This document shows positions 1 through 35,832 of a stretch of DNA of 35,832 nucleotides, piece by piece. The DNA is taken from positions 1-35,832 of the IMG/VR virus record IMGVR_UViG_3300032315_000814. One strand, given 5' to 3'. Below the pieces are notes generated by a model. It was not told the origin of the DNA. It saw only the letters and a program-made list of their open reading frames with translations, and ran no database searches. Position 1 is the first letter of the stretch, and every line of letters starts with the position of its first letter. Source of the stretch: a virus. Made by a program: the position numbers and the translations under genes.

Positions 1-53
1 ATGCCATGCCCCCGGCCCTTGTTGGCCTGCAACATGCGGATGTAGGGGTTCAT
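1..53 (-). CDS. ClpP-type head maturation protease, N-terminal part (continues at 35832)
   Basis: First 17 full codons of the protease, plus two bases of codon 18, whose main part lies at 35190-35832. The ATG is at 53-51 and overlaps the TGA of the portal gene (52-50) in an ATGA arrangement, with GAGG about 8 bases upstream. The codon split by the window ends is 2, 1, 35832 and reads ATC (Ile18). The frame then continues with Trp-Leu-Tyr-Asp into the protease body. The joined protein is 231 residues. This places the protease directly behind portal, the normal order in HK97-type head operons, and shows that the window ends are an arbitrary cut in a circle. Confidence 0.9.
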   Translation of the reverse strand, partial: MNPYIRMLQANKGRGHG

Positions 54-1297
54 GCCGACGCCTCACTTGGCTGCGCCGGCACCGCGCTGGGCAATTGCCC
101 GCGGACGGTTCGGCTCATATTAAGCACCGATCTCACCTCTTCGACGCTCATAAATGCAGGCTCGCCAGCGCGCCCAAGGGCGACACGCAGCGACTCAAAC
201 AGCGACTTGGTGTCCGCGCGTTCCAGTTCCGTCGTGTCGAACTCGGCCACGCGCGAGGCTGTGCGGAAGAATTTCCGGTTCATCTCGTTCTGGAATGCGT
301 TAAGGTGATCGCGCAGCGTAAACCGAACAAAGCCCACGCCCATTGCCTCGACGCCGCTGCCCCAGCTTGTCGTCTTGTCGGTGTAGCCGATCATAAAGCC
401 CGGCACGCCGTAGATGCGGGCGATTTCCTCGACCTGAAACTTCCGGGTTTCCAGGAGCTGCATTTCTTCCAGCGGCATCGTCAGCGTCTTAATGTCGAGG
501 CCGCCTTCAAGGATCATCGGCTTGCCGCCGTTCAGCGGGCCGCGATGCTGCTGCTCCAGCATCTCGCGCAGCCGGTCGATCTGCGCTTGCGTCAGATTGC
601 CGGCCGCCTTCAGCGCGTAATCCGGGCGCGCCATGTTGTCCAAGAACCGCGCCGAGAAGTCCTGCGCGCTGATCGCAAGCCGCCCACTGACACGCAACGC
701 ATGCCGCAGCGGCGACAGGCCGCGCAGCCCGTTAAAGCCGAAGCCGGGCACATGCAGCATGTCATCTTGATCGAGAATACGCATCTTCGCCGCCTCAGGC
801 GAAGGACTCTCAATCGTCTTGTCAGGCTGGATCTCATAGACCAGCCGCGAGCCGTCAGGCGTCGCAATCACGCGGACGCGGTTCGGATGGATCGGCACGA
901 GCCCAGCAATGCGGCCGGCAGGCCCGCGCACGATTTCCGCGAAGCCATCGCCGTGCAGCAGCTTAGAACCGACAAGGAATGACCAGCCAGCCGCCGCCGG
1001 CCAGCGGGGCGCGAACTGCTCGTTCAGCGTCCACCACAGATCATCATTCGGCAACCGGTCGCGGTCGCCATCCGCCGCGCGGCGGTAGATGTGCATCGGC
1101 AGCGACGCGATGGCACCCGCGATGAGCTGCACGCACGCATGCACAGCCGACACCGATAGCGCCGCTTGCTCGCTTGGCGCCGTGCTAGGCAAACCGCCCG
1201 TCAGCGCCTCGTATTCCAGCTTTCCGCGCCGAATAAACGAACTATCGACCGAGTTTTCAGGCGCAAACCACTTTGCGACGCGGGACAGGATACTCAC
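50..1297 (-). CDS. Phage portal protein (HK97 family)
   Basis: A 415-residue portal, the dodecameric ring at the capsid vertex through which DNA is packaged and ejected. The length and pattern fit the HK97 portal family: an N-terminal segment with AALSVSAVHACVQLIAGAIA, the SLPMHIYRR strand, a GDGFAEIVRG motif, the NMARPDYAL/LREMLEQQHRGP stem region, and the IARIYGVPGFMIGY segment near residue 290. The start is GTG at 1297, overlapping the stop of the large terminase in GTGA, so the two are probably translationally coupled. Its own stop overlaps the protease start. The terminase-portal-protease-capsid order supports the call. Confidence 0.95.
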   Translation of the reverse strand: MSILSRVAKWFAPENSVDSSFIRRGKLEYEALTGGLPSTAPSEQAALSVSAVHACVQLIAGAIASLPMHIYRRAADGDRDRLPNDDLWWTLNEQFAPRWPAAAGWSFLVGSKLLHGDGFAEIVRGPAGRIAGLVPIHPNRVRVIATPDGSRLVYEIQPDKTIESPSPEAAKMRILDQDDMLHVPGFGFNGLRGLSPLRHALRVSGRLAISAQDFSARFLDNMARPDYALKAAGNLTQAQIDRLREMLEQQHRGPLNGGKPMILEGGLDIKTLTMPLEEMQLLETRKFQVEEIARIYGVPGFMIGYTDKTTSWGSGVEAMGVGFVRFTLRDHLNAFQNEMNRKFFRTASRVAEFDTTELERADTKSLFESLRVALGRAGEPAFMSVEEVRSVLNMSRTVRGQLPSAVPAQPSEASA

Positions 1298-2934
1298 AAC
1301 AGCACCACCCGCGGATCAACAGTGGCCGGCGCGCGGGCCATCAGCTCGACCGCGTTAAACATCGCCATTAGCGGGTCGATTTTGGCCGAGCCCGACGCCT
1401 GCTTCGTGATGAGCATTGCGTTTCCTTTCGGCTCAACCTTTGCGTTCGACACGCACCAGGCCATGAGGCTTTGTCCCGCGTGGAACAGCGCGCCCTCTGC
1501 CAATTTCCGTTCAGTCAGCTTGATTGCGCCGCCCAGCCGCCAGCCCTGCGACACCGCCGCCATCTGCTCGGCGGCAAAGCCCGCGCCCGTCAGCGCATCC
1601 ACCGCCGCATGGCTGTTGCCAGGGTCGATGCCGATAGCGTGCCGTTCGGGAAGCAGCCCCGCATCCCGCACTTCAGCACAGATCGCGACCAGCTCGGCCA
1701 TGTCATCGCCAATGCGCTTAACCATCCGCAATTCATTGTCTGCGGCAAAGTCCCGCAGCCGCGCTGCGATGTCCTGCCGTCGCTTCAGCACCACCGGATG
1801 CGCCCAAGCCCGCGCCCAAGTCAGCCAGCGGCCCGTGTCGCGCTCGCGACCAACAACCGCCAGGCCGAGCAAGTCATCGCGCCCGCCGCCATCGACGCCG
1901 ATGGTGGCCACCTCGCACCGCGCCAGGATGGCGTCGAGCGTGATGGCCTTGTCGGTCTGCGCTTCCCAATCCTCACCGCCAGCCCAGCCATCCGACCGCA
2001 GCGCCAGGCCGATCTCGACGTTGAGATGCTGCGACGCCCAGCGCCGAAGCTCGCCATCGCCGCCGGCCTTCGCTGCCTCGTAATCCGGCACCAGCCGCTC
2101 GACGGTAATGGACCGGCCGGCGTTCGGCGTGACCATGTGCCAGTTCGCCGGGTCATCCCAGGCCACGCCGGGCGGGAACTCATACAGCACCGGCAGGATG
2201 GGCGCCTTCAGCGTGCCATCCCGCACCGCGCGGGCCTTGGTCAACTCTGCCTTGAACACGCCAGACGGCTGGCGCTCGCTCTGCGTCGTGATCGTGACCA
2301 GAAAGCCCTCAGGCTGGCTGATCAGCCCGCCGCGCAACTGCCCGATGACGCGATCCGCGTCCGGGGCCTCGGCGATAACGTGCAGCTCGTCCAGCAAGAT
2401 GCCCGCCGGCTTGGTGCCGGTGACGATCTTCGGGTCGAAGCTCTTAACCTTCAGAAAGGCGCCGGTTGGGCGAAAGGTGATGCGCTTGATGTGCTCTTGA
2501 ATGTGGAACTTGGCCGCCAGAACCTCGTCGGCCTCGATCATCCCGACCGCCTGGCGGAAGGCCAAGTCCGACACATCCTGCGTCGGCGCGACAATCAGAA
2601 ACTCGGCCCTCGGGCGCTTGTTCATCAGCAGCGCCGTGACCATGACCGCCGCGCCGGCTGTCGTCTTGGACTGCTTCTTCGGCACCATGACGAACAATTC
2701 GCGGATATGCCGCGCCTTGCCGTCCCATGAGCCGAACAGCGCCCGAACGATATCCTTCTGCCAATCGCCGGCCGCTTCGTCTAGCGGCGGCTTGCCCACT
2801 ACGTCCGGCAGCCGCAGCCGGCCGAAGATCGCGGCAGCCTTGTTCGCTTCCGCCGCCACAAGCGGCAACGCAGGCAAAAGCGTGCCCCCTGCCCGAATGC
2901 GATCCGGCCAGTCAGGGCAAGACAGATCCCACAT
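1294..2934 (-). CDS. Terminase large subunit (TerL)
   Basis: A 546-residue packaging motor with an N-terminal ATPase and C-terminal RNase H-like nuclease, of the HK97-like TerL family. Visible motifs are a Walker A variant VPKKQSKT (residues 84-91), Walker B GILLDE (178-183, catalytic Glu183), a TTQSE coupling motif (217-221), a nuclease aspartate in IGVDGGGRDD (Asp348), and a late acidic residue in KIDPLMAMFNA near residue 518. Length is normal for the family. The ATG at 2934 lies three bases after the small-subunit stop. The enzyme docks on the portal encoded next. No truncation is seen. Confidence 0.96.
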   Translation of the reverse strand: MWDLSCPDWPDRIRAGGTLLPALPLVAAEANKAAAIFGRLRLPDVVGKPPLDEAAGDWQKDIVRALFGSWDGKARHIRELFVMVPKKQSKTTAGAAVMVTALLMNKRPRAEFLIVAPTQDVSDLAFRQAVGMIEADEVLAAKFHIQEHIKRITFRPTGAFLKVKSFDPKIVTGTKPAGILLDELHVIAEAPDADRVIGQLRGGLISQPEGFLVTITTQSERQPSGVFKAELTKARAVRDGTLKAPILPVLYEFPPGVAWDDPANWHMVTPNAGRSITVERLVPDYEAAKAGGDGELRRWASQHLNVEIGLALRSDGWAGGEDWEAQTDKAITLDAILARCEVATIGVDGGGRDDLLGLAVVGRERDTGRWLTWARAWAHPVVLKRRQDIAARLRDFAADNELRMVKRIGDDMAELVAICAEVRDAGLLPERHAIGIDPGNSHAAVDALTGAGFAAEQMAAVSQGWRLGGAIKLTERKLAEGALFHAGQSLMAWCVSNAKVEPKGNAMLITKQASGSAKIDPLMAMFNAVELMARAPATVDPRVVLL

Positions 2935-2937
2935 CGG

Positions 2938-3306
2938 CTAGTTGAGCAACGCTTCCCAATCCGTCCCGCGCTCGGCGGTGCGGGCCACGATCTCACGCTG
3001 CTCTTTCTTGCCGAGTTCTTCGGCCTGCTGCTCGCGCCAGCCGGCACGGGTCTTCAGCCAGAAGATCGCCGCCGTAACGCCAGCGCTGCCCTTCTCGGTC
3101 GTCGCCCGCTGGAAAAGGCTCTGCGCGACCTTAGCGTTCGCCTCAATCGAGCCGGTCTGCAACTCGACCCAGAAATGCTTGCGGAGCGTCTTGGCGTCGA
3201 TATTCAGCACCGTGGCGATATCGCCCTGCGGCACGCCGTAGGCCGCCATTGCCTTGACCTGGCGCCGCTGGTCGTCGGTCGGCGCAAACGCGGGACGGCC
3301 CCTCAT
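2938..3306 (-). CDS. Terminase small subunit-like DNA-binding protein
   Basis: A 122-residue protein directly upstream of TerL. Residues about 10-45 form a helix-turn-helix of the type seen in small terminases (QVKAMAAYGVPQGDIATVLN, then AKTLRKHF). A charged helical region follows, ending in a TDWEALLN tail. Small terminases recognise the packaging site and recruit TerL. The assignment rests on the HTH, the size and the position next to TerL. Its ATG overlaps the stop of the upstream methyltransferase fragment (ATGA, 3303-3306). An unrelated HTH regulator is possible but less likely at this locus. Confidence 0.8.
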   Translation of the reverse strand: MRGRPAFAPTDDQRRQVKAMAAYGVPQGDIATVLNIDAKTLRKHFWVELQTGSIEANAKVAQSLFQRATTEKGSAGVTAAIFWLKTRAGWREQQAEELGKKEQREIVARTAERGTDWEALLN

Positions 3307-3551
3307 GCAGCGCCTCCCTTCCGTTCGGCTTCAAGCTCGGCAAACGTGCGCCCATCGCTTTCCAGCGTGGCCTGCTGGCCCGTGAAGTCCTGCCAACGCT
3401 TCACGGCCACATCGACGTAAGCCGGGTTTAACTCGATGGCGTGGCAAGAGCGGCCGGTCATCTCGGCGGCGATTATCGTGGTGCCAGAGCCGCTGAACGG
3501 CTCGTAAACCGCCTGGCCGGCGCTGCTGTTGTTCTCGATCGGGCGCTTCAT
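3303..3551 (-). CDS. C-terminal fragment of a ParB-linked DNA methyltransferase (probably not a stand-alone gene)
   Basis: An 82-residue open frame holding the SAM-binding end of a DNA methyltransferase: FSGSGTT at residues 19-25, then CHAIELNPAYVDVAVKRW. In this methylase class the DPPY motif comes first and FxGxG last, so this is the missing second half of the gene at 3548-4492. The same frame stays open upstream of the apparent ATG and reads a normal methylase stretch (KQTTLWQIEKPRKSETGHGT, then QKPVEC) back to about 3660. The ATG at 3551 is therefore an internal methionine, and its ATGA overlap with the first fragment is accidental. It is most likely part of a pseudogene. Reinitiation is possible but would yield only the SAM-binding lobe. 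Confidence 0.75.
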   Translation of the reverse strand: MKRPIENNSSAGQAVYEPFSGSGTTIIAAEMTGRSCHAIELNPAYVDVAVKRWQDFTGQQATLESDGRTFAELEAERKGGAA

Positions 3552-4492
3552 GCACTCGACGGGCTTTTGAGTGCCGTGGCCGGTTTCGGATTTGCGGGGC
3601 TTCTCGATCTGCCAGAGCGTGGTTTGCTTTCGACCGCCGTCGTAGTGTCGGCTACCGTCCCAGCGAACAGCCCCGCATGCCAGATATACGCCACATCACC
3701 GGGGAACAGCGCCCAGGCTTCGCGCCAATCGGCCTTGTCGTCGTTGAGAACTTTGCCCTTCGCAGCGTTCGGGCCGTTCAGGCCAGACTTTTCGCGCCAG
3801 CCCGGATCGTATTCGACGCCATACGGCGGGTCCGTCACCATGAGGTGCGGCTTCACGCCGTTCAGCGCCTTCTCGACCACCAGCGCGTCGGTGCAGTCGC
3901 CGCAGGCAATCCGATGCCGGCCCAGCACCCACACATCGCCCAGCACGCTCACAGGCTCGGCGGGCGGCTCAGGCACCTCGTCCGGATCGGTCAGGCCCGC
4001 CGTTTCATCAGCCAGCAGCGCAGCCAACTCATCGCCGCTAAAACCGGTCAGGCCCAGGTCAAACCCGTCGCCCTGCAACTCGCCCAACTCAACCTTGAGC
4101 AGCTCGGTATCCCAGCCGGCATTCAGCGCCAGCTTGTTGTCGGCCAGCACATAGGCCCTGCGCTGCGCCTCGGACCACCCGGCCGCCACCATAACCGGCA
4201 CTTCTGCCAGGCCCAGCTTCCGCGCCGCCATGACGCGCCCGTGGCCGGCAATGATGCCGCCGTTCTCGTCCACCAGCACCGGCGTCGTCCAGCCCCACTC
4301 GCGGATGCTGGCAGCGATCTGCGCGACTTGCTCGTCGGAATGCGTGCGGGCGTTGCGGGCATAGGGCACGAGGGACGCCACGCTGCGGCGTTCTACGCGA
4401 TCAGCGGGCCATTGGATGGCGGTCAAGCAGGGTGCCTCGCGTGTGGGCAGGGGAAAAAACCTGCGCGTGCGGTCGGACGCGGTCCCGGACAC
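3548..4492 (-). CDS. ParB-domain / DNA methyltransferase fusion, frameshifted and truncated
   Basis: This frame encodes 314 residues. Residues about 27-130 form a ParB/sulfiredoxin-fold domain (VPYARNARTHSDEQVAQIAA, then GIIAGHGRVMAARKLGL, then LADNKLAL). The start of an amino-methyltransferase follows: VWVLGRHRIACGDCTDALVV and the catalytic TDPPYGVEYDP. After AYIWHAGLFAGTVAD the sequence turns into low-complexity Ser/Arg/Pro codons and stops. The expected continuation is in the next frame (see 3303-3551), and roughly 45 residues normally found between the two parts are absent. An out-of-frame internal deletion near 3640-3670 explains both facts. The assigned start is GTG at 4492; a TTG at 4426 with GAGG upstream is an alternative. 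Such fusions in phages usually modify phage DNA. This copy should be inactive as a methylase, though the ParB domain could still be made. Confidence 0.85.
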   Translation of the reverse strand: MSGTASDRTRRFFPLPTREAPCLTAIQWPADRVERRSVASLVPYARNARTHSDEQVAQIAASIREWGWTTPVLVDENGGIIAGHGRVMAARKLGLAEVPVMVAAGWSEAQRRAYVLADNKLALNAGWDTELLKVELGELQGDGFDLGLTGFSGDELAALLADETAGLTDPDEVPEPPAEPVSVLGDVWVLGRHRIACGDCTDALVVEKALNGVKPHLMVTDPPYGVEYDPGWREKSGLNGPNAAKGKVLNDDKADWREAWALFPGDVAYIWHAGLFAGTVADTTTAVESKPRSGRSRSPANPKPATALKSPSSA

Positions 4493-4519
4493 CGCAGCCC
4501 CAGGCTTTTACCCCCCCCC

Positions 4520-4867
4520 CTACCCCTCGCCGCGGTTCGCCTGCCCCGCCGTGCGGCGAAGGTGGCAAGGGCGGCAGAGCGGGCGGAGGTTGGCAGGATC
4601 TAGCCGGCGCGGGTCATGCAGGCCGGTGAAGGGCTCGATGTGGTCAACGTCGGTGGCGGCGGTGATGCGGCCGACCTCGAAGCAGAAGCGGCACAGCGGC
4701 TCGGCGGTTAGGATGCGCTCGCGTAGCCTGCGCCAGTCCTGGCCATAGCCCCGCGCCGTGCTGCTCAGCCCATCGGCTCGGCTGAAGCCGGATGCTGCGG
4801 TTGCCGGGCTGGCGAGGCGGGGCGGCGCAGCGCCGAGACGGGGCGGCGCAGAGGTGAGGCGCTTCAT
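4520..4867 (-). CDS. HNH endonuclease
   Basis: A 115-residue HNH nuclease. The zinc and catalytic core is clear: Cys59-x2-Cys62 (LCRFC), Asp75-His76 in DVDHIEPF, Asn93 in NLRPL, and Cys98-x2-Cys101-His102 (LCRPCHLRRT). Residues 1-40 are a low-complexity Ala/Pro/Arg leader that may not be structured. HNH proteins encoded beside terminase are an established part of packaging in many cos phages, where they assist TerL in making the end cut. The position two genes upstream of the terminases fits that role. A run of ten C (4511-4520 on the plus strand) directly follows the stop. A homing-type HNH is the alternative. Confidence 0.9.
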   Translation of the reverse strand: MKRLTSAPPRLGAAPPRLASPATAASGFSRADGLSSTARGYGQDWRRLRERILTAEPLCRFCFEVGRITAATDVDHIEPFTGLHDPRRLDPANLRPLCRPCHLRRTAGQANRGEG

Positions 4868-4952
4868 GGGCTAGATACGGCAACGCCCGGCAGCCTCTCG
4901 GCCCCGGGCGCAGAAATACCAATTAACGAAATGGCTACCTTAGACCGTGCAG
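4868..4952. other. Intergenic gap upstream of the packaging genes; candidate cos or late-promoter region
   Basis: 85 bases with no gene between the DUF6456-like gene and the HNH/terminase block. It holds an AT-rich patch at about 4917-4933, unusual in this GC-rich genome. On the minus strand a perfect TTGACA (4961-4956) sits at the end of the preceding gene, but no convincing -10 follows at the right spacing. In HNH-containing cos phages the cos site lies close to the HNH and terminase genes, so this gap is one place to look. Nothing in the bases proves either role. Confidence 0.25.
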
Positions 4953-5468
4953 TCATGTCAAGCCATAATGCTCGGCCAGCCGATCCAGCGCCGCCAGCAG
5001 ATACCCCTGCGCCCGCTGCACCGGCCAGCCCTTGCACTCAGCCCATCCGGCCACCGTGCCGTGACTGATGACGCACCACGACAGCGCCGACATGGCGACG
5101 ATGCCGACCGCCTGCGCGGCCTCGCGGTAATCAGTCGCGGCGGCAAGCTGAGCGTCGGCGTAACCGGACGGCGCGCCCGTCCGGTCCACATAGACGGCCA
5201 GCCGATCCCGCGCCCCCATGACGCCTAGGGCATAGGCATCGTGTAGCCGGATGGCCGCGTCGCGGTGCCCTTGGTCAATAGTGCCGTTCCGCAGCAGGAC
5301 ATCCGGCGCCCATTCGCGGCGAGCGCGCCGGACCGTGCGGTTAGGCGCATCCGGGTCTGGCGCGTCTTCCAGCACCAGCTCGCCCCGCTGGTGCCGGATC
5401 TGCGGGCCGAGGTCGAAGACAGGCTCGGCAACAGGGCGAGCGATGCGGCGTCGGCTCATGGCGGTCAT
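4953..5468 (-). CDS. DUF6456-like protein, possible late regulator
   Basis: A 171-residue protein. The middle (RTVRRARREWAPDVLLRNG, then IDQGHRDAAIRLHDAYALGV) and the C-terminus (WPVQRAQGYLLAALDRLAEHYGL) resemble the DUF6456 family, found mainly in alphaproteobacteria and their phages. The molecular function of that family is not established. The position between early replication genes and the packaging block is where lambdoid phages keep their late-gene activator, so a regulatory role is an inference from context only. The ATG at 5468 overlaps the stop of the gene upstream (ATGA). An in-frame ATG three codons later is possible. Confidence 0.65.
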   Translation of the reverse strand: MTAMSRRRIARPVAEPVFDLGPQIRHQRGELVLEDAPDPDAPNRTVRRARREWAPDVLLRNGTIDQGHRDAAIRLHDAYALGVMGARDRLAVYVDRTGAPSGYADAQLAAATDYREAAQAVGIVAMSALSWCVISHGTVAGWAECKGWPVQRAQGYLLAALDRLAEHYGLT

Positions 5469-5671
5469 CCTGCGCGGAACTCAAGGCCCGTGGGCTCTCG
5501 CACCATCGGCATCTCGGCCAGCGCGTCGGCGGCTTGCTCTAGGGTGGCGGCGTTGCTCATCGCGAAGGTGCAGCCCTTCGCCTTGTCGCGGATGCGGCGC
5601 GCCATCGCGCGCAGGAACACGGCTGCATCACCAACGCCGTCGCGCCAAGCCGCGCGTTCTGATGGGGTCAT
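5465..5671 (-). CDS. Small hypothetical protein (68 aa)
   Basis: A 68-residue, mostly helical protein with a basic patch (AMARRIRDKAKG, residues 23-34) and a C-terminus rich in Ala and Glu. It has no recognised motif. Both ends overlap neighbours by four bases (ATGA at 5668-5671 and 5465-5468). This fits the continuous chain of coupled small genes here and supports its being real. Confidence 0.6.
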   Translation of the reverse strand: MTPSERAAWRDGVGDAAVFLRAMARRIRDKAKGCTFAMSNAATLEQAADALAEMPMVREPTGLEFRAG

Positions 5672-5820
5672 CGCGCATTGCTCCCGCTATGCCAGCCGTG
5701 CGGCGGCGGGCGGTTGTCGTTAGAAGCCTTTAGGAAGCCCGCAGGCGCGTTTTGAGCGCCCTGCGCTGTAGGGGTAGCAGGCACGCCTGCAATCGCGCTG
5801 TGCGGCCATCCTGGCGTCAT
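5668..5820 (-). CDS. Very small hypothetical protein (50 aa)
   Basis: A 50-codon gene starting at the ATG at 5820, which overlaps the TGA of the upstream gene, and ending inside the start of the next gene (5668-5671). The protein has an FLKASNDNRPPP motif followed by a GW (residues 33-46), a string I have the impression recurs in small phage proteins of this type. It is otherwise Pro/Ala/Asn-rich and probably unstructured. A longer open frame runs through it from 6582, but that upstream part is a shadow of other genes. The function is unknown. Confidence 0.55.
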   Translation of the reverse strand: MTPGWPHSAIAGVPATPTAQGAQNAPAGFLKASNDNRPPPHGWHSGSNAR

Positions 5821-6104
5821 TGGCCGCCCTCCTGCTCCAGCGCCGCCGTCAGGATGCGCCGGGCCTCGGCCACAGCGGGCGGGTTGCGCTCCAGCATCCC
5901 AGCCGCGTGGCGGCAGGCGGGGAAGCCTGCATCGGCGCCGCTGGCGAGCATGGCGTGCGCTTGGTCCACGAAACCGGCCGCAAGCAGCGCCAGCGCCATG
6001 CGCTGCGTGTCCGCTGGGTCGCCTGGGGTGGCAAGCACGATAGGCTCTAACCGCGACGGCCAGCGATGCGCGCCGGCCGGGCCGTATGGGCGCGCTGGCG
6101 TCAT
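5817..6104 (-). CDS. Hypothetical protein (95 aa)
   Basis: A 95-residue protein. I start it at the ATG at 6104, which forms an ATGA overlap with the stop of the 182-residue gene upstream. The open frame extends 11 codons further, but those read as the neighbour's shadow. The C-terminal half is helical (MALALLAAGFVDQAHAMLAS and VAEARRILTAALEQEGGQ), suggesting a helical-repeat or dimerising fold. No catalytic motif was recognised. Confidence 0.6.
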   Translation of the reverse strand: MTPARPYGPAGAHRWPSRLEPIVLATPGDPADTQRMALALLAAGFVDQAHAMLASGADAGFPACRHAAGMLERNPPAVAEARRILTAALEQEGGQ

Positions 6105-6649
6105 GCAGCATTGCCCGGCGGATCGCCCGCGCCCCACTCGCCGAATGGGATGGCGTCCTGCGGAACCCTGCCGACAGGCGGCAAGCGCGGCGGCAGGATC
6201 TCGGCGCCGGGGAACATGTCCTTAATGGACGACACGATGGGGATCGACCGGACCAGCACCGCCAGCTCGGCCACCGTCCAGACGCTGTAGTGCTGCCGCC
6301 CATCCGCCTTGGCGCGGAGGTCGAGCGCCTGGCGGTGGTGGTTGTCGAGCGCCACGGCGAACAGCTTGCCGGGCTCCCATTCGGCCTCGGCCACCGGCCC
6401 CGGCAGCGGCTCATGGCCAAGCTTGCGCGCCTCGCCATCCAGCGCCGCCCAGCCTCGGGCGATGCTGGCCCGCACGGCTTCCCAAGTCTGCCCGGCCGGC
6501 GGCCAGTCTGCCGACAGCATGTCCAGCGCCGCCTGGAAGCGGGCCGCCGTTTCGGGCGAGACGAGCAGCGGCAGGCGACCAATCCCCCATTGCCGCTCGT
6601 AGCCAGAGGCGATGGCGTCGAGTTCTGCGGGGGTCATTGCTGCCGCCAT
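6101..6649 (-). CDS. Hypothetical early protein (182 aa)
   Basis: A 182-residue soluble protein with no family I recognise. Tryptophans are spread along it (Trp21, 49, 56, 66, 92, 124), and a hydrophobic stretch (SVWTVAELAVLVRSIPIVSS) lies near residue 122, too polar at its edges for a confident membrane segment. Two start codons are possible: ATG at 6649 or the in-frame ATG at 6637. Neither has a strong ribosome-binding site. It is the first gene after the iteron region at 6659-6784, so its transcription passes through or starts at that region. Confidence 0.65.
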   Translation of the reverse strand: MAAAMTPAELDAIASGYERQWGIGRLPLLVSPETAARFQAALDMLSADWPPAGQTWEAVRASIARGWAALDGEARKLGHEPLPGPVAEAEWEPGKLFAVALDNHHRQALDLRAKADGRQHYSVWTVAELAVLVRSIPIVSSIKDMFPGAEILPPRLPPVGRVPQDAIPFGEWGAGDPPGNAA

Positions 6650-6658
6650 TCTGAACGG

Positions 6659-6784
6659 CCGGACAGGACGGACACCGGACCGGACATGGACACCCCTTTA
6701 GGGGGATGTCCTGTCCGTCCGGTTTTGGGACATGGTTGTCCGGCTTGTCCGTCCGATGTCCGGTTTTCTAAATTTCTGTTCATA
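6659..6784. repeat. Iteron-like GGACA/TGTCC array with a long hairpin; candidate replication origin
   Basis: In about 100 bases there are five GGACA copies (6661, 6670, 6682, 6688, 6728) and five TGTCC copies (6707, 6712, 6737, 6746, 6757). The central part, 6675-6722, folds as one imperfect palindrome. Its arms are CCGGAC, GGACA, GGACA, CCCC around a TTTA loop (6697-6700), then GGGG, TGTCC, TGTCC, GTCCGG, giving about 20 paired positions with short bulges. An AT-rich stretch (6764-6784) lies at the right edge. Repeats, dyad and AT-rich flank next to the primase-helicase gene are the usual anatomy of an initiator-dependent origin. The same TGTCC core is the operator half-site of the lysogeny switch. 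Function is inferred. Confidence 0.55.
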
Positions 6785-8819
6785 CTAGCCAAACCCTCCC
6801 ATTGGCCTGCCCGATCTTGCGTTTTTCGAGCAGCTTAGCGGCAGCGCGACCGAAGGCTTTTCTCTTTGCGTCGTCCGAGGCGCCTGGCTTGGCTTCCGTC
6901 TTGAACCGATCAGCCCACCAAGCCTCTGGGACACTCCGGACATTGTCCGGCATGTCCGGATGGGGGCTGACCATGCCCGAGGCGGCCAGAAGGTTGGTCA
7001 GCACGCGAAGGGCGGCGGCTTGGTCGCCGGACAGTCGGTCGCCGCCGGACGCCTCGGCCTGGGCGATGTCCTCGGCGCTCGGCGCTTCCACCACGCAAGT
7101 CGTCACCGGCTCGCCGTGGCGGTTCTTGCCTAGCTCGACCACCTCAAGCCGAAAGTGGAACACCTCGCCCTTCTTGACCTCGCGCTGCTTCACGGTCGTC
7201 GCGGTTTTGACCGGGCTGTCCTCGGTCGCCTTCACCTCGATCTCGGTGTCGATGGCGGCGCGCAGCAGGCTATGGCCTCGGGCGCCTTTGGCTTGGTCTT
7301 TGCCGCTGTGGTGGACAAACAGGACGCACGCGCCTGTCTCGCGGCGGATGGCGTCCATGTTCTGCACCAGCAGGCCCATGTCTTCGCTGGCGTTCTCGTT
7401 GCCGCCTGCGAAGGCTCGCGAGAGGGTATCAATGACGATCAGCTTGACCGGCGCGCCGATCTGCTCGGCGGCTTGCTTAATGGCCGCGATCAGCTTGGGC
7501 GTGTCCGCTTCCGGCAGCAGCAAGTTCATGCCGGCCTGAATGGCCGCGAAGTGGACAGGCTTGTCCGGCTGGTGTGTCCCGCGCCAGGCCGTGACGCGGT
7601 TGCGGAAGCCGACCCCGCCTTCCAGCACGCAATAGACCACGCCGCCCTGTTCGACGCGCCGGCCGTTCCATGTCTTCCCGGCGGCCACATGGAGCGCCAG
7701 GTCGGTCGTCCAGAAAGTCTTCCCGGCGTTGCTTTCGCCATAGACGACGGCGGCCGAGTTTTCGATCAGCACGCCTTGGACAAAGTCCTGGGCGTCCAGG
7801 CATGGCGTGATGTCGTTGAACCAGACCAAGTCAAAAGAGCGGGCCGCCGGCTGCGCTGCCGCCCTTGGCGGCGCGTCGATGATCTCGCTCGTCTCGGCGT
7901 CGTAGGTGGTGCCCGAGGCGGTCACGCCATGCCCAGCGGCAGGCGGATCGGGCGTTGCGGCGAGGCCGCGGATTTGCCCGGCGGCAATCCTGGCCAGGGT
8001 GTAGCGCACTTTAGCGCGGAACTCGGGCTCGCCCCGGCCGGCGCGGCTGAAGTCCACCTTGGCGGCGTATTGCGGCCAAGCGGCCTCATACAGTTCGCGC
8101 TCGTCCGGCAGTCGCCCCAGCTTGTCGCGAAGCTCGCGGCAGACGGCCAGGATCGTGTCCCGCATGTATTGCTCGCGGCCGTCTGTGACGCGCTCGACTG
8201 ACAGGCCAAGCGGCCCGGCGGCAGCCACGCGGACAATCTCGCCCGGCTGATCTGGCTGCGCTGGCGCATCGCCTGTGACGATGGCGACAAGCCAATCCGG
8301 CGCGTCGGCAATCGGCGCGTCCTCGGGGTGGCAGTCCACATCCCACACATAGGCCCGGCCGTTGGCGTGGATGGACGGGCAGGCGACGATAAAGCCGCCA
8401 TCGCCGCGAACATCCATGCCGGGCAGCACAGCCTTGCGGGTCGGCACATAATGGCCGGGGTGGCGCAGGATCACATGGCAGCCGCCGCCGGGCGTGAAGG
8501 CGCGGACGGACGCGGGCAGGCCCCGCTTTTCCAGATCGGCCAGCGTGTCCATGCCGCCAGTCGCGGCGTCGAAATCCAGCACGATAGTCCCGGCGCGGCG
8601 CCCTTGGACGAGGCCGACGCCGAAGGCGGGATTATCGGCGAACCACGCGAGCAGTTGGGCGCCATCGGCGGGCAGGGTTTGGAAGCGCGCCCATTTCTCG
8701 GCGGGGATCTTCTCCCCTCGCCGCACGGGCACAACGGACCAACCGAGCCCGGCGTAGAACCGCGCCCAGTCGAGCGCGGTTTGCGGGCTTGGAAGCGTAG
8801 GCGGTAGGCTGTCGGGCAT
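6780..8819 (-). CDS. Bifunctional primase-polymerase / RepA-like helicase fusion
   Basis: A 679-residue replication protein counted from the ATG at 8819; a TTG at 8822 would add one codon. Residues about 14-180 are a Prim-Pol domain: FYAGLGWSVVPV, the metal-binding pair in VLDFD (Asp82, Asp84), GGGCHVILRH with His115, then GMDVRGDGGFIVACPSIH. After a linker, residues about 335-560 form a RecA-fold hexameric helicase domain: Walker A GESNAGKT (361-368), Walker B KLIVID (459-464), and FVHHSGKD (501-508). The C-terminus has a winged-helix-like segment. Together it would prime and unwind phage DNA. GAGGG lies 10 bases before the ATG, inside a potential hairpin. The candidate origin abuts its stop codon. 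Confidence 0.93.
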   Translation of the reverse strand: MPDSLPPTLPSPQTALDWARFYAGLGWSVVPVRRGEKIPAEKWARFQTLPADGAQLLAWFADNPAFGVGLVQGRRAGTIVLDFDAATGGMDTLADLEKRGLPASVRAFTPGGGCHVILRHPGHYVPTRKAVLPGMDVRGDGGFIVACPSIHANGRAYVWDVDCHPEDAPIADAPDWLVAIVTGDAPAQPDQPGEIVRVAAAGPLGLSVERVTDGREQYMRDTILAVCRELRDKLGRLPDERELYEAAWPQYAAKVDFSRAGRGEPEFRAKVRYTLARIAAGQIRGLAATPDPPAAGHGVTASGTTYDAETSEIIDAPPRAAAQPAARSFDLVWFNDITPCLDAQDFVQGVLIENSAAVVYGESNAGKTFWTTDLALHVAAGKTWNGRRVEQGGVVYCVLEGGVGFRNRVTAWRGTHQPDKPVHFAAIQAGMNLLLPEADTPKLIAAIKQAAEQIGAPVKLIVIDTLSRAFAGGNENASEDMGLLVQNMDAIRRETGACVLFVHHSGKDQAKGARGHSLLRAAIDTEIEVKATEDSPVKTATTVKQREVKKGEVFHFRLEVVELGKNRHGEPVTTCVVEAPSAEDIAQAEASGGDRLSGDQAAALRVLTNLLAASGMVSPHPDMPDNVRSVPEAWWADRFKTEAKPGASDDAKRKAFGRAAAKLLEKRKIGQANGRVWLV

Positions 8820-8897
8820 CAACGCACGGCCCTCGCGGTTCCGCGTTGGTGGAAGCCGGGGGCGGCTCTGTGCTTGGCGGCTGGTTCCGCCCCCGGC
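8820..8897 (-). promoter_or_regulatory. Leader hairpins before the primase-helicase gene
   Basis: The 85-base gap between the SSB-like gene and the primase-helicase gene holds two dyads. One is a perfect 11-bp stem, GCCGGGGGCGG (8855-8865) with CCGCCCCCGGC (8887-8897), around a 21-base loop. It has no T-run, so it is not a classical terminator. The second is right at the start codon: CAACGC (8820-8825) can pair with GCGTTG (8843-8848), and inside it CGCGG/CCGCG (8834-8845) can form a rival hairpin. Both would affect the GAGGG ribosome-binding site (8830-8834). Translational control of the replicase is a reasonable inference. Confidence 0.45.
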
Positions 8898-8904
8898 GGC
8901 TCAA

Positions 8905-9624
8905 CTAAAACGGCAACGCTTCCGCGCTCGCCGCCTGCGGCACCGCAGCGGGCGGCGGCACATGGTTGGCCGGCGGCGCAGACGGCGCGGGCGCTGCGGC
9001 GGGCTGGGCCGCCCGGGCGGCAGGCGGCGGAACGGTGCGGTCGCCCAGCACCGCCGGGCGGTCCACCCATTGCGCGATGGCGAACAGCGGCGCGAAGAAG
9101 GTCGATGTGCCTTGCGGCGTCTTGATCTGGATGCGCTCAGATCCGGTCACGTTGACGACCGGCACCTTGCCGGTGGCGGCTTCGGGCGAGGCGCAAAACA
9201 GCGCCCACAGCGCGTCAACCGGCCCCATGACGGTCTTGCTGTTGGCGCTGAAATAGTAGGCGTCGCCGTCGCCAAAGGTCTTCTGCGACATGACCTTGAT
9301 GCGGAAGCCCGGCTGGAACGCCTTGCGCGGCTTTTCGCCGGGCCGACCTTCCTGCATTTCCTGCGGCTGCGGCGGGATGGGCTGGCCCATCGGGACGAGC
9401 ATGAAGGCCGGCGGGCTGCTGATCTTCATATAGCCGACCTCCAGGCTACCGAAGTCCATCAGCATCGTCGGGGACTGAAAGGGCGGCGTGGTGTCGTTGG
9501 TCCACATGCCGTCCTTCTGGATGCGCTTAGTCACCGTCCAGAAGCCGGTGCGGGCGTCCACGTTGATGCGGCCGAGGAACTCCCCGCTGCTGCCGCCGCT
9601 GTCTGTGCCTGGTATCCCGAACAC
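8905..9624 (-). CDS. Putative single-strand DNA-binding protein (SSB-like)
   Basis: A 239-residue protein starting at GTG 9624 with AGGAG six bases upstream. The first 165 residues are a mixed beta-rich domain (GRINVDARTGFWTVTKRI, then LEVGYMKISSPPAFMLVP, then FQPGFRIKVMSQKTF). A disordered Pro/Ala linker follows (about 195-230), and the protein ends in EALPF. A structured domain, a flexible proline-rich linker and a short acidic-hydrophobic tip ending in Pro-Phe is the plan of bacterial and phage SSB proteins, whose tips recruit replication partners. The position between a RecB-like nuclease and the primase-helicase supports this. I do not see a confident OB-fold signature, so the call is moderate. 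Confidence 0.55.
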   Translation of the reverse strand: MFGIPGTDSGGSSGEFLGRINVDARTGFWTVTKRIQKDGMWTNDTTPPFQSPTMLMDFGSLEVGYMKISSPPAFMLVPMGQPIPPQPQEMQEGRPGEKPRKAFQPGFRIKVMSQKTFGDGDAYYFSANSKTVMGPVDALWALFCASPEAATGKVPVVNVTGSERIQIKTPQGTSTFFAPLFAIAQWVDRPAVLGDRTVPPPAARAAQPAAAPAPSAPPANHVPPPAAVPQAASAEALPF

Positions 9625-9683
9625 TTAAATCTCCTATCGTTGCCGGCAGTTGGCAGGGCCGCCGGTCGTCGCCCTAATCCGGC

Positions 9684-10430
9684 TCAAAAGCCGAAAATCG
9701 CTCGCCCCGTCGCGCGCGTGGCCGGGTCGCTCCACATCCAGTGATCGAAGTCGGGCACGACCAGCGCGGCGAGTTCGTTGGGGTCAGAGGAAAGGCGCAG
9801 GAACCGCTCCAGCCGCTGCGCGATGTTCGCCAGCGCGGCGACATGCTCGGCCGCGTTTTCCAGGCGATAGACGCCGCACTTGCTGGGCGTGACGTAGGCG
9901 ACGCGGCCTTCCCGATTGGTGCCGTGGATGTAGAGGCCGACTTGCGCGGCGTGGGCGCTGCTAATCTCGGACGACAGCCTAAGCTGCGTCTTCAGGTCGA
10001 GCGTGATGCCGTGCTTGGACCAGCCGAAGTCTTGGAAGCCGAGGAACGGGACCGGCACGCCATCAAGCCGCACGTCGATCCGCTTCTGCACCTCGTCCGG
10101 GACGCCGTATTGCCGCAGCTCTGCCAGGCCAACGGCGACGATGCCCGGCACCGCCTCGCGTTCCTTCGTCCGCTTCGGATCGCCGGACAGCGCGGTCAGC
10201 CGGTCGAACTCGGCCAGCGCGATTTGCTGGCATTCTTCGACAGCGGCGGCGGGGTTGAGCAGCCCGTGGGCAATGCCGCTTTCGCTGGCCGTGCCGCGAT
10301 GCGCCGCAGCGCCGACCGGGCCGCGCTGGCGGAATAGCCGCTCGCACACCCACAAGGCGGGCTGCCATTTGAAGGTGTTCAGGCTCGAAACACTGATGTG
10401 TTCGATGCCGTGCATCGCGTAGCCGTTCAT
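9684..10430 (-). CDS. PD-(D/E)XK nuclease of the RecB/Cas4-like exonuclease type
   Basis: A 248-residue nuclease. Recognisable elements are ISVSSLNTFKWQPALW near the start, His44 and Glu50 in AHRGTASESG, the catalytic Asp134 in GFQDFGW, the Asp145-x-Lys147 motif in ITLDLKT, and Gln163 in AHAAQVGLY. These match the five motifs of the RecB-family PD-(D/E)XK exonucleases. In phages of this kind the enzyme resects double-stranded ends for recombination. Its neighbours, an SSB-like protein and a RuvC-like resolvase, make a recombination module. The ATG at 10430 overlaps the upstream stop (ATGA); Met6 is an alternative start. Confidence 0.88.
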   Translation of the reverse strand: MNGYAMHGIEHISVSSLNTFKWQPALWVCERLFRQRGPVGAAAHRGTASESGIAHGLLNPAAAVEECQQIALAEFDRLTALSGDPKRTKEREAVPGIVAVGLAELRQYGVPDEVQKRIDVRLDGVPVPFLGFQDFGWSKHGITLDLKTQLRLSSEISSAHAAQVGLYIHGTNREGRVAYVTPSKCGVYRLENAAEHVAALANIAQRLERFLRLSSDPNELAALVVPDFDHWMWSDPATRATGRAIFGF

Positions 10431-10894
10431 GCCCCGCCTCGCATCGTCTGCGCGCCGTAGAGCCCGAGCAAAGCCGCCTCAGCTCTCCCGTCGTCCTTCA
10501 CGCGCGCGAACGTCCCAGCCAGCCCAGGCCAAAGCTGCGAGGCCCGCAGCCGGGCGGCGGATTTGTCGGCAGGCACGCGAAGCGCCGCCTTCCACTTGGC
10601 CGGCGTGACCAAGCTGACCGGCACGCCGAGCGCCGCCAGCACGCCTTCGATCTGGCCGTAGCCGCGCCCGAAGTTGAACGAGCTGGCGACGCCTGCGCCT
10701 GGCCGGGATGCGACACGCTCAACAAAGGCGTGCGTGGCCGGGCGCTCGCGCAGCATGTCGGCCAGCGCGGCCGGCATCAGCTCAGACTTGCCGTTGGCCT
10801 TGGCGACCGGCAGATCGCGGACTTCGATCAGATGGCCGCCGTCCGACAGCCACGCGATGGCGCCGTGAATTCCTGGGTCACATCCGATAATCAT
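10427..10894 (-). CDS. RuvC-like Holliday junction resolvase
   Basis: A 155-residue RNase H-fold resolvase. I start it at ATG 10894 (MIIGCDPGIHGAIAW), which overlaps the upstream stop (ATGA); the longer open frame upstream is Arg/Pro-rich shadow. Acidic catalytic residues in order are Asp6 in GCDPG, Glu59 in HAFVERV, and Asp134/Asp135 with Glu139 in VKDDGRAEAALLGLYG. The SFNFGRGYGQIEGVLAALG segment (about 72-90) matches the RuvC-like pattern. It would cleave branched DNA from recombination or before packaging. Confidence 0.9.
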   Translation of the reverse strand: MIIGCDPGIHGAIAWLSDGGHLIEVRDLPVAKANGKSELMPAALADMLRERPATHAFVERVASRPGAGVASSFNFGRGYGQIEGVLAALGVPVSLVTPAKWKAALRVPADKSAARLRASQLWPGLAGTFARVKDDGRAEAALLGLYGAQTMRGGA

Positions 10895-11220
10895 ATGCGC
10901 GGCTTTCGGCCGACGTTGTGCCGCACTTGCTCGCGCACGCGGGCGACGACACTGGCCGGCAACCGCCGGGCCAGCAGGCCCCACTTGTATTCGACGGACT
11001 GCGGCGAGCGACCGAGCGAAGCGGCGATGTCCGGGATCGGGTGCGCCCGCAGGCGCCGACCCAACAGGACGCGCATTTCGTCGGCGGTCCACTTCTTCGC
11101 TTTTGCGCCCTCAAAAAGCCCCCGGCGGCCATCGCTGACCGCCGGGGCAGTTTGTGGGGAGGAGGCGATTGCGACGGATAACCCGCCGTCGCACCGGGAT
11201 AGGGGCGGCACGTCACTCAT
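10891..11220 (-). CDS. Myb/SANT- or GcrA-like helix-turn-helix protein
   Basis: A 109-residue protein from ATG 11220, which overlaps the upstream stop at 11217. A DNA-binding segment lies at residues about 42-89: KKWTADEMRVLLGRRLR, then IPDIAASLGRSPQSVEYKW. The KKWT start and the repeated helices resemble Myb/SANT-type domains and the GcrA cell-cycle regulators of alphaproteobacteria. The N-terminal 40 residues look disordered and the C-terminus is basic (RKPRI). It is probably an early transcription regulator; its target is not visible. Confidence 0.6.
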   Translation of the reverse strand: MSDVPPLSRCDGGLSVAIASSPQTAPAVSDGRRGLFEGAKAKKWTADEMRVLLGRRLRAHPIPDIAASLGRSPQSVEYKWGLLARRLPASVVARVREQVRHNVGRKPRI

Positions 11221-11435
11221 CGCGGCAGCCCGTTGTGCAGGCTGGGCATCCGGACGGCCCAAATCTGTTTGGCTTCGAGGATCGCTTGGCCGCTCGGCAC
11301 CAGCTCGACCTCGACCTTATGCCCCGCCTGCGCCCATGCGGCGCGGATCATGGCGGCCAGCTTTTCGGCGCCCTGCTTGGTCAGGAAATCGCCGCCGCCG
11401 GCAGGGCCGCCGCGGAATGGAGGATTGCGCATCAT
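11217..11435 (-). CDS. Small hypothetical early protein (72 aa)
   Basis: A 72-residue protein that begins with two methionines (ATGATG at 11435) overlapping the Cro-like stop, and ends overlapping the next start. The N-terminus is Gly/Pro-rich. A helix (AEKLAAMIRAAWAQAGHK) and a strand pair (VEVELVPSG, QIWAVRM) follow, suggesting a compact alpha-beta fold. No family was recognised. As the second gene of the leftward early operon it may modify host functions, but nothing in the sequence shows this. Confidence 0.6.
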   Translation of the reverse strand: MMRNPPFRGGPAGGGDFLTKQGAEKLAAMIRAAWAQAGHKVEVELVPSGQAILEAKQIWAVRMPSLHNGLPR

Positions 11436-11638
11436 GCGGCGGCGTCCGATGCAGGGGCTTCAAACAGATCCGGCCGCAGCTTGTGCGGCGGAATGCCGGT
11501 ATGTGCGGCAACGGCCCGCACCCGCTCGGCCGGGACGCGACTTTCGACCCAGCGAAGCACCGTCGAGTGCGAAACCCCGATGGCGCGGCTTAACGCGCTA
11601 AGGCGGCCACGTTGGGCGATGTGCTGCTGGAGCGTCAT
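11432..11638 (-). CDS. Cro/YdaS-like transcription regulator
   Basis: A 68-residue helix-turn-helix protein and the first gene of the leftward (lytic) operon. The plan LQQHIAQRGRLSALSRAIGV, then SHSTVLRW, VPAERVRAVAAHTGI and the ending HKLRPDLF is the YdaS/Cro-like pattern. The string SHSTVLRW at the recognition-helix position is identical in the divergent CI-like repressor, so both should read the same operators. It probably acts as Cro, shutting the repressor promoter. The ATG at 11638 lies only 6-7 bases after the predicted -10 element and has no ribosome-binding site, which points to a leaderless mRNA. Confidence 0.82.
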   Translation of the reverse strand: MTLQQHIAQRGRLSALSRAIGVSHSTVLRWVESRVPAERVRAVAAHTGIPPHKLRPDLFEAPASDAAA

Positions 11639-11644
11639 GCCGCA

Positions 11645-11673
11645 AATGTGTCCTATCCGGACACGTTGGTCAA
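11645..11673 (-). promoter_or_regulatory. Leftward early promoter with embedded palindromic operator
   Basis: On the minus strand TTGACC (11673-11668) is followed after exactly 17 bases by CACATT (11650-11645). Within the spacer and -10 lies a perfect dyad, TGTCC-N5-GGACA (11663-11649), extended by one base pair on each side (GTGTCC/GGACAC). The element is repeated almost base for base at 12095-12123 in front of the rightward operon, including the TTGACC, the dyad and the downstream TTTGCGG. That conservation in opposite orientations is the main evidence that this is a regulated promoter. The -10 is weak by E. coli standards. Confidence 0.65.
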
Positions 11674-11679
11674 GCGCAT

Positions 11680-11708
11680 TTGTCCGGAAAGCGGTAACAC
11701 ATTATTAA
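11680..11708 (+). promoter_or_regulatory. Candidate repressor-maintenance promoter and operator
   Basis: On the plus strand TTGTCC (11680-11685), 17 bases and TATTAA (11703-11708) form a plausible promoter for the CI-like gene. The -35 is itself part of an operator half-site, TGTCCGG at 11681-11687, whose partner half is degenerate. AGGA at 11721-11724 lies 7 bases before the ATG. An operator over the -35 would let Cro or CI regulate repressor synthesis. Confidence 0.5.
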
Positions 11709-11731
11709 GCTAAAGGGCGCAGGATGGCGGC

Positions 11732-12055
11732 ATGGCAAAGCGTCACCCGACTAGACCGCACCTCCGCTCCTGGCGTCTGCATCTCGGCAAGACGACGTTG
11801 GATCTTGCGAACATTTTGGGAACGTCGCACTCTACGGTGTTGCGATGGGAAGCGGGAGAGAACGGAGTGCAGCAAGAGACTTTTGAGGCGATTGCAAAGG
11901 CTTATGGGATCACGCCTGCGGAGCTGTCAGCCCCTCCAGCTGAAGCCGAGCGCGCTCGCCTGCTGCACCGCTTGATGTCGATCCTGCCTCAGATTGACGA
12001 CCGCCGGCTTCGGCGGCTGACCGACCTGGCCGAGGATTTGAGCGGCGACAAATAG
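11732..12055 (+). CDS. Small CI-like repressor (XRE-type HTH)
   Basis: A 107-residue XRE-family protein divergent from the Cro-like gene. The HTH spans residues about 15-67: LGKTTLDLANILGT, SHSTVLRW, EAGENGVQQETFEAIAKAYG, then ITPAELS. The C-terminal 35 residues are helical (LLHRLMSILPQIDDRRLRRL) and probably dimerise. There is no LexA/S24 self-cleaving domain, so induction cannot follow the lambda RecA-dependent path and must use another route, such as an antirepressor or simple titration. The start is ATG 11732 with AGGA upstream. An out-of-frame ATG at 11724 is rejected because its product is shadow-like. Confidence 0.85.
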   Translation: MAKRHPTRPHLRSWRLHLGKTTLDLANILGTSHSTVLRWEAGENGVQQETFEAIAKAYGITPAELSAPPAEAERARLLHRLMSILPQIDDRRLRRLTDLAEDLSGDK

Positions 12056-12070
12056 CTTACATTCAAAAAA

Positions 12071-12123
12071 TGTCCGGATAGCGCAGTTTTTCCGTTGACC
12101 TATTTGTCCGGTTAGAACACATT
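12071..12123 (+). promoter_or_regulatory. Promoter and two operators of the rightward integration operon
   Basis: TTGACC (12095-12100), 17 bases and CACATT (12118-12123) repeat the leftward early promoter. The operator TGTCC-N5-GAACA (12105-12119) differs from the perfect dyad by one base. A second TGTCCGGATA copy sits upstream at 12071-12080. The predicted transcript starts near 12130. Its short leader can fold as GCGGG (12125-12129) with CCCGC (12142-12146), enclosing AAGGGAG (12135-12141), the ribosome-binding site of the first gene. The repressor should therefore silence this operon together with the lytic one. Confidence 0.6.
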
Positions 12124-12148
12124 TGCGGGAGCCCAAGGGAGCCCGCAC

Positions 12149-12382
12149 ATGTCACAAAGCGCTACATCTTACCCACCACGCGACGGCGCTGCGCCGGTTG
12201 TCGCCGTTTCCGCGCCGCTGGCGTCTGCCGGTGACATCCGCGCCGCCATCGAGGTGCTGACCTACGAAGCGCAGGCGCACGACACGCTGACCGGCAATTA
12301 CCACGTCGCCGAAGCCGCCGCCCTGCGCCGCGTGATCGCGCTGCTCCGCGCTTGCTTGCATCACGCGGGAGCGGGCCGATGA
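12149..12382 (+). CDS. Hypothetical protein (77 aa), first gene of the integration operon
   Basis: A 77-residue protein with a disordered Ser/Pro/Ala N-terminus and a helical C-terminal half (IRAAIEVLTYEAQAHDTLTG, then VAEAAALRRVIALLRACL). AAGGGAG lies 7 bases before the ATG. It is the promoter-proximal gene of an operon in which each gene overlaps or abuts the next. No family was recognised. The position suggests a role in lysogeny or establishment, but this is unproven. Confidence 0.6.
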   Translation: MSQSATSYPPRDGAAPVVAVSAPLASAGDIRAAIEVLTYEAQAHDTLTGNYHVAEAAALRRVIALLRACLHHAGAGR

Positions 12383-12474
12383 CCCGCGCCGACATTTTCG
12401 CCGCGGTCATCGGCGGCCCGCTGTTTGCGCTGGCGACGTTCGCCTTCTTCACCGTTGGCAGCTTGGTGCTGTGA
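12379..12474 (+). CDS. Single-pass membrane microprotein (31 aa)
   Basis: A 31-codon gene, ATG at 12379 overlapping the preceding TGA by four bases and TGA at 12472-12474 overlapping the next GTG. After a short polar start (MTRADIF) almost the whole chain is hydrophobic (AAVIGGPLFALATFAFFTVG), a clear single membrane span. The two exact 4-base overlaps argue that it is translated. Small lysogeny-module membrane proteins often act in superinfection exclusion or membrane stress, but nothing here identifies a function. Confidence 0.5.
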   Translation: MTRADIFAAVIGGPLFALATFAFFTVGSLVL

Positions 12475-12713
12475 CGGCGATGTCCATGACCACAAGCCCG
12501 ACCCGAGCCGATTGGCTGAACGCCATGTCTGTCGCTGTCGCTGACACCGCACGCCGCCACGCCGCGGCAGGCGAGTTAACGCGCGCCATGCTGCGGCTCG
12601 CGGTAGCTGACGCGCTCGCCAAAGCCGCGACCGGCGACAGCCTGGGCCGGCGGCTTGCGCTGCTCGACGCCCGCGCGCTGCGGCGGGGAATGCGGGCGCG
12701 GGGTGATGCGTGA
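12471..12713 (+). CDS. Hypothetical helical protein (80 aa)
   Basis: An 80-residue Ala/Arg-rich helical protein. The GTG at 12471 overlaps the preceding stop (GTGA); an ATG at 12480 is a possible alternative start. No conserved motif was recognised. The C-terminus is strongly basic (RALRRGMRARGDA), so nucleic-acid contact is possible. It is coupled to the next gene by a GTGA overlap at 12710-12713. Confidence 0.5.
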   Translation: MTAMSMTTSPTRADWLNAMSVAVADTARRHAAAGELTRAMLRLAVADALAKAATGDSLGRRLALLDARALRRGMRARGDA

Positions 12714-12916
12714 TGTGGGCGCTCCTAATCATCCTTGCCGGCGCGCCCATGCCGCCGCCGGTGACCTGGCACACCACGCACGACCGATGCGAGGCCCACG
12801 CAGCGGCGGAGCTGCTGCACGCGGCGACCAACCGGCGCGAGGTGCTTCACGTCGAATGCCGGTCCTACGTCCTGCCGGCGACGCGCGCGACCGGGCGGGT
12901 GGAGGTGGTGCGGTGA
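12710..12916 (+). CDS. Small exported or membrane-anchored hypothetical protein (68 aa)
   Basis: A 68-residue protein. It starts at GTG 12710 (overlap) or the adjacent ATG 12713. It begins with a short hydrophobic segment (WALLIILAGAP) that looks like a signal or anchor. The remainder is polar with two cysteines, in DRCEAH and VECRSY, that could form a disulfide outside the cytoplasm. No family was recognised. The stop overlaps the next GTG. Confidence 0.5.
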   Translation: MMWALLIILAGAPMPPPVTWHTTHDRCEAHAAAELLHAATNRREVLHVECRSYVLPATRATGRVEVVR

Positions 12917-13254
12917 CGGACATCGTGGAGCGGCTGCGGCAGCGCGACGAGTATGATGCGGTGCTGGACCACGCGAACCGACCCTATGGGCTGGCAAAAT
13001 CGCTGGAACACGACGCCGCCGCCGAGATCGAGCGGGTGCGGGCCGAGCGCGATGAGGCCATTGACCAGCGGAACGCTGCCGACTTCGTGCTGGCAAGTGC
13101 CCTCGCCATGATCGAGCGCCGCAGCGCCCAACGCGACGCGGCGCGGGCAGAGGTGGAGAGGCTAAACGAGGCGCTAATACGCGAGCGCCACGGGTGGCAG
13201 GCCGAGGTTGAGCGGCTGCGGCGCGAAGTGCTGCGGGCGGGAGGGGCGTCATAA
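12913..13254 (+). CDS. Coiled-coil hypothetical protein (113 aa)
   Basis: A 113-residue protein from GTG 12913, whose GTGA overlaps the stop before it. It begins MTDIVERLRQRDEYD. From about residue 35 onward it is a near-continuous Glu/Arg heptad-type coiled coil (AAEIERVRAERDEAIDQRN, then AEVERLNEALIRERHGWQAE). Short ead/Ea22-type proteins of phages share this MTDIVERLR opening and coiled-coil body. Their function is not settled. Confidence 0.65.
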   Translation: MTDIVERLRQRDEYDAVLDHANRPYGLAKSLEHDAAAEIERVRAERDEAIDQRNAADFVLASALAMIERRSAQRDAARAEVERLNEALIRERHGWQAEVERLRREVLRAGGAS

Positions 13255-13529
13255 GTGACATTCCCGAAGCACGGCGCCTGCTTGCTGAAGCCCTGCCGGG
13301 CCTGCCGTCGCCCTGGCGCGAACAGGTCGCTGCCGCCCTTGACCTCATGCACCGCCGCCCGCCCGCAAGGCAGCCAGCGCCAGCGCGGAAGCGCCAAGTG
13401 GATGCCGCCCTTGCCGCAGAGATTAGGCGATACGTTGCATCACATCCGCGTGAGCATTTGCAGGATGTGGCGGTCAGGTTTGGAACAAACATCGGCAGGG
13501 TGTCGGAAGCCCTGCATGGGGAGCGATAG
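13251..13529 (+). CDS. Small HTH-like protein with a probable ATA start (92 aa)
   Basis: The C-terminal part, residues about 46-90, reads AALAAEIRRYVASHPREHLQ, then DVAVRFGTNIGRVSEALHG, a helix-turn-helix-like pattern. An ATG start at 13347 would give 60 residues but has no ribosome-binding site. The same frame is open and protein-like upstream (SDIPEARRLLAEALPGLPSP), back to an ATA at 13251. GGGAGGGG ends five bases before that ATA, and it makes an ATAA overlap with the previous TAA, exactly like the ATGA and GTGA overlaps of its neighbours. I therefore annotate the ATA as the start. A substitution or sequencing change from ATG is the main alternative. Confidence 0.6.
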   Translation: MSDIPEARRLLAEALPGLPSPWREQVAAALDLMHRRPPARQPAPARKRQVDAALAAEIRRYVASHPREHLQDVAVRFGTNIGRVSEALHGER

Positions 13530-13835
13530 ATGGCTGACCGTGTGAACGTGCCGAAAGGCTGGAAGCTGGCAGCGCCGGAATGGGGCTCGCCTCGCTCGCG
13601 CCGCAACGACGCAAAAGGTGGCGAGGTCTGCGGCGTGCTGATCTGGAACTGGGAAACAGGGGAGGGTGAAGTGCTGCTCCACCCGGCCTTCTTTTCTGGC
13701 TGCGCCCTCGTTGGCGCTGACGCCCTCAAAGATTGGATCGGCCTGCTTCACCGTGAGTACGACGCAGGGTTCCCCCTTAACGGACTGCGTCGGAAGCGGG
13801 GCGAAGCGATCAAGCGAGATCCCGCCGATGGCTGA
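13530..13835 (+). CDS. Hypothetical protein (101 aa)
   Basis: A 101-residue protein whose ATG directly follows the TAG of the previous gene. The sequence is mixed alpha-beta with several tryptophans (PKGWKLAAPEWG, GVLIWNWETGEGEVLLHP, LKDWIGLLHREYDAGF). No motif was recognised. Its stop lies within the first codons of the Xis-like gene (overlap 13828-13835). Confidence 0.6.
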   Translation: MADRVNVPKGWKLAAPEWGSPRSRRNDAKGGEVCGVLIWNWETGEGEVLLHPAFFSGCALVGADALKDWIGLLHREYDAGFPLNGLRRKRGEAIKRDPADG

Positions 13836-14145
13836 AGACGGCGCCGCACGCTACGCCTTCCCGCCGGCCGCCATGTCAATCGGGGCGGCCTGCTACTACC
13901 TCGGCCAGATGTCACCGACGACGTTCCGCGCCGAGGTCGCCATCCATATCGCGCCTGTCCGGTTAACGCGCGGGCGGATTGGCTGGCTGCGCGAGGATCT
14001 AGACCGATGGCTGGACAGCCGCCGCGCGCCAATGGACAATATTGCGGCCCCGGAGCCAGCACATGCCGCCCGTGACCCCTTTGCCGCCGCCCTCGCCGCC
14101 CTCCCGCCCGCAAGGCGTTCGCGCCGTCAAGCACCGCCGGCCTGA
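13828..14145 (+). CDS. Excisionase-like (AlpA/Xis-type) DNA-binding protein
   Basis: A 105-residue protein, ATG at 13828. Residues about 15-65 have the form of the winged-HTH AlpA/excisionase group: MSIGAACYYLGQMSPTTFRA, a short wing, then RIGWLREDLDRWLDSR. The ending with a tryptophan-containing helix after the wing is typical. Directionality factors of tyrosine integrases are commonly encoded directly before the integrase, as here, so a role in excision is likely. The last 83 bases overlap the integrase gene. Confidence 0.65.
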   Translation: MAEDGAARYAFPPAAMSIGAACYYLGQMSPTTFRAEVAIHIAPVRLTRGRIGWLREDLDRWLDSRRAPMDNIAAPEPAHAARDPFAAALAALPPARRSRRQAPPA

Positions 14146-15175
14146 CGGCTCGACGGTCACATATTGGTATTGCCGCCTTACCGGCGCGCGACTGCCAGAC
14201 CCAGCCGACCCGGCCTTCGCGGGCGCCATAGCCGCAGCCCGCCAGCAGCCGGCGGCCCGCTACGCGCCGGGATCGCTGGGCGAGCTGCTGGCGGATTGGC
14301 GCGCGTCGCCGGAATATCGGGCCACCAGCGCCACCACCCAACGGAACCGGGAACGCTATGTTGCGGCGCTCGACGCTGCCGAATGGTCATGCCGGTCGGT
14401 GGTCGGGCATAACCTCGAAGACATGCGGCAACTCCGCGCCGACCTTCTAAAGCTGCGCGACTTAATCGCCACGCACCGGGGCGCGGGCGCGGCCAGCGTG
14501 TTTGGGCAAACGGTGGCGACGCTGTTTTCCTGGGCGGTTGGGCGCGGCCGGATGGTGCTGTCGCCGCTGGCCCGGTTGCCGGCCATGCGGCTTGGCCACA
14601 TCCCGACCTATACCGAGGCGCAGGCGCAGCACGCCATGACGGCCTGGCCAGAGCCAGAGCGGCGCGCCGCCGTCCTGGCCTATTGGATCGGCCAGCGGCG
14701 CGGCGACCTGGCGGCGCTGCGGTGGGATCAATATGACATCCGGGCCGGCGTGATCCGGTTGCAGCCGCAGAAGACCCGGCGCCGCCGGGAAGCCAAGGGG
14801 CTTGGCCCGCTGGTCATCCCGGTGCCGCCTGTCCTGCGCCTAGAGATGGCGCGCTGGCGGCGCGAGGCGCCCGAAGCCACTCATGTCCTAGCAAGCAAGA
14901 CCGGGCGCCCGTGGTCGCAAGGCGCTCTGATCAACGCGATCCACCGCCGGCTTAAGGCCGAAGGCTGGGACACCAAGGCGGGGCTGCACGGCCTGCGGAA
15001 GCGGTCGGCCGAGTTGCTGGCAGAGCATGGCGCCAGCGCATCGGAGATCGCGGCGGCGCGGGGCTGGGACACGCTCGGGATGGTCGAGCTTTACACGCGC
15101 GGCGCGGACCAGGAAAAGATGGCCCGAGCCGCCGTGAAGCGGCTGTCAAAACCGCTGTCAAAAGTTGGAAAATAG
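14063..15175 (+). CDS. int: Tyrosine-type site-specific integrase
   Basis: A 370-residue tyrosine recombinase that would insert and excise the phage at attP/attB. I start it at ATG 14063 with GGAG upstream; a TTG at 14042 is possible. Catalytic residues are Arg212 in IGQRRGDLAALRW, Lys237 in the beta-hairpin LQPQKTRR, His309 and Arg312 in LHGLRKRSAELL, Trp335 in the HW position (ARGWDT) and the nucleophile Tyr344 in VELYTRG. The N-terminal 180 residues include a SAM-like core-binding domain. Near its 3' end the DNA has two direct copies of CTGTCAAAA, 12 bases apart, which could be arm-type sites. Confidence 0.95.
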   Translation: MPPVTPLPPPSPPSRPQGVRAVKHRRPDGSTVTYWYCRLTGARLPDPADPAFAGAIAAARQQPAARYAPGSLGELLADWRASPEYRATSATTQRNRERYVAALDAAEWSCRSVVGHNLEDMRQLRADLLKLRDLIATHRGAGAASVFGQTVATLFSWAVGRGRMVLSPLARLPAMRLGHIPTYTEAQAQHAMTAWPEPERRAAVLAYWIGQRRGDLAALRWDQYDIRAGVIRLQPQKTRRRREAKGLGPLVIPVPPVLRLEMARWRREAPEATHVLASKTGRPWSQGALINAIHRRLKAEGWDTKAGLHGLRKRSAELLAEHGASASEIAAARGWDTLGMVELYTRGADQEKMARAAVKRLSKPLSKVGK

Positions 15176-15367
15176 CACGACCAAAGCCAGGACTTACCTA
15201 CGTTATGTGGTTACAAGCTTAAAGCTGTAATGCGCTGATTTTTCATATATTTTTGACATTTTAGGCCAAATGCGCCGCGATGCGTTCTGTGTTTTTGACG
15301 GCGCACAATCCTCATTTGTTCCGCTCATATTGTTGCGCATTGCTGATGTGTTTGCTAAATTTGACAT
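15176..15367. other. AT-richer segment after integrase; candidate attP region
   Basis: 192 bases without a credible gene, much richer in A and T than the surroundings. It contains a near-perfect dyad at 15211-15230 (TTACA, GCTT, AAGC, TGTAA with one extra base); three AATGCGC elements, two direct (15229, 15269) and one inverted (15335-15341); and three TTTGAC-type repeats (15252, 15294, 15359). Integrase attachment sites usually lie beside int and consist of a core plus dispersed repeats, so attP is expected here. The dyad could be the core or instead the terminator of the integration operon. No tRNA-like segment is evident. Confidence 0.45.
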
Positions 15368-15862
15368 GTGGAAAACAGCAAAGCGCCCATCCCCAATCGC
15401 CTGATAGGCAAGGCTGGCTTAGGCTTGGCAATGTATCACCTAGGCCGCCTAGGCTACGATTTTGTGGCGACGACCGACGATAGTGCGGCGGGCGATTTGT
15501 GGGTAAATTTTGGCAGCGGGCCGGTAATTGTAGAAGTTAAATCGGCCAATGTGCATGCGTGGTCTGTGCGGCGGCAGCAATTGGCTAAGCCGGCCTTTTT
15601 TGTGTTTGTAAGCATTCCAGATGGCTGCTGTTGGTTGGTTCCGGGCGACGCTGTCCGCACAGCAGCAGGCGGCACATCGCCAATCCCAAGGTTTACGGAG
15701 CGACAGATTGACGGGTTAGCGACTAGGCGGCTCCACAGCGAAATCGCCGCGTTTCGGCGGCAGACTGCCCGAGACGAATATGTGCCTGGCGCAAAAGGCT
15801 GGCGTGTTGTTCGTTGGAAATTAAAGAACGGCGAGGTTCGGGAAAAAGCTTATCGTCGCTGA
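15368..15862 (+). CDS. PD-(D/E)XK-type endonuclease-like protein, accessory gene
   Basis: A 164-residue protein, start GTG at 15368. The first 65 residues follow the PDDEXK endonuclease pattern of intron-associated and Holliday-type enzymes: NRLIGKAGLGLAMYHLGRLG, then Asp43 in AAGDLWV, and Glu56-x-Lys58 in VIVEVKSA. The glutamate usually found in the first helix is not evident, so catalysis is uncertain. The C-terminal half is basic. The gene sits alone between the integration operon and the end of the late operon and has clearly more A/T-rich codons than its neighbours. That is the usual profile of a cargo or moron gene acquired separately. No ribosome-binding site is obvious. Confidence 0.65.
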   Translation: MENSKAPIPNRLIGKAGLGLAMYHLGRLGYDFVATTDDSAAGDLWVNFGSGPVIVEVKSANVHAWSVRRQQLAKPAFFVFVSIPDGCCWLVPGDAVRTAAGGTSPIPRFTERQIDGLATRRLHSEIAAFRRQTARDEYVPGAKGWRVVRWKLKNGEVREKAYRR

Positions 15863-15882
15863 TTATTAACCCCGGCAGACAC

Positions 15883-15915
15883 AAAAAAAGCCCCGCCAGC
15901 CGAGGCCAGCGGGGC
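15883..15915 (-). terminator. Rho-independent terminator of the leftward late operon
   Basis: On the minus strand GCCCCGC (read 15915-15909), a 12-base loop and GCGGGGC (15896-15890) form a GC-rich stem, immediately followed by seven T (15889-15883). It lies 19 bases after the endolysin stop codon, so it ends the long minus-strand transcript. Without a T-run on the other side, it should work weakly if at all for the plus-strand gene that converges on it. Confidence 0.88.
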
Positions 15916-15934
15916 GGCAACTGTTAAGCCTAGC

Positions 15935-16531
15935 TTAAGCCTTGCTTGAAGGTTCGCCGCCGCCCCGAAACAGCCGCGCCTCTGCCGCCCGGCGCTTAAC
16001 GAGCCCAGGCAGGACGACGCCGGCCGCCTTGGTCCAGCGGGTAAACTCGCCCGCTGCGCTTTCGAGCCGACCGGCGTTCAAATGCATAAGCAGCGTCGAC
16101 CGGGCGAAGGCGCCCCGGCCGACGTTGTGGACGAAGCTGGTCAGCGCCGCCCGCTGATGGTCGGCCAGCGGCACGGTCACAAGGTCGTCAACCGCCTTTG
16201 CGGCGTCTGCCAGGTCGTTCTCCAGCAGCCGGCGGGCGGCCTCTTTGGTGATCGGCCCATCGCCCTTGGCGACTGGCTGGCGGTTGCCCCAGCGGGTTGT
16301 GCCGTGGCCGATGGTATAGACTTTGGCCGGGCACAGGTAGGCTTCGGCGCGGAAGCCTTCAAAAGCCGCCACCATGTCCACCGCCGCCGCAGGAAGAGGC
16401 GCCGTTGCCGGCGCCTCCCCTTTGGCGATGGCAGGAATGGCGGCTGGCGTTGCGGGCGGCGGTGCGGGCGGCTGGCCGGGAGCCTCCCGCCGCGCAAAGA
16501 TCCAGCCGAAGAAAAGTCGCAGCCAGGTCAC
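15935..16531 (-). CDS. GH24 endolysin (T4/P22-type lysozyme)
   Basis: A 198-residue muramidase from GTG 16531, which overlaps the stop of the holin-like gene (GTGA). The catalytic pattern E-8-C-5-T is exact: Glu58 in AAFEGF, Cys67 in YLCPAK, Thr73 in VYTIGHGT. Cys in place of Asp is a known working variant in this family. The fold continues through KEAARRLLENDLADAAKAVD, AALTSFVHNVGRGAF and LVKRRAAEARLF. The N-terminus has a short hydrophobic stretch (WLRLFFGWIF) and a 35-residue Ala/Pro linker, which suggests membrane anchoring or a signal-anchor-release mode, though the span is short. It is the last gene before the late terminator. Confidence 0.92.
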   Translation of the reverse strand: MTWLRLFFGWIFARREAPGQPPAPPPATPAAIPAIAKGEAPATAPLPAAAVDMVAAFEGFRAEAYLCPAKVYTIGHGTTRWGNRQPVAKGDGPITKEAARRLLENDLADAAKAVDDLVTVPLADHQRAALTSFVHNVGRGAFARSTLLMHLNAGRLESAAGEFTRWTKAAGVVLPGLVKRRAAEARLFRGGGEPSSKA

Positions 16532-16692
16532 TTGCGGATCTTGCCGGCCGCGAACCACGCCGCGGAACCGATGGCGAGCGCGCCACCGACCACGCTTTCC
16601 GTCATGCTTTCATCCATGTAGCCGCGCGCGACCAGAAAGCCGGCGGCGAGCTGCAACGCATGGCGCAGCAGCCCGAACACGAGGGCGTCCAT
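16528..16692 (-). CDS. Small two-segment membrane protein, holin-like (54 aa)
   Basis: A 54-residue protein just before the endolysin, ATG 16692 with GGAG 7 bases upstream. It has two hydrophobic stretches, one around residues 3-23 (LVFGLLRHALQLAAGFLVA) and one at about 33-50 (SVVGGALAIGSAAWFAAG), and ends in a basic KIRK tail. The size, topology, basic end and 4-base overlap with the lysozyme start match small phage holins or pinholins. The LydA-like protein at 17992-18285 is the other holin candidate, so this could equally be an antiholin or accessory factor. Confidence 0.65.
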   Translation of the reverse strand: MDALVFGLLRHALQLAAGFLVARGYMDESMTESVVGGALAIGSAAWFAAGKIRK

Positions 16693-16786
16693 TGGCTATC
16701 TCCATTTTTTCGAGGATGCCGCCATGACCCGGGCGGCGCGGGATTACATCGGCAGCGGTTCGACGGGGCCGGGATACGGCTCGCGA

Positions 16787-17005
16787 TCAGTCTTCTTCGT
16801 CGTCATCTTCGCTGGCCGGCTGCTGCATGGCGTCGATCATGTGGCCAAGCACATCGTGCAGCCCGATCAGCACGGCCAACGACCCGTGCGGAACGGTGCG
16901 CCATTTGAACCCGGCCGCCGTTTCCCAAACGATGAGCGCGACTTGCGCTTGATCTGCAACAGCCTCGCCAGCCGCGAAGGCGATGGGGTGGCTATCCAGG
17001 CGCAT
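16787..17005 (-). CDS. Small acidic-tailed hypothetical protein (72 aa)
   Basis: A 72-residue protein, ATG 17005 with AAAGGAT upstream, overlapping the phosphoesterase 3' end by 14 bases. Residues 7-33 form a beta-rich part (AFAAGEAVADQAQVALIVWE), and 45-57 a helix (VLIGLHDVLGHMI). The last nine residues are almost all acidic (SEDDDEED). No family was recognised. It lies in the lysis block, but no membrane segment is convincing. Confidence 0.6.
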   Translation of the reverse strand: MRLDSHPIAFAAGEAVADQAQVALIVWETAAGFKWRTVPHGSLAVLIGLHDVLGHMIDAMQQPASEDDDEED

Positions 17006-18002
17006 GGGCCGATCCTTTGGCTTGCACGCGAACGCGCGGCTTGACCGTCACCGGCTCGCCTCGGAACCAAGTCACGCCCGCATCGTCGCATTCCGCAATT
17101 TCAGGCGGCAGCAACAGCCCATCGCGCCATGTCAGCACGACAAAGCCCGACCGCCCCGCGTCCGGGCTGTCCTCGGCGTATTCCGTATGTGGCCCGCGCG
17201 GATCCGCCAGCGTGCCAGTCTGCACGCCGTAGTGCCGCCCGGCATATGTCTCGATGGCATCCACCGAAAGCCGGTGTGTGTGCCCCGTGACAATATGCAC
17301 GCCCGACTTCACGGCGTTGGTCCGGCCGGCAGTCACGCCGTTGCCGATTTTATGCTTAATGACGGTATGCCCGCCGCTGAGGCCTTGGTTGATATGCACG
17401 GCCCAGCTTTCGGACCAATCCGGCAGATGGTCCGCAAGGCGCATCCCGCGGATGCCGCGATAGTCTGGCGCGGCCTTGGACAGGTGGTAGTCGTAGCGCC
17501 GGCAATGATTGCCCACGGTGCGGTATCGCTTGGCGCGCGACGCGTGGTCCGCGATGCGACGCAGGCCAACTTGCACCTCGGCCAACTCGTCATCCATGCG
17601 GGGCTTCATTTCCCAGCCCAGCGGCGGGTGCTTAGACGACCGCGCGCCGTCTAACTCGTCGCCGTTGCTGATGATCGCCACGGGATCAAGCGCCGGCAGT
17701 AGCGCGAGCAAAGCCGCTTCCGCCGCCGTCACGCCAGAGCCAGGCCACCGGTGCCGATCCGACCACACCACCGCGCACCCGTTCTCAATCGCCAAATGGG
17801 CGCGCGGCGAATAAGCGTAGGGCGACGAGCTGTGGTCTATGGCGCCGGATGTCGTCGGCAGTTCGAAGCCTTGCGCGGCCAGCCGTGCGCGGCGGCTGTA
17901 GACGTTGCGGATGGACAGGCCGGTCAGCTTGGCGGTTTGGGATGGACTGCCGCAGGTTCGCCACGCGCCGATGAACTCTTCGTTTGTGACATCATGCGGC
18001 AT
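16992..18002 (-). CDS. Calcineurin-like metallophosphoesterase with an N-terminal HTH
   Basis: A 336-residue protein from ATG 18002, which overlaps the LydA-like stop by 11 bases; the longer frame upstream is shadow. Residues 6-46 form a homeodomain-like HTH (FIGAWRTCGSPSQTAKLTGL, then SIRNVYSRR). The rest is a two-metal phosphoesterase: Asp82-x-His84 (WSDRHRW), Asn113-Gly-Asp115 (ISNGDELDG), Gly164-Asn-His166 (TVGNHCRR), His217, and Gly240-His-Thr-His243 (VTGHTHRL). All the standard ligands are present, so it should be active on phosphodiesters, perhaps DNA or nucleotides. Its place between lysis genes is odd, and the HTH suggests DNA binding. Confidence 0.85.
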   Translation of the reverse strand: MPHDVTNEEFIGAWRTCGSPSQTAKLTGLSIRNVYSRRARLAAQGFELPTTSGAIDHSSSPYAYSPRAHLAIENGCAVVWSDRHRWPGSGVTAAEAALLALLPALDPVAIISNGDELDGARSSKHPPLGWEMKPRMDDELAEVQVGLRRIADHASRAKRYRTVGNHCRRYDYHLSKAAPDYRGIRGMRLADHLPDWSESWAVHINQGLSGGHTVIKHKIGNGVTAGRTNAVKSGVHIVTGHTHRLSVDAIETYAGRHYGVQTGTLADPRGPHTEYAEDSPDAGRSGFVVLTWRDGLLLPPEIAECDDAGVTWFRGEPVTVKPRVRVQAKGSAHAPG

Positions 18003-18285
18003 TGCGGCCGCCCTTGGCCCGGCGCTCAACCTCACAGATGGCGAGGTCGATCACGCGGGGACCGACATAGGCGACGCTGATCGTTACCGCGTATTCGGTG
18101 AAGCCATCGAGGTTGAAATAGTCCGCCAGCCCTTTGCCGACGATGCCCATGCCGATTGCAACCGGCAGTTCCCAGAGCAATGACCAGCCCAGCGGCCGGC
18201 GATCCACGCGCGCCAGGTGCAGCATCCTACCCAACAGGCCGAGCGCGCCCGCGCTGGCCGCAGAGGCAGCGTCAAAATCAGACAT
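17992..18285 (-). CDS. LydA-like holin
   Basis: A 97-residue membrane protein with GGAG upstream of ATG 18285. After a short soluble start, hydrophobic segments cover about residues 36-52 (LLWELPVAIGMGIVGKG) and 64-86 (EYAVTISVAYVGPRVIDLAI), and the protein ends with a basic tail (VERRAKGGR). The LLWELPVAIGMGIVG and AYVGPR motifs fit the LydA phage holin family. It would form membrane lesions that release or activate the endolysin encoded three genes downstream. Confidence 0.75.
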   Translation of the reverse strand: MSDFDAASAASAGALGLLGRMLHLARVDRRPLGWSLLWELPVAIGMGIVGKGLADYFNLDGFTEYAVTISVAYVGPRVIDLAICEVERRAKGGRNAA

Positions 18286-18332
18286 GATGTTGAGCTCCGG
18301 CAGCGGCGCCGCGCTGGCGCCGGGTTGCGGCG

Positions 18333-18623
18333 TCAGGTCAAGACGAGCGAGGGCGCAACGGAGAATTGCACCTCAACGGCCGAGCTGCTGGGGCTGCTCG
18401 CCGTAGCGCGGACGGCCCAATCGCCGGCCGCGTTAACCACGACATCGGTGTAGTATCTGCTGGACGTTTCCTGCACCGCCGCGCTGGCGGCGACCGTGCC
18501 GGCGGGATTTCGGACGCTAAACGCCACGCCAGTGACCGGCACGGCTGCGTCGGCCTCGTCGGCAAACGTCACGCGGATGCGGACAGTCTCGCCGGGGAAG
18601 AATTGCTGAAGGCGGCGGCTCAT
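18333..18623 (-). CDS. Small Ig-like structural protein (96 aa)
   Basis: A 96-residue all-beta protein. The pattern FFPGETVRIRVTFADEADAA, VTGVAFSVRNPAGT, RYYTDVVVNAAGDWAVRATA is that of an immunoglobulin-like or BppU-type fold found on phage tail fibres. The ATG at 18623 overlaps the stop of the repeat protein upstream (ATGA). It is probably a fibre decoration or tip component. Confidence 0.6.
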   Translation of the reverse strand: MSRRLQQFFPGETVRIRVTFADEADAAVPVTGVAFSVRNPAGTVAASAAVQETSSRYYTDVVVNAAGDWAVRATASSPSSSAVEVQFSVAPSLVLT

Positions 18624-20221
18624 TGGTAGCCCTCCACGATGGCTGTGGCTTTGATGCGCCGGCCGGCTGTGGCGGTGCCCTGCACGGCGGCGGCAATGGT
18701 GGCGGTGCCAGCGATGGCGCTGGACATCCCGGCGGATGCGGGAATGACGGCGCCAACATTGGCGTTGCCTGTAACAGCGCGTGCGGCGACGGCGGAGGCG
18801 CGGATTACTGGCGTCGGAACCGTCGCGTCGCAGACAATCGCGCCCGCGCCAGCCAGTAAGCCCGAAACGCTGAACCGCTGGCGCGCAATCGCGGCAACCG
18901 TGCCCACGCCTGCAAGGCTTGCGGCGGCGCCGGCATTGCGAGCGACAGCGGCTTGCAGCGTGCCGTTGGCCGAAAGCGTGGCGGCCGCGCTTTTCCGCCG
19001 GCCCGCTGTTGCGTCAATCGTGCCCGCACCGACTAGCGCGGCGCTGACAGGCAGGGCAACGCGCGCATCGGCGAAGATAGTGCCAGCGCCAGCAAGCGCG
19101 GCGGCTGCGGCCTTCTGGCCGCGTGCCGTGCCGGTCAGCGTGCCGGCGGCGGTCAGCACAGAGCCGGCGGCGATGGTCGCCGCGGCGCTGGCGGTAAGCG
19201 TGCCCGAGGCCGACAGCGCGGCAGATACCACGTCGGCGATGATTGCATCAGCCGTAAGCGTGCCGGCGCCTTGCAGCGTGGCAGCGACGGCCTTGCCAAG
19301 CCCTGCATCGGCCTGCGCGGTGCCTGCGCCGTCGAGCGCGGCGGTGATGGGCCGCGACCGGCCGGCGGCTGCGTTGACGGCACCAGCGCCAGCCAGCGCG
19401 GCTTCTGCCGGCCGGCTGCGCTGAGCGTCGGCGGCGATGACGCCTGCGCCGTCGAGCGCCGCAGCGGCGGGCCGCGTCCGCTCGGCCTGGCAAGCAACAA
19501 AGCCGGCGCCCTGCAGGGCGGCGGCCACAGGTAGAACAACGCCAGCCGCAGCGGCAACCGTTCCAGCGCCGTCGAGCGCCGCCGCGACTGGCAGCACCAA
19601 GCCGCCAGCAGCATCAACCGCACCAACGCCGTACAGCGCGGCAGTAACGCCACGCTGGCGGTTGGCCAGAGCCAGCGCCGCACCTTCGCCCGCAAGCGCC
19701 GCGCTGGCCGCTAGGGTAACGGCACAAGCGCCGCTCAGCGTGCCCGCGCCGGTCAGCGAGGCGGCGGCCGGCGCAATCAGCCCGGCAGCAGCGGCAAGCG
19801 CGCCCTCGGCCGCCAGCGCGGCGGCGACACCACGCTCGCGCTGAACAGATGCGGACGCCGCACCTTCGCCCGCAAGCGCCGCGCTGGCACTACGCTCGCG
19901 CGACGCATCACCCGCCGCAGTGCCGGCGCCAGCCAATGCCGCCGCGGCGGCAAGCGTCAGGTTGGCGTCAGCGGCAACAGCGCCCGCGCCGGTAAGGGCA
20001 GCGGCAATCGCCCGGCTGCGCCCAGCCTGGGCGGCAAGCGTACCGCTGGCGGCAAGCGTCGCCGAAGCCTCGCGCGGAATGCCGGCGATGGCGGCAAGCG
20101 TGCCGGCGCCGTTGAGCGCAGCCGTTACCTCGACCGCGTTGAAGTTCTCGGTGACACGGAAGCTGCCCGCTTCCGTCGTGCGGATTAACCCGCTTTCGGA
20201 TATACGGACGCCGTTGCTCAT
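18620..20221 (-). CDS. Tandem-repeat tail fibre-like protein (22 copies of a 20-residue repeat)
   Basis: A 533-residue protein with a strict architecture: a 33-residue non-repeated head (MSNGVRISESGLIRTTEAGS and on), then 22 repeats of exactly 20 residues (34-473), then a 60-residue tail. The consensus is A-A-L-x-G-A-G-T-x-x-A-x-A with seven looser residues to follow. Composition is mostly Ala and Gly with very few charges. Exact 20-residue periodicity with a conserved Leu and Gly-Ala-Gly turn suggests a stacked solenoid or fibrous rod. The location between the tail-adhesin block and the lysis genes suggests a fibre shaft or side-fibre. I do not recognise the family. Confidence 0.7.
   Translation of the reverse strand: MSNGVRISESGLIRTTEAGSFRVTENFNAVEVTAALNGAGTLAAIAGIPREASATLAASGTLAAQAGRSRAIAAALTGAGAVAADANLTLAAAAALAGAGTAAGDASRERSASAALAGEGAASASVQRERGVAAALAAEGALAAAAGLIAPAAASLTGAGTLSGACAVTLAASAALAGEGAALALANRQRGVTAALYGVGAVDAAGGLVLPVAAALDGAGTVAAAAGVVLPVAAALQGAGFVACQAERTRPAAAALDGAGVIAADAQRSRPAEAALAGAGAVNAAAGRSRPITAALDGAGTAQADAGLGKAVAATLQGAGTLTADAIIADVVSAALSASGTLTASAAATIAAGSVLTAAGTLTGTARGQKAAAAALAGAGTIFADARVALPVSAALVGAGTIDATAGRRKSAAATLSANGTLQAAVARNAGAAASLAGVGTVAAIARQRFSVSGLLAGAGAIVCDATVPTPVIRASAVAARAVTGNANVGAVIPASAGMSSAIAGTATIAAAVQGTATAGRRIKATAIVEGYQ
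18803..20122 (-). repeat. 22 tandem 60-bp coding repeats
   Basis: The DNA encoding the 22 repeats has a 60-base period with no insertion or deletion across 1,320 bases. The GGCGCTGGC-type block encoding Gly-Ala-Gly recurs at the same phase each time. Copies have diverged in the loose positions, so it is an old or selected array, not a fresh expansion. Such arrays can gain or lose whole units by recombination and so alter shaft length. Confidence 0.9.
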
Positions 20222-20232
20222 GGCGCGCTATC

Positions 20233-20664
20233 TCAAGCCGGCTGCGTCGGCCACTCGACCGACCAGGGGAAGCCCTCTTGGCCGGGTACGTCGCGCAGCT
20301 CCTGCCGGTACGCTGCCCAAGCGGCGGCATCCGCAGGGGCATCGGCAAACTGGGTCCAGTCGGAGGCGGCAAGCCGGGCGTTGCGGTCGGCGCGGAGCGA
20401 AGCCGACGCCTCAATAACCATAGGCAGTTCTCTCCACCGGGGAATTTGCTTGATGGCGCTTATCTCCGCAGGCGTCCGCTCGCGGGTATTCCACTTTTGG
20501 TAAACACGGCAACCTTCTGCCGCGTAATAATCACCGTCAACTGTTGAATGGATCGTTTCAGCCGGGCGATCTGAAAAGTAAACTGGATAGGCGCCGGTGG
20601 TCATTTTGGGCAAAAGCAATTGGTCGGGCTGTCCATCTAAAATCTTCATGTAAAAGTTGGACAT
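20233..20664 (-). CDS. Tail fibre assembly chaperone-like protein
   Basis: A 143-residue protein from ATG 20664, which shares one base with the stop of the adhesin gene (TGATG). The C-terminal segment (RNARLAASDWTQFADAPADA, WAAYRQELRDVPGQEGFPWS, then VEWPTQP) is the hallmark of the phage tail assembly chaperone group encoded next to fibre genes. The first half is beta-rich (VYFSDRPAETIHSTVDGDYY). It would help fold or attach the adhesin before it or the repeat protein after it. Confidence 0.8.
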   Translation of the reverse strand: MSNFYMKILDGQPDQLLLPKMTTGAYPVYFSDRPAETIHSTVDGDYYAAEGCRVYQKWNTRERTPAEISAIKQIPRWRELPMVIEASASLRADRNARLAASDWTQFADAPADAAAWAAYRQELRDVPGQEGFPWSVEWPTQPA

Positions 20665-21965
20665 CACAAGTTCCCCGTGTTGGTGGATGGAAATGCGCGA
20701 GTAATGCCGCTTGTTCCCGACCAAATAATTCTCACTGCGCCAGTGCCACCGGCTGAGTTTGTTCCGCCTGTGCCGCCGCCGTATTGTTTGAAGGAGCCAC
20801 CACTGCCAGCGCCAGAAGGCGCGATGCCGTTAGCTCCCTGCCCCAACAACCCGACGCCACCCCCATCTTTGTTCGAATGTGCTCCAAGGTTTGAGCCGCC
20901 CGCTCCACCGCCGCCGGACCCTGCTTGACTAGCTCCCGCGCCGCCGTTCCCGGAGTAGCCGCCAGCCCCGCCGCCACCCCCTTGGGCACCGTCACCGGGC
21001 CCCCGCCCTTCGCCGCCGAGGCCCCCACCATCGCCGGTAAAAGTGCCGCCCGCCGCAGGTCCACTGCCCGACCCCGACGCGCCGCCGCCGCCGCGCACGA
21101 TGCTGGAGCTAACAAAGGAGCTATCTCCACCAGGAACACTAGCACTGCTGCCCGCCGCACCCACAACCACCGTGTAACTTTGCCCCGGGACAACCGAGAT
21201 GTTGTTTTTCCACCCCAATCCGCCGCCGCCGCCGCCGGATTGATACCAACTACCAAACCCCCCGCCCCCGACGCAGACGGCAGAGACAGAGGTGACGTTA
21301 AGAGGGGCGACCCATGTATAGGTCCCAGGCGTGGTAAAAGCGATCTGGCTCGCCGGGGTTGTCACTGTATATCCACCAATTGTCCTTTGATTTATAACAA
21401 ATCCGCCAGCGCCATCTTGCGTTGGCGTATAAGTAATGGTCGCTAAAGATCGCGACACCGTGCCGTTTGTTGTTGTGATTGTATATGTGGTTTGAGAGTC
21501 AAAATTAGTGATGGTGAACGTGTATGCGGTGCCGGTGATCATCGTGCTTGACGTGGGGCCGTCGATGGTTACTGAGGTGGCATTTCCCCATACAGGCGGG
21601 GAGTTTATTCCCTGCGAAAGCAGAGCTTGGCCGCTGACGCCGTAGTTTGCCCCCTGAATACCAAGCTGACCCAAAGGGCCAATTCTAAAATCTTCCGAGC
21701 CGCCAGTGCCGAAGGCGATGGTGTCCGCAGCCGGGAAGAAGATGCCGGTGTTGCTATCGCCCGCAGCGGTCAGGCCGGGCGCGCTTACCGTGCCGGCCGC
21801 GACAGCCAGCGCGCCGGTCAGCGTGCCGCCGCTGGTCGGCAGCAGCCCGTCGCGGATCTGCGCCGCCGTCACCTTGCGCGACGTGCCGGCTTGGTTCGCT
21901 TCCAGCTCGTCGGTCCCAGCAGCCGAAGCCGCCGCCGGGAGGTCGGATATTTTGACGAAGGCCAC
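20664..21965 (-). CDS. Distal tail adhesin with polyglycine-rich receptor-binding domain
   Basis: A 433-residue tail fibre protein. Residues 1-60 carry the common attachment segment (MAFVKISDLPAAASAAGTDE and LPTSGGTLTGAL). A linker contains SNTGIFFPAADTIAFGTGGS. Residues about 205-420 form a glycine-rich domain with a TPGTYTWVAPLNVTSVSAV entry and long runs of Gly interrupted by single residues. It closes with GTGAVRIIW and a short tail. This layout matches adhesins whose polyglycine-II sandwich presents variable loops that bind the host receptor. It is the likely host-range determinant. Confidence 0.85.
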   Translation of the reverse strand: MAFVKISDLPAAASAAGTDELEANQAGTSRKVTAAQIRDGLLPTSGGTLTGALAVAAGTVSAPGLTAAGDSNTGIFFPAADTIAFGTGGSEDFRIGPLGQLGIQGANYGVSGQALLSQGINSPPVWGNATSVTIDGPTSSTMITGTAYTFTITNFDSQTTYTITTTNGTVSRSLATITYTPTQDGAGGFVINQRTIGGYTVTTPASQIAFTTPGTYTWVAPLNVTSVSAVCVGGGGFGSWYQSGGGGGGLGWKNNISVVPGQSYTVVVGAAGSSASVPGGDSSFVSSSIVRGGGGASGSGSGPAAGGTFTGDGGGLGGEGRGPGDGAQGGGGGAGGYSGNGGAGASQAGSGGGGAGGSNLGAHSNKDGGGVGLLGQGANGIAPSGAGSGGSFKQYGGGTGGTNSAGGTGAVRIIWSGTSGITRAFPSTNTGNL

Positions 21966-21983
21966 GGCGGCGGCTCCTGCTTA

Positions 21984-22364
21984 TTAGGCGATGGTCAGCG
22001 AAAGCGCGCTGGCGGCGATGGTCAGGCTGTCGCCGGTGTCCACCGTGCGCGCGGTGGTGAGGGCGCCGGCCCACAGGCAATTGCCGCCCGTCACCGCATC
22101 AAACACGGCCACCGACGCCATCGAGCCCCAGGACGCAGACGCCGGGCCGAAGACCAGCAGCGCGCTATTCGTCGCCGCGTCATTCGTCACGGTGAAGCTG
22201 ACAACCTGGCGCGCGTAGCCATTACCGCTCGGCTCGCCGGTCAGGCCGGTGTCGGTGTGGCCCGTGCCGGCGCCGACATACCACGCGGTCGGGCGCGACA
22301 CGGCGCCGGCGGTGAGCTGCCAGACAAGAAGCTGGTTCTCGCCGAAGTTGGTGATGTTGCTCAT
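21984..22364 (-). CDS. Tail fibre-associated structural protein, Gp80-like
   Basis: A 126-residue beta-rich protein: SNITNFGENQLLVWQLTAG, then PTAWYVGAGTGHTDTGLTGE, PSGNGYARQVVSFTV. The LTGEPSGNGYARQ motif is characteristic of a group of small structural proteins encoded with phage tail fibres. It probably forms part of the fibre base. It lies in an unbroken run of tail-tip genes on the minus strand. Confidence 0.65.
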   Translation of the reverse strand: MSNITNFGENQLLVWQLTAGAVSRPTAWYVGAGTGHTDTGLTGEPSGNGYARQVVSFTVTNDAATNSALLVFGPASASWGSMASVAVFDAVTGGNCLWAGALTTARTVDTGDSLTIAASALSLTIA

Positions 22365-22373
22365 CTCTATCTC

Positions 22374-22772
22374 CTATTCGCTAGGGCCTGCCGGCCATTG
22401 AACTGCAGCCGCGGCACGCGCCTCGGCGGCGTTGTTCGCCGCCATGACGGCGGCCTTGGCCTGCAAGCGCAGGCTTTCGATTTGCGCGGCCACGGCCGTC
22501 CAGGCCGCGGCACGCGCGCGAACGAGAGCGCCGACAGCGGAAAGCGTGGCGGCGGTGATGCCGACCTCGGCTGCAAGCATTGGGTAAGCCTCGGGCTGCG
22601 GCGCGGGGTCGGTCGCCATGCGCTCGGCTTCGGCGCGCTTTTGCTCATAGGTGAGCGCCTGGCCGCTGCCGGCCGTGATCCACAGCAACCGCGTCGTCTC
22701 GGCCTGCGCGTCCACTTGCGTCGTCAGCGTCAGCCGAAGCGTGTTGATGGTCGGGCCAAGGTCAATCCGCAT
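22374..22772 (-). CDS. Tail fibre-linked hypothetical protein (132 aa)
   Basis: A 132-residue protein. A conserved-looking central motif ITAGSGQALTYEQKRAEAER (residues 32-51) is shared with small tail proteins of many phages, often described as fibre-assembly or DUF-type. The C-terminal half is an Ala-rich helix (RARAAAWTAVAAQIESLRLQ, then AKAAVMAANNAAEARAAAA), ending with Trp-Pro. It overlaps the upstream gene by 11 bases. The exact role is unknown. Confidence 0.6.
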   Translation of the reverse strand: MRIDLGPTINTLRLTLTTQVDAQAETTRLLWITAGSGQALTYEQKRAEAERMATDPAPQPEAYPMLAAEVGITAATLSAVGALVRARAAAWTAVAAQIESLRLQAKAAVMAANNAAEARAAAAVQWPAGPSE

Positions 22773-23199
22773 GGATGGTGACCTCCCACGGCTTGTGTGT
22801 CGGGTCGGCTGTGACGCTGACGCGGATGGCGCCCGGCTGCGTGCTGGTCAGCGTCAGCGTGCCGCCTGCAACCTCAATCGGCCCGGCTTGCACGGCGCCT
22901 GCGATCCGCACGCAGCAAGGGTCGGGAAGGCCGCTGATGACGCATTGCGCGATGCCATCGGCGGCAAAGGTCGCGGCCGAGATGGTTGGCGTCATCGTGG
23001 CCCGTTCGACCGCCGCGCCGTTGACGATGCGGTAGGCAAGCGGGGTGACGGCGGCGGGGTGGTCAAACGGCACAACCGGGCCGACCAATTGGCCAGGCAT
23101 AAGCACGCGCGGGACTTCGCCTGTCGACGACCGATAGACGCTATTAATAATCCCGAGTTGGTCGTGCAGAAGGGTGGCATCGAAGGTATTGTCGTTCAT
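22762..23199 (-). CDS. Tail structural protein (145 aa)
   Basis: A 145-residue protein; I start it at the ATG at 23199, five bases after the tail-tip gene stop, because the longer frame to 23274 is shadow. The sequence is beta-rich in its second half (GPIEVAGGTLTLTSTQPGAI, then RVSVTADPTHKPWEVTIHAD), with two adjacent cysteines in PDPCCVRIAG. It resembles small Ig-like tail-tip accessory proteins, but I cannot name a family. Confidence 0.6.
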   Translation of the reverse strand: MNDNTFDATLLHDQLGIINSVYRSSTGEVPRVLMPGQLVGPVVPFDHPAAVTPLAYRIVNGAAVERATMTPTISAATFAADGIAQCVISGLPDPCCVRIAGAVQAGPIEVAGGTLTLTSTQPGAIRVSVTADPTHKPWEVTIHAD

Positions 23200-23204
23200 C
23201 GGTG

Positions 23205-26200
23205 TCACCGGATGCGGCTGAACGCAATTATGGAAAACGAAGACGCCTGGATTGAGCCGTCTTGCCCCCACCAATATAAAATAAAGTCATTATTCCCGGC
23301 GGTAAACGTGCGGGCCAAGATAAAGGTAGGCGTGTCGTTGATGGCGCCCATTTGACGCTCAAGAATAGTGCTGCCCCCCGCAGTCTGGATAAGCACTCGG
23401 GTAACGGTGGCGCCGCCTGAGTACCCCTGCTGCAATGACACCATCAATATGCCTTGCCGGTCTTGTGGCACCGTAAAGCCAAGGCCCTGGATGGCTTGAT
23501 AATTGCCCGAACCCGACGCTGTATTGGGGTTAAACGCGGAGGCAAAGGTCGTGACCGCATCGCCCTGCACTCGCAGCGTGTCCACCGTCGCAACGCCAAG
23601 CTGCGCGGACTGCGTGATTAGGGTTTCGGACGCGAGGTTCGTCGCGCGGATGGCGCCGGCTGCGATCTCGGTCGAGCTGATAGCAGCGGCGGCGATCTTG
23701 CCGGCGGTTATGGCGTTGGCGGTGATCTTGTCGGACGTGATGGCGTTGGCGGCTATCTTGCTCGCCTCAACCGCGCCCGCCGCAATTTTCTCAGCCGTGA
23801 TGGCGCTGCCAGCTATTTTTTCGGCAACAACCGCGCCCGCCGCGATGTTGGCGGCCAGCACCGACGCCGCCTGCAGCTTCGGCGTGGATATGGCACTGTC
23901 GCTGATCTGCGTCGTGGTGATTTGGCCAGTCAGCTTTGCCGCGTTAATTGCGGCGAGCTGCGCGTCTGTTAGCTGCCCGGTGATATCCACCGCCGGCACC
24001 GCTGCCGTCCAGGCCGACCCGGTCCAGCGATACAGCTTGTCGTCGGTGGTCAGGAACACCATCCGGCCTTCAAAATTGCCGGTGCTGGGCAGGCTGCTGA
24101 CAATCTCGACCGGCGTGATGCCGGCGGCGAACTTTGCGGTGTTGACGATACCGTCCTGGATGTCATTTGCGACCAGCAGCGAGGTGGTCGCAGTGACCGG
24201 GCCAACATAGGCCGACAGGTTGCCGCTCAGGTCGCGCGACCGCACCCAGTAGTGGCGCGTCACGTTCGGATTTAGTCCCGTCCGCACAAAGCCGGTGCCG
24301 CGCGTCTCGCCGACAAAGTAGCGGCCCGCGGTGCTGGTGCTGGTATTTTCCCAGACTTCTACCGCCGCCAAGTCGGACGCCGTGGGCAGCGTCCAGGCTA
24401 CGCTGACGCCGCGCGTAATGCCGGCGGCGGTCAAGTTGGTCGGCGCGTCAGGCGCCGTGCTGTCGGCGGCGCCCGTGCCATTGATCGTGGTGGACCAAGC
24501 GCCGCGCGCGATGCCGGTGACGCCGCGCACCCGGACTTGGTAGGCTGTGCCGATCAGCACTGGCGCGATGACGAAGCGGTTGGTGCCGACCGGCACCTCG
24601 GCCGAGTTCCAGTCCGCCGCGCCAGACACGCGCCATTGCACCTCGTGGGCAATCAGGAACGCGAAGGCCGAGGCGGTCCATGTCACCAGCAGCGCAGGCG
24701 CGACAGATCCATCCGCCTGCAACGCCGTGCTGGCGGCGACCGCAAGGTTAGTCGGCGCAGGGATCGCAAGCGGGTCCACCAGATTGGTGTCAGGCGCCAG
24801 CGGCAAGGGCTGGGCGTCGCCGAACTGCCAAGCGTAGCTGTTGGCGCTCTCCTCGCGCAGCGTCAGGTTGATGATGCCGCTTTCGGCGTCGAAGGTCCAT
24901 GCGACGATGCGGAAGGGCTTATTCGTCCACCCGAAGTCGGCCAGCGTGACGTTCAACGTCTGCCAAACGCAATACCGCAGGCCGGCGTATTTCACCGGCA
25001 CGCGCACCGTCAGCGCCTCGCGCGCACGGCGCAGGGTCAGCTTGGCGAGCCGCTGCGCGCGCGTTTCGTCGGTCGTAAACGGCCACTCAACATCCCGCGT
25101 GATCGTCTCGCCGTCAGCCGACACGATGGCCGCCTCGGAATAGGCGGGGAACTCGGACGCCTGCCAGTTGCGGCTTGGGTTGATGAACGTACCGCGCACC
25201 GTATTGAACAGCTCGCGCCGCGGCGGCTTAGTCACCAACTCGACCGGGCCGGCGAGGTCGCTGGCCGTCAGCGTGTCGGTCGGCGCGTCATAGGCGCCGG
25301 CGTATAGGCGATATCGGCCTTGAACATAGACCAGCGTGCCGGCGCAGCTCGTCAGCATATCGTCGATGATATCGAGCGGCGTGGCGTCAAGGCTAAACGC
25401 GCCGTCGAGCGTATATCGCCGCTGCGTGGTGCCGCCCGCGGCGATGGTCACGAATTCATCGCAGACGTTGGCGGCAGCCGTGAAAGATGCCGTGTCGATT
25501 TCGTCGGCGCTGCACGCGAGGCCATCCGCGCTCGTCAGATAGTGCAGGATGCAGAGCGCAGGGTTGTTGCTGTAGCCGGTGACGCCAGTGCGAGGGTCCA
25601 CGATCTGGTTGTGGCCGCGCATCTCGACCGACAGAGCGCCGGGGCCGTTGGCAAATACGTCGCGGTCGTATTCCAGCCGGACGTACATATACGCAGTTTC
25701 CCGCAGCACATGGTCGGCGGTCCATTCGCCGTTCGTGTCCGCGATAAGGTCGGCGTTGGCCGTTGTTTGACCGCCAGCGGCAAAGAAAGTCCGCAGCCGG
25801 TTGGCGTACTTGCCCGTGGTGTGCGCGCCGTTGACCCACGCAATTCGCTCGTCGTTAATCCAAAGCGCGAGCGGCCCATCTACGCGATGGCCAGCGACCG
25901 GAACGACGAGGTGCAGGAACTGTTTTGCGTCGCCGCTGCTGGACGCATAGACAATCGGGCCAGAGACGCGGGCGGTCCCATACACCACCTGGCGCGGGGC
26001 CACGCTGCTGCGGATGGTCTGCTTGCGGTCCTGGGCGCGGCTGCTGCTGGACGACTTGGTGCGATTAAGGCCAAAGGCCGCGCTGAGGCCGTAGCCAATG
26101 CCGGCAGCGACGACGCCACCCACCAGCCCGGCAGCAATAGTCGCTAAGCTGGCGAAGCCAAACAATGTTGGGCCGATAATAGCTGCGGCTGCCGCCGAGG

Positions 26201-26249
26201 CGCCATAGCCGGCGGCCGCCACAGCTATAGCGACAATGATTTGCGGCAT
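23205..26249 (-). CDS. Tail-tip host-specificity protein (gpJ-like)
   Basis: A 1014-residue protein from ATG 26249, the central tail-tip fibre. It opens with a long Ala/Gly-rich hydrophobic stretch (IIVAIAVAAAGYGASAAAAA), as is common in this family. The phage tail-tip core follows (SVAPRQVVYGTARVSGPIVY, INDERIAWV, LRRAREALTVRVPVKYAGLR), then two fibronectin type III domains (PTNLAVAAS region and APDAPTNLTAAG region). A decapeptide repeat region encoded at about 23640-23870 follows (units like GSAITAEKIA, at least seven). A beta-rich C-terminal domain probably contacts the receptor. The preceding three genes are the usual partners at the tail tip. Confidence 0.9.
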   Translation of the reverse strand: MPQIIVAIAVAAAGYGASAAAAAIIGPTLFGFASLATIAAGLVGGVVAAGIGYGLSAAFGLNRTKSSSSSRAQDRKQTIRSSVAPRQVVYGTARVSGPIVYASSSGDAKQFLHLVVPVAGHRVDGPLALWINDERIAWVNGAHTTGKYANRLRTFFAAGGQTTANADLIADTNGEWTADHVLRETAYMYVRLEYDRDVFANGPGALSVEMRGHNQIVDPRTGVTGYSNNPALCILHYLTSADGLACSADEIDTASFTAAANVCDEFVTIAAGGTTQRRYTLDGAFSLDATPLDIIDDMLTSCAGTLVYVQGRYRLYAGAYDAPTDTLTASDLAGPVELVTKPPRRELFNTVRGTFINPSRNWQASEFPAYSEAAIVSADGETITRDVEWPFTTDETRAQRLAKLTLRRAREALTVRVPVKYAGLRYCVWQTLNVTLADFGWTNKPFRIVAWTFDAESGIINLTLREESANSYAWQFGDAQPLPLAPDTNLVDPLAIPAPTNLAVAASTALQADGSVAPALLVTWTASAFAFLIAHEVQWRVSGAADWNSAEVPVGTNRFVIAPVLIGTAYQVRVRGVTGIARGAWSTTINGTGAADSTAPDAPTNLTAAGITRGVSVAWTLPTASDLAAVEVWENTSTSTAGRYFVGETRGTGFVRTGLNPNVTRHYWVRSRDLSGNLSAYVGPVTATTSLLVANDIQDGIVNTAKFAAGITPVEIVSSLPSTGNFEGRMVFLTTDDKLYRWTGSAWTAAVPAVDITGQLTDAQLAAINAAKLTGQITTTQISDSAISTPKLQAASVLAANIAAGAVVAEKIAGSAITAEKIAAGAVEASKIAANAITSDKITANAITAGKIAAAAISSTEIAAGAIRATNLASETLITQSAQLGVATVDTLRVQGDAVTTFASAFNPNTASGSGNYQAIQGLGFTVPQDRQGILMVSLQQGYSGGATVTRVLIQTAGGSTILERQMGAINDTPTFILARTFTAGNNDFILYWWGQDGSIQASSFSIIAFSRIR

Positions 26250-26250
26250 C

Positions 26251-26679
26251 TCAGACCACCCACGCACGCAGGACGCGCGACGCCGGCAGGAAGTGCAGCC
26301 GGTCCACGCCGGGCACGGCCACCGTGCCGCCCAGATGCACGCCGCACATGCGCTGATTGCCGACCGCCACGAACACCATGTCCCCCCGCTGCGCGAAGGC
26401 TGGTTCGCACTCTGCCGCGCCCCAGGCCGCCATTGTCGCGGCTACCCACACCTCTAGGCCGGCCGGGCCAATGATGGCTTCGGCCTCTTCCTCGGTGCTG
26501 TATGCGCCGCGGACAGCCGCCGCCGGGTCTTCGCCGGTCAACTCAAGCGCGGCGTCAGCGGCGAGCGTGAAGCAATCCTGCAAGCCCCAGGCGAAGCCCT
26601 CATCGCGGCGCGCGTCGATAAAAGCCGCAAGCCGCTCGGCCCAGTCAGCAGCGCGGGCGCGCGTTGGTTCCGGGCGCAT
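26251..26679 (-). CDS. DUF6950-like tail assembly peptidase (NlpC/P60-type)
   Basis: A 142-residue protein with the catalytic cysteine context WGLQDCFTLAADAALELTG (Cys36) and a histidine in GVHLGGTVAVPG; it ends with FLPASRVLRAWVV. This matches DUF6950, a circularly reduced NlpC/P60-like group always found beside the tail-tip gene, filling the place of lambda gpK. It may cut peptidoglycan during entry or process tail-tip proteins. It shares one base with the upstream gene (TGATG) and lies two bases before the gpJ-like start. Confidence 0.8.
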   Translation of the reverse strand: MRPEPTRARAADWAERLAAFIDARRDEGFAWGLQDCFTLAADAALELTGEDPAAAVRGAYSTEEEAEAIIGPAGLEVWVAATMAAWGAAECEPAFAQRGDMVFVAVGNQRMCGVHLGGTVAVPGVDRLHFLPASRVLRAWVV

Positions 26680-27254
26680 CAGCGGGGCGGCGTCCAGTTA
26701 GAGGCAGGCCACACGATGTCTTTGTCCACCGTGGCCGTGACGAACTCGAAGCCCTTATCGGCCGCAAAAGCCCGCTTCTGATCTTCGTCGGTGTAGCGGC
26801 GCACGCGCGCGCGCTCCCAGTCGGCCAGCCTGTTTTCCAGCCGCACCGTGACGCTTGCTGTGTCGCCGAGCGTCACCGACATCTGGTCCATTCGCCCCCG
26901 GAAGGCGATGGGCGGGGTGCCGATCGGTTGCCCGTTCGCGTCAAGCTGCACTTCCCAAATGGTCGCAGCATCGCCCTGGTATTCCTGCGTGAGAGCGAGC
27001 GCCACAGCGTCGCGCGGGACGCCTGTGATGCCAACCGTCAGGCCATAGGGGCGCGTCTCGGCGCCTTCCTCAATCACGCCAATGGACCCCAGCGCGCCGA
27101 GGCCAAGAAAGGTATTGCCGCCGATGACGATATCCAGCGTGGATCCGTTCCAGCGCGCCATACCGCTGGGGAAGTCCAGCGCGACCGCCATCGTGCGGGT
27201 GACAACCTCGCCCGTGACGGCGGTCAGGTTGCCTGCTGCAAGACCCCGGCTCAT
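26679..27254 (-). CDS. Tail-tip protein, gpL-position (191 aa)
   Basis: A 191-residue beta-rich protein (TRTMAVALDFPSGMARWNGS, LDIVIGGNTFLGLGALGSIG, VTVRLENRLADWERARVRRY). The LADWERARVRRYTDEDQK motif near the end is typical of a tail hub protein encoded immediately before the DUF6950 peptidase. By position it corresponds to lambda gpL or the distal tail hub. It overlaps the upstream gene in ATGA (27251-27254). Confidence 0.7.
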   Translation of the reverse strand: MSRGLAAGNLTAVTGEVVTRTMAVALDFPSGMARWNGSTLDIVIGGNTFLGLGALGSIGVIEEGAETRPYGLTVGITGVPRDAVALALTQEYQGDAATIWEVQLDANGQPIGTPPIAFRGRMDQMSVTLGDTASVTVRLENRLADWERARVRRYTDEDQKRAFAADKGFEFVTATVDKDIVWPASNWTPPR

Positions 27255-27862
27255 GCCAGCGCCTCCACGATGCTGATGGACACGGCGCCCAGCAACGGCG
27301 CGCGGACTTGGACCTCGCCCGCATCGTCAGACGCAAGCATAAAGGTGCCGGTCGGGCTGGCGATGGTCACAGCAGCACCGTCCGCGCCCGAGCGCCGGAT
27401 GGCCGGCGCAATCGGCACCGACGCCACGCCGGAACCGTTGGCCGTGACATCGGCGGTCACTTGGTGCAGCCGGCGGCGGTTGCCGGTGTCGGTATAGGAA
27501 AACCAATCACCGGCCAGGAACGCCTGCGCGTTGGCGCTAAAGCCGCGCATGGACACCGTGGCGCCCGTCTGGCTGGCGCCGTTGATGACTGGCGAACCGC
27601 CGCCCGTGGCCCGCCGAGGCGCGTGGACAGGGCCATAGAAGAACCGGCCCGCCATGCCGCCCATCGACGCCAGGAACGCTTCCAGCAGCCGGTAATCGGC
27701 CGGCGGCAGCGTGCGCCAGGTCAGGGTTGCTTCCCACCGCGCGCCGGGCAGCGCGAGCGTCTGCACCGTTCCGTCAAAGGGCGAGGTGTGCGTTTGCGTG
27801 CGAGCGCGCAGACGCCACGACACCTCAGACGGGTTGCGGATGGCCGGGAATGCCACGCTCAT
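27251..27862 (-). CDS. Minor/distal tail protein (203 aa)
   Basis: A 203-residue protein that follows the tape measure without a gap. The opening FPAIRNPSEVSWRLRARTQT, then HTSPFDGTVQTLALPGARWE, ATLTWRTLPPADYRLLEAFL is a recognisable minor-tail or distal-tail pattern, followed by GRFFYGPVHAPRRAT and SYTDTGNRRRLHQV. It should form the ring that joins the tail tube to the tip, the position of lambda gpM or a Dit protein. Confidence 0.75.
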   Translation of the reverse strand: MSVAFPAIRNPSEVSWRLRARTQTHTSPFDGTVQTLALPGARWEATLTWRTLPPADYRLLEAFLASMGGMAGRFFYGPVHAPRRATGGGSPVINGASQTGATVSMRGFSANAQAFLAGDWFSYTDTGNRRRLHQVTADVTANGSGVASVPIAPAIRRSGADGAAVTIASPTGTFMLASDDAGEVQVRAPLLGAVSISIVEALA

Positions 27863-29740
27863 TTACGCGCGCCTCCCCACGATACGCGCGGCCGAACCGC
27901 CGCGCTGGATGCTGTCAAGAAGCTCTGCGTTCGACGCGCGCGCGATGGCGACCATCTCGGCCCGCAGGCGCGGCACCATCGACGCATCCGCGCCGCGGGC
28001 GTCGATGTTGTAAGTCGGCGCGAAGGTCATCCCGCCGCCGCCTTCCATCGCCACCGGGATGCGGCGGCCGTCAGGCAGCGGAACGTAAGCCTCAGGCGTG
28101 CGGCCTTCACCAAACAGCGCAATTTGCGGGCTGTTGGCGATGCCGCCCATTGCGTAGCGGTTTAGCGGCATAGGGCCGCCAGCGGTCATAATGCCGCCGT
28201 TGGCAAACGTGCCGCCACTCGCGCTGACAGTTGGCAGTGTCGCGCCGGCACCCGCCCCGCCAGCGCCCGCAAAGAGCCCGCCAAGTGACCCCATCGCTGA
28301 CTGCACGCCGCCCGCCAGCGCATTGCCGAGCGGCTGAGTGATAGCCGCGCGAATGATGATGCGCGCGATGTCCTGCTCTAGGCCCTTTAGGACTTCGGAA
28401 AATTCGCGGCCTCTGACAATCGCATCCTCAAACGCAGAAGAAAACGAGAAGCCAAGCTCATTGGCAAACTGGCTGGTGCGCTCCGTGCGGCGCTGTGTTT
28501 CTTCGATTTGCTCGCCCAGGCGGATAGATGTGCGCTCGACCTCGGCGCTAAACTGTTCCTCGGTGATAATCCCCGCCGCCAGCAGCGATGTCAGGAACTC
28601 TTGCTGCCGCGCGTATTCGGTAAGGACGGGGGTGGCAGCTTCTAGGCCGGCGGTCGAAAGGTTAACCGCTTGGTTGTAGGCGTCGAACTGGCGGGTCAGG
28701 TCGGCCGTTCTGGCGGCCAGAATGCCCTGGACATCTTCCGCGCCCATGGCCACGCGCTCCGCGCGGCCCGGCCTAGGCTCTAGACGCGAAAGCTGCGCGT
28801 CACGGTCGGTTGCCGCCTGCCCTTCAAGCCGCTCCAACTCGGCCGCACCGAACAAGCCGATTGCCGCCAAGCCGCGCAACTCGCGAATGCGTTCGTCATA
28901 CTGCTGCGCGATGCGGTAGCGATCATCAAGCTGGCGGCGCAACGCCTCTGCTTGCTCGCCTTGCCTTGCGCTGGGGTCAGAAAACGCCCCAAGCATACGC
29001 TGCTCCAGCCGCTCCAACTCCGCCGCCGCGCGGGTCATTTCTTCGCGCAGGCGATTGAACTCGACCACCCGGCGCTGAACACTGTCGGGGATACGGGTTT
29101 CAGGCCCCGCCAACGCTTGCGCGTCTCGGGCCTGCTGCACCGTCGGCTCTAGCTCAGCAAGACGCTCAGCGCGCGCCGCCTGCTGCTGCCGGATGGACGC
29201 TGCGGCTAGGGCGCTAGTCGAGACGACGGCGGCACGCGCCGTGCGGTCAAGGCGCGCGATCCGCTCGATTTCAGTCTCGAAAACGTCGTTGGCGGCTTTG
29301 GTGGCATCTTCCAGCCGCTTTTGTGCTTCGGCCAGTTCGTCAGTCGCGTTTCCGGCACTGAGAAGCTGATAGGCCAAAAGGCCAACAGTCAGGACCGCGC
29401 CCGCAATCGCGCCGCCTGTGCCGAAGATACCCAGAAATTGCGACGCCTGGGCGCCGAACGCAGTAATAGCGTTCTGGCCCATCTGCACTTGGACCGCAAA
29501 ATCCTGGATTTGATAGCCGGCCGCGCCTGCCGCCTGACCAAAGCGGCCTGCGTTTTCCCCGGCTTCGCGCGTGGAGCGCGACAAGGCGCCGACACCGCCG
29601 CCGCTTGCGCTGCGCTGCGCCGCCGCATCAAGGCGCTGCAAGGCGCGCTCGCCCTGCTCGCCCATTTGCAAAAGCTGCTGGCGAACCACATCCGCATCGC
29701 GGACGCTCAGCGACAGGACGATAGCGCGCGAACCGCTCAA
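27863..29740 (-). CDS. Tail tape measure protein
   Basis: A 625-residue tape measure. The N-terminal segment has long helices (VVRQQLLQMGEQGERALQRL), followed by a hydrophobic segment (FLGIFGTGGAIAGAVLTVGL, residues about 103-126) that could insert in the host membrane. Extended coiled coils run to about residue 440. A C-terminal region carries FANGGIMTAGGPMPLNRYAM and ALFGEGRTPEAYVPLPDGR, a hallmark of tape measures. At about 0.15 nm per residue, the known rule for siphoviruses, this predicts a tail near 90-95 nm. It directly follows the frameshifted chaperone gene, whose product loads onto it. Confidence 0.93.
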   Translation of the reverse strand: MSGSRAIVLSLSVRDADVVRQQLLQMGEQGERALQRLDAAAQRSASGGGVGALSRSTREAGENAGRFGQAAGAAGYQIQDFAVQVQMGQNAITAFGAQASQFLGIFGTGGAIAGAVLTVGLLAYQLLSAGNATDELAEAQKRLEDATKAANDVFETEIERIARLDRTARAAVVSTSALAAASIRQQQAARAERLAELEPTVQQARDAQALAGPETRIPDSVQRRVVEFNRLREEMTRAAAELERLEQRMLGAFSDPSARQGEQAEALRRQLDDRYRIAQQYDERIRELRGLAAIGLFGAAELERLEGQAATDRDAQLSRLEPRPGRAERVAMGAEDVQGILAARTADLTRQFDAYNQAVNLSTAGLEAATPVLTEYARQQEFLTSLLAAGIITEEQFSAEVERTSIRLGEQIEETQRRTERTSQFANELGFSFSSAFEDAIVRGREFSEVLKGLEQDIARIIIRAAITQPLGNALAGGVQSAMGSLGGLFAGAGGAGAGATLPTVSASGGTFANGGIMTAGGPMPLNRYAMGGIANSPQIALFGEGRTPEAYVPLPDGRRIPVAMEGGGGMTFAPTYNIDARGADASMVPRLRAEMVAIARASNAELLDSIQRGGSAARIVGRRA

Positions 29741-30072
29741 CGCTCGTCCCTCCGTCTCTCAGATTGACCCATCAAAATGCCCTCGGCGCAGGCCGCCAGC
29801 AGCGGCGCGGCTTGCGGGCGCGGCACGCCAAATGCCTCGGCCGTATCGAGGGCCGCCGACATATTTACCGATGCCATTTCACCGAAGGCGAGGCAGGCTT
29901 CAGAAGCCCGCAGGCACATCACGCCGGCCTGCGTCGCCGGCAGATTGGTGACGCCGGGGCAGTCACCGCAGCGGCCTGTTAGTTGGCCGTCTGGTCCTCG
30001 CGGCCGGTCGCCGCAGCCGTCGCAGTGCTGGGCGCTCCCGCTCCAACGCCATCGGAGGAGAGCGCGGAGGCG
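29737..30072 (-). CDS. Tail chaperone GT extension (translated by -1 frameshift from the gpG-like gene)
   Basis: This frame has no start of its own that fits and is reached by -1 slippage at 30078-30072 inside the upstream gene. The extension is 111 residues and the full GT product is 249. It begins RLRALLRWRWSGS and then has a zinc-ribbon-like set, CDGCGD and CGDCPG (two CxxC pairs 18 residues apart). It continues with AGVMCLRASEACLAFGEMAS and FGVPRPQAAPLLAACAEGIL. A gene call starting at the GTG at 29922 would capture only its last 61 residues. By analogy with lambda gpGT, the T part binds the tail tube while G binds the tape measure. The stop overlaps the tape measure start. Confidence 0.8.
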   Translation of the reverse strand, partial: RLRALLRWRWSGSAQHCDGCGDRPRGPDGQLTGRCGDCPGVTNLPATQAGVMCLRASEACLAFGEMASVNMSAALDTAEAFGVPRPQAAPLLAACAEGILMGQSERRRDER

Positions 30073-30485
30073 TTTCCCTCGGCGATATCCGCCTCAAGCG
30101 GCGCCCGCAGCGCGCGGCGGAACGCCGGGCCAAGCACAGCATGGCGGGCGAAGGCTTCCAGCGTGGCGGGGTTGATGGGCGCCGGCTCGCCAGCAACGCC
30201 CAAGCCTTCCCAGGCCACGACGCAAAAGCGCGCCAGCGCCTCGATCTCGAAAGCCTCGGCCATCCCGGCCAGCGCCGAAGCATTGGCGGCGTTGAAGCCC
30301 ACCGGGTCAGGCGCCATGCCTGTCTCGGCCTGCGCCTTAGCCTCGCGCTGCAAGCCAGCGGCGCGCACGATGGCCTCGGTGCGGGCCGCCTCTGCCCGCG
30401 CCGTGGTCAGCGGCTCAACCTCGACCCGAACGCCGCCGGGCAGGCTAAGCCAGCGGCGCACAGGCGCCGTGCCAAGGTCGATCAT
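29979..30485 (-). CDS. Tail assembly chaperone, gpG-like short product
   Basis: A 168-residue protein, directly after the tail tube gene (TGATG overlap) and two frames before the tape measure, the fixed location of tail chaperones. The N-terminal beta segment (RRWLSLPGGVRVEVEPLTTA) and helices (LAGMAEAFEIEALARFCVVA, then WEGLGV) resemble gpG-type chaperones. Residues 139-168 are Ala/Ser/Thr-rich and look like non-selected sequence. This is expected, because that segment overlaps the -1 reading of the GT product. The short form should be the major product. Confidence 0.8.
   Translation of the reverse strand: MIDLGTAPVRRWLSLPGGVRVEVEPLTTARAEAARTEAIVRAAGLQREAKAQAETGMAPDPVGFNAANASALAGMAEAFEIEALARFCVVAWEGLGVAGEPAPINPATLEAFARHAVLGPAFRRALRAPLEADIAEGNASALSSDGVGAGAPSTATAAATGREDQTAN
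30032..30078 (-). promoter_or_regulatory. Programmed -1 frameshift site: slippery heptamer plus stem-loop
   Basis: The heptamer G GGA AAC (30078-30072) lies in the correct register: codons 137 and 138 of the gpG-like gene are GGA AAC. After six bases a stem forms, GCGCTC (30065-30060) with GAGCGC (30037-30032), with further TCC/GGA pairing inside. Lambda uses the nearly identical G GGA AAG for its gpG-gpGT shift. The -1 frame beyond the site is open for 111 codons and protein-like, while the zero frame becomes low-complexity and stops 31 codons later. Confidence 0.85.
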
Positions 30486-31432
30486 CAGTAAGCCGCCACC
30501 GCGTTCTTGTAGGTGACGCGCAGCAGCGAAGCGTCGGTCGCGTCGTCCGAGGCGATGAAATTGTAGGTGCGGCTAATGCCAGCCGGGCCTTCGACCGAAG
30601 CGGAAGTCGGCTCAAGAATGCACCGCGGATAGTGGAATTCCACCGAGGTGTTGGCGTCGATGGTCAGCGTGAAGGTCACGCTCGCCGCCGTGCCGGCGCG
30701 GGCCGCCGTCTCAAGAGCATGGTCAGCGAAGCGCACGGTGATGGACCCGCCGCCAGTCGCTTGGCCGAAGTCAATGCCGCCAATGCCGAGGCCCGCGCCA
30801 ACGGTCGGCACAGCTTCCATACCGTTTGAGAACCGAATGGTGCCGCCGGTCACACCGCCCAGCGCCGTGCCGCCACGGCTGATAGAGCCCTGGATCTGGT
30901 GGAAGCGCGTAAACGCCGTCACGGTCGGCGTGCCTGCGCCGGACGTGGCGGCCAGCGTCTCGGACAAGCACATCAGGCCAATGGTGGCCTGCGCCGCGCC
31001 GTCTGGCGCGATGGACACTTCTAGGCTGTTCGCCCGAACGCCAAGCGCGCGCTCAAACCGGTTGATGTCGGTAAACGCTTTCTCAATGGAGCGGGACGGC
31101 AGCGCGCTGCCACCCGACTTAAAGACGTGCGTGCGGTTCGTCGTGCCCGTGGTGGTCGGGGCGCCCAGCATCATCCGCAGCCAGTGGCCAAAATGCACCG
31201 TGTCGATGGGAACGCGCGCGCTGCCTTCGACGCGGGCGACCGACTGATAAGGGTCAGCGGCGTTGCGGCGGGCGTTAGCGGATAGGATGGTGTCAGACTG
31301 CAAGCCAGGCGTGGCGCCTACTTGCAGCAGAAAGGCCGGGAACTGCGCCCAATCGCCGCCAGGCGCGACGCCCTCGGTGACTTCTTGGACCCAGTAGAAG
31401 CGGGCGGCTGCGCCCTGTGCGCCGAGCGGCAT
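30485..31432 (-). CDS. Major tail tube protein
   Basis: A 315-residue protein. I start it at ATG 31432 with GGAG 8 bases upstream, and discard the longer frame to 31537. It begins MPLGAQGAAARFYWVQEVTE, and later has FGHWLRMMLGAPTTTGTTNR, THVFKSGGSALPSRSIEKAF, and strands typical of the phage tail tube fold (SVTFTLTIDANTSVEFHYPR). It should polymerise into the tube between terminator and tip. The following gene is the chaperone, consistent with tail assembly. Confidence 0.88.
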   Translation of the reverse strand: MPLGAQGAAARFYWVQEVTEGVAPGGDWAQFPAFLLQVGATPGLQSDTILSANARRNAADPYQSVARVEGSARVPIDTVHFGHWLRMMLGAPTTTGTTNRTHVFKSGGSALPSRSIEKAFTDINRFERALGVRANSLEVSIAPDGAAQATIGLMCLSETLAATSGAGTPTVTAFTRFHQIQGSISRGGTALGGVTGGTIRFSNGMEAVPTVGAGLGIGGIDFGQATGGGSITVRFADHALETAARAGTAASVTFTLTIDANTSVEFHYPRCILEPTSASVEGPAGISRTYNFIASDDATDASLLRVTYKNAVAAY

Positions 31433-31445
31433 TGCCGGTTCTCCG

Positions 31446-31889
31446 TTAAAGGTTGGACGTGGTGGTGCTGGTGCGGAAGCTGACCGTGCCCCAAAGGCGC
31501 GCGCGACCGCTGTCGAAACTGTCTTCCAGGCCGTCAAACAGGACGGGGCTGAACTTCGTGGCGTCTGGCGTCCAGCCGACCAGCGCGGCGACCACCGCCT
31601 TGGCTGCTGTCAGCAGGCCAGTCGCGCCGGCTTGGCCGCGCTCGTCGGTCGAGTTGTCAACCGCAATCATCACGCGGAACCGGACCAGCAGATGCTGGTC
31701 GAGCGGGCTGATTTCCTCGCCGTCGCCAGGCTCGATGCCGCCGGGCATGAAAAACGCATGAGGCACCGGGAACTCGGTCTGTTCGGACGCGCGGACCTCG
31801 GCCGCCGTGCCAGCCACGCGGTTGCTAAACAGCGCGCATTGGCCGCGAAGGCGCGTGATGACTTGGTTCGGCAGCGCCGCAATGCTCAT
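31446..31889 (-). CDS. Tail terminator protein
   Basis: A 147-residue alpha-beta protein (ITRLRGQCALFSNRVAGTAA, FPVPHAFFMPGGIEPG, QHLLVRFRVMIAVDNSTDER, LLTAAKAVVAALVGWTP, SFRTSTTTS). The pattern of a short helix, an HAFFMPG turn and a beta sheet with an extended insertion is that of Gp37/Gp68-type tail terminators. It caps the tail tube and joins it to the head. The ATG overlaps the preceding completion gene (31886-31889). Confidence 0.75.
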   Translation of the reverse strand: MSIAALPNQVITRLRGQCALFSNRVAGTAAEVRASEQTEFPVPHAFFMPGGIEPGDGEEISPLDQHLLVRFRVMIAVDNSTDERGQAGATGLLTAAKAVVAALVGWTPDATKFSPVLFDGLEDSFDSGRARLWGTVSFRTSTTTSNL

Positions 31890-32488
31890 GCTGCCCCCCG
31901 GAATGCCGCGTTGGCGTCAATGGCGCGCAGAAGACGGCGCTCTAGGTCGTCCATCGCCCGCTTTTGCAGCGGCGTCCAAATCGGACGCGGCTCAACGTGC
32001 GTTTTTGCGGCGGCGCGCTTGGATTTGCCTTTACCTTGGTAGAAGCGGCCGGTGCCCAGCTCCATCCAGTGGCGATGATTGGCGATGCCTTTTTCGCTGA
32101 AAACTCTAGCACCGTAGCCCTTGAGCCGCGATGGAAACTCTACCCGCAAGCCGCGCAGCAAGTTGCCGGTAAAGACGGCCGGCGGCTCGCCCGGGCGCGA
32201 GGCGCGCCAAGACCGAACATTGCCGCTCTTAAGCTGCTTGCGCCGGACCACGGTCCTCTCAATGCCGCCGAAAAGCTCAACGCGCTGCCTGACTGCCCGA
32301 TACCGCCCTCGGCCAGATCGCGCCCCATACAGAATGCCGCTCTTAGGCCGCCGCAGCTCGGTCGCCACGATGCGGTTATACTCGCGCGCTAGGTCGCGGA
32401 TGACGCCGCGCAGATCAGCATCAAGCGCCGCCGCGTCAGTCGCGAGCTTCAGAAATGCACCGCGGTTGCCAATGGACACGCCGATCAT
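31886..32488 (-). CDS. HK97 gp10-like head-tail completion protein
   Basis: A 200-residue basic protein. The start chosen is ATG 32488, which makes an ATGA overlap with the head-tail adaptor stop. The recognisable motif is WRASRPGEPPAVFTGNLLRG, followed by RVFSEKGIANHRHWMELGTG and RPIWTPLQKRAMDDLERRL. This is the HK97 gp10 family of neck or tail-completion proteins. Its order relative to adaptor and terminator agrees with HK97-type phages. Confidence 0.85.
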   Translation of the reverse strand: MIGVSIGNRGAFLKLATDAAALDADLRGVIRDLAREYNRIVATELRRPKSGILYGARSGRGRYRAVRQRVELFGGIERTVVRRKQLKSGNVRSWRASRPGEPPAVFTGNLLRGLRVEFPSRLKGYGARVFSEKGIANHRHWMELGTGRFYQGKGKSKRAAAKTHVEPRPIWTPLQKRAMDDLERRLLRAIDANAAFRGAA

Positions 32489-32820
32489 GCGTCGAAGTCC
32501 ACCCGCATTTCCTCGGCCATCACTTCCAGCCAACGCCGCCGGCCGTCAGGGTCGCGCGCGTCGCGCTTGCGGAAACGCTGCGCGCCTTCGTTAACCGACA
32601 GATGCGTGAATGTGGTCGGATCCAGCCAGCGCATGGTGATGCGATGCGTGATGGCGTCGCCAACCTGTATCGAGCCGATGTAAACGCTGCCGCGCGTGGC
32701 CTCGACCGCGCCCCAAACCTCGGCAACCAACGCATAAGTCTCGGCAATGCCCGTGCTGCCGTCTGCCGCCTGCTGGCGCATTTCCAGCGTGACGCGGTTG
32801 CGAAGGGCGCCGATGTTCAC
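32485..32820 (-). CDS. Head-tail adaptor (SPP1 gp16-like)
   Basis: A 111-residue protein, GTG start at 32820 in a GTGA overlap. It shows the family's pattern: LRNRVTLEMRQQAADGSTGI, VWGAVEATRGSVYIG, HRITMRWLDP, and the ending RRRWLEVMAEEMR. These small beta-barrel proteins form the stopper ring below the connector and hold the packaged DNA until ejection. Confidence 0.88.
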   Translation of the reverse strand: MNIGALRNRVTLEMRQQAADGSTGIAETYALVAEVWGAVEATRGSVYIGSIQVGDAITHRITMRWLDPTTFTHLSVNEGAQRFRKRDARDPDGRRRWLEVMAEEMRVDFDA

Positions 32821-33401
32821 AGCCCGTGCACCCGATACGGGTCAAGCAGCCGGCGCACCGCAGGCACCTCAGACAGCGGCTTCGCGGCGCTCGCCTCGCG
32901 GTTTTCGTAAAGCTCACCCAGCACCAGCAGGATGGCCGCGCGCAGGGCGGCAGGAACCGCCCCGGCGTTGGTATAACCGGCCTGGAACCGCACGCGCACC
33001 GCGGCGCGGTCATCGAGGCGCGTGCCCGGCCAGGTCGTGCCCACCGCCGGCCACAGAAGCGCCGGCTGAGCAGTCGGGCCAGACGATGCTTCGACTTGAT
33101 AGGCGGCCGGGTCGAGCAGCGTATCCGCGCCAGCCGCCGAGGTGTAGCGCAGCGATGTCACCGACAGCAGCGGCGGAACCGGCAGGGTGATGGCGCCGAT
33201 GGGAAACTCAGGCAGCCGCACTTCCCAGGTCTGCGCCATCAGCGCGCGGCCGGTGTGGTTCTCCACCGCCTCGCGAGCCGCCTGCAAGTATGCCTCGATC
33301 AGCGTGGCGTCGGTGCCGCCGATGCCCGCGCGCAGATGTTCCTGCGCGTCAGCCAGCGAAACCGGCTCAACAGCAGGGGCCGTAATGAGGCGGATGTCCA
33401 T
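32817..33401 (-). CDS. Head-tail connector (gp6/gp15-like)
   Basis: A 194-residue protein with the classical opening of the connector family, LITAPAVEPVSLADAQEHLR, the helix IEAYLQAAREAVENHTGRAL, then TWEVRLPEFP, LSVTSLRYTSAAGADTLLDP, VRFQAGY and AILLVLGELYENRE near the end. It forms the dodecameric ring docked on the portal. The gene lies just after the decoration gene and its UUCG hairpin. Confidence 0.9.
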   Translation of the reverse strand: MDIRLITAPAVEPVSLADAQEHLRAGIGGTDATLIEAYLQAAREAVENHTGRALMAQTWEVRLPEFPIGAITLPVPPLLSVTSLRYTSAAGADTLLDPAAYQVEASSGPTAQPALLWPAVGTTWPGTRLDDRAAVRVRFQAGYTNAGAVPAALRAAILLVLGELYENREASAAKPLSEVPAVRRLLDPYRVHGL

Positions 33402-33421
33402 GCGGCGCCCTCACTTAAAGA

Positions 33422-33447
33422 GCGGGACGGCCCGAAGGCCGCCCCGC
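33422..33447 (-). promoter_or_regulatory. Strong UUCG-capped hairpin between decoration and connector genes
   Basis: On the minus strand GCGGGGCGGCC (33447-33437), TTCG (33436-33433) and GGCCGTCCCGC (33432-33422) form an 11-bp stem with one G-U wobble. In the opposite strand the same position would be an A-C mismatch, so the structure is tuned to RNA from the minus strand. UUCG loops on C-G pairs are unusually stable. TCTTTAAG follows instead of a long T-run, so it is probably an attenuator or RNA-stability element that lowers expression downstream of capsid genes. Confidence 0.7.
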
Positions 33448-33453
33448 ATTGGC

Positions 33454-33891
33454 TCAGGCCGGAGGCGCGACGCGGTCAAGAAGACCGCGAACCGCCACCG
33501 CCGACATCGGCGTGGCCGTGGCGTGCGTGCCGCCAAAGTCCGCCAGCAGCTTCAGGAACTGCTTGCGGCCCCGGTAGCCCACGACCGTCACGCTCGGCGT
33601 CGCATGCGCGGCGACAAGCGAGCGGACGATGCCGCCCGCGCCCACCGTCACGCCCACGACGTCATCCTGCTCCACGGCCGTGTATGTGCCGCCAGAGGTG
33701 TCGCAGTGGGTCAGCTTGAACTCGACCTTGTTGGTGGTCGTGAACGTAATGCCACCCACACCGACCTCAATAAGCACCGTGCAGGCTTGCGCCTTGCCGA
33801 TGTCGAGCGATGCCGGGGTGTTGTCAGCATCATACGCAGCGGCGGGCAAAAGAACGCCCGCCGTCAAAGTTTCGCTTTGGTCGAAGCGCAT
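33454..33891 (-). CDS. Capsid-associated (head decoration-like) protein
   Basis: A 145-residue beta-rich protein with a strong AAGGAG ribosome-binding site 10 bases before ATG 33891. Segments include TLTAGVLLPAAAYDADNTPA, CTVLIEVGVGGITFTTTNKV and SLVAAHATPSVTVVGYRGRK. It is encoded directly after the major capsid gene, where decoration or capsid-stabilising proteins often lie. No family is recognised with certainty. Confidence 0.6.
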   Translation of the reverse strand: MRFDQSETLTAGVLLPAAAYDADNTPASLDIGKAQACTVLIEVGVGGITFTTTNKVEFKLTHCDTSGGTYTAVEQDDVVGVTVGAGGIVRSLVAAHATPSVTVVGYRGRKQFLKLLADFGGTHATATPMSAVAVRGLLDRVAPPA

Positions 33892-33905
33892 GGGGTCCGC
33901 ACTCC

Positions 33906-35126
33906 TTACGAAGCGGCGTTGACGAACACCTTTACGGCGCCGCCAACGTCAATGAGGTTGCCGCCCGAGCGCATCCACGCGAGGAAGCCGACCTGGCCCT
34001 TTTTCGTGAACGCGCTGTCGGTGAAGCGGAACATCTCCACCGCCATCACGTCGCGGATGTAGTAGGTGGAGAAGTCACCAAACAGGATCGACCGGGCGCT
34101 TGCCGCCATGTCGACAATGTCTTGGTTGATGCTGATCGGCGCGCCCAACAGGCGATCCGGCGCACCTTCCGGAACACCCTGCTCATAGCCCGGCACGAAA
34201 ATGGGGCGGTTCTGCTGATCCTTAATCTGGCGGATCTTCATCAGCGTGTTGTCGTTGAACATCCAGCGCACGCGGCCAAGGTCGCGATAGGCCGGGTCAA
34301 CCGAGTGCTGCAACTCCACCAGGCTGTCATAGGTCACGGCAGTGACCTGCGAGGTGCTGTTGGCAGCGGTCTTGCCGGCGGTCGCGGCAGTCACCACGCC
34401 GTTCGGCTGGCCGGTGCCGGTGCCGATTGTGAAGTGCCGGTTGGTAATCCGCGCCAGGCGGGTCGACAGACGGTCGCGAACGAACGCCTCGATGTCCACC
34501 ACGCTGTCCTGCAGCAGTTCAAACGGAACCGCCACGACTTTGGAAGAATACTTATAGACCGGCAGGCTGATGGTGCCGAACGTCACATCGGCATCCGTCG
34601 CAGTCTGGTTCTCGGCGATGATCTCGCCGACTTCAGCCGTGCCGTTCGACGTCGGGAAGCTCATTGCGCCCACGCCGGTCGTGCTGATGGTCGTCGAAAC
34701 CTGACGCATGCCACCGAACGCCTTCAGCGCGTCCAGCACCGAGCGCGCCACTTCGCTGTCAACCGTGAAGCCACCCTCGGAACCCGTGGTGGTGCTCATG
34801 GTGTTGCGGACGTGCGACCAGTCGTCGGCGTTAAGCGCCTTGTCGCCGCCCTGCAGCCACTTGGCGTAGATCGTCATGCCACGGTCGCCCGTGTTGCGGC
34901 CACGCTTCTCGGCAGCTTCGGCAACCGCGTGCGTGCGGGTTTCGGCCGCAATCTTCTCGTTCGCGTCCACGATGCGCTTGATCTTGGCGTCAATTTCGTC
35001 GATCTGCGCCATGCCCGCGTCATAGATCGGCTGATCCGCAGCCTCGTTCCACTCGGTCTTGGCAACAAGTTCATGCAGCGACTTGGCGACAGCCGCGCGC
35101 TGCTCACGCAGGGCCTGAATGGCCAT
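33906..35126 (-). CDS. Major capsid protein (HK97 fold)
   Basis: A 406-residue capsid protein with AAGGAAA upstream of ATG 35126. Residues 1-80 are a helical delta (scaffold) domain (QALREQRAAVAKSLHELVAK, then DEIDAKIKRIVDANEKIAAE), expected to be removed by the protease. The mature fold starts around residue 105 (STTTGSEGGFTVDSEVARSV). It continues with the E-loop region, GEIIAENQTATDADVTFGTI, YKYSSKVVAVPFELLQDS, FTIGTGTGQPNGVVT, and GFLAWMRSGGNLIDVGGAVK. Whether crosslinking residues like those of HK97 exist cannot be judged by eye. Confidence 0.95.
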   Translation of the reverse strand: MAIQALREQRAAVAKSLHELVAKTEWNEAADQPIYDAGMAQIDEIDAKIKRIVDANEKIAAETRTHAVAEAAEKRGRNTGDRGMTIYAKWLQGGDKALNADDWSHVRNTMSTTTGSEGGFTVDSEVARSVLDALKAFGGMRQVSTTISTTGVGAMSFPTSNGTAEVGEIIAENQTATDADVTFGTISLPVYKYSSKVVAVPFELLQDSVVDIEAFVRDRLSTRLARITNRHFTIGTGTGQPNGVVTAATAGKTAANSTSQVTAVTYDSLVELQHSVDPAYRDLGRVRWMFNDNTLMKIRQIKDQQNRPIFVPGYEQGVPEGAPDRLLGAPISINQDIVDMAASARSILFGDFSTYYIRDVMAVEMFRFTDSAFTKKGQVGFLAWMRSGGNLIDVGGAVKVFVNAAS

Positions 35127-35170
35127 GATGAGGTTTCCTTTCAGGAAGGCCGAAATGCCCCGGCCGGGCT

Positions 35171-35195
35171 ATCTGACGCGCGGCTGCGCTCAGAT
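35171..35195 (-). promoter_or_regulatory. Hairpin between protease and major capsid genes
   Basis: ATCTGA (35171-35176) pairs with TCAGAT (35190-35195) and GCGC (35078-equivalent position 35178-35181) with GCGC (35186-35189), around a 4-base loop. One base is bulged. The stem includes the protease stop codon and lies about 45 bases before the capsid ATG. There is no T-run, so RNA processing or protection of the highly used capsid message is more likely than termination. Confidence 0.55.
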
Positions 35196-35832
35196 CAGAG
35201 AAGCGGCCAGCCGCACGGCGAGGCGCCGCCGCAACTGGTCCCGCATATCGTTGGCCGGAACTGGGACCGGCTCTGGCTTAACTGGCGCCTTAGCGTAGGC
35301 GCTCAGATCCCAATGCGCCGCAGGGCGCTGCTTATTCTCGTTAACGAGCCGGTCGGCCAGCTTTGAGCCAACAGCTTCCTCGGCGGTAAACCACGTTTCG
35401 GCCGCCATCAGCTCGAGGAAGTCCGCAGCATCGCCGCCCGCGCGCCGCGCGTAGGTGGCAGCAATCTGCCCGTCAATCTTCTCCAGCAGCGCAGCCATAC
35501 CCAGCATGTCCTCGGCATTGCCGAGCGCCAAGCCGGACGCGCGATGGATCATCAGCATTGAGCCGGGCGCCATTTCCAGAGCTGCCGCCTCGGACGCGAT
35601 CACTGACGCAGCCGACGCTGCAAGGCTATCGACGCGGGCGGTGATCGGCTCGCCATGCTCCCGCATCGCCGCGACCATCGCCTGCGCGCCAAACACCGAA
35701 CCGCCCGGCGAATTGATGCGAAGCGTGACCGGCCCGCTGGTGGCCTTGAGCGCGCTGATAAACGCATGCGGCGAGACGCCGCCAAACCACCCGGCCTCGT
35801 CTTCGTCGGAAACGATGACATCATACAGCCAG
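35190..35832 (-). CDS. ClpP-type (S14) head maturation protease, main part
   Basis: Residues 18-231 of the prohead protease that begins at position 53 across the window junction. Catalytic context is clear: the INSPGGSVFGAQAM turn, nucleophile Ser91 in DSLAASAASVIASEA, and His114 in MLMIHRASG. Later come AETWFTAEEAVGSKLADRL and a Pro/Val/Glu linker with a basic tail (RDQLRRRLAVRLAASLI). It should cleave the delta domain of the capsid protein encoded next. A gene call limited to the linear window would wrongly start it at the ATG at 35696 and lose the first 63 residues. Confidence 0.93.
   Translation of the reverse strand, partial: WLYDVIVSDEDEAGWFGGVSPHAFISALKATSGPVTLRINSPGGSVFGAQAMVAAMREHGEPITARVDSLAASAASVIASEAAALEMAPGSMLMIHRASGLALGNAEDMLGMAALLEKIDGQIAATYARRAGGDAADFLELMAAETWFTAEEAVGSKLADRLVNENKQRPAAHWDLSAYAKAPVKPEPVPVPANDMRDQLRRRLAVRLAASLI

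Follow-up and report, generated by a model that had tools for sequence, protein, structure and literature searches.

A 20-residue repeat array encoded beside a Gp80-family gene: a probable length-setting fiber component of a siphophage

Fiber I of the podophage GP4 reportedly consists of five gp80 dimers joined by an elongated rope protein, and the structure 8jou contains 10 gp80 chains. Another bead-chain fiber, the neck fiber of the Anabaena myophage A-1(L), is long and flexible and made of repeated beads, and no thread protein is described for it (PMC10966104). A search of the available literature found no description of the repeat or rope protein considered in this work. Here, we analyzed a DNA window of 35,832 nucleotides (positions 1 to 35,832 of the IMG/VR virus record IMGVR_UViG_3300032315_000814), in which one gene encodes a long array of 20-residue units. 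Since such array threads, varied in length, were found beside a Gp80-like gene in nearly all phages examined, the protein very probably serves as the string or shaft that sets the length of a fiber of the virus particle.

The window virus is a siphophage, encoding a portal, a large terminase, an integrase, a head-tail adaptor, a tape measure, a distal tail protein, and a gpJ-type fiber. The group of genes downstream of gpJ is a fiber module, in which a small unknown gene is followed by the Gp80-family gene, the glycine-rich fiber protein, the fiber assembly chaperone, the array gene, the small Ig-like gene, and the holin (Table 1). Two other genes separate the Gp80-like gene from the array gene. 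The family labels of the Gp80-like gene differ between libraries, as PHROGs name it a 'head protein' and Pfam a fiber protein; the 8jou match favors the fiber, with the result that the PHROG label could misdirect the annotation of many phages. In three loci (L292, L293, and L294), a strongly 24-residue-periodic protein (z 21-24), with its open reading frame approximately 529 bases after gp80, was observed between gp80 and the array gene, where it occupies the slot of the window's glycine-rich fiber.

Table 1. Positions of the array gene, its parts, and the surrounding fiber module in the window.
Feature	Position	Strand	Remarks
gpJ-type central tail fiber, start of distal fiber module	23205..26267	(-)	
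Gp80-family virion protein, proposed array partner	21984..22364	(-)	PF23140 6e-28; phrog_240 6e-15; 8jou_a 3.8e-5
Glycine-rich fiber protein (Gly_rich_2)	20664..21965	(-)	Gly_rich_2 also fused to array in prophiFSQJ01-1 gp72
Tail fiber assembly chaperone (Phage_tail_APC)	20233..20724	(-)	2.4e-22
Array gene, open reading frame	20221..18620	(-)	533 aa
Head, residues 1-33 (MSNGVRISESGLIRTTEAGSFRVTENFNAVEVT)	20123..20221	(-)	'RI/RTTE/RVTE' motif, common to relatives
22 x 20-residue array, residues 34-473	18803..20122	(-)	lag 20; Leu3 and Gly7 invariant
Tail, residues 474-533 and stop	18620..18802	(-)	terminates in VEGYQ; end conserved among orthologs
Small Ig-like protein	18333..18623	(-)	4-base overlap with array gene; relative in Synechococcus phage MinM1

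An earlier note on this DNA had described the protein as 22 repeats of exactly 20 residues with no indel, and this was borne out. The array consists of 22 ungapped units, each of exactly 20 residues, and the self-identity of the protein was 0.394 at lag 20, 0.341 at lag 40, and 0.385 at lag 60, while the highest identity reached anywhere in 2000 shuffles (lags 5-60) was 0.231. Leucine at position 3 and glycine at position 7 were present in all units (22/22 each), alanine at position 1 in 20/22, and alanine at position 13 in 18/22. The array was also correctly held to be unlike pentapeptide repeats, as a test for a period-5 A(D/N)LXX pattern was negative, with lags 5 and 15 at background and only multiples of lag 20 rising. 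With regard to the codon positions, inter-unit identity was 0.59, 0.57, and 0.40 at the first, second, and third position, respectively; adjacent pairs of units were no closer than distant pairs, and identity stayed nearly flat with inter-unit distance. This pattern argues that the repeat is maintained at the protein level and does not stem from recent DNA duplication. The conserved positions are mostly odd (1, 3, 5, 7, 9, 11, 13, and 19), and this beta-type alternation in the sequence, which the earlier note does not mention, is suggestive of beta strands joined by a Gly5-x-Gly7 turn. Antisense to the array, an open frame of 261 residues was observed (18639-19424, + strand), whose repeat-profile score derives from composition only.

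The whole array protein gave no sequence match in Pfam, PHROG, or PDB, and tblastn against phages returned no match either at 1e-5 or at an E of 10, which we attribute to low-complexity masking. Such filtering seems to hide array proteins, so that they are still called 'hypothetical'. Relatives were sought in the viral collection by a DNA pattern of three units at a 60-base period, and many loci among the pattern matches listed carry long arrays of the 20-residue class. At least dozens of phage contigs carry this class, as do named phages, among them the Methylophilales phages MEP401, MEP402, and Venkman, the Mycobacterium prophage prophiFSQJ01-1, and the Microbacterium phage Magritte. The array protein of prophiFSQJ01-1 is annotated as 'minor tail protein' and MEP401 gp59 as 'tail protein', the latter having head and units in common with the window protein (42% over residues 1-100, E 2e-14). 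Profile searches (HMM) with bias correction off gave inflated E-values, antisense array frames reaching approximately 1e-8, and spacing and lag tests were therefore used in their place. Pattern matches at three loci of cellular genomes (L193, L196, and L252) were discarded as simple repeats, either Ala/Phe or Gly-rich. Of the novelty claimed for the repeat, one part has to be given up, as it is already widespread in phages, yet it carries no family name in any of the libraries searched.

The genome positions of the arrays vary, from near the capsid genes in Magritte to among the minor tail genes in prophiFSQJ01-1, and a single role for all arrays is thus not assured. Several individual members are worth recording. 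A very long array of approximately 1,100 residues (L236, 2991-6980), with a Gp80-like gene lying upstream of it, is present in the genome of Actinomycetospora endophytica and probably belongs to a prophage. In Magritte gp27 (L253, 4351-6816), the array is fused to a glycerophosphodiester phosphodiesterase domain and is encoded among capsid and connector genes. CRP-4 gp54 (L276, 2447-3208) repeats the head motif 'RITESGD' at an 8-residue period, carries it again near the C-terminus, and has a W-K-R-A-Y end.

The neighborhood of the arrays was dominated by one family. A PHROG scan of 111 array-flanking proteins found phrog_240 in 15 and the next family in 3. A Gp80 profile was then built from the window gene and run against all loci, and a Gp80-like gene was found at 62 of the 65 array loci whose upstream flank measured 400 bp or more and at all 31 flanked by 3 kb or more upstream and 1 kb or more downstream. 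Among these 62 positive loci, the gene lies upstream on the same strand in 56 (28 of them within 120 bases), downstream in 5, and on the opposite strand in 1. Array-less control loci carried a Gp80-like gene in 0/37 viral and 0/114 genome cases, counts that leave out two positives, both of them duplicates of the twin contig of the window. As the array loci were mostly picked by their repeat pattern and not by Gp80, this linkage is not built into the selection.

The search was also run in reverse, with two Gp80-like proteins as the start and 67 viral loci, whose neighboring open reading frames were screened at lags 8-40 (z of at least 4.5). The strongest period in a neighboring frame was 20 at 25 loci and 40 at one, that is at 26 of the 67 (18 clusters at 70% identity), and every other lag was found in at most 4 loci; two of the 26 (L291 and L340) are previously known contigs. 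In seven closely related loci and in L334, the periodic gene lies upstream of gp80. Around 60% of the Gp80-started loci had no lag-20 neighbor within the available flank, which indicates that Gp80-like genes can occur without an array, and gp071 of CcrMagneto, which adjoins a Gp80-like gene, showed no 20-residue period. Two variants were observed along the way. In L309-L315, the 20-periodic frame is upstream, not downstream, of the Gp80-like gene, and its N-terminal part has a different, longer repeat (GGGNSSDAICMGG). A period of 21 residues (z 7-13) characterizes proteins encoded immediately upstream of Gp80-like genes in L305, L306, and L308.

Close relatives of the window, found via the Gp80-like gene, keep the head in most cases and the end in all, and the head motif is common to the window, L292, L295, L297, and L298. 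The number of units is 12 in L292, 15 in L298, 18 in L297, 22 in both L295 and the window, and 24 in L304, the head of which is different. Gaps in the alignment of the window protein with that of L292 measured 20, 40, 19, 80, 40, and 20 residues, and in the MEP401 gp59 family, one member is without exactly 20 and 40 alignment columns. The comparison of copy number among relatives, as proposed in the earlier note, hence revealed whole-unit changes between conserved ends, as expected for a length-setting shaft. Frame disruption, which would have spoken against the proposal, was seen in none of the relatives, though unit spacings of 19, 21, or 22 occasionally occur. Neighbor genes, whole-unit changes, and the Gp80 linkage support the idea of a fiber-like component whose length follows copy number.

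The best single mechanism for these data is an elongated virion fiber thread that works with Gp80-like subunits and has its length given by the number of units, and by analogy with GP4 we consider the chances of this reading to be even. The array protein would belong to the tail-tip or fiber module as an elongated virion fiber component, with the head joining it to the particle or to a fiber partner, the array providing a thread or shaft whose units are all equal and hold two short beta strands each, and the tail capping the thread. Thread length would be set by unit number and altered by whole units between relatives, and the array would act together with the Gp80-like protein encoded upstream. 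If GP4 fiber I is taken as the analog, the array would most likely be the string and the Gp80-like subunits would be spaced along it. Periodicity, homologs, whole-unit changes, and the near-constant Gp80 linkage are demonstrated; we infer the physical binding of array and Gp80, the position in the virion, and the ratio of approximately one unit per Gp80 subunit. The most specific form of the proposal, that arrays thread Gp80-like beads at approximately one 20-residue unit per subunit and that copy number is read out as bead number and fiber length, is put forward tentatively.

The Bcep22-like phages connect the arrays to GP4. BcepMigl gp56 matches 8jou_a (2.5e-59) and BcepIL02 gp54 matches GP4 gp81 (8jov, 2e-55), so that GP4 and the Bcep22-like phages appear to have corresponding gene orders. 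In BcepIL02, DC1, CSP3, JC1, and BcepMigl, the gene immediately following gp80 gave a significant lag-20 signal in 5/5 cases, and 20 was the top lag in 4/5; when these proteins were aligned, BcepMigl was without one block of exactly 20 columns. Counted by eye, BcepIL02 gp56 has 11 A-x-(M/L)-x-L motifs at a spacing of 20-23, a number near that of the gp80 chains in 8jou (10), which would suggest around one unit per gp80 subunit. A PDB search found no chain matching the Bcep22-like candidate rope. The evidence from virions is mixed. BcepIL02 gp56 and BcepMigl gp57 are both labeled as virion-associated in their records. In the virion proteome of JC1, gp52, gp53, and gp55 were detected, and the candidate rope gp54 is not listed (PMC9144972), which speaks against the thread reading. 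The Gp80-like phiM5_17 is noted as detected in the virion; phiM5_18 is without such a note.

The main rival is a free-standing beta-solenoid rod, in which the units stack as coils into a rigid shaft and the Gp80 linkage reflects a shared fiber module only. With 20 residues, two strands, and approximately 0.48 nm per coil, 22 units might then extend to around 10 nm, and we regard both the rod and this geometry as possible but doubtful. AlphaFold2, supplied with residues 1-233 and 15 array sequences, placed two strands in each unit at positions 19-3 and 7-13 (pLDDT 65, pTM 0.58), and a similar layout was obtained for a divergent array family (pLDDT 53). The monomer prediction called for in the earlier note was therefore consistent in giving every unit two strands, though its confidence was moderate to low. 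A PDB fold search returned nothing below 0.001, its weak matches being mostly beta-solenoids or similar, and a BFVD fold search returned one uncharacterized phage protein (1.4e-4). The 'new solenoid' suggested earlier finds weak support in a predicted regular two-strand unit of beta-solenoid type, which a significant PDB fold match does not accompany. At the profile level, the only PDB structures matched by the array were GIN/DUF2807 solenoids (3jx8, 1e-5), and PF10988 matched 9/73 array proteins, mostly below the cut-off, with no match for the window protein itself. However, a control profile with reversed units matched the GIN structures equally well, and a permuted one matched GIN and pentapeptide proteins. 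The GIN matches hence stem from periodicity and composition, and a homology of the array to GIN/DUF2807 was withdrawn. The models favor a beta-rich unit and are compatible with either a stacked rod or a thread folding on Gp80, but the rod leaves the near-constant presence of a Gp80-like gene unexplained.

An intertwined homotrimer, such as a triple beta-spiral with short strands and turns in each chain as in adenovirus fiber shafts, is unlikely. Phage fibers are commonly trimeric, and small and hydrophobic residues alternate in the array with a Gly-x-Gly turn, but its unit comprises 20 residues against approximately 15 in the adenovirus type. A disordered low-complexity spacer, or a composition artifact of GC-rich DNA without defined structure, would agree with the high Ala/Gly content and the limited model confidence, but is highly improbable given that the exact 20-residue register runs across 22 units while third codon positions vary freely, and is retained in less alanine-rich relatives (MEP401 and the Bcep22-like proteins).

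If the array is indeed a thread for Gp80-like beads, this reading would provide a sequence identity for the GP4-type rope and a function for a large unnamed class of phage proteins. The 20-residue register and a linked Gp80-like gene together offer a recognition rule for array proteins, a class that probably supplies the partner still lacking for a fiber subunit of known structure. Moreover, the natural length series of arrays is suited to testing how fiber length is set by repeat number.

For comparison with known systems, the GIN/DUF2807 proteins (PF10988; 3jx8, 3lyc, 3pet) resemble the array in their coils of approximately 20 residues, the G-x-G turn, and a weak profile and fold similarity, but this likeness is non-specific in the controls and the window protein has no Pfam match. 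The neck fiber of A-1(L) shares with a Gp80-type fiber the long, flexible build of repeated beads; homology was rejected, as gp80-gp82 of A-1(L) show no sequence relationship with the Gp80 family treated here. GP4 is a podophage, whereas the window comes from a siphophage whose array is Ala-rich and exact, and the likeness to the rope comes from synteny; common to both (8jou, 8jov) are a Gp80-family gene upstream in the same fiber module and, in the GP4-like Bcep22 phages, a 20-periodic protein encoded directly after gp80. In the mycobacteriophage minor tail protein prophiFSQJ01-1 gp72, a 20-residue array likewise stands beside a glycine-rich domain, but array and Gly_rich_2 form one chain there and two genes in the window. 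Finally, MEP401 gp59 and its relatives differ by having approximately 10 less Ala-rich units and a C-terminal 'GVWK' tip, where the window tail is without GVWK and has VEGYQ, but they share with the window the same head motif, the 20-residue units, and a Gp80-like gene, which in their case lies immediately upstream.
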